This document shows, piece after piece, positions 1 to 30,537 of a stretch of DNA of 30,537 bases. Origin of the DNA: a virus. The notes under the pieces are model-generated. The model was not told the DNA's origin. It worked only from the letters and a program-made list of their open reading frames with translations, and searched no databases. The position numbers were made by a program, and so were the translations under genes. Each line of letters begins with the position of its first letter. Positions within the stretch are counted from its first letter, which is position 1. The stretch lies in IMG/VR virus record IMGVR_UViG_3300035180_002510, positions 1 through 30,537 of that record. One strand, 5' to 3'.

Positions 1-3000
1 CGGAGATCATGGGCCGCTTGGCGAACCCCAGCCGGCGCTGCTCCATGGCCGTGGCGATGAGCGTGATGGTCTTGCCCGACCCGACCGCATGGCCTAGCAG
101 GATGCTGTTCTTCAGGGCGCGGGACACGCCAATCTTCTGGTAGCTCTCCAGCTTGAGGGGGCGCCCCCCCCATTCGGTGGCCATGCCCGGGAAGCGATCC
201 GCGGCCGGTTCCGGGAAGTTGATGGGAACCGAGTTGTTCACCTCGGTGTTGAAAGCGTTCTCGATCAGCTTTCGGCCCTCGTCGCTGACCTTGTAGAACC
301 CCTCATGCCAGCGTTCCACGGCGCGGTTCTTCGCCTCCTGGGCCTGCTGGGTCTTCACCGCATCCACATGCGTCCCATCGTCATCCTTCCAGGTCACCCT
401 CAGTGGCTTGTTGAGGAGCACGGCTTCCGCGAACTTCCAGGGCTTGATCTCGTCGGGGACACCGAGTTCGTCCCAGATGGCTTTCTTGTCCAAGGAAGCA
501 TCATCCAGGGCCCAGCGGCCGGAGATCGGATCCTTGCGGAGTCCCGTGAGGCGCAGGCCCGTCGCATAACGCATGAGGTTGGAGATGGCAGAATCAGGAA
601 GCCAGGTGGCACCGGGCTGTGCTGTGATCTGGCCCAGCTGCGTCCATTCGGGCTGGACCTTCTCCAGAGCCTCCACGTGGCGCTTGAACGCATCATTGTC
701 CTTGGCCGCCTCCTTGGCCTCTCGGAGTTTCTTCCGGACCTCTCCGCCCAAGTACAGGTAGGCCGGCTCCCAGATCCCATTGGCCGGGTTATCGAAGGCC
801 AGATTCTGGCTGGCCAGTTCCTGCTTGACGGCCTCGACATCCTTCCCGAGCAGCTTCCCCATGTACTCGAGGTCCAGGCCGCCCCGCATGTTCATGGAGA
901 TTTCCAGGGCATCCGGGGTGGAATCAGCCTTGGTGGGCTCCTTGAACGGCTCAACGGTGCGTTTGGTAAAGATGTCGGCCTTGATGTAGTTGGGACGACC
1001 GTTCTCCTGCTCGACCTCATTTTCCAGGGCGCACACACGGGCCCAGCTCGACTCGTCCCCGAAGACGGCGGCATTGCTGGGGTCATTCACCGGCACGAAC
1101 CCGCCCTTGGGGCCACGCATGGTGAAGGCGTCGTAGGCCTTGGTCAGGGCCTTCTGGCCTTGCGCCAGTTCCGCATCGGTAGTGCCATCGGACATCATCC
1201 GGGCGACCTGGGCCAAGGCCTCGTCCCGCAGGTTGACGTAGTTCACCACGATCTTGGCCCGTTCCTGGGCGCGCGCCGGTTTGTCTGGCCACTTCTGGGC
1301 TGCCTCTGCCACCCAGGGATGCAGGACGGCCTTCCCCTCATCGATCACCATGGGGCGGCCATCTTTCACGAACAGGTGCCCCTCGGCGTGTGCGTCCTCA
1401 TCGTCGGTATGGATCTCGTTCTCGTCGTGGCCCTGCTGCACGAACCGGGAGGCAATATCCTTGGGCAGCCGGGCCGTGGCCTGCTCCAGTTCCTTCGCCA
1501 GGTCTCCGCGGGGGTTCACGGTCAACTCCTCGTTGCTCCGCATCGTCCCGACGCCGTAGTCGCCCAGCACCATTTCAGGGTGGGCCTTGAAGTATTCGTT
1601 CACCGGGACCGTGACCTCTTCACCGGCCCGGTTCAGCCCAATGCTGGTGGGGAGGGCTACTTGGAAGGCCTCCCCTCGGAACCCATCCCCTGCCTTCTTG
1701 CGCATGATAATGATGTCCGTGACCACCTCGGTCCCGGCATTGGCCTTGAAGGCGGTTCGGGGCAGACGCACAGCGCCAACCAAATCCCCCATGTCGGCCA
1801 TGGCCCTGCGATGGGAGGACCCCTGGGAATCCAGGGTGTAGTGGGAGCTGATGGCGACCATGAGGCCGCCCGGCTTCAGCTTCTCCATGCCCTTCAAGAA
1901 GAAGTAATTGTGGATGGAAGGGCTTCCCCATTCGGGGTGGGCATTGTCCGAGATCGAGATGTCGCCGAAGGGGACGTTGGTGATCACCAGGTCCTGGCTA
2001 TTGTTGGCGATCTTTGCGTCCTGGAAGCCCCTGATATGCACCTTGGCATCCGGATAGAGATGCTTCAGGAAGGCCCCGGTCATCTTGTCCAGTTCCACGG
2101 CCTGTAGCGCGGTCTGGGGGAGGATGTCCTTGGGCATCAGGCCCAGGAAGTTGCCAATGCCCGCGGAGGGCTCCAGCACCGTGCCCCCCTTGAACCCCAT
2201 GTGCTTCACCATGTCCCACATGCCCTTGACGATGGGGACACTGGTGTAGTGGGCGTTGAGGGTGCTGTTCCAGGCCGCCTTCATCTCATCAGGCGTCAGG
2301 ATGTCGGACAACTCCCGGTAGATCGGGAAGAACTCTTTCATCCACGCCGGGTCGATGGCGCCACTGGAACCCATGGTCTGGGTGGAACCATCCAGTATCT
2401 GGTCCACCTTGCCCAGAAGATCCCCCACGAGCGGGCGGCCATAGCTGTAGCCCATGCGGTTGGCTTCGCTCCACCCCAGGACATCCCGCACTTGGTCGAT
2501 GATGCCCGAGGGGTAGGCTGCGTTGTTGCCGCTCGTCGTCTTCAGGGCCTCCAGGGCTTCCTTCAGCTTGGTCGCCTCCAGCGCCTTGTTGCCGCGGGAC
2601 CAGTCCACCATCTTGGAAAGCGTGGTCGCTCCCCAGCCCACATACTTGGCCAGGACCTTCTGCTCTTCGGGGGTAGCCTTCCGGCCTTCCGCCTCCAGAC
2701 GCTTCAGGAGTTTCAGGGCTTCGATGTTGGCCCGGGCCGCCTTCTTCGCCTGCGCCTCGCTGGACAGATCGAAGGGGTTGATGTCGGCCTGGCTCTCTAT
2801 GGAGTGATTACGGGAGTTCCGTGGAGCTTGAGGTTGTTCATCCTTTGCAGCTTTGCCACGGTCTCCTGCTTGATCTGCTGGAAGAGTTTCTGGCCCAGTG
2901 GTCGGCTTCCTATCGCCGCTTCCGTTGGGTCGCACATCTGCGACATCGCGATCTCCCGGGCCTGCGGTAGGTCCATTCCCTCGGACCTCAGTTGAATCAC

Positions 3001-6000
3001 CCTCTGCATGTAGTCCTTCTGCTGATCCAGTAGGTACTTCGGCAGGCTTCCGTCCTGGTGCATCCGCAGGAGTTGCGCTGGGCGTGCCTCGGCCATGTGC
3101 TCCAGCTTCGCGTCCACCAGATTCCACGCCACCAGTTGCTCCGGCATCGGGACTCTCCTTCTTGGGTAAAGTGTCGGCTTTCTTGGGCTTTTCCGCAACT
3201 TCTGTTGATTCCTTCGGCGCCTTCTCCTGGGTGGAGGCCTCTTCGAAGTGCTTGGCGATGGCCGCCCGGGTCGCGTTCCATCCCTTGGGCAGTTTCACGC
3301 CGGTCTTGTCCTCGAACTGGGCCCGCAGGCCCTTGTTGCCCGGATGCAGGATCTGCCCCAGGGTCTTGACATCCTTCTCTTCCAGGGCCTTGTCCAGGAT
3401 GGCCTGGGCCCTGGGGTGAACCGGCTTGTCGGCGGGCTTCTGCTCGTAGGGGTTGACGGTGTTCCCGTCCAGGGTCCCGGTGCGCGTGCCCTTGAGGGGC
3501 ACGGGTTCGACCTTCACCAGGCGGGGCTGGGCCAGGTTGAGCAGGCCTTCCCCGGGCTTGAGCTTCCGGTTCCGCCGCTCCGCCAGGCGCTCCGCCAGGG
3601 CCTTGGCGCCCTTCAGGATCTCGGGGTGGCCGTTGGTCTCGTTCGGCTTCCCGGTCTTGAGGGGTTCCGGGTCGAACTCCTGCCGGCGCTTGATCTCTTC
3701 CGGGGCCCACTTGGTCGCGTCCGTCACCTGCTTGAACACCCGGGGATCGAACACGGCCCAGGCCGGGGATTCCCCACCGAGGTCGTAGACCATGGCGTTG
3801 AACCCGAGGCTGCGCAGGTAGTCGCTCAGGGACTTCCCGCCGCCGTGCTCCGCCACCAGTTCACGATGAAGCTCAGCGCCGGAGAGGTTCACCTGGGACT
3901 CGATGCCGAAGGCCTTCAGTTCCTCGGGGGTGTAGGTCCGGATCTGGCGGGCGTCGAAGGAGACCAGCTTGGAGGTGTCCACGTAGACGGCCAGGGTCTG
4001 GCCCGCGCCATGGGCATTGAACTTGGAGGCGGTGTCGTGGCCCTGGGCCAGGTAGACGGCATCACCCCCCACGTTCCGGGGGTTGATGGAATAGACCGGG
4101 CTCCCGGTCTTGGTCTCTCCGCCGTTGAAGCTGAAGTAGGGGGGGCGAGGCCCGGCCGTGATCTTAACGCCTCCGATGTCAAGGACAGGCACATTCCGGC
4201 GCTGGTAGTTCTGCAGGCGCGGGTCGGGGCCTAGCTCTGTGGTTTCACCTTCAAATCGGGCTGGTTCTGGGCCCAGGTGATCGAGTCCTCGCCAGGTTCG
4301 GGTGGGCGCATCCCAGTGCGGAGGCACAGATCCCGGAAGCTCTCGTCCTGCGGGTTCGGGTACTTTTCCAGGTCCCTCTGGAAGTAGGGCTTCCGCAGGG
4401 GTTTCTGCTCCTGCGGGGGATTGGGCTTCTGGGACATCCTGTGCTCCTGCTTCAGTATCGGTCGTTTGGGGGGGCAGGGTAGGGGCTTCCTGCGCCGGGA
4501 TCTCATCCGGCGTCGTGGCGTGGCCCGTGGGCTGGAGGGCCCGGATCTGGGCCGGGGTGGGGGTGGCCGGCTGCGGTACAGGTTGTGCCGCTGGCGGGAT
4601 GGTGGTGGCAGGGGTAGCCGTGGGGCCATTGCCCATTGGCGCCGCAGGGGGCTCAGGAGGCGCGAGAAGGGGGTGCTCCGGGGCGATGTAGCGCAGGCGG
4701 TCCTTCGCGGCCTGGAGGAGGTCTGCGGCCTCTTCCGCGTCGTTCTTGGCCTCCTCGACGAAGGGATGCTGCTGGGCCCGGGCCTCCATCTGGTCAGATA
4801 GGATCTGAAGCTGCTGGACCTGCTCGGCGAGGGCAGCCACTTCAGGGCTGTCCTTTGGGATTCCAGCGGTCGCCTGGGGGGTGGCTGGGGCCATGCCTGG
4901 CGCGGCCGGGGGCGGCGCGGGAGCCGGGGATGGCGCAAGGGGTGCCGCTGGGAGGGCCCCAGCCGTGAGGGGCGTGGGGGCCTCGGGCGGGGCGGTGGGG
5001 GTGTTTACCTGCCCTGTGCCCATGGCCTGGGTCAGCTTCCCCTGCTTCAGGAGGCTGTCCCGATAGGTTCGGGCCACGCGCAGGGCCTCCGTGATCGCCC
5101 CGTTCACCTTGTCAAAGGCTGTCCGGTCATAGTTCTCCACCTGGTTCCCCTGGGGATCCACCGTGACCGTGTTCTGCATGTCCCCCTCAGTCTTCGAGAG
5201 GAGGTCCTTCTTGGCCTGTAGATCGCCGATGAACCCATCCACGCCATTGGGGTGTTCCGAGGCCATGCGCCGGTATTCGGCGGCCCGCATCGCCTGGGGA
5301 GCGTGCAGGAGGCTGAAGGCCAGCCCCGTGGCCAGGGCATCCTTGGTCCCATCGAAGGCCCCGCGCTGGGGATCCCAGGTGAGCTTGTCGATCAGGTTCC
5401 CGCTGTAGGTCAGGGCAAGGCCCATGCCTGTATTCGGGGCGGCGGAGTTCACCAGGAAAGCCGCCCCAGGGTTAGTCGTTTGGAGGGCCGGGACCAAGCT
5501 CGCCGCCTTGAGGAGCACCAGGTCCTTGCCGGACTGAAGAGCGCCCGCCGCCAGGGTTGCCCCGGCACCCGCACCCTTGTCCAGGGCCTGGTTCATGGTG
5601 GTTCCAGCACTCTGCGCGGCGAAACCTCCCGTCCCGAGCACCCCAAGGGTGGGGACCATGCCAGCCACCCTCCCGGCGAAGTCCGCGGCCTGACCAAGGT
5701 CAGTCTGCGGGGCGGTTTCCTGGAGTGTTTGCTGGGCGCTCATGGGGCGAATGGCCTGGCCCGCGGCCTGGATCCGCTTCCCGGCCTCGTCCAGGCCGGC
5801 CGCCTGTGCCAGCTTGCCCGCCTCACGCACGAATCCGCTGGGGGCACTGGCAAGGTTCACGACGGGGGTGGCAGCGCCATGGGCCACGCCCTCGAAGGCC
5901 CGGAGAGATGGGCTCTTCTGCCTCGCCTCGTCCTGCGCCTTCACCTCCTGCCAGCCTTCCGGGGAAAGACCCTGGACCGAACCCACTTGGTAGGCCTCGG

Positions 6001-6376
6001 CCTGTTCCCTGGGCATGCCCTGGGCCACCAGCATCGCCACCTGGGCATCGTGCGCCTGCTTCAGCGTGTCGATGGCGCGTTGCAGGCCCTGGGGCGGAGC
6101 ATGGAATCGGCTCCCCCCAGCGTTCGCCGCGTTGCGCGGGATGCCGACGGTGGAGACCTGCTCGGAGCCCTGCGGGATGATGGGCTCGGGCTTCCCTGTG
6201 GGGCTGGGTGCGTCAGACTTCACATCCATGAGGTAGGAAAGATCTTCCTCACCAGCCTTTACGGGTGCGTCGGATTTTATATCCATGAGGTAGGAAAGAT
6301 CTTCCTTACCAGCCTTTGCGGGTGCATCAGACTTCACATCCATGAGGTAGGAAAGATCTTTGGGCGTATTCGGCAT
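1..6376 (-). CDS. Giant ejected-type polyvalent protein: ART-like domain + DarB-like N6-adenine methyltransferase/helicase (partial, C-terminus outside window)
   Basis: The frame is open from ATG 6376 (ribosome site AGGGATGA) to the window edge, at least 2,125 residues. In order: three DLSYLMD repeats (residues 7-57); Ala/Gly-rich hydrophobic segments (about 235-330) that could interact with membranes; a coiled coil (about 508-565); a Pro/Ala-rich linker; an ADP-ribosyltransferase-like domain (about 720-885, ending in VFDP at 875); a charged region to about 1075; a second Gly/Pro-rich linker; then a methyltransferase from NPFDLS at 1200, with SAM motif I LEPSAGIGNF near 1400 and catalytic NVPFGD at 1467-1472. 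A helicase begins with Walker A GHAVGSGKT at 2095-2103. Phage P1 DarB has the same methyltransferase-helicase layout, is carried in virions and protects incoming DNA from restriction. Location after two ejection-type genes suggests this protein is also injected. The fold calls are clear for the methyltransferase and helicase, and tentative for the ART-like part. Confidence 0.88.
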   Translation of the reverse strand, partial: MPNTPKDLSYLMDVKSDAPAKAGKEDLSYLMDIKSDAPVKAGEEDLSYLMDVKSDAPSPTGKPEPIIPQGSEQVSTVGIPRNAANAGGSRFHAPPQGLQRAIDTLKQAHDAQVAMLVAQGMPREQAEAYQVGSVQGLSPEGWQEVKAQDEARQKSPSLRAFEGVAHGAATPVVNLASAPSGFVREAGKLAQAAGLDEAGKRIQAAGQAIRPMSAQQTLQETAPQTDLGQAADFAGRVAGMVPTLGVLGTGGFAAQSAGTTMNQALDKGAGAGATLAAGALQSGKDLVLLKAASLVPALQTTNPGAAFLVNSAAPNTGMGLALTYSGNLIDKLTWDPQRGAFDGTKDALATGLAFSLLHAPQAMRAAEYRRMASEHPNGVDGFIGDLQAKKDLLSKTEGDMQNTVTVDPQGNQVENYDRTAFDKVNGAITEALRVARTYRDSLLKQGKLTQAMGTGQVNTPTAPPEAPTPLTAGALPAAPLAPSPAPAPPPAAPGMAPATPQATAGIPKDSPEVAALAEQVQQLQILSDQMEARAQQHPFVEEAKNDAEEAADLLQAAKDRLRYIAPEHPLLAPPEPPAAPMGNGPTATPATTIPPAAQPVPQPATPTPAQIRALQPTGHATTPDEIPAQEAPTLPPQTTDTEAGAQDVPEAQSPAGAETPAEALLPEGPGKVPEPAGRELPGSVPPHWDAPTRTWRGLDHLGPEPARFEGETTELGPDPRLQNYQRRNVPVLDIGGVKITAGPRPPYFSFNGGETKTGSPVYSINPRNVGGDAVYLAQGHDTASKFNAHGAGQTLAVYVDTSKLVSFDARQIRTYTPEELKAFGIESQVNLSGAELHRELVAEHGGGKSLSDYLRSLGFNAMVYDLGGESPAWAVFDPRVFKQVTDATKWAPEEIKRRQEFDPEPLKTGKPNETNGHPEILKGAKALAERLAERRNRKLKPGEGLLNLAQPRLVKVEPVPLKGTRTGTLDGNTVNPYEQKPADKPVHPRAQAILDKALEEKDVKTLGQILHPGNKGLRAQFEDKTGVKLPKGWNATRAAIAKHFEEASTQEKAPKESTEVAEKPKKADTLPKKESPDAGATGGVESGGREAGAHGRGTPSATPADAPGRKPAEVPTGSAEGLHAEGDSTEVRGNGPTAGPGDRDVADVRPNGSGDRKPTTGPETLPADQAGDRGKAAKDEQPQAPRNSRNHSIESQADINPFDLSSEAQAKKAARANIEALKLLKRLEAEGRKATPEEQKVLAKYVGWGATTLSKMVDWSRGNKALEATKLKEALEALKTTSGNNAAYPSGIIDQVRDVLGWSEANRMGYSYGRPLVGDLLGKVDQILDGSTQTMGSSGAIDPAWMKEFFPIYRELSDILTPDEMKAAWNSTLNAHYTSVPIVKGMWDMVKHMGFKGGTVLEPSAGIGNFLGLMPKDILPQTALQAVELDKMTGAFLKHLYPDAKVHIRGFQDAKIANNSQDLVITNVPFGDISISDNAHPEWGSPSIHNYFFLKGMEKLKPGGLMVAISSHYTLDSQGSSHRRAMADMGDLVGAVRLPRTAFKANAGTEVVTDIIIMRKKAGDGFRGEAFQVALPTSIGLNRAGEEVTVPVNEYFKAHPEMVLGDYGVGTMRSNEELTVNPRGDLAKELEQATARLPKDIASRFVQQGHDENEIHTDDEDAHAEGHLFVKDGRPMVIDEGKAVLHPWVAEAAQKWPDKPARAQERAKIVVNYVNLRDEALAQVARMMSDGTTDAELAQGQKALTKAYDAFTMRGPKGGFVPVNDPSNAAVFGDESSWARVCALENEVEQENGRPNYIKADIFTKRTVEPFKEPTKADSTPDALEISMNMRGGLDLEYMGKLLGKDVEAVKQELASQNLAFDNPANGIWEPAYLYLGGEVRKKLREAKEAAKDNDAFKRHVEALEKVQPEWTQLGQITAQPGATWLPDSAISNLMRYATGLRLTGLRKDPISGRWALDDASLDKKAIWDELGVPDEIKPWKFAEAVLLNKPLRVTWKDDDGTHVDAVKTQQAQEAKNRAVERWHEGFYKVSDEGRKLIENAFNTEVNNSVPINFPEPAADRFPGMATEWGGRPLKLESYQKIGVSRALKNSILLGHAVGSGKTITLIATAMEQRRLGFAKRPMIS
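2797..3147 (-). CDS. Nested small gene 2 inside the giant gene (116 aa, unknown function)
   Basis: ATG 3147 is preceded by AAGGAG with a 7-base spacer, a near-perfect ribosome site. The 116-residue product begins MPEQLVAWNLVDAKLEHM and has balanced composition, predicted helices and few low-complexity stretches. The overlapping giant frame (residues about 1077-1194) is a Gly/Pro/Asp/Glu-rich linker, so this frame carries the protein-like signal. The stop lies six codons before the conserved start of the methyltransferase domain (residue 1200). Its middle (GSLPKYLLDQQ) and its end (RMNNLKLHG) faintly recall the TnpV family of mobile-element proteins, but I do not rely on this. No function is assigned. 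It could be a linker peptide frame that happens to look coding, but the ribosome site argues against that. Confidence 0.62.
   Translation of the reverse strand: MPEQLVAWNLVDAKLEHMAEARPAQLLRMHQDGSLPKYLLDQQKDYMQRVIQLRSEGMDLPQAREIAMSQMCDPTEAAIGSRPLGQKLFQQIKQETVAKLQRMNNLKLHGTPVITP
4231..4437 (-). CDS. Nested small gene 1 inside the giant gene (68 aa, unknown function)
   Basis: ATG 4437 follows AGGAG with a 6-base spacer. The 68-residue product starts MSQKPNPPQEQKPLRKPYFQ and is polar with a mixed composition (DESFRDLCLRTG, ITWAQNQPDLKVK). The giant frame over the same bases (residues 647-716) is an Ala/Pro/Gly/Glu-rich linker of low complexity. The relative reading frame is the same as for the other nested gene (+1 to the host frame), and the stop is only a few codons before the ART-like domain begins. 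No family was recognised. It may be a small virion or DNA-ejection accessory, judging only from its place in the late operon. Confidence 0.55.
   Translation of the reverse strand: MSQKPNPPQEQKPLRKPYFQRDLEKYPNPQDESFRDLCLRTGMRPPEPGEDSITWAQNQPDLKVKPQS
6206..6358 (-). repeat. Triplicated 57-bp repeat encoding the DLSYLMD motif
   Basis: Three tandem in-frame copies lie at the N-terminus of the giant protein: units 6358-6302, 6301-6245 and a shorter third 6244-6206. Each encodes DLSYLMD(V/I)KSDAP followed by a short Lys/Ala/Gly/Glu spacer, period 19 residues. The DNA copies differ at a few positions (for example ATA versus GTG for the V/I codon), so they are not freshly duplicated. Confidence 0.9.
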
Positions 6377-6392
6377 GGATCATCCCTACTGG

Positions 6393-7658
6393 CTACTTGG
6401 CAGATACCCAACTGTTGGCCTGGTTGCTCCATTTCACATATTTCCCGCCGATGGCTTTTACGAAGCCACCAGCACGTGTTCGGTAGACCCCCTCGGCTTC
6501 TCTGCCGGGCACAGGGACCATGCCTGGGATTTTCGAGATCGGGTTGTCTGGGCCCTGCGGCGTGTTCGCCTCGGCAGGAGCCTTTGGATTAGGGGGCGGG
6601 GGAGGGGCCGCAGGGTGGTCCGCAGGGGGCGCAGGAGGAGCCCCAGGGGGCGGGGGAGGTTGGGTGGGGTTGGCGATGGGCGTCCGGTTCAGGACAGCCT
6701 TCAGCGTGTCCGCCAGGTCTGCGGCAGTGAAGGCCCCGTGGCTCTTCTGGATGTCCAGGGCGGTGCGGTTGGCCTGCCAGTAGTCCTTGTTCTGCCGGTT
6801 GGGATCCATGGCCCATGTCATGGCCGCGATTTCGTCCGGGAAGCCCCCAGGCTTGCCGATCTGACTCTGGGCCCACTGGTAGAGCCACCGCTTGTCCGTG
6901 AGTTTCGCGGCTCCGCCCGCGCCCAAGGCCTTGGCCTTCTGCATGGCTGCGGCATCCTGAGCCGACCAGTGGTTGGCCATGTCGTTCCAGTGCGCGATTT
7001 GAGCGTCCACTTTGTTCTGCGCCGTGGTGTTCTTCTGGCCCATGGCCTGGGCCCAGGAAATCCAGTGCAGGGCATCCTTGGGGTTGGATTGCAACGCGTA
7101 CAGCATCTGCTGGGTCACGTGGACGTGAGGCCCCGGCGTGGGGTTTCCATTTGCATCGGGAGGCCCGGGGGTGTAGACGGAGTAGGTGGGGTTCTGGGGG
7201 TCCTGTTCCACGTCATCGGCAAGCCCGATGCCTTGGATCTGGCCAAAGAGCCCGGACTGGTTCAGCATTTGGGTGGCCGGCCCGAACTGGCCCATGGTGA
7301 TCGCCCGGCTGGCATTCGCCACGCCCATGAGGGCCTGCCCTTGCCGAGCCTGGATGGCCGCCTGCGAATACTTCCGCTGGAGATCACCCCGGCCCGCCTG
7401 CCCGGCGATGTCCGAGAGCTGGGCCAGGCGATCCGCGTCAGTAGCGCCTTGGACCGAGGTATCCCCGATCTGCTGCTCCTGAAGCGCCCGGTCCATCTGG
7501 TTGTTCTGGAAGTCATTGACCCTCTGGGTCTGCGCGTTCTGGGCCTGCATCTGGTCCAGCCGCGCACGATCAAAGGCGCCCTGGGTTTGGCCATGGACGA
7601 AGTTACCAGCGCCCTGTCCGATGGCGCTGCCAGCGAGCATCAAGCCGATATCGGGCAT
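6393..7658 (-). CDS. Putative ejection (internal virion) protein, 421 aa
   Basis: ATG 7658 has AGGAG nearby (AGGAGATCCC). The N-terminus MPDIGLMLAGSAIGQGAG is a small Gly/Ala hydrophobic segment, followed by a long Gln/Asn/Ala-rich helical region (to about residue 150), a polar central region, a Pro-rich hinge (about 330-365) and a compact basic C-terminus ending in VKWSNQANSWVSAK. Gln/Ala-rich helical proteins placed after the tail genes and before a giant ejected enzyme are typical of podovirus ejection proteins (P22 gp7/gp16/gp20 role). The assignment rests on position and composition, not on a recognised domain. Confidence 0.55.
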   Translation of the reverse strand: MPDIGLMLAGSAIGQGAGNFVHGQTQGAFDRARLDQMQAQNAQTQRVNDFQNNQMDRALQEQQIGDTSVQGATDADRLAQLSDIAGQAGRGDLQRKYSQAAIQARQGQALMGVANASRAITMGQFGPATQMLNQSGLFGQIQGIGLADDVEQDPQNPTYSVYTPGPPDANGNPTPGPHVHVTQQMLYALQSNPKDALHWISWAQAMGQKNTTAQNKVDAQIAHWNDMANHWSAQDAAAMQKAKALGAGGAAKLTDKRWLYQWAQSQIGKPGGFPDEIAAMTWAMDPNRQNKDYWQANRTALDIQKSHGAFTAADLADTLKAVLNRTPIANPTQPPPPPGAPPAPPADHPAAPPPPPNPKAPAEANTPQGPDNPISKIPGMVPVPGREAEGVYRTRAGGFVKAIGGKYVKWSNQANSWVSAK

Positions 7659-7666
7659 GGGATCTC

Positions 7667-8533
7667 CTACTTATCGGCGGGGCCGGTGATGGGGCTCCCG
7701 CCCAGGGACGAGGCGCTGAAGCCAGATGAGGACGGCAGATAGGCGCTGCCCATGTTTGCCGCCGAGGGGTAGCTCAGTCCGCTCAGCAAGCGGGGATCTA
7801 CCCAGGTGGGGCTGCCCATGAGCGCCTCCGAGGGGTAGCTCGGTCCTCTCAGCAAGCTGGGATCTATCCAGGTGGGGCTGTCCATGATCGCCGTGGGCAT
7901 GTCAGGCATTCCGGTCATGGCCGTGTTCACGGTGGGCGGTGGTGGTGGTGGCTGGTAGTTCCCCAGGGCATAGCCCAGTGCCCCGAGGCTGCTGGACAGC
8001 CCCTGGCCAGCCCCGGCGGCCATGTTCCCGTAGAGCGCCGCCTGCTGCCCGTAGAACCCTGCCATCTGCTGGTTTCCCTGCGAGGCGAATCCAGCCTGCT
8101 GTGGCATCTGCTTCCCGGCGTTCAGCAGCTGCAGCCGAAGGGCCTGCCGGTTCTGCAACCCCTGGCTGAAGGCGTTATCCAGCGCATAAGCCCGATTGGA
8201 TTCCAGGTTGTTGTTCACGTCCAGGCCCGACCCAAGCATCCCCTTCCGGGCCAGGCTGGTCTCGTTGTTCCGCGCCGCCGTGTCGAAGTTGGACTGGATC
8301 CGGGCCCAGTTCGGCCCCAGGTTCAGCGGCTGCTCGGAGCTGGCCTCCTGAATGAGTTTCTGCTCCAGCGGACCGTAGTTCTTTTGGTAGTCGGCGTACA
8401 GCTGCTGGCGGAACGCCTGGTCGGCAGCGAGGGCCGACTGCTGAAGGTCCATGGCGCGGTTCTGCGCCTTGGAGGCCTGCATCCCTGAGTAGGCACTGAC
8501 TAGGACACCGGCACCCGCAACTGCGGCTGGCAT
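7667..8533 (-). CDS. Putative ejection protein with N-terminal Gly/Ala membrane segment, 288 aa
   Basis: ATG 8533 follows GGAGG with a 4-base spacer and overlaps the end of the acetyltransferase gene by 34 bases. The N-terminus (PAAVAGAGVLVSAYSGMQ) is a glycine-zipper-like hydrophobic segment, followed by a Gln/Ala/Asn-rich helical region (to about residue 195), a run of six prolines, and a Ser/Pro-rich tail containing two copies of a 22-residue repeat. This layout is common in small podovirus DNA-ejection proteins. The stop codon lies 8 bases before the start of the next ejection-type gene, so the two are probably translated together. Function is inferred from layout only. Confidence 0.55.
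   Translation of the reverse strand: MPAAVAGAGVLVSAYSGMQASKAQNRAMDLQQSALAADQAFRQQLYADYQKNYGPLEQKLIQEASSEQPLNLGPNWARIQSNFDTAARNNETSLARKGMLGSGLDVNNNLESNRAYALDNAFSQGLQNRQALRLQLLNAGKQMPQQAGFASQGNQQMAGFYGQQAALYGNMAAGAGQGLSSSLGALGYALGNYQPPPPPPTVNTAMTGMPDMPTAIMDSPTWIDPSLLRGPSYPSEALMGSPTWVDPRLLSGLSYPSAANMGSAYLPSSSGFSASSLGGSPITGPADK
7764..7895 (-). repeat. Two tandem 66-bp units encoding a Ser/Pro-rich 22-residue repeat
   Basis: The units start at 7764 and 7830 (GAGGGGTAGCTC shared) and diverge at a minority of positions. They encode SPTW(I/V)DP.LL.G.SYPS.A, with a third partial match further on. The repeat lies in the tail of the ejection-type protein. Confidence 0.85.
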
Positions 8534-9213
8534 ACATCCTCCACTCGGAAAGAACCGTCTTCCCCGAAGTGGATAGCGAGGCCTCCGACCATGAGGCTAT
8601 CCATGCCGCACACTTCCACGGGCAGATACCCTTGGAGCCGTGCGTGCTTGTTGTAAATCGAAACCGCCTTGCCCATGAACCCCCGGCGACTCATCAGCAT
8701 CAGGCCCCCGAAGAGCCTCCGCTGGTGATCGTCCATGGCCATGGGGACCATCTCGGGCGGGCATAGATCCCCGAGCGTCGCATCCAGGTACGGCCATCGC
8801 TCGATGGTCAGCTGGTAGCTCCGGAGGTCTTCCCCATCGGCCACACGGACGAAGCCTACCTGGCGCGCGAAGAGGTCCGCGGCCTTGTTGTCGGTGGGGA
8901 CCTTCGTCAGGATCTCCATGCACCCGGTCTCTGCGAAGGCAAAGCGCAGGGTATCCCGCACGATGGCCGCCGCGTTCTTCCCCCGGAAGGCCTCCAGGAG
9001 ACAGGTGTGGACCTCCACCGTGCCTTCGCTGTAGGGATCGAGGACGATGCAGCCGCCCCCGGTATCCTCCAGCAGCACGAACACCTTGTCGAAGGCCGGA
9101 CCGATGTCCAGGGGCGCCGTCCTCTTCCCCATCGTCGCCCACCGGTAAATCTCCTCGTGATTGAGGATCCGGTTGATTTCAGGGATGTCTTCGAGGGTCG
9201 CCAGCCTGAGCAT
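8500..9213 (-). CDS. GNAT-type N-acetyltransferase, 237 aa
   Basis: The protein starts MLRLATLEDIPEINRILNHE, the usual GNAT opening. It has an acetyl-CoA binding segment around FRGKNAAAIVRDTLRFAF (76-93) and the conserved end K.PTDNKAA..FARQVGF (104-121). A further C-terminal 100 residues do not belong to the core GNAT fold. ATG 9213 has GGTGGA 5 bases upstream and is preferred to the in-frame GTG at 9222, which lacks a ribosome site. GNAT proteins occur in the structural cassettes of several podoviruses, where the target is unknown. It may modify a virion protein or a host factor. The substrate cannot be read from sequence. Confidence 0.8.
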   Translation of the reverse strand: MLRLATLEDIPEINRILNHEEIYRWATMGKRTAPLDIGPAFDKVFVLLEDTGGGCIVLDPYSEGTVEVHTCLLEAFRGKNAAAIVRDTLRFAFAETGCMEILTKVPTDNKAADLFARQVGFVRVADGEDLRSYQLTIERWPYLDATLGDLCPPEMVPMAMDDHQRRLFGGLMLMSRRGFMGKAVSIYNKHARLQGYLPVEVCGMDSLMVGGLAIHFGEDGSFRVEDVCQPQLRVPVS

Positions 9214-9248
9214 CAGGTCCACCGGGAGAGGTCACTTCCTTTGAAGTG

Positions 9249-9262
9249 TAGCCATATGGCTA
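9249..9262. promoter_or_regulatory. 14-bp perfect palindrome upstream of the acetyltransferase gene
   Basis: TAGCCATATGGCTA is a perfect palindrome in the only clear gap (about 95 bases) between the small basic gene and the acetyltransferase, which is otherwise in a tightly packed operon. On the minus strand it is preceded by TAAAA and lies about 36 bases before the start codon. It may be an operator or a small hairpin; no promoter can be fixed with confidence. Confidence 0.4.
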
Positions 9263-9307
9263 TTTTAGGCATAGGCATTTGCTGAGCCAGGAGAATCCTG
9301 GGTTGGC

Positions 9308-9601
9308 CTACCGAGTTCGTGGCCAGAGTTGGCCGCGCCGGGGGCGCCCGTTGTAACCCCGCCAGAACAGCGTCATCTTCAGTGCCGTCATGGCCTGGAG
9401 GACCAGGCGGCGGGGGACAAGGACGGTGCGGCCTCGCGCCTGCACGGTGGGATAGTAGAGAGGCTTCCACAGTGCTGGGGCCACGCGCACGACCAGCGCC
9501 TGCCGAGGCACTAGGGGCAGGGGGCGCGGCGCGAGCACCGGGGCGGGCGCCCGGGGGTAGACGTCCGGCAGGTAGGTGATGGCCTTGACAGGGGTCGCCA
9601 T
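9308..9601 (-). CDS. Small basic protein, 97 aa, unknown
   Basis: ATG 9601 lies three bases after the stop of the 525-residue protein gene, so translation is probably coupled; the upstream ribosome site is weak. The product is rich in Pro, Arg and Leu (PRAPAPVLAPRPLPLVPR) and strongly basic, with no signal peptide or clear membrane helix. An overlapping frame on the same strand (9213-9608) looks less protein-like and was not chosen. Location between virion proteins suggests a small structural accessory. Confidence 0.5.
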   Translation of the reverse strand: MATPVKAITYLPDVYPRAPAPVLAPRPLPLVPRQALVVRVAPALWKPLYYPTVQARGRTVLVPRRLVLQAMTALKMTLFWRGYNGRPRRGQLWPRTR

Positions 9602-9604
9602 GGG

Positions 9605-11182
9605 TCACACCGGCTTGCTGACGCCACAGCAGATCGCGCCGTTGTTCACCTTGAGGAACCAGGTCGCCGGGCTAGCGACATCGCCAATGAAGTGCCGGTG
9701 CCGCGTGGTCCCGTCCGCGCCGCGGGTCACACCCATCAGCGTGTTCCCGCCGCTGGTGCCAGCGTAGGTGAACTCCTCCCTGCCGATGATGACGCCCCCC
9801 GCCGAGGGGAGCGCGGCGGTGCTGCTCAGCAGAATGCTGGTGTAGGCTGTGGTAGCATCGAGGACCTGCGCCAGAGTGGGATAGGTGCTGGGTGCAGGTT
9901 GGATCTGAGACAAGGCCGAGACCTCATTGGGCTCGGCGCCATTCCACTTGTGGAAATCCGGGAGATTGCTGGCGGGTAGCCACTTTGTAGAGGCGATTCC
10001 CCCCGCTGCTCGCAGATAGTCCCCGCTGGAGCCAAGGGGAGCCACTTTGTATTCGTCCAAGCCCCTGTCGTCTCCATCAATGCCGAGCTGACCCAGCGTG
10101 AATGGCCCCCAAAACTGGGTGGTGGGGGTAAAGCCTCCAGGAGCATCACCAAAACTAGAGGGGCTATCAGACACCATGCAGGGCGCTCCCATACCCACCC
10201 ATGGACTGAAGTCTGCGGTGTATAGGGGCGACAGCGCGGTGTCCCCCGTGTTCGACACTCCGGGTGCTGAGTAGGCCGAGAAGACACTCCATACATGCGT
10301 GACGACGCCATATCCAAGTTTGGCATTGCTGCCAAACTCGCAGACCCACAGCTCGATGGGTGTGCAGTAGGGGGAAGGCGGCATCATGGCCAGCGCCTCA
10401 GCGTGGTCAATATAGCTGGCCCCGATAGGCCCCGTCACGCCGCTGATGCACTTCGTCGAGAGACTGAAACTGCGGCTCCAGACCTCCATGTAGTAGACGA
10501 ATCCGTTGGTGAGATCCACGTTCACAGAGTAGGCATAGGACAAACCCACACGAGCATAGTCGGACTGCGCCCCGGCTCGAACTTGCAGTGACATGTATTG
10601 CAGGAGCGTAACTGTGGGATCAGCCATGTGGTTAATTGGGTCAGGGAGTCCGTTAATCGCGTAAAGCAAACTGTCCCCAAAGGTTTTGCGCGCTAATTCG
10701 ACGCAATCCTTATCATTGAATCGAATGTCCCAATCAGATAAAAATGGTATTGACGCAGCACTATCCAGCAATGCATAGGCGAATGTCCTGAAATTATCCA
10801 GGTATGTGCTGGTGGAAGACCCTGTCTGTCCATAAACCGCAGTGTCTCCAAACTTTGCACCTACACGCCAATTACCTGAGCAGTAGGGGTTAGCGAGCAA
10901 ATACATCTTCTCGTGGTAGGCATCTGCGATGCACACCTGGTAGCTGCCGATCTTCATCGTCTCGTTGTCCGGGAAGTAGATCCGCACCACCTCTCGGAAG
11001 GTGCTGGTCCCGACAGCCTCCGTGGAAGGGGGGATCAGGTCTGAGTAGCCGCCCAATCCATCCACCTGGGCCAGAAGCTGCCACCCGTTGTCGGTGAGGT
11101 GCCCAACGAATCGGTTCTGCATCTGGGTGATCGTGTAGCCAAGGGGAATGTCCAGGAGGTAGGTGCTGAGGAAGGTGGACAT
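9605..11182 (-). CDS. Virion-associated protein, 525 aa, probable tail or fibre component
   Basis: ATG 11182 follows GGAG. The protein has three parts. Residues about 1-85 begin MSTFLSTYLLDIPLGYTITQ. Residues about 87-197 are encoded by clearly more A+T-rich DNA (10590-10920). The remainder is aromatic- and Ser/Gly-rich and ends with a segment (LLSSTAALPSAGG, IGREEFTYAG, GVTRGADGT) seen in many phage tail proteins, where a short beta unit mentions the pattern 'G.E..Y......L.GV.RG..GT...H'. It sits between the collagen-like fibre and the acetyltransferase, so a receptor-facing or baseplate-like role is likely. It has no recognised catalytic motif. Confidence 0.6.
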   Translation of the reverse strand: MSTFLSTYLLDIPLGYTITQMQNRFVGHLTDNGWQLLAQVDGLGGYSDLIPPSTEAVGTSTFREVVRIYFPDNETMKIGSYQVCIADAYHEKMYLLANPYCSGNWRVGAKFGDTAVYGQTGSSTSTYLDNFRTFAYALLDSAASIPFLSDWDIRFNDKDCVELARKTFGDSLLYAINGLPDPINHMADPTVTLLQYMSLQVRAGAQSDYARVGLSYAYSVNVDLTNGFVYYMEVWSRSFSLSTKCISGVTGPIGASYIDHAEALAMMPPSPYCTPIELWVCEFGSNAKLGYGVVTHVWSVFSAYSAPGVSNTGDTALSPLYTADFSPWVGMGAPCMVSDSPSSFGDAPGGFTPTTQFWGPFTLGQLGIDGDDRGLDEYKVAPLGSSGDYLRAAGGIASTKWLPASNLPDFHKWNGAEPNEVSALSQIQPAPSTYPTLAQVLDATTAYTSILLSSTAALPSAGGVIIGREEFTYAGTSGGNTLMGVTRGADGTTRHRHFIGDVASPATWFLKVNNGAICCGVSKPV

Positions 11183-11192
11183 GGGGGCTCCG

Positions 11193-12581
11193 TCAGGGTT
11201 GGACTTCGGTTATTTTGATGTAACTCGCAAAAGAACCACCATAAGCGTTTCCAACATTATCGCTATTTACATAGATGGTCTGTGCGCTCCCTGTCGTCCC
11301 GAGACGGGCACTAATGTTTATAGGAGAAGTTGTTCCTGAAACCTTTTTGGCAGCAGCCTTGACCTGGTGACCATAGCTGTTTGAAACGAACATACCGATC
11401 CCGTCAGCATTAGGCCCGTGGCCAATAAAGAGTGTCAACATTGTGCCAGTTGTCACACCACAATAGACGTTCATCAAACTTTCTACGATCAATATATTGG
11501 TTGCGCTTTTCGGCGTGTAGGACGTAGTTAATACCTGGAATCCCTCGGTTATCTGTGGAATCGTATTATCGTTTGGGATCTGGACTGTCCCGCTGACGAC
11601 AGTAGACAGGACCACCATGATTTCGTTGACGACTTTCCCGCCCCCGCTTCCCGCAGGCCCCACCAGCGAAGTCCCCGCAGGCCAGGCGCCCGCCGCCTTC
11701 GGCCCGAAAATGAAGTGCGTCGTCGTGTTGATCCAGAAGTCCCCATCCGTGCCATCCGTCGCCGTGGGATCCACAGCGCCGTAGCGGACCGTCTTCCCAT
11801 CCAGGCCAGCTGGGCCAGTTGGGCCAGTGGGGCCGGTTGCACCTGCGGGGCCAGGAGGACCTGCGGGGCCTGCGGGGCCGGCGGGGCCAGGTGCCCCCGC
11901 AGGCCCCGGCACGGTACTGTCTGCGCCGGCTGGCCCCATTGGGCCCTGGAGACCTTGAGGCCCTTGGGGGCCAGCGGGTCCCACGGGTCCCTGTATCCCG
12001 CTGGGCGCCACCTGCTCCTGGGGGAGGATCATGAAGTCGAGGTTGATGGGCCCGCTGTACCCCGTCTCCATGTTGGTGACGGCGAGATACGCCTTCTTCC
12101 CTATGGGGCTATCCAGGTTGTCGAAGAAGGGGACCGGTGAGAACCCAATGGTTAGATAATCCGGGGCATAGGTTGCCACCTCGCCCATGATCCCGTGGCC
12201 AGGGATTGGATCCTGCGAGTAAGGCCGGGTGGCATCGAGGGTGCGGGCGGCGTCCGTGGCATAGACGCGAATCCACGCCGGATGATCCGACCCCACGCTG
12301 ATCATGTCACAGCTCTCGGTGAACTCCACCTCGAGATGGGCCGTCTGGTAGTAGGCGATCGAGGTGGTGCAGGCCGTGACGTGCTTGCGGCCCTTGGGCG
12401 CGACGTAGGTGACGCTCTGGGAAGGTGTCAGTCTTCCAGCGTACTGCGAGATGAGGTCCGAGATTGCTGCATGCCCTAGCTGGCCCTTCTGGAGCGAGAC
12501 CAGGCGGCGCTCCACCTCCTGGAAGACACGCGTCAGTTCGCCCTGATTGACAGACTGGGGGATGAGGCTGCCCCCGCTCAC
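11193..12581 (-). CDS. Collagen-like tail fibre protein, 462 aa
   Basis: The start is GTG 12581, which overlaps the preceding stop (GTGA) and has GGGGGTGA upstream. Residues 1-190 form an N-terminal attachment region; residues about 195-262 are Gly-X-Y repeats rich in Pro and Ala ([14 protein letters not shown]), interrupted once near 221-225. A linker ([20 protein letters not shown]) follows, then a C-terminal beta domain (about 317-462) with the features [24 protein letters not shown] and [14 protein letters not shown]. This C-terminal pattern is common at trimeric phage fibre tips. The C-terminal 430 bases are markedly more A+T-rich than the rest, a sign of exchange of the receptor-binding tip. 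Confidence 0.85.
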
Positions 12582-13003
12582 GCATCACCCCCATCCATCA
12601 CCTCATAGAACACCTCGTAGCCCGTGAGGCGCCCCTGGAAGGCGATGAAGAGGTCGATGTCGTAGCCGATGCCCAGGCCACGTGGGATGTTGAGCCGGCG
12701 GGGGCGCTTCGGGCCCTCCTGCGCGAAGAGCGTGCCCCAGGCGACCAGCCGGTTCTGGATCCAGGCCTTGACGTAGGCCATGCCCTCCCCATTGATCTCC
12801 ACGGACTGGTACCGCTTGAGCAGGCCCGGGTCCGGCTTACCCATGGGGCCCGTCCGGATGGTGAGGGGGATGAGTTGCCCCTCCAGGGGGGACAGTTCGG
12901 CGAGAACGGCGGTGTAGGTGCGCCCGATGTCGAAAAAGTTGGAGGTGTCATTGTCCTTGGAGAGCAGGCATTGCTGGAGGTCGAGAATGTTGGTCAAATC
13001 CAT
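12578..13003 (-). CDS. Tail-associated protein, 141 aa, unknown
   Basis: ATG 13003 follows GAGGGTGA, within the end of the nozzle gene region; the stop overlaps the fibre start by 4 bases. The sequence ([20 protein letters not shown], then [16 protein letters not shown]) is a compact mixed alpha/beta protein with no signal peptide. Tight coupling on both sides suggests that it acts with the nozzle-like protein and the fibre, perhaps as the fibre attachment piece. No family was recognised. Confidence 0.6.
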
Positions 13004-13016
13004 AGATCACCCTCGA

Positions 13017-15704
13017 TCAGACAATGAGATGGGGTCCGTACTGCCGGAGGAGCAGGAAGGCTTGATCTCGGTCGGTCACGTGGGCGTGCTCGGGCCGGAG
13101 CCCAAGGTGGAAGACTGGGTAGCCCCCCTCGTTCCGGCGTGTGGTGTCCACCACCAGGGTCCCGTGTCTGCCGAAGGTGTCGCCCGTGAAGTAGAGGTAG
13201 TACTTCCCCCGCCAGTAGAAGCTGCGCACGTCCTCAAGGACCCCCCGCATGGGAAGCGTCTCGTCGATCTGACGCTCCTGCTGCAGGCCATCTGCCGCCG
13301 GCAGGCCCCGCGTGCATTTGGCCCAGCCCGCCGTGCTGCGGGTGGGGATCCACCAGGTCGGCCACCGGACGGAGGCTGAGGCCGCGGAGAACAGGGAGGG
13401 TTCGATCTTCCCGTCCGTGATGGGGACTGAGGTGTTCAGTTCCAATTGGAAGGCCATGAGCCCACGAGGGCTCAGGTACATGAGCCCGGCGGCCGTGTGC
13501 TGGATGCTGTTCGGAGCGTTGCACCCATCCCGCGCGCCGGTCATGGTGAAGGACACGTTGAAGGGGTCGGTCCCGTCGAACCGCCCGACGCCGTTGGGGA
13601 GGAGCACCACCATCGCGGGCCCGTAGGAGGCCAGGCCCACCGGTGGGAAGGGGAAGTTGCGTCGGCAGGCGTTGGGCCATGCATCGGGCCGATTCACGGG
13701 GGTCCAGATCACGGAGTTGTCCACGATGGCCCAGAGCACGCCGTTGTGGAGTGTGGGGAAGCGCATGCCCAAGGGCGGCGGATTGAAGACGACTTGGACA
13801 TCCCCCTCCGTAGTGGCTGCGGTATAGGATGAATCGCAGGTCACGGAGAGCCCCTGGACGGGCTTGTAGTCGATGACCTCGGTCTGGCTGATGGGGTAGA
13901 CGCCCTGCTGAAGCGCGACGCCTCCTGTGGCCCCCCGCTGCACGTAGAGTGCCCACTTGTCCACGAACTGGAAGTCGGGGTTGGCCATCTTGTAGACGCG
14001 AGTGCTGCTGGTGGCATCGTCAAACTGGGTGAGCACCTTCACGTAGAACTCGTCCGGAGTGCCAACACGCGAGACAGGGTGGATGCCGTTCAACTCCAGA
14101 TAGCCCGAGAAGGAGAGCAGGTCGTCTTTCGCTAGACCATGGGCAACCTTCACCACCTTGGTCTCCGGTGCTTTGGCCATCCATCCCCAGGGCATGAGAT
14201 TGATCATGGAGTCGGAGCTATCCCACAGGATCGAGGCATCCTCGGCAATGTAGAAGGCCCTCGTGCGGGAAGTGTTCACGGTGGGAGGGGCCGCGCTAGG
14301 AAGGGAGGTCGCAAGGGAGTTGAACTCCAGATACAGCACCTCTGGTGGCAACTGGGCGACGAGCTTCCCGTTCACATAGACGTGGAAACCATCAGCATCC
14401 CCCGATGGATAGCTCCATTGGAGCAGGGCATTGACCCCCGCCGTTGTGGTCCAGGCCGCCGAAACAGAGGGCAGTGATTCGGCGGGGGCGCCGATGCCAG
14501 AGAGCCCTGTTCGAATCAGATCCCATCCAGCACCACGGAAGGCCACCACCTGGGCCGTCAAGGCGGTTCCTGTCGCCCATACGGGAGTGGCCGCACTTCC
14601 TGCGCCAAAGGCCGTGATGGTGGGGGCGGGGAGGTCGCTGGTGAAGGTGGAGATCTTGTAGACGTGCTTCGAAAGGTTGGGATCAATGCTTCCGTTGGCA
14701 GGGACGATGCCCACCTCGTCTCCAAGCGACAGCCCGTGGTCGATGTTGGTGGTCAGGATTCGCCGCGATCCTACCGCCCGCAGGGCCGACCCGATGATGT
14801 TGTGGGTCAGGACCGTCTTGTATGCCGGTGCGCCCGTGACGACCGAGGCCCCGTCGAACAGGCCTTCCAGATCGGGGTTCCGGGTGATCTTGCAGACTTT
14901 CCCTTGGTCCACGCGGGGGGAAAGGGGTGATGGGCCGCTCTCGTCGATGTGCCCGTTCACGTTCCGCAGGAAGGTGTGGAAGTAGAAGAAGACATCGGTC
15001 TGGTCCAGGTTGGCAGCGTACTCACCGCTGGGCGACAGGCTCCCGTCGTCCACGAACTGGGTCACATCGGGCGCCACCTCGTCAAGGATCTGTTCCTTGC
15101 CAGAGGTCCGACCGTAGATCACTACGGAGATGACATCGGTCAGTGTGGTCGTGGACCACTTGAGGACAGGGGATTGTCCCTTCGTGATGGCAACCGTGGT
15201 CCCCGGGCCGGCTGGGATCAGGCCGTCCTTAGTCCGGTATCCCAAGCGGTAGGTAACGGATCCATCAGGAAGGGCACTCCCCGTGGGGTTGATGTCCACC
15301 GTGAGTCCAGCCGGGTAGGCGATGACATCCGTGCTCACCGTGACGGCACATTTGGGGCGCGCCGTCCCAAGCAGAGCCTCTACGCCATCGATCACCTTCA
15401 TGGCCCGCTTGGGCGCCGTGGGGGAGTACCCGGAGCCGGTGTAATAGAGGCGCTCCTGCTTGCCCACGTACTCGGCGGCCCAGTGCCGGTGATCCACGGA
15501 GAAGTGCCACTTCCCCCGATATTCGAAGATGTGGACCGTCCCCGCGGGCGCGTCCTGCCGGTAGACCGGGGAGCGGTAGGAAGAGGCGGCGAAGGCCGTC
15601 ATGTCTGCATTGTCGATGAAGACGGCATAACCGTCTCCCAGCAGGCGCGGCTCCACCACTGAACTTATCCCCTTGGTGTAGTCCACCCGGAAAGACCGCG
15701 CCAT
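13017..15704 (-). CDS. Tail nozzle/hub-like protein, 895 aa
   Basis: ATG 15704 lies 6 bases after the preceding stop, with AAGAGGT upstream. The long beta-rich protein opens MARSFRVDYTKGISSVVEPR. Around residues 230-265 it has a YFHTFLRNVNGHIDESGPSP segment, and near 640-760 a series typical of podovirus nozzle and hub proteins: a contact strand (VIWTPVNRPDAWP), a G.ASYGPAMVVLLPNGVGRF strand, and AGLMYLSPRGLMAFQ. Related proteins form the tail nozzle through which DNA leaves (T7 gp12 or P22 gp10 role). The length is within the range of this group. Identification is from the repeated strand pattern, not from a catalytic motif. Confidence 0.7.
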   Translation of the reverse strand: MARSFRVDYTKGISSVVEPRLLGDGYAVFIDNADMTAFAASSYRSPVYRQDAPAGTVHIFEYRGKWHFSVDHRHWAAEYVGKQERLYYTGSGYSPTAPKRAMKVIDGVEALLGTARPKCAVTVSTDVIAYPAGLTVDINPTGSALPDGSVTYRLGYRTKDGLIPAGPGTTVAITKGQSPVLKWSTTTLTDVISVVIYGRTSGKEQILDEVAPDVTQFVDDGSLSPSGEYAANLDQTDVFFYFHTFLRNVNGHIDESGPSPLSPRVDQGKVCKITRNPDLEGLFDGASVVTGAPAYKTVLTHNIIGSALRAVGSRRILTTNIDHGLSLGDEVGIVPANGSIDPNLSKHVYKISTFTSDLPAPTITAFGAGSAATPVWATGTALTAQVVAFRGAGWDLIRTGLSGIGAPAESLPSVSAAWTTTAGVNALLQWSYPSGDADGFHVYVNGKLVAQLPPEVLYLEFNSLATSLPSAAPPTVNTSRTRAFYIAEDASILWDSSDSMINLMPWGWMAKAPETKVVKVAHGLAKDDLLSFSGYLELNGIHPVSRVGTPDEFYVKVLTQFDDATSSTRVYKMANPDFQFVDKWALYVQRGATGGVALQQGVYPISQTEVIDYKPVQGLSVTCDSSYTAATTEGDVQVVFNPPPLGMRFPTLHNGVLWAIVDNSVIWTPVNRPDAWPNACRRNFPFPPVGLASYGPAMVVLLPNGVGRFDGTDPFNVSFTMTGARDGCNAPNSIQHTAAGLMYLSPRGLMAFQLELNTSVPITDGKIEPSLFSAASASVRWPTWWIPTRSTAGWAKCTRGLPAADGLQQERQIDETLPMRGVLEDVRSFYWRGKYYLYFTGDTFGRHGTLVVDTTRRNEGGYPVFHLGLRPEHAHVTDRDQAFLLLRQYGPHLIV

Positions 15705-15710
15705 GTCCGG

Positions 15711-16373
15711 TTACCTCTTGCAGATGACGATATAGTTGGCTGTACTGGCGCCGTCGGTGGACCCATGGTTGGACCCTCCTCCTCCGGACGTGATAGACAC
15801 CCCGCAGGTGACGACGAGGTTGACATCCACCGTGCATTTGTTGGCCCAGCTGGTTGCCTCGGATCCCGTCGAGTAGGCCGCGTTGTTCATGGAGACAAGC
15901 ACGCCCCATACCTGTGACTTGTCGGCCCGTGTGTTGTCGGAGAATACCGGCAAAGGGATGGTGCCCCCATCCGCCACGGTCCCGTAGCCTACGGCCAGGT
16001 TGCTGCCAATGGTGATGTTCCCATTCGTACCGCCGATGGCGTTTGAAATCAGGTTGTTGATGGTTGTCAGCATGGCCGTCAACTGGTCCTTGACCCATTG
16101 CTGGTCCGCGAGGTCGATCCCATTGGAGGTGGGAACGCCTGTGAGAGGCGTATCCACCAGGGGCGCCAGGCCGTGGGCGCCCAGGAGAGGGCCCAGCATG
16201 GTCCCACCCCGGATCGAGACGTTCCCGAAGTTCGGAAGTTCCCAGTTCCCGATCTCATTCCAGGTGAGATCTAACTTCCGGACCGCGGCGGTGCCATCGT
16301 CTCGAAGCCAGGTGGTCCCTGGGGTCAGGTCTGTGGGCTCAATGGCTTGCTGGTACGTGCTTACCACCGGCAT
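15711..16373 (-). CDS. Putative short tail/fibre protein, 220 aa
   Basis: ATG 16373 follows AGGAG with a 6-base spacer and overlaps the preceding gene by 35 bases. A short N-terminal part (PVVSTYQQAIEPTDLTPGTT) is followed by a fibre-like motif GGTMLGPLLG with a later DLADQQWVKDQL segment, the arrangement found at the junction of many phage fibres. The C-terminal half is rich in Gly, Ser, Thr and Asn and probably forms a beta structure. It may be a small tail-tip or neck-fibre protein. No enzyme motif is visible. Confidence 0.55.
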   Translation of the reverse strand: MPVVSTYQQAIEPTDLTPGTTWLRDDGTAAVRKLDLTWNEIGNWELPNFGNVSIRGGTMLGPLLGAHGLAPLVDTPLTGVPTSNGIDLADQQWVKDQLTAMLTTINNLISNAIGGTNGNITIGSNLAVGYGTVADGGTIPLPVFSDNTRADKSQVWGVLVSMNNAAYSTGSEATSWANKCTVDVNLVVTCGVSITSGGGGSNHGSTDGASTANYIVICKR

Positions 16374-16719
16374 CGGCTACTCCTATCAGCTGCATGAAGT
16401 CCTGGATCGCCTTGTTGGCTTTGGAGGGATCGTTTCTGCCGGCATCCTTCGAAAGCAGCAGGTAGAGCGCCCCCACACAGAGATGGGGGTGATGGGGGAC
16501 GGGGATCCGGGGGTCTGGGGTCCCGGTAGGCGTGCCCAGCACCATGCCCACGGGCGCTTCCAGCACTCCGATGGTGGGGGTCAGGGCAGCCATGGGCGGG
16601 CAGAGCTGCATCCGGTTTCCGTCCAGGGTCATCACCTTGGAGGGGTAGCCGGTCTCGGAGCGCCAGGACGGGTTCCGAAGGTCTTCCGCAGATTTGGTGG
16701 TGCGGTCGAGCACGCGCAT
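16339..16719 (-). CDS. C-terminal half of a head-tail adaptor protein (split), 126 aa
   Basis: ATG 16719 has its own ribosome site (GGAGG, 5 bases) that overlaps the stop of the preceding gene. The sequence reads like the second half of phage adaptor (P22 gp4-like) proteins: a W-R-x-x-T-G-x-P core (NPSWRSETGYP), a strand reaching R(M)QLCPP, a PRIPVPHHPHL motif that in intact relatives contacts the portal, and a helix ending KANKAIQDFMQLIG. It lacks the N-terminal helical part, which is encoded just upstream in another frame. The two chains may assemble together. Identification is by family pattern, from memory. Confidence 0.65.
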   Translation of the reverse strand: MRVLDRTTKSAEDLRNPSWRSETGYPSKVMTLDGNRMQLCPPMAALTPTIGVLEAPVGMVLGTPTGTPDPRIPVPHHPHLCVGALYLLLSKDAGRNDPSKANKAIQDFMQLIGVADAGGKHVPASH

Positions 16720-16729
16720 GGCCGCCTCC

Positions 16730-17233
16730 TCAAGTCAGGTGAACATCAACGGATTGGACATCCCGAAGCCCACCCAGGGTGACTAGGCAGCTCACGGTGA
16801 CCACGGCCCCGACCAGGGCCATGCCTGTGACTGAAATCGTGTTGGTGCCCTGGCCCGCGCCCATGGAACCCCCCGCTACGCTCCAGAAGAAGGTGGCGCC
16901 GGCCTGGGACGGAACGCTGGCAGAGAAGACGGCCCCATTCGGAGATGAGGCCGGAGCGGTGATCGTGGCATTAGGCCCCGTGGTCGGGGGGTCGGGGATC
17001 ATAACCCGATCGATCAGGATGAACCCCGGGGGCACCGTGAAGATGCCATCGGCGCCGGTCGCTGCCGTAGCGGGCTCTTCCTTGTAGGTGCAGTGGGTCA
17101 GCTCGGCATAGCGGGTCTGCGCCCAATTCAGGGCCGTCACGATCTCGTCATCGGTCCAGGCGGTGGAGTTCCCTTCATAGGAGGGATCCCCCGCGAGGCT
17201 CCGAGTCATGGCGATGAGACTGGTGAGGTCCAT
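16730..17233 (-). CDS. N-terminal half of a head-tail adaptor fused to an Ig-like domain, 167 aa
   Basis: ATG 17233 follows GAGGGGTGA within the end of the preceding gene. Residues 1-75 match the opening of adaptor proteins: a helix (TSLIAMTRSLAGDPSYEG), the W-T-D-D-E-I pattern, NWAQTRYAELTH, then PPGFILIDRVMI. Instead of the usual second half, residues about 86-167 form an Ig/PKD-like beta domain (ATFFWSVAGGSMGAGQGTN, then a VTGMALVGAVVTVS strand). The missing half is the next gene. Ig-like domains on phage virions often help attachment to cell surfaces or glycans. The joined shape of the domains is inferred. Confidence 0.65.
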   Translation of the reverse strand: MDLTSLIAMTRSLAGDPSYEGNSTAWTDDEIVTALNWAQTRYAELTHCTYKEEPATAATGADGIFTVPPGFILIDRVMIPDPPTTGPNATITAPASSPNGAVFSASVPSQAGATFFWSVAGGSMGAGQGTNTISVTGMALVGAVVTVSCLVTLGGLRDVQSVDVHLT

Positions 17234-17236
17234 GCT

Positions 17237-17878
17237 TCACCCCTCGAAGGGAAGGAAGTCGAAGATGGAGCGCGTGCCGCTCTCCCCGCTCTCGCCCATG
17301 GCCCGCAGATCGGGCAGGCTGTCGTTGAACGCGCGCCTGGCGCTCATGGCCAGCTTGGGGTCGATGTCCTGCAGCAGGATCCACCGCGCGTAGGCGATGA
17401 TCGCTTCCTCTGCTTCTCCGGGCAGCTCAAAGATTTCGGGCTGCGATGCGCGCGTGGGCGCCCAGGTGTAGGTGATGCGCAGGGGGTAGGTCCCATCGGC
17501 GGGGGCCTGGAAGAAGAGCGTGGTCCCCCGAAGCCCCCAGGCATCGGGACGGTCTTGTGGGTGACTCTCCACGTGGACGCTCTGGCGTTCCAGGTAGACT
17601 GAGGCAATCTCTCCCAGGGATACCCACTGGCTCAGAGGATCCGCGGGGTCACGGAAGAGCACCTGGTCTACCCGGACAAGTTCATGGTCTGGGGGGAGAG
17701 GGATGGCGAGGCTGGATGTGCCGAGGTTCAGGGTGGCGTAGACCGTGTGCTTCAGCAGGTTGCTCTGCCGGCACACGGCGATTCCGGCGTCCATGAGGGC
17801 TAACCGCATGGCGCCGGGAAGGATCTCGGGGCGGGACGTGACCCGGGAATACAGCTCTCGGATGTTGATTCCGGTCAT
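17237..17878 (-). CDS. Head-tail connector/adaptor-like protein, 213 aa
   Basis: ATG 17878 follows AGGAG with a 6-base spacer. The protein begins MTGINIRELYSRVTSR, has an early helix pair (LALMDAGIAVCRQSNLL), a beta strand pair with LPPDHELVRVDQV and a late helix PGEAEEAIIAYARWILLQDI. This is similar in layout to adaptor and neck proteins that sit under the portal ring. It lies before another adaptor-like pair, so this genome may encode two successive neck proteins. It has no sign of a signal peptide or catalytic site. Confidence 0.6.
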   Translation of the reverse strand: MTGINIRELYSRVTSRPEILPGAMRLALMDAGIAVCRQSNLLKHTVYATLNLGTSSLAIPLPPDHELVRVDQVLFRDPADPLSQWVSLGEIASVYLERQSVHVESHPQDRPDAWGLRGTTLFFQAPADGTYPLRITYTWAPTRASQPEIFELPGEAEEAIIAYARWILLQDIDPKLAMSARRAFNDSLPDLRAMGESGESGTRSIFDFLPFEG

Positions 17879-17905
17879 GTCCCGCTCCTGGTTCTTGGTG
17901 TGGCG

Positions 17906-18313
17906 CTAATCGCTGGGGCCGTCGCCGAGGGTTCTGCCGGAGGTCTGGGCCCGGCGCAGGATGTCGGCCTGCTTCTCCTTCTCGGCCACGATCTGGTCGA
18001 TGAGGGTAGAGCGGGTCTGGCCTTCGTCCTTGATACCGTAGGCCTTCACGGCGATGTCGGACACCCGTTCCCGGCTCATGGTGGTCATGTCCTTGATGTC
18101 GATGGTGGAGAGGTCCTGCGCCTCGTCCTCCTCGGTGTAGACCGTCTCCCGGTGGATCTCGTAGCTGGCGGGATCCCCCATCGCAGCCTCGACCTGACGC
18201 TCCCAGTGCAGACCGTCTTCGAAGTCGGTGGGTTTCAGGACCCGGGGCTTTCCCGTTTCCTGCATGATGCTCTTGAGGCAGACGATTTCCTTGATGACGC
18301 GGTTTTCAGCCAT
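17906..18313 (-). CDS. Small charged protein, 135 aa, unknown
   Basis: ATG 18313 follows GGGAG with an 8-base spacer. The product (MAENRVIKEIVCLKSIMQET...) is strongly charged, with an acidic patch (YTEEDEAQDLSTIDIKD) and a C-terminal Lys/Glu-rich helix. There is no membrane segment. The position between the putative decoration protein and the neck genes suggests a head completion or chaperone-like role, but no family was recognised. Confidence 0.55.
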   Translation of the reverse strand: MAENRVIKEIVCLKSIMQETGKPRVLKPTDFEDGLHWERQVEAAMGDPASYEIHRETVYTEEDEAQDLSTIDIKDMTTMSRERVSDIAVKAYGIKDEGQTRSTLIDQIVAEKEKQADILRRAQTSGRTLGDGPSD

Positions 18314-18377
18314 GGGTGTTGCTCCCTACGGGAAGCGGGGGAGAGGAAGGCCCTCCCCCCCTGGTTGGGTTTCTGGA

Positions 18378-18863
18378 CTAGAGCCCGATGGCGGCGACGA
18401 GCGCCAAGGGGAAACTGATGCGGCACTTCCCGCTGGTGGGCGGGGTAGTCCCGAGCACGACATTCACCTTCTTGCTGGGGGTGACGTAGGCAGGGTGGAG
18501 GCCCGTGGTAGAACCACCGCCGAAGAAGAGGGCGGTCCCTTGGGATGCGGGGGTCTTCGTCCCGGCAGTCGTCGGGTCGTGGCTGGAGATGAAGACCACC
18601 GGGGTCGCGGTGTCGTCCTGGAAGACGATGGCGGAAGCACCAGCCTGGGAGGCGACGAGGGTTTCAGCAGCGCAGGGGAGCGCCAGGGCGCCCGCGGGGA
18701 GCGAACCGATGGTGATGATGTCGCCGGCGGCCCAGGTGGCGGCCTTCGACTTGAGTTCGGCCCAGTCGAACTCGAAGACATTGACGCCAAGCATCGCGCC
18801 GCCCTGCATTTGCAGGCCAGGCGTGTTGCCGCCGGTGAGATAGCTGAGATCGTAAGTGGCCAT
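18378..18863 (-). CDS. Putative capsid decoration protein, 161 aa
   Basis: ATG 18863 lies downstream of the coat gene and of a strong hairpin, with AGGA upstream. The protein (MATYDLSYLTGGNTPGLQMQ) is rich in Ala, Gly, Thr and Ser with beta-strand patterns (IITIGSLPAGALALP, ASAIVFQDDTATPVVFI) and a C-terminal SFPLALVAAIGL segment. Small beta-rich proteins placed just after the coat gene are often head decoration or cement proteins. Function is inferred from position and composition. Confidence 0.5.
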   Translation of the reverse strand: MATYDLSYLTGGNTPGLQMQGGAMLGVNVFEFDWAELKSKAATWAAGDIITIGSLPAGALALPCAAETLVASQAGASAIVFQDDTATPVVFISSHDPTTAGTKTPASQGTALFFGGGSTTGLHPAYVTPSKKVNVVLGTTPPTSGKCRISFPLALVAAIGL

Positions 18864-18896
18864 GATGATGTCCTGTGTGAAAGGCGGGGAGGAGGT

Positions 18897-18920
18897 GGAG
18901 GGCCCCGCAAAGGGCCCTCC
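18897..18920 (-). terminator. Perfect 9-bp hairpin just after the coat gene, without a T tract
   Basis: Arms GGAGGGCCC (18897-18905) and GGGCCCTCC (18912-18920) pair perfectly around a 6-base loop. No T run follows in the direction of transcription, so it is not a classical intrinsic terminator. It may protect the 3' end of the coat mRNA or partly reduce read-through to raise the coat-to-downstream ratio. Confidence 0.5.
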
Positions 18921-18931
18921 GTTTCAGGCGG

Positions 18932-19834
18932 TTAGATCGTGGGCCAGGTCACGCTGATGCAGACCAGGGCCTCGGGCTTGACGACCTCGAAGGCGTAGAG
19001 GCACAGGCCGCGAACGATGTCGCCGGGGGCATCGGGGTTGCGCAGGGTCTCGATCTTCCGATCCATCTGCATGGCCCAGGTGATCGCCATCTTGTGCCCG
19101 ATGAGGATCTGGGTGTTGCCGCCGACCACCGCCAGCTGGTTGCTGTAGAAGGTCTTGATGCCAGCGAACACCGAGCTGGGAGAGCCCTGGATGACCGTGG
19201 ACTTGGGCAGGCCCATGTCCTGCGCCTTGGTCTGGGCGCCGGTGCCCATGAGGTACTCTGCCTCGGGGCTGGCGACAGACCAGAGGTTGCTGGGGTCATC
19301 GATGTTCACCTTCGCCTTGCGGAGGATCATCCGGGCCTTCATGTAGGCCTGGAAGAACTGATCCGCGGTCGGGTTGGACAGGCTGAACGTGGTGCCGGCC
19401 TTGGAGTAGACCGTCTGCAGGAGATCGGCCCCCATGAACTCGTCCATGTTCTTGGTGGCGCCATTGGTGAAGTCCGCCTGCAGCTTCAGATCGGTCTGCA
19501 GCTTTTCCACGTCCTCGAACTCGAGGGAGAAGCTGGCGGTCTTGTTGATGACGAGGGGGACGCTCTTGTACTTCGCTCGGTCCCGCTTCATGGGCTGGCC
19601 GGGGATGTAGCGGCGGATCGGGATGTCGGGGACTTCCCGGATGTAGATCGTGTCGCCGGGGCCCTTGGCTTCGTTCTCCCAGTTGTTGTTGGTGATTTCC
19701 TTGAGATACGTGCGCTCATAGAGCTTCACGTTGAGGTTGGTGGACCAGATGTCCGGGGTGGTGACGCCGGCATTCGTCTGGGCACCGCTTACGCGGGCCA
19801 GTGCCGGAGTTTTGGCAAGGGATTCGAGAGACAT
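18932..19834 (-). CDS. Major capsid (coat) protein, 300 aa, HK97-fold type
   Basis: ATG 19834 lies next to the scaffold gene, with AGGA upstream. The protein (MSLESLAKTPALARVSGAQT) lacks any obvious enzyme motif. It contains segments typical of podovirus coat proteins: a WENEAKGPGDTIYIRE strand, an INKTASFSLEFEDVEKLQT helix start, an MDEFMGADLLQTVYS helix, and a VIQGSPSSVFAGIKTFYSNQ turn. Size and place between scaffold and decoration protein support the role. The HK97 fold is inferred from this pattern. Confidence 0.8.
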   Translation of the reverse strand: MSLESLAKTPALARVSGAQTNAGVTTPDIWSTNLNVKLYERTYLKEITNNNWENEAKGPGDTIYIREVPDIPIRRYIPGQPMKRDRAKYKSVPLVINKTASFSLEFEDVEKLQTDLKLQADFTNGATKNMDEFMGADLLQTVYSKAGTTFSLSNPTADQFFQAYMKARMILRKAKVNIDDPSNLWSVASPEAEYLMGTGAQTKAQDMGLPKSTVIQGSPSSVFAGIKTFYSNQLAVVGGNTQILIGHKMAITWAMQMDRKIETLRNPDAPGDIVRGLCLYAFEVVKPEALVCISVTWPTI

Positions 19835-19855
19835 GGCAAAATCCTGTTGGCTGGG

Positions 19856-20980
19856 TTACCTGCTGGTGAGGGTGTCCAGTCGGGGAGCAAGTCCATAACC
19901 CGCGTTGATTGCCGCGGCCTCGCCCTGAGCCAGCTCGTCCTTGAGGGATGCGATCTGGGCTTCGGAGTAGAGACCCCGGTCCACGGTGAGCGCCCGATTG
20001 ATGAAGGCCAGGCGTGCGCGGTCGAGGGGTTGGGGTCCAGGCTGCCCGCCTGGCGTTGAGCTGGTGGGGACCCTCCGGACATCCACGGCCATCTCGCCGG
20101 GCCCCGGGGCAGCGGCAGAAGCCGGAGGCGCAGGGGTGGCGGTGGCATCGCGCGAGTAGTCGTCGTAGATGCTGATGATCTGCTCGACAGGGAAGTTCTC
20201 CGGGGAGAGCAACTTCTCCATGATGGAATCTCGGACGTAGGAGGGGCGCTGTTCCACCCACTGGGCGAACTGAGGGGACTGGGTGATGGCGCCTGCATTC
20301 GGATAGCGGGCGTAGAGGGGCGCGAGGTGCTTCGCGAGAAGGCCATCACGTTCCGTCTTGGCGGTCTGCCGCTCCAGGAACTCAACAGCAGGCTTGATCT
20401 GCTGGAGCTGGGGCTGGATCAATTCGCCGGCATGCTTCCGGATGAGGTGTTCGAGGCCTGGGATCATGTCCCCGTAGAGGTCCATGAACTCCTTGAGCTT
20501 CGGGTCGTCCTCGGAGATCGAAGTGGGGGGTACTGCCTGGGGCGTCTGGGGAGGAGGAGCGCCACCGGAACCGATGATCTGCTTCAGGTCTTCGACCTGC
20601 TTGGTGAGATCGGCGATGGTGCGTTCCTGCTCGGCCGTCTTGCGCTGAAGGGGCGCGACCATGCCGTGCTGACGCTGGTACAGGTTTTGGTACTCCTGCA
20701 CCTGCCCGGTCAGGACGGTGATCTGCTGCTTCAGAGCCTCATTTTCGGCCGCCCACGCCACTGGCTGGGGTTGATCACCGCCGACTGGCTCGGCCGCGCT
20801 TGCTCCAGGTACCGCACCTGCGGGGGGTTCCTGGCCGGGAACACCCTGCGGAGGGTCCACTGGAGGGGCGCCACCACTCGCCTCGGCCGACTCACCCGAA
20901 GGGGCTAAATCATCCTGAGCGTAGGCCTTAGCGAGCATTTCTCGCTGTCTGTCGATGATCGGATTTGAAACTTCGGACAC
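19856..20980 (-). CDS. Capsid scaffold protein, 374 aa
   Basis: The start is GTG 20980, with GGAGG and a 4-base spacer. The sequence has a Pro/Gly/Ala-rich N-terminal region (to about residue 75), a coiled coil (LKQQITVLTGQVQEYQNLYQ to DLTKQVEDLKQIIG, about 84-138), a PPTS-type linker, and a helical C-terminus rich in Gln/Glu. It lies between the portal group and the coat gene. Scaffold proteins in P22-like phages are long helical proteins in this place. There is no visible protease domain, so the scaffold is probably released or cleaved by other means. Confidence 0.75.
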   Translation of the reverse strand: MSEVSNPIIDRQREMLAKAYAQDDLAPSGESAEASGGAPPVDPPQGVPGQEPPAGAVPGASAAEPVGGDQPQPVAWAAENEALKQQITVLTGQVQEYQNLYQRQHGMVAPLQRKTAEQERTIADLTKQVEDLKQIIGSGGAPPPQTPQAVPPTSISEDDPKLKEFMDLYGDMIPGLEHLIRKHAGELIQPQLQQIKPAVEFLERQTAKTERDGLLAKHLAPLYARYPNAGAITQSPQFAQWVEQRPSYVRDSIMEKLLSPENFPVEQIISIYDDYSRDATATPAPPASAAAPGPGEMAVDVRRVPTSSTPGGQPGPQPLDRARLAFINRALTVDRGLYSEAQIASLKDELAQGEAAAINAGYGLAPRLDTLTSR

Positions 20981-21049
20981 GATGCCTCCGGCATTATTCG
21001 CTGGATTTTCGCTTGATTCTCAAGGGATCATCCTGCGCTGATGAATGGT

Positions 21050-21334
21050 TTACGCCTCGTCACCCTTCCGGTCAAGGCCATCTCTTTTCTGCATTTCCTG
21101 TGTTCTCAAACCAAGGAAATACCGTGTTCCACGGATAATCCCCTGGCTCTCGATGTGGTTATCGCCTCTGTAAACCTCAGATTTCAAGTGTTCCTTGTCT
21201 ATTTGGCGAAGGCACAATTCTTCAAGAAGGCTGGCCAGGTAGGGCTCCGACAGGAGCCGGGATCCCAGTAGGGACTCCAGCTCCTCCGTTTCCTTGTAGC
21301 TGAGGTCCATTGGGGTTTGATGACGCTGCGGCAT
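21050..21334 (-). CDS. Small polar protein overlapping the portal 3' end, 94 aa
   Basis: ATG 21334 has GGAGG with a 6-base spacer; the later ATG 21310 has none, so the longer form is preferred. The first 113 bases overlap the low-complexity C-terminal tail of the portal in another frame. The product has a charged helical pattern (YKETEELESLLGSRLLSEP, LEELCLRQIDKEHLK) and differs in composition from its neighbours, with lower G+C. No family was recognised. Confidence 0.65.
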   Translation of the reverse strand: MPQRHQTPMDLSYKETEELESLLGSRLLSEPYLASLLEELCLRQIDKEHLKSEVYRGDNHIESQGIIRGTRYFLGLRTQEMQKRDGLDRKGDEA

Positions 21335-23660
21335 TGGCTGCCTCCAGGTTGGCGCGGTCGGTATCGGTGAGTTGGCTGGCGAACTGCTCGGCGTTGGTAT
21401 GGCTCACGGCGTTGATGGCCGCGGTGATCTCGGGCGTCAAGGCGTTCCCGGCCTGCAGCACCTCGCGGAGCAGGGGGGCCATGATGGGCGAGTTCTCTGG
21501 GACACGGTCTAGGGCCTTCAAGAGCCAGTCCTTCTGGGGCATGGGGGGCTGGGTGATGGCGGCCCGTGCCGCGTCCTGCTGCTGCTGGGCCGCAGCGGCC
21601 TCAGCGGCACGCTGTTTCATCTCGGCCTGGGTGTACATGAGCCCTTCATCCTTCACGCCCATGAGGCGTGAGGAGACCTTCCCGAATTTCTCCCAGTTGA
21701 CGGTGCCGGCAGCCTGCTGGTTCTGCTGCATCATTGCGCCCCACTGGATGACGCGCTGGCTTAGCACTTCATCAGCCATCACGGAATCGACGCCCAAGGC
21801 CTCCACGTCGAAGTCGCCCTTGATCGTGTCGTCGTTCGAGAACTGCATCTCCCAGAAGTAGAGGGAACGAATGGCCGGGCGGATGTACTCCTGGTCGAAG
21901 TTCTTCTGCACGCTGCGGGTGGCGGTGTCGGCCCAGCCGCCCAGCATGCTCATTCCGGATGCGGTTCGGAGGCCTCCCGTGTTGCCGTTCTGCATGCCTT
22001 GAACCAGGTCTGGCAGGGACGTGCTCTCCTGGATGTTGGCGCGCGCAATCTCCGCGATCATGCGCATGTGGGCCACGTTATTCGGGGGGAAGGAGAACTG
22101 GATCGGCGGAACGTTAAGCCGTTCCGTGTCCTTCATTTCGTACATCTTCCCTGGGTGTAGGTCGCCCTTGTCGTCAGCCCGCAGGCGGCTCCGGTCGAAC
22201 CACCCAATGGGCATGGCGCTGATCGCCATGTTGTCCATCATCGCCCGGTAGACCGTGTTCATCACGGCCTGCCAGTCCTCCATCATCCAGGCCACACCCT
22301 GGCCCCAGAGGCTCTTTGGGATCCGCTCGTAGGGCACGACATAGAAGGGCAGCCGGCGCGGCTTCAGGGACGCGCTCCAGGCCTTCAGGACGTGATTCCC
22401 GCAGACCCAGATATTGGCTATCACCACTTCGTTGTCATCCGGAGTCTTGTCTTCCCAAACCAGCTTCTTGTTGTTCCAGACCTTTACCTTGGAGATGTTC
22501 CCGCCGTTCTTCCGTAGGTCCGACACCTTGATGTAGCCCCACCAATCGAGCACCACGAACTTGTCGGGGAGCCCAACGCCGAGGGCGGTGCTCTGCTTGT
22601 TGGATGCGAAGAGCCGGGCCTCCCAGGGCTCAGCAACCCAGGCACCGGTCCGGTCAGCCAGCGCCGCGAAGACCTTCTCCTTGTCGAACCCGGGGTGATC
22701 TGCGAGTTCGGCTACCTCGTGGTGGCCCATGACATTCCGGACGATGCACCAGTCCAGCTTGTCCACCATCCAGGCCCCAGGGCTGGGGTAGAAGTCCCAG
22801 GGGCTCACGTTCTCAAATTCAGGTCGGTAGAGCTTCACCTCCGGGTCGGTGTCCAAGAAGCCCCAGACGCCGCCCTTGCGGACCCACCGGCCTGGCCTGC
22901 GCTCCTTTGTAAGGGGCCCCTTGAAGATGGCGGTTCCATAGAGGCTGGCGTCCAGCAGCCCCTGGTCGTACATCGCATCGTGGCGCATCTCGACGAGATC
23001 ATCCTGGATGCGCAGCGACATCTTGTCGGCACGGGATATCGCCAGTTCCCGGACCTGCTGCAGCATCTCGTCCACGTTCATATCGGCCTGGACCATCGCC
23101 GCCAGGTTCTTGTCTTGCATGGACCCGATGATCTCCGTGAGCTGGGCCTTCATCTGTGCGGGCGTGAAGTCCATGAGGTTGGGTTCAGGTGTCGGCTTCA
23201 CCGCCCACTTGAATCCGATCTCCTTCAGCCGCGCGACGGAAGCCGCCACCTTGGTCCGGGTGATCTTCATCGTCACCTTGGACCGGAGCCGCATCGCTTG
23301 TTCGTTGGCGGGCTTCGCCGTTGTGCCTCGGTAGTTATCGTGGCACCGCTCCCAGACCTGTTCCATCTCGGACTTCGCCAGCTTGGCCGTTACGAAATGG
23401 CTGTTCACCATCTGGGCCAGGAAGTCGGGAGATTGCACCGTCAGGGGAGTTCCCACGATGGCCCCCTCGGGACCGCCCATGGCGTCCTGGGCATCACCGG
23501 GGGGCATGCTCCCGGGCGATTGGGGAACCACGGGCGGCACTGCCGCGGCGACGGGTGATGGGGCGAACCCCATAGGCCCTGCGCCAGAGGGGCCCTGGAT
23601 GGGGCTGGATGCGAGGAACAGGGCGGCCGGGGCGTCAGGGGTCGGGGTGGCGGGGAGCAT
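21222..23660 (-). CDS. Portal protein, 812 aa
   Basis: ATG 23660 follows GGAGGAACC. After a Pro/Gly/Ala-rich N-terminus (about 70 residues), the chain has the helical and beta body of P22-like portals: HFVTAKLAKSEMEQVWERC, RSKVTMKITRTKVAASV, a clip/crown stretch with PEFENVSPWDFYPSPG, and a long helical region around ERIPKSLWGQGVAWMMEDWQ. A Gln/Ala-rich helical region and a disordered tail end the protein. The length fits large podovirus portals (P22 gp1 is 725 residues). The gene lies directly after the terminase large subunit, as expected for the packaging dodecamer. Confidence 0.85.
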   Translation of the reverse strand: MLPATPTPDAPAALFLASSPIQGPSGAGPMGFAPSPVAAAVPPVVPQSPGSMPPGDAQDAMGGPEGAIVGTPLTVQSPDFLAQMVNSHFVTAKLAKSEMEQVWERCHDNYRGTTAKPANEQAMRLRSKVTMKITRTKVAASVARLKEIGFKWAVKPTPEPNLMDFTPAQMKAQLTEIIGSMQDKNLAAMVQADMNVDEMLQQVRELAISRADKMSLRIQDDLVEMRHDAMYDQGLLDASLYGTAIFKGPLTKERRPGRWVRKGGVWGFLDTDPEVKLYRPEFENVSPWDFYPSPGAWMVDKLDWCIVRNVMGHHEVAELADHPGFDKEKVFAALADRTGAWVAEPWEARLFASNKQSTALGVGLPDKFVVLDWWGYIKVSDLRKNGGNISKVKVWNNKKLVWEDKTPDDNEVVIANIWVCGNHVLKAWSASLKPRRLPFYVVPYERIPKSLWGQGVAWMMEDWQAVMNTVYRAMMDNMAISAMPIGWFDRSRLRADDKGDLHPGKMYEMKDTERLNVPPIQFSFPPNNVAHMRMIAEIARANIQESTSLPDLVQGMQNGNTGGLRTASGMSMLGGWADTATRSVQKNFDQEYIRPAIRSLYFWEMQFSNDDTIKGDFDVEALGVDSVMADEVLSQRVIQWGAMMQQNQQAAGTVNWEKFGKVSSRLMGVKDEGLMYTQAEMKQRAAEAAAAQQQQDAARAAITQPPMPQKDWLLKALDRVPENSPIMAPLLREVLQAGNALTPEITAAINAVSHTNAEQFASQLTDTDRANLEAANAAASSNPNGPQLQGNGGAGVPTGIPAPVGALPGQPS

Positions 23661-23679
23661 GGTTCCTCCAAGGGCTACG

Positions 23680-25131
23680 TCAGTAGCCGGTGTCTGAATC
23701 GAGCGGTGTCCAGGTGGACAGCGGGTGGGTGAAGATCCTGCTGCCGTTCAATGGCTTGGCATCTCCGATGTCGATGTAGCCGTAGCGAGTCGCGTCCATC
23801 AGGTGGTCGTTCTTCTTCCGTGGGACAGGGTGGCCATCCGCATTGGTCTTGGTGGCATCCCACACGTAGTCCGACCACTCCTCAATCCAGTGGCGGCAGG
23901 ACGAGAACACCTTGAAGCGGCCCTCGGACATGGCGTTGTAGAGTTTCGAGATCCCGGGGTAGACCGCGTTGTTGGCGAACTCCACTTCCCAGTCCGGGCC
24001 GAACTCTTCCCGGTATTCCTTGACGATGGGCAGGCCTTCCTTCTCGCCCCGGTTCGAGCTGGGGTCGATTCGGATGGGGAAGCACCCAAACTTGCGCCGG
24101 ATCGCGCCTGCATGCACCGAGGTCGGCTGCCGATCCAGATAGTGCTCGTCCACCAGGTAGGTCGTCCGCGATGCCGAGTCATAGCGCAGCAGGCCGCCGG
24201 CCGTGATCCCCACCGGAGCAACGTCCAAGCCGATGATGCCGGGGTGGTGCCACTCCAATTCAAAGGGCTTCACCAGCAGGTCCTTCGCCAGGAACGGGTA
24301 GATCAGGCCTGTCGCCATGGTGGGAAGGCCAGTTCGGCGCGCCTCGACCTCATGGGGAAGGAGCCCAACACTCATCTGCCGCTTATCCTCTTCGGTTAGG
24401 TGCGGCACGTCGTCCCAGCCGATGATGATGCGGCGAACCACCGAGGCATCCGGCTCCTTGAGCAGGAACTTTGCCAGCGAGGTCAGACCCTTCAATGGCG
24501 TGAAGGTCACGAGCATGATGCCCTTCACGGTCATGGTCCGGAGGCGGCATTCCGTGAAAACGTCGTGATCGCATTCCTCGTCGATCCAGACCACGTCCTT
24601 CGAGGGCCCCTGGAATGCTTCCCGGCCCTGCTGGTTCACCATGCAACCCATGATCGAGACACCGCCGGTCGGAACGTGGCGCACCCAAACCGTGTCGATG
24701 GTATCGGCTACGCCCTGGGCCATGGACTTGTCCACGACCAGGTCCGCGGGGATCATGCCGGTCCCGAACGCGGATTTCAGGTCTCCCAGCAGCTCGACCT
24801 GCATCACCTCGCGCAGCTGCTTGTAGGTCACGGCCACGCACCAGGCTTTGATTGGCCGGAAGAACCGCTTCCCGGTCCACCACACGGGGTAGAGCCCAGT
24901 CAGGTGGCATACCATCTCGTAGGCTGCCGTGTAGGTCTTCCCGATCCGGTTACCACCGAAGAGAGCCTTGATGGGCACGTTCCAATTCAGCCACTCGGCC
25001 TGTTTTGGGTAGGGCGTGTAGAGTTCCCACTTCCGGAGCGAGTCGCGCCGTTCCTTCTCTGCCACCAGGGAGAGGTATTCATCTCGCGGGTCCTGGGTGG
25101 CCGCATCCCGGAAGGCGGTCGTCGGTTTCAT
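23680..25131 (-). CDS. terL: Terminase large subunit (packaging ATPase and nuclease), 483 aa
   Basis: ATG 25131 overlaps the stop of the small-subunit gene (ATGA). The ATPase part has a Walker A motif FGGNRIGKT (58-66), Walker B VVWIDEE (180-186) and a coupling motif VTFTPLKG (208-215). The nuclease part has GLDVAP (Asp303), RIDPSSN (Asp356) and KKNDHLMDATRY (439-450), the expected three acidic positions of the RNase H-like nuclease. It pumps DNA into the prohead through the portal and cuts the concatemer. The length is usual for P22-like terminases. Confidence 0.95.
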   Translation of the reverse strand: MKPTTAFRDAATQDPRDEYLSLVAEKERRDSLRKWELYTPYPKQAEWLNWNVPIKALFGGNRIGKTYTAAYEMVCHLTGLYPVWWTGKRFFRPIKAWCVAVTYKQLREVMQVELLGDLKSAFGTGMIPADLVVDKSMAQGVADTIDTVWVRHVPTGGVSIMGCMVNQQGREAFQGPSKDVVWIDEECDHDVFTECRLRTMTVKGIMLVTFTPLKGLTSLAKFLLKEPDASVVRRIIIGWDDVPHLTEEDKRQMSVGLLPHEVEARRTGLPTMATGLIYPFLAKDLLVKPFELEWHHPGIIGLDVAPVGITAGGLLRYDSASRTTYLVDEHYLDRQPTSVHAGAIRRKFGCFPIRIDPSSNRGEKEGLPIVKEYREEFGPDWEVEFANNAVYPGISKLYNAMSEGRFKVFSSCRHWIEEWSDYVWDATKTNADGHPVPRKKNDHLMDATRYGYIDIGDAKPLNGSRIFTHPLSTWTPLDSDTGY

Positions 25132-25988
25132 CCTGCGCCCCCCTCTTCCATCAGCTCCTTCCCGAGGGTGCTGGGGTCACGGAACGGAAGCGGAGCCGGG
25201 GTTGGCAGGGCGTCCGGAGGTAGGGCCGCGCCCTCGATGGTCATGCAGCTGGACGAGCCATCCATCTCCGGTGTGGCCAGCAGCTCCCGAACCCGGGGGT
25301 TCCGGCGCAGCTGCTGCAACCGCTCCTCCAGCGCCTCATCCGAAAGCCCGGCGTGCAGGTGCAAGTGGTTCGATGTGGTGCTGATGTCCACCTTCTCCCG
25401 CAGGCCCTTGTTCACGATCCGCGGGAGCACCGCAGAGGCGAACTTGACCCGCTCCTTCAGGAGCGCCATCTCGGCCCTTGTGATCTTGTTCGCGTCCCCG
25501 CTGTTCAGGTCCCAGATGACCCGCTCAAGGATCCGGGCTTGCCGCGCGTGGCTCCAGCGATCAATCGCCTTGGCGAAGAAGGGATCTTCCTCCAACCACG
25601 CCTGGACCGTCGCCAGGCTCGGCCACCACCGCGGGTCCTCTGGCCTCTCTGCCGCCTTCAGGTCCACCACCGCCACCAGCGAATCCACCTGATCCAGCAG
25701 GTCCAGAATCTCCCGCTTGATCTCCGGCGTCGTCTTGGTGCCACCCTCCCACAGCACGACCCCGACATCCTCCACCAGGGTCCGGCTTTTCATCTGATCC
25801 CCGAAGACCATCCAGGGCCGCGTCAGCCCCCCCACCACCGGGCCCACCGTGAACTCCCTCGGAGGCACGGGAGCCTTCTGGAAAGTAGGCGTATGCCCAC
25901 CCGCGCCTACCACGTCGGCATCCGGCCCCGTGGCCGCTCTCCGTCCCCGCTTCCTGGACGTGGGTTCTTCTGAACCAGATCCCAGCAT
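25128..25988 (-). CDS. Terminase small subunit (putative), 286 aa
   Basis: The frame runs to 26081, but an intrinsic terminator lies inside its first part, so a start after the terminator is more reasonable; ATG 25988 is chosen, although its ribosome site is weak, and a GTG further on with AGGGAG is an alternative. The central part has a W.....VQAWLEEDPFFAKAID motif followed by a helix (WSHARQARILERVIWDL), which resembles the DNA-recognition region of phage small terminases. A C-terminal Pro-rich tail ends at the large-subunit start. Function is supported by the gene order. Confidence 0.65.
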   Translation of the reverse strand: MLGSGSEEPTSRKRGRRAATGPDADVVGAGGHTPTFQKAPVPPREFTVGPVVGGLTRPWMVFGDQMKSRTLVEDVGVVLWEGGTKTTPEIKREILDLLDQVDSLVAVVDLKAAERPEDPRWWPSLATVQAWLEEDPFFAKAIDRWSHARQARILERVIWDLNSGDANKITRAEMALLKERVKFASAVLPRIVNKGLREKVDISTTSNHLHLHAGLSDEALEERLQQLRRNPRVRELLATPEMDGSSSCMTIEGAALPPDALPTPAPLPFRDPSTLGKELMEEGGAG

Positions 25989-26003
25989 TTCCAAAGAGTG
26001 CGT

Positions 26004-26030
26004 AAAAAACCCCGGCCTGTAAAGCCGGGG
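26004..26030 (-). terminator. Intrinsic terminator after the HU-like gene
   Basis: On the minus strand, GCCCCGGC pairs with GCCGGGG around a 7-base loop (stem 26010-26016 with 26024-26030), followed directly by six T (26009-26004). It is a strong Rho-independent terminator between the HU-like gene and the packaging genes. Confidence 0.85.
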
Positions 26031-26090
26031 CTGCCAGATAGAACGACCTTTGTTTCCAGTATTATTTCGCTGGCGTTTCAAATGGGGTCT

Positions 26091-26444
26091 CTACGCCTCC
26101 AGGTGCTCCATCAGCTTCCGCTTCACTTCCTTCGGCGTCCGGAAGAGCACCGTCCACCGCGCATCCACCTTCATGACCTTCTGCTTCGTGGGCACGAAAG
26201 AACGACGGGCATTCCGCCGGTGGGCCACCAGCGACCCGAACCCTCGGATCTCCACCCGAAGGCCTGCATACAGCGCGTTCGTCAGGGTGCTGAACACCTC
26301 GTCCACCACTTCCCGAACCCGGACCTTCGGGATACTCAAGATCCCCTGCGCGTCCAATGCGCGCACCACCTCCGCCGCCAGGGCATCCCGCCCCAACGTC
26401 CCGCTCTTGTTCCGATCCTTCATCCCGCCAAGATCCTGTGCCAT
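26091..26444 (-). CDS. HU/IHF-family DNA-binding protein, 117 aa
   Basis: ATG 26444 follows GGAGGT with a 6-base spacer; the longer frame to 26483 lacks a ribosome site. The protein carries the family core: a helical N-terminal half (LAAEVVRALDAQGILS, VREVVDEVFSTLTNAL), the RVEIRGFGSLVAH beta hairpin (63-75), an arm with RRNARRSFVPT (76-86), and a C-terminal helix. Known members bend DNA and form dimers. It may help packaging, replication or site-specific recombination. The gene is separated from the packaging genes by a terminator. Confidence 0.85.
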   Translation of the reverse strand: MAQDLGGMKDRNKSGTLGRDALAAEVVRALDAQGILSIPKVRVREVVDEVFSTLTNALYAGLRVEIRGFGSLVAHRRNARRSFVPTKQKVMKVDARWTVLFRTPKEVKRKLMEHLEA

Positions 26445-26552
26445 GGAACTACCTCCAGAAAAGTTGCACCCACCGAAGGGCAACGAGTTAAATCACATGG
26501 TCTGCCATAAACACATCAAGCGCAAGGGAGAGAACCCTGATTTACAAGGGTG

Positions 26553-26611
26553 TATCGTTAATGTTTCCTGTGGCAATCCATGGTGTTTCCAGTGTGATTC
26601 CAGAGGAAACA
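26553..26611. promoter_or_regulatory. Operator-like cluster TGTTTCC / GGAAACA
   Basis: TGTTTCC occurs at 26562-26568 and 26584-26590, and its reverse complement GGAAACA at 26605-26611. The last two form an inverted repeat with a 14-base spacer. The preceding TATCGTTAATGTTTCCT (26553-26569) is nearly repeated at 26834-26850. The cluster lies upstream of the HU-like gene, where a repressor might act on leftward transcription. Confidence 0.5.
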
Positions 26612-26833
26612 TTCACACTCGTTTTCTCAGTACATAATCAATATCATGACAAGTAATGTTTTCTTTCGCGCTGGTGTAAAATTGGCATAAGTGCTTTATA
26701 TTATGATTGTTACATGAATGGCTATATGGCCTAACTCATCTGACCGTAAAAGTACAGTAAACATGTCACAACAGAATATTTGCTTTACACCTCGCCCCGA
26801 AACGCCACATAAACTCAATGGAATCAGCGCTGT

Positions 26834-26859
26834 TATCGATAATGTTTCCTCGGGAAACA
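26834..26859. promoter_or_regulatory. Operator-like palindrome TGTTTCC-tcg-GGAAACA
   Basis: The palindrome occupies 26843-26859 with 7-base arms around 3 bases. The 17 bases from 26834 nearly copy those at 26553. It matches the arms of the cluster upstream of the HU-like gene, so the same protein probably binds both. Confidence 0.5.
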
Positions 26860-27000
26860 ACTTGGCAGACTGGAAAGGGAAAGGGAAATGGAAAGGAGTA
26901 CCCCCATAACCCCCTTTTCATGGCTTTCCAATCTGCTCCCTCATGCCTTTGGCCCATGGATTTTTTGAAACGCCGAGTATAGGTAAGGGTATCAATAAAC

Positions 27001-27028
27001 AAAAAAAGGGGGGGGGATCCGGACCCCC
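27001..27028 (-). terminator. Candidate leftward intrinsic terminator with a G/C stem and T7
   Basis: On the minus strand GGGGG (27028-27024) pairs with CCCCC (27016-27012) around TCCGGAT; four more C and then seven T follow (27007-27001). It would stop leftward transcription that enters from the right. No leftward gene immediately upstream was identified. Confidence 0.4.
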
Positions 27029-27039
27029 ATAGGGGGGGG

Positions 27040-27060
27040 TGAGACCCCCGGGGGGTCTCA
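27040..27060. repeat. Perfect 10-bp inverted repeat
   Basis: TGAGACCCCC (27040-27049) and GGGGGTCTCA (27051-27060) pair around a single G. It lies in a run of G and C tracts and could fold as a hairpin or bind a protein. No gene is close enough to assign a role. Confidence 0.6.
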
Positions 27061-27138
27061 TGGAGGCCCGGCCCCCAGACCTGGCCGCCTGGGCGCTGCG
27101 CGTTCCCTTGGTCGCGCCTGGTCTCGTGCTGCTGGCTT

Positions 27139-27190
27139 GGGGGTGGGGTGGGCGGATCGGCCCAGGGCCCCCTCCCCCACCCCATCCCCC
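27139..27190. repeat. Long G/C-tract inverted repeat
   Basis: GGGGGTGGGGTGGG (27139-27152) can pair with 27176-27190 over 14 base pairs with one bulged base. The minus strand here holds several G runs of four or more, so a G-quadruplex is possible as an alternative fold. Confidence 0.5.
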
Positions 27191-27217
27191 CCCCCATCCA
27201 AAAATCACGAATCCGGG

Positions 27218-27252
27218 GCCGATCTGATTGGTAATCAGTGGGTCAGATCGGC
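27218..27252. repeat. Inverted repeat with a nested alternative hairpin
   Basis: GCCGATCTGA (27218-27227) and TCAGATCGGC (27243-27252) are perfect 10-base arms. A second hairpin, CTGATT-ggt-AATCAG (27224-27238), uses part of the first arm, so the two folds exclude each other. Confidence 0.6.
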
Positions 27253-27543
27253 TAGACGCGCATGATTGCTAGATCCTGGCGCATTCCGCCTCAGTTTGCC
27301 TCCGCAATGCCTCCAGGAGATGCCTCCAGGGTGGCCTCTGTGGGTCAGGCCGCGGACCCAGATCGGGGTCAGCCGAGGCCATCTCGGGGCCATCCCACCC
27401 AGGGTCGCCCTGACCTGGTGGGGAGGATAGGGCAGGGTAGCGACCAGGGGGCGTCAGGCCGAAAACAAGGGGGTCTGGCTATGTGGTAGTGGCCCAGACA
27501 ACCCAGAATCGTTTCTAGGGGCATTTCTGCGCAATCTAGGGCG

Positions 27544-27590
27544 TGTCCACTTGTGGACGATTTTTGGCTCAGGGTGTCGAAATGTGGACA
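27544..27590. promoter_or_regulatory. DnaA-box-like cluster with an inverted repeat
   Basis: GTCCAC-tt-GTGGAC (27545-27558) and TGTGGACA (27583-27590) resemble the TTGTCCACA form of DnaA boxes known in some high-GC bacteria. Three matches fall within 47 bases. A repressor binding site is an alternative reading. Confidence 0.35.
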
Positions 27591-27606
27591 GTCGGACGGG
27601 GTTGTG

Positions 27607-27621
27607 TGACGCAATGCGTCA
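27607..27621. promoter_or_regulatory. 15-bp palindrome TGACGCA-a-TGCGTCA
   Basis: The arms are perfect around a single A. The size and symmetry fit a dimeric transcription factor site. It lies beside the DnaA-box-like cluster and before an A+T-rich segment. Confidence 0.5.
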
Positions 27622-27717
27622 TCCCGAAACCCCAGCGAAAGCATTTTTCCCAATGGTTGACCTTTCGGTCCAGTTTCGGGGAAAAGGCCAGAGTCAGGGC
27701 GTTGATGGCATTCCAGG

Positions 27718-27740
27718 GTGTTTCCGGAGTGGTTCCAGAG
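27718..27740. promoter_or_regulatory. Distant near-copy of the operator element at 26583
   Basis: The 23 bases from GTGTTTCC to CCAGAG match 26583-26605 at 20 of 23 positions and in the same orientation, about 1.1 kb apart. Its position before the rightward genes resembles paired operators that flank a regulatory region. Confidence 0.45.
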
Positions 27741-27805
27741 TGGTGCCGGGTGCTTTTTTGGAGGGGATGGGAGTCGAGGCTCGAGAGAGAAAAAGGGCTT
27801 TCACC

Positions 27806-27858
27806 CAAGAAGAGAGATAAGTTAAGTAAGATAGAAACAATATAGAATAATTATACTC
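27806..27858. other. A+T-rich segment flanked by GA and CT tracts
   Basis: This stretch is about 75% A+T in a G+C-rich genome and is flanked by GAGAGAGA (27783-27790) and CTCTCTCTC (27856-27864), which can pair. A TATAAT sequence reads on the minus strand (27855-27850), and TATACT on the plus strand (27852-27857). It may be a promoter pair or an unwinding element next to the DnaA-like sites. Confidence 0.45.
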
Positions 27859-27965
27859 TCTCTCTTGCTTACGCAGTGACCCTCTCGTTTTGGCCTCCTT
27901 GAATCGAGGCAATAAGGGAGGGATGACCGGCCACAAAATTTTTTCAGGAATCTTTCGTCCTGCCC

Positions 27966-27995
27966 TTGACGTATCCATCTGCATATCTCTACGCT
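27966..27995 (+). promoter_or_regulatory. Candidate promoter for the rightward small genes
   Basis: TTGACG (27966-27971) is followed after 18 bases by TACGCT (27990-27995), a fair -35 and a weak -10 match, about 45 bases before the first rightward start codon. Base content is otherwise unremarkable. Confidence 0.35.
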
Positions 27996-28040
27996 GTATC
28001 CAGGAGTGGGCAGGGACCCACCTACAAGGGAGGCACCGAG

Positions 28041-28301
28041 ATGTCAACCGCCAATGGAATCAAGCACTTCTCTGATGAGGGCTTGGACGTGGTTCTGAGG
28101 CGCCACGCCCAGCAGCTGGTGGATGCCCTGGGTGGTTCGTTCACCTGGGTCATGGGGACAGATGGCGATGGCTACGTGGTCACGCTGCCGGATGGGCGGG
28201 TGATCCGGCTGGTGGTGGAGGAGGCAAGCGTCTGCCTCTGTTGTGGTGCGCTGGTCGCAACTGGTGAAGGCCAGTGCCATGAGTGCCAGGGAGGTGAGTG
28301 A
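28041..28301 (+). CDS. Small protein with a C-terminal Cys motif, 86 aa
   Basis: ATG 28041 follows GGGAGG with a 7-base spacer; an upstream in-frame ATG at 27966 has no ribosome site and lies in the candidate promoter. The N-terminal part (GLDVVLRRHAQQLVDALGG) is helical, followed by a strand pair (YVVTLPDGRVIRLVVEE). The C-terminus carries C-L-C-C and C-H-E-C, a likely zinc ribbon. It is the first gene of a three-gene overlapping set. Small zinc-ribbon proteins of early phage operons are common but of diverse function. Confidence 0.7.
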   Translation: MSTANGIKHFSDEGLDVVLRRHAQQLVDALGGSFTWVMGTDGDGYVVTLPDGRVIRLVVEEASVCLCCGALVATGEGQCHECQGGE

Positions 28302-28714
28302 TGCTGAGCCCCCGCATCCATAGCCTCGACCACTTCCGGAGCCTGACCCGCTTCACAGTCCGTCATGACTGGCGGATGCCTGAGACAGGGCTGGTGTTCC
28401 GTGTGACGAACGCGACCTACCAGACCGTGGCGATCCTGCCCAAGAACGAGAGTCAGGACCGTCACCGGGCGCAGGTGATCCTGCGGCAGCTCGGCACGAC
28501 TCGGACCTTTACGGAGCCGCTGGACGAGCTTTGGAGCGGGATGGACCGGGGCGTGTTCGGTTCTCCGCGCTACTCGCGCCTGTCCGTGCGTTGGAATCCG
28601 TTGTGGGTGGAGAAGTCCATCGCTCGGCATGCGCGGAAGGTGGCGCGGGAGCGTGCGCGGGTTCGGCGGTTCCTGGTGGCCGCTGGCCTGGTGGTGGAAG
28701 GGGGTGTGGCATGA
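28301..28714 (+). CDS. Small basic protein, 137 aa, unknown
   Basis: ATG 28301 shares one base with the preceding stop (TGATG), with GGAGG 6 bases upstream. The product starts MLSPRIHSLDHFRSLTRFTV and contains FRVTNATYQTVAIL and a Lys/Arg-rich C-terminal helix (EKSIARHARKVARERARVRR). This basic helix could bind nucleic acid or be a membrane-associated piece. No family was recognised. Confidence 0.65.
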   Translation: MLSPRIHSLDHFRSLTRFTVRHDWRMPETGLVFRVTNATYQTVAILPKNESQDRHRAQVILRQLGTTRTFTEPLDELWSGMDRGVFGSPRYSRLSVRWNPLWVEKSIARHARKVARERARVRRFLVAAGLVVEGGVA

Positions 28715-28920
28715 GTGCCCCCACCGATCTACCCACGTCCCTCCTGCGTGAGATCGAGGCAGCCCTGGATTGGGCGGCCAGCGAGGCTCGCGAGTCCGCC
28801 AGGAACTGCCCGCTCGACTCGGACGCTGCCGCGCTGAATGCACGGGCCGACAGCCTGGACAACCTCTGCGCTACCGTCCACGGCATTCTGCGCATGCGTT
28901 GCGCGGCACATCCCTGTTGA
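28711..28920 (+). CDS. Small helical protein, 69 aa, unknown
   Basis: ATG 28711 overlaps the preceding stop (ATGA), so coupled translation is likely. The protein (MSAPTDLPTSLLREIEAAL...) is Ala/Glu/Arg-rich and helical, ending VHGILRMRCAAHPC. Just after its end another frame continues a helical, coding-like sequence, so a frameshift is suspected. Confidence 0.6.
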   Translation: MSAPTDLPTSLLREIEAALDWAASEARESARNCPLDSDAAALNARADSLDNLCATVHGILRMRCAAHPC

Positions 28921-29050
28921 CAGCATTATCGCCGCCTGGGACGCCGCCTGGGCTGCTGCTAGGGACGCAGCCAGGGCCGAACATGCTGAGGTTGTTCGCC
29001 GCTACTTCCCGCAATTTCCCGAGATCAACGGGGTGGGGGTAGTCGCATGA
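28901..29050 (+). pseudogene. Possible frameshifted continuation of the preceding small gene
   Basis: From about 28901 a frame one base ahead reads HIPVDSIIAAWDAAWAAARD and continues to YFPQFPEING, with strong coding-like repetition of Ala/Trp/Asp/Arg codons. It has no usable start codon with a ribosome site in this interval. It could be the lost C-terminal half of the 69-residue protein, joined by one base change, or a separate remnant. Confidence 0.4.
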
Positions 29051-29096
29051 AAAACACCGCACAGATCGGGGTGCAGGGTTTGAAACCAGTTTGAAA

Positions 29097-29498
29097 CTAT
29101 TTGGTTTTGACCTCGCTAAGCGACCGCCAAACGCCAGTATTTGTAACCGTCCACGTAAACCCAGAATAGGTATCCAATAGAAAAGTGTTTTTGGCTGCCA
29201 GCCCGGACGTGAATATTTGGAACCTTGGATGAGGCTGCTTGGCGTTAAACTGAGGGATAGGGTCCACAATCATGCTATCCCACGCGAGGGACCCATCGCC
29301 TTTAACCACAAGTTGGTACACTTCTCCCGTGAACCTATCGAGCAAGTAAGTCCACTTAACCGTCAATTCCGATTGAACTATTTCGAATCTTGCGTTTGGT
29401 GGGGGGGTGGTGAACTGGTGGACGTTGTTGGGTAGATCCTGCGCCACACAGGTCGCGATCATGGCCCCAGCCATTACAGCCCACAGAACCCACCTCAT
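29097..29498 (-). CDS. Secreted small protein, 133 aa, with a duplicated domain (moron-like)
   Basis: ATG 29498 follows GGAGG with a 6-base spacer. The N-terminus MRWVLWAVMAGAMIATCVAQ is a clear signal peptide, with a likely cut after the Ala-Gln region. The mature part has two similar units: RFEIVQSELTVKWTYLLDRF and RFQIFTSGLAAKNTFLLDTY, each followed by a short hydrophobic strand. The gene is alone, on the strand opposite its neighbours, and less G+C-rich. These signs suggest an accessory gene that serves a lysogenic host or its envelope. No function is assigned. Confidence 0.75.
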   Translation of the reverse strand: MRWVLWAVMAGAMIATCVAQDLPNNVHQFTTPPPNARFEIVQSELTVKWTYLLDRFTGEVYQLVVKGDGSLAWDSMIVDPIPQFNAKQPHPRFQIFTSGLAAKNTFLLDTYSGFTWTVTNTGVWRSLSEVKTK

Positions 29499-29596
29499 AA
29501 TCACCCTCCAATATCCAGGCCCTTGACAACATACACCCATTGCCCCTACCTTTGTTCATCGGGCCTTCAAATCCCGACGAACCAAAGGACGGAAGC

Positions 29597-29728
29597 ATGG
29601 CAGATTGCCGGGAGTGCGGAGATATAAGGCGCTGCAAGCGCACGAATAATCCCGCTCTGAGCTGCGTTACCTTTGGCGCATCGTCAGGGTTTGAAGCTCC
29701 CGGTTCGGCCAGACAACGCCCCGCCTAG
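29597..29728 (+). CDS. Very small Cys-containing protein, 43 aa
   Basis: ATG 29597 follows AGGA with a 7-base spacer. The N-terminus MADCRECGDIRRCKRTNN holds C-x-x-C with two further cysteines, a likely small zinc-binding piece. The C-terminus is low in structure, and its stop lies in the loop of a hairpin. Confidence 0.45.
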   Translation: MADCRECGDIRRCKRTNNPALSCVTFGASSGFEAPGSARQRPA

Positions 29729-29734
29729 CGGGGC
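29718..29734. terminator. 7-bp hairpin with weak T tail
   Basis: GCCCCGC-cta-GCGGGGC is followed by TTCATC on the plus strand. It may be a weak terminator or mRNA stabiliser between the very small genes. A second short hairpin (CCGGC...GCCGG) lies just after it at 29750-29766. Confidence 0.45.
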
Positions 29735-29786
29735 TTCATCACGTACCGCCCGGCATTCAAAGCCGGCCCCCCCAAAGGAGGCTCCC

Positions 29787-29909
29787 ATGAGCCAATCCCT
29801 CACCTTCGGCGAGCTGTGCGAAGCCCTCGCCCTCGCCGCCGATCTTGGCATCAGCCCCAAGGATGCCGCCTCCCTCTACCTCGCCGCGATGACCGTGCAG
29901 GTGGCATGA
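29787..29909 (+). CDS. Very small helical protein, 40 aa
   Basis: ATG 29787 follows AAAGGAGG with a 5-base spacer, one of the best ribosome sites here. The product (MSQSLTFGELCEALALAADL) is a two-helix acidic peptide ending LAAMTVQVA. Its stop overlaps the start of the antirepressor gene (ATGA), so the two are probably translated together. Confidence 0.6.
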   Translation: MSQSLTFGELCEALALAADLGISPKDAASLYLAAMTVQVA

Positions 29910-30537
29910 TGGGCATCCAGACCTTCACCTTCAACGCCAAGGCGCCCATCCGGACCCTCCTGAAGGGCGAGGAACCCTGGTTTGTGGCCGCCGATGTGTG
30001 CGCGGCCCTGGAGATCGAGAAACATCGTGACGCGGTAGCAAGGCTCGATGAGGACGAAAGGGGGTCGGTAATAGTGGACACCCTTGGCGGTCCCCAGGAA
30101 TCGGCTGCAATCTCCGAATCCGGCCTCTACACCCTGATCCTCCGGTCCCGCAAGCCGCAGGCACGCGCCTTCCGCCGCTGGGTGACGCACGAGGTGCTCC
30201 CCGCCCTGCGCCGGGGTGGCCGGTACGAACTCCCCACCGAGCCCCCCGCTGGTGCCATCTCCGGCGCCTCGGTCCTGCAGTACGAGGGCCAGCCCATCCG
30301 TGTCTTCCAGCACCAGGGCCAGCCCTGGGTCTCCGCCAAGGACCTCTGCCTCGCCTGTGGCTACTCCTGGCACAAGGGCGGCTCCCTGGTCGTGAACGTG
30401 CCGCCCGACCTCAAGGGCCTCGCCCTGATGGGAACACTGGAGGGCTGCTCCCGTCAGCATGTCCTGGTTCTGTCCCTCGCCGGGGTCAAGGTCTTCTCGT
30501 CTCGGGCCCGCTACATCGAGGTCCAGGGCCTCTATCG
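29906..30537 (+). CDS. BRO-N family antirepressor-like protein with two BRO-N-like domains (partial at the window edge)
   Basis: The start is ATG 29906, with a second ATG at 29909. Residues 1 to about 108 are a classical BRO-N domain: TFNAKAPIRTLLKGEEPWF, VAADVCAALEI, DEDERGS, SESGLYTLILRSRKPQARAF and RRWVTHEVLPALR. Residues about 125-210 begin a second similar domain (QPIRVFQHQGQPWVSAKDLC, then LSLAGVKVFSS). Many phages use such proteins as antirepressors or DNA-binding regulators. The C-terminus is outside the window. Confidence 0.85.
   Translation, partial: MMGIQTFTFNAKAPIRTLLKGEEPWFVAADVCAALEIEKHRDAVARLDEDERGSVIVDTLGGPQESAAISESGLYTLILRSRKPQARAFRRWVTHEVLPALRRGGRYELPTEPPAGAISGASVLQYEGQPIRVFQHQGQPWVSAKDLCLACGYSWHKGGSLVVNVPPDLKGLALMGTLEGCSRQHVLVLSLAGVKVFSSRARYIEVQGLY

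Follow-up and report, generated by a model that had tools for sequence, protein, structure and literature searches.

A conserved small gene nested out of frame in giant DarB-like phage genes, directly before the methyltransferase–helicase module

Introduction

The Rz/Rz1 spanin genes are a known case of a small phage gene wholly contained in another gene in a different frame, Rz1 being a lysis lipoprotein. The locus described here is arranged likewise, but its host gene encodes a giant protein of a presumably injected type with several nesting sites. With the Dar system of phage P1 (DarB, Ulx, DdrB, DarA, Hdf) it shares a DarB-like methyltransferase–helicase. DarB of P1 is delivered with the phage DNA, and small proteins help it to localise or to be packaged; for Ulx and DdrB, the listed role is to assist in localising DarB or in adding it to the capsid (PMC9024508). 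In contrast to our locus, the accessory genes of P1 are separate and P1 DarB lacks the upstream region; a codon scan of P1 darB revealed no nested ORF. For their own phages, the CSP3 authors did not find darA-type partners, though these likely exist (PMC10269572).

Two Pfam families are relevant to the small gene. TnpV (PF14198) was named for a postulated role in the excision of Tn4451 (PMC3158075); its members, like the nested proteins considered here, are small, helical and encoded on mobile elements, but TnpV is known as a free-standing gene in a transposon, whereas the nested family lies out of frame inside a DarB-like gene. DUF1896 (PF08989) proteins are similar in their position before a DarB-like methyltransferase gene, but are encoded by a separate overlapping gene rather than a nested one, and have no sequence match to the small protein of our locus. 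Nested genes are not mentioned in the survey of polyvalent proteins according to a term search (PMC5512222), and no report of nested genes in DarB or SNF2 genes was found in the open-licence literature.

Results and Discussion

The giant gene and its nested frames

The stretch of DNA analysed (hereafter, the window) comprises all 30,537 bases of an IMG/VR virus record from a podovirus-like phage, whose minus strand encodes the terminase, portal, head and internal virion proteins. The features considered below are as follows.

2..6376, minus strand: giant host frame, DarB-like polyvalent protein; 2125 codons in the window, cut by the contig end
2..2794, minus strand: DarB-like N6-adenine methyltransferase and SF2 helicase module, in the host frame, directly after ORF B
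2797..3147, minus strand: ORF B, nested in the +1 frame, 116 aa, predicted helical, TnpV-like and probably DUF1896-like; stop directly before the methyltransferase module
3155..3160, minus strand: AAGGAG, putative ribosome site of ORF B, 7 nt before ATG 3147
3716..4090, minus strand: tentative ART-PolyVal-like domain, in the host frame (Pfam PF18760, E 0.023, curated cut-off missed)
4231..4437, minus strand: ORF A, nested in the +1 frame, 68 aa, between the N-terminal part of the giant and the ART-like domain
4444..4448, minus strand: AGGAG, putative ribosome site of ORF A, 6 nt before ATG 4437

According to the ORF listing of the window, the host frame (6376-2) contains zero stops, and both small ORFs lie in its +1 frame; in this, as in the coordinates, the start codons and the spacings of the Shine–Dalgarno sequences, the first-pass annotation of this DNA is confirmed.

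The last 931 residues of the giant match the DarB-like antirestriction family PHROG 10089 (E 1.3e-207, residues 153-930 of this C-terminal piece), and a tblastn search with the methyltransferase–helicase module yielded matches in 103 phage records. The giant thus combines an N6-adenine methyltransferase fused to an SF2 helicase in one large phage protein, the arrangement that defines the DarB-like polyvalent class, and is a member of this class with respect to the methyltransferase–helicase dyad and, probably, the ART domain. The stop of ORF B corresponds to host residue 1194, and the methyltransferase-bearing piece begins at residue 1195. The earlier claim that each small ORF ends just before the next large domain is therefore clear-cut for the methyltransferase, while the ART-like domain following ORF A is sub-threshold and stays tentative.

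Codon usage reverses over ORF A and ORF B

When the host gene is shuffled synonymously, the +1 frame is still open over ORF B in 80% of cases and over ORF A in 89%, and plain openness was therefore dropped as evidence for coding. Codon usage is more informative. The host-frame GC3 is about 0.85 over most of the giant, but falls to 0.30 at ORF B and to 0.44 at ORF A, GC1 climbing to 0.84 where GC3 drops. The codon-usage log-ratio reaches 23.0 for ORF B and 17.2 for ORF A, as compared to the maximum of 9.2 in 500 synonymous shuffles, and elsewhere in the giant it never rises above zero. Hence codon usage reverses exactly over the two ORFs and, judged by this signal, both are coding. Together with the conservation of ORF B as a family (see below), these scores bear out the initial impression that the small frames carry protein-like sequence.

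ORF B belongs to a family of nested genes

The nearest relative of the phage, G001, has a terminase 78% identical to that of the window and a giant 37% identical over residues 149-930. Its giant frame is 4110 codons long and shows codon reversal at the same two places, with a +1 ORF there whose product includes the stretch MAQSPSLTKDPNRPVTFRTSGLDQAVLEYL. In a scan of further DarB-like phages, the reversal preceding the methyltransferase was observed in phages of Erwinia, Klebsiella, Microcystis, Ochrobactrum, Vibrio, Agrobacterium, Burkholderia, Pseudomonas, and Pseudoalteromonas, many of the nested products sharing the motif MNLNNW...HWKE..P..Y..LK..G.L..AL..AAEQT...L...G...DEA..M.RE.YLFPPEE.

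A family search of viral contigs identified 61 loci, and in all 60 that could be judged (the contig of the remaining one, L073, ends inside the gene) the small gene is nested in the +1 frame of an open giant frame; these loci are related and hence do not represent independent samples. No free-standing copies were found in this 60-locus phage set. All 21 matched phage records have the nested gene within a DarB-like CDS, unannotated. In an independent set chosen by the methyltransferase alone, a +1 coding ORF was found just before the module in 33 of 39 giants, its stop lying at a median distance of 17 codons from the matched methyltransferase module; the six giants with no signal have GC content of 0.37-0.49, a range where the codon statistic is weak. 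An exception is phage PBC5, whose N-terminal giant frame continues in frame through the B protein before it terminates, the methyltransferase being encoded by a second CDS. Taking all this into account, the nested state in phages appears, from these sequence comparisons, to be old and general, not a recent fusion in this genome.

Membership of ORF B in the family is well supported by sequence. With a profile built from 108 nested and TnpV proteins, ORF B left out, ORF B has E 9.9e-7 and is the sole significant match among the 427 ORFs of the window (an earlier, narrower family profile gave E 0.03 only). Six columns are invariant across the 39-sequence alignment, and all six are kept in ORF B. 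With the profile similarity and the +1 nesting before the methyltransferase, ORF B can be considered a genuine conserved nested gene. The AlphaFold (AF2) model of ORF B is helical (pLDDT 83, pTM 0.70), as is that of a family representative. Direct searches with ORF B yielded no match in viral contigs, phages, PHROGs, or Pfam. The PDB sequence search returned only designed helical proteins and chance-level matches, Foldseek detected no significant similarity to PDB entries, and nothing useful came from NCBIfam; the single BFVD match appears to be PBC5 orf33, that is, a member of the same nested family. The family was reached via relatives of the giant gene, not via ORF B itself.

Relationship to TnpV and DUF1896

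Pfam TnpV is touched weakly by 27 of 38 members of the nested family. The nested proteins of four environmental phages (L099, L106, L111, L137) exceed the curated cut-off of 27 bits, and the nested protein of gut phage MT835575 matches TnpV at E 3e-39. ORF B as such has no match to either TnpV or DUF1896 in Pfam, and comparison of the B family with the TnpV profile is weak (E 0.0015 over 28 columns). TnpV genes nested in the +1 frame of DarB/SNF2-type genes were observed in gut phages and in plasmids of Enterococcus and Cohnella.

The connection with DUF1896 comes from structure and gene position. The top structural match of both the ORF B model and that of the family representative is 2apl (PG0816), a DUF1896 protein, with Z 8.2 for ORF B (68 aligned residues, 2.3 A) and Z 6.9 for the representative, middling values that unrelated helical proteins may also reach. 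In Bacteroides phage BKO1-TP4 and two Bacteroides plasmids, a separate DUF1896 gene is located just before the gene of the DarB-like methyltransferase, overlapping its start by 11-14 nt. The DUF1896 profile had no match in a Planctomycetota genome and one phage, where the controls gave none either. Given the nested loci of phages and plasmids and the DUF1896 genes of Bacteroides, the same slot is filled by a small helical protein, nested or adjacent, in at least three bacterial phyla. On this basis, we place the small protein with Pfam TnpV and, probably, with DUF1896.

These observations bear on the origin of the arrangement, for which the first-pass annotation had proposed that once separate genes were joined by read-through. 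The separate DUF1896 gene of Bacteroides fits this proposal as far as the small gene before the methyltransferase is concerned; the old and general nested state in phages speaks against a fusion of recent date in this genome. The frame of DUF1896 relative to the methyltransferase in Bacteroides differs from the +1 frame seen in phages, so a simple one-step conversion is unsupported. In the window, there is no methyltransferase ATG nearby in the host frame, the first host-frame Met being about 60 codons past ORF B.

A putative partner of the methyltransferase–helicase

The fixed link between the small gene and the module suggests that its product is a partner of the methyltransferase–helicase. 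Our preferred reading, to which we assign a probability of roughly 0.68, is that ORF B is a gene nested in the linker of the giant, is initiated internally, and would serve as a dedicated partner of the downstream methyltransferase–helicase. A single mRNA would then be translated into both the uninterrupted giant and a small helical protein, the latter starting within the coding region of the giant from its own Shine–Dalgarno sequence and ATG. The small protein may help the methyltransferase–helicase to fold, to stay quiet, or to be packaged or delivered with DNA. In the overlap, selection would act on the residues of the small protein, while the giant would need merely an open, flexible (disordered) linker.

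The strongest competitor, which we regard as unlikely, leaves the nested gene real but without a link to DarB: its product would be a small regulator or a protein of the excision type, and the gene would have lodged in a tolerant linker simply because there was room. It draws on the excision role once postulated for TnpV (PMC3158075) and on phiNJ3 and L090, where TnpV stands alone beside serine recombinases and resistance genes. A mere settler is difficult to reconcile with the position before the methyltransferase, which is shared by phages with many different hosts, by Firmicutes plasmids and by the separate neighbouring gene of Bacteroides, and with the lack of free-standing copies noted above for the 60-locus set.

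The partner reading can be extended to a broader one, for which the chances seem to us even: DarB-like methyltransferase–helicases of phages and conjugative elements may all depend on a small helical partner, overlooked in phages because its gene lies out of frame within the giant one. The gene of this partner would be nested (and TnpV-like) in podoviruses and Firmicutes elements and adjacent (DUF1896) in Bacteroides. On this view, the Dar-type accessory proteins that have gone unseen in Bcep22-like phages would count among such partners, and genes would regularly nest in the disordered linkers of giant genes, with ORF A and a C-terminal family as further instances. Where the CSP3 authors lacked darA-type partners (PMC10269572), the nested protein offers a concrete candidate partner. 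With the family in hand, one can ask directly what DarB-like antirestriction proteins require for their activity, and TnpV and DUF1896 now share a context.

Initiation of the nested frame

GGAG, AGGA or GAGG precedes 64 of the 70 nested starts at proper spacing, while the same motif is found before 5.5% of the 5,913 other +1 ATGs in the same giants, taken as background. The product of the nested frame is thus likely made by internal initiation. Another way of entering this frame is ribosomal frameshifting, which would yield a shortened giant ending in the small protein, as the in-frame continuation of the N-terminal giant frame into the B protein of PBC5 might suggest. PBC5 may simply carry an indel, though, and frameshift entry is disfavoured by the upstream sequence, since seven loci have no more than two open codons of the nested frame ahead of its ATG, and in two loci (L095 and L098) stops directly precede the ATG. 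With the own start codon and ribosome site of the nested genes added to this, we consider frameshifting quite improbable.

Selection on the two frames

In 16 disjoint close pairs (365 substitutions), nonsynonymous changes amount to 0.58 and synonymous ones to 2.35 of the expectation in the nested frame, as opposed to 1.18 and 0.58, respectively, in the host frame, and identity is higher in the nested frame than in the host frame in nearly all pairs. At the same time, the host frame has no stops over the 70 nested ORFs, while 76.5 are expected if synonymous codons are permuted within each ORF and 268.7 from the codon usage of each giant; the third frame behaves normally (398 stops, 378 expected). 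The zero holds also in phages with GC content of 0.5, where about seven host-frame stops are expected per gene. As the loci are related to one another, these totals do not count as independent trials. The substitution patterns indicate purifying selection on the nested frame and none on the host frame beyond the requirement to stay open. The first-pass annotation had named in advance purifying selection on the giant frame only as the result that would speak against nested genes; the relatives show the opposite.

Given the zero host-frame stops and the lack of conservation of host residues, the giant is likely read through, its residues in the overlap being free. Since the host frame is kept free of stops while the nested frame is under purifying selection, both frames are predicted to be translated, and so both products would be made from the overlap. 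The selection on both frames expected of overlapping genes is thus seen in the relatives of the window, not from the window alone.

This decides against the idea that only the small genes are real, the giant not being translated across them and its long frame being a by-product of high GC. Host residues over ORF B are indeed not conserved, and one open frame is unsurprising at high GC, but the deficit of host-frame stops (none in 70 nested ORFs, 76-269 expected) next to a normal third frame makes this account highly improbable. As for pure chance, the window holds many spurious long ORFs, such frames being common at high GC, and the openness of the +1 frame is itself likely accidental, but a protein-like look by accident, already refuted for ORF B, is the least probable account of all, since the codon reversal exceeds that of all 500 shuffles, the family is conserved, and selection is frame-specific.

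Missed annotation and a probable second nested gene

Because annotation suppresses overlapping ORFs, every annotated phage record matched here lacks this conserved gene, apart from PBC5, where it was included by accident at the end of an ORF.

No homologue of ORF A was found in viral contigs, phages, PHROGs, or Pfam, and, by eye, it could not be aligned convincingly with the nested ORF that G001 has at the corresponding position. Judged by its codon signal, ORF A is probably a gene too, the second of the same kind as ORF B, with a lineage-specific product. Linkers of giant proteins can house extra genes, and +1 coding ORFs are also present in the comparable upstream linkers of other giants.

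Further nested reading frames in the giant genes

In the DarB-like giants generally (L028-L137), alternate-frame coding ORFs lie nearly always in the +1 frame. In the set of loci found with the ORF B family of small nested helical proteins, 45 such ORFs outside that family are in +1 vs. three in +2. Two groups recur in +1. One is a second conserved nested family, situated towards the C-terminus of the giant (GLIDPPSPFDTLQKWKDW...LKQARQ.I.EKS) and carried mainly by Agrobacterium/Sinorhizobium-type phages; the other is an ORF common to Erwinia phages in the upstream linker (...LLQ.R.I.N.QYV.AWKV..ALKRNP...LPDEL.EVWEKMHLLRRP).

Nested +1 ORFs and their positions in the giant frames
L040, L046-L055, L057-L059, L062-L067, L074, L075, giant residues about 2300-4440: C-terminal family
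L021 (phage PBC5): further member of the C-terminal family
L013, residues 809-912, and L087, residue about 851: upstream-linker ORF of Erwinia phages

In PBC5 (L027 and L064), the B-family sequence is in frame with the N-terminal giant frame and the methyltransferase is a separate CDS, which may reflect an indel, fission or sequence error.

Other features of the giant genes

The giant of the window carries three copies of DLSYLMD(V/I)KSDAP at its N-terminus (6376-6200), and that of its nearest relative, G001, opens with (D/N)FNPD repeats. Since DarB of phage P1 is packaged by its 30 N-terminal residues (PMC9024508), the N-terminal repeats possibly serve as a packaging signal. The G001 giant also contains, by eye, a GGDEF-domain-like stretch (...GLPNRRAWDEA...DVDSLKWVNDSLGHGAGDELL...HVSGDEF; L008, about 12900-12600, minus strand).

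TnpV-carrying mobile elements of Streptococcus suis preferentially insert inside snf2 genes (PMC9815147). A possible connection to the nested position of TnpV within SNF2-type genes deserves attention.
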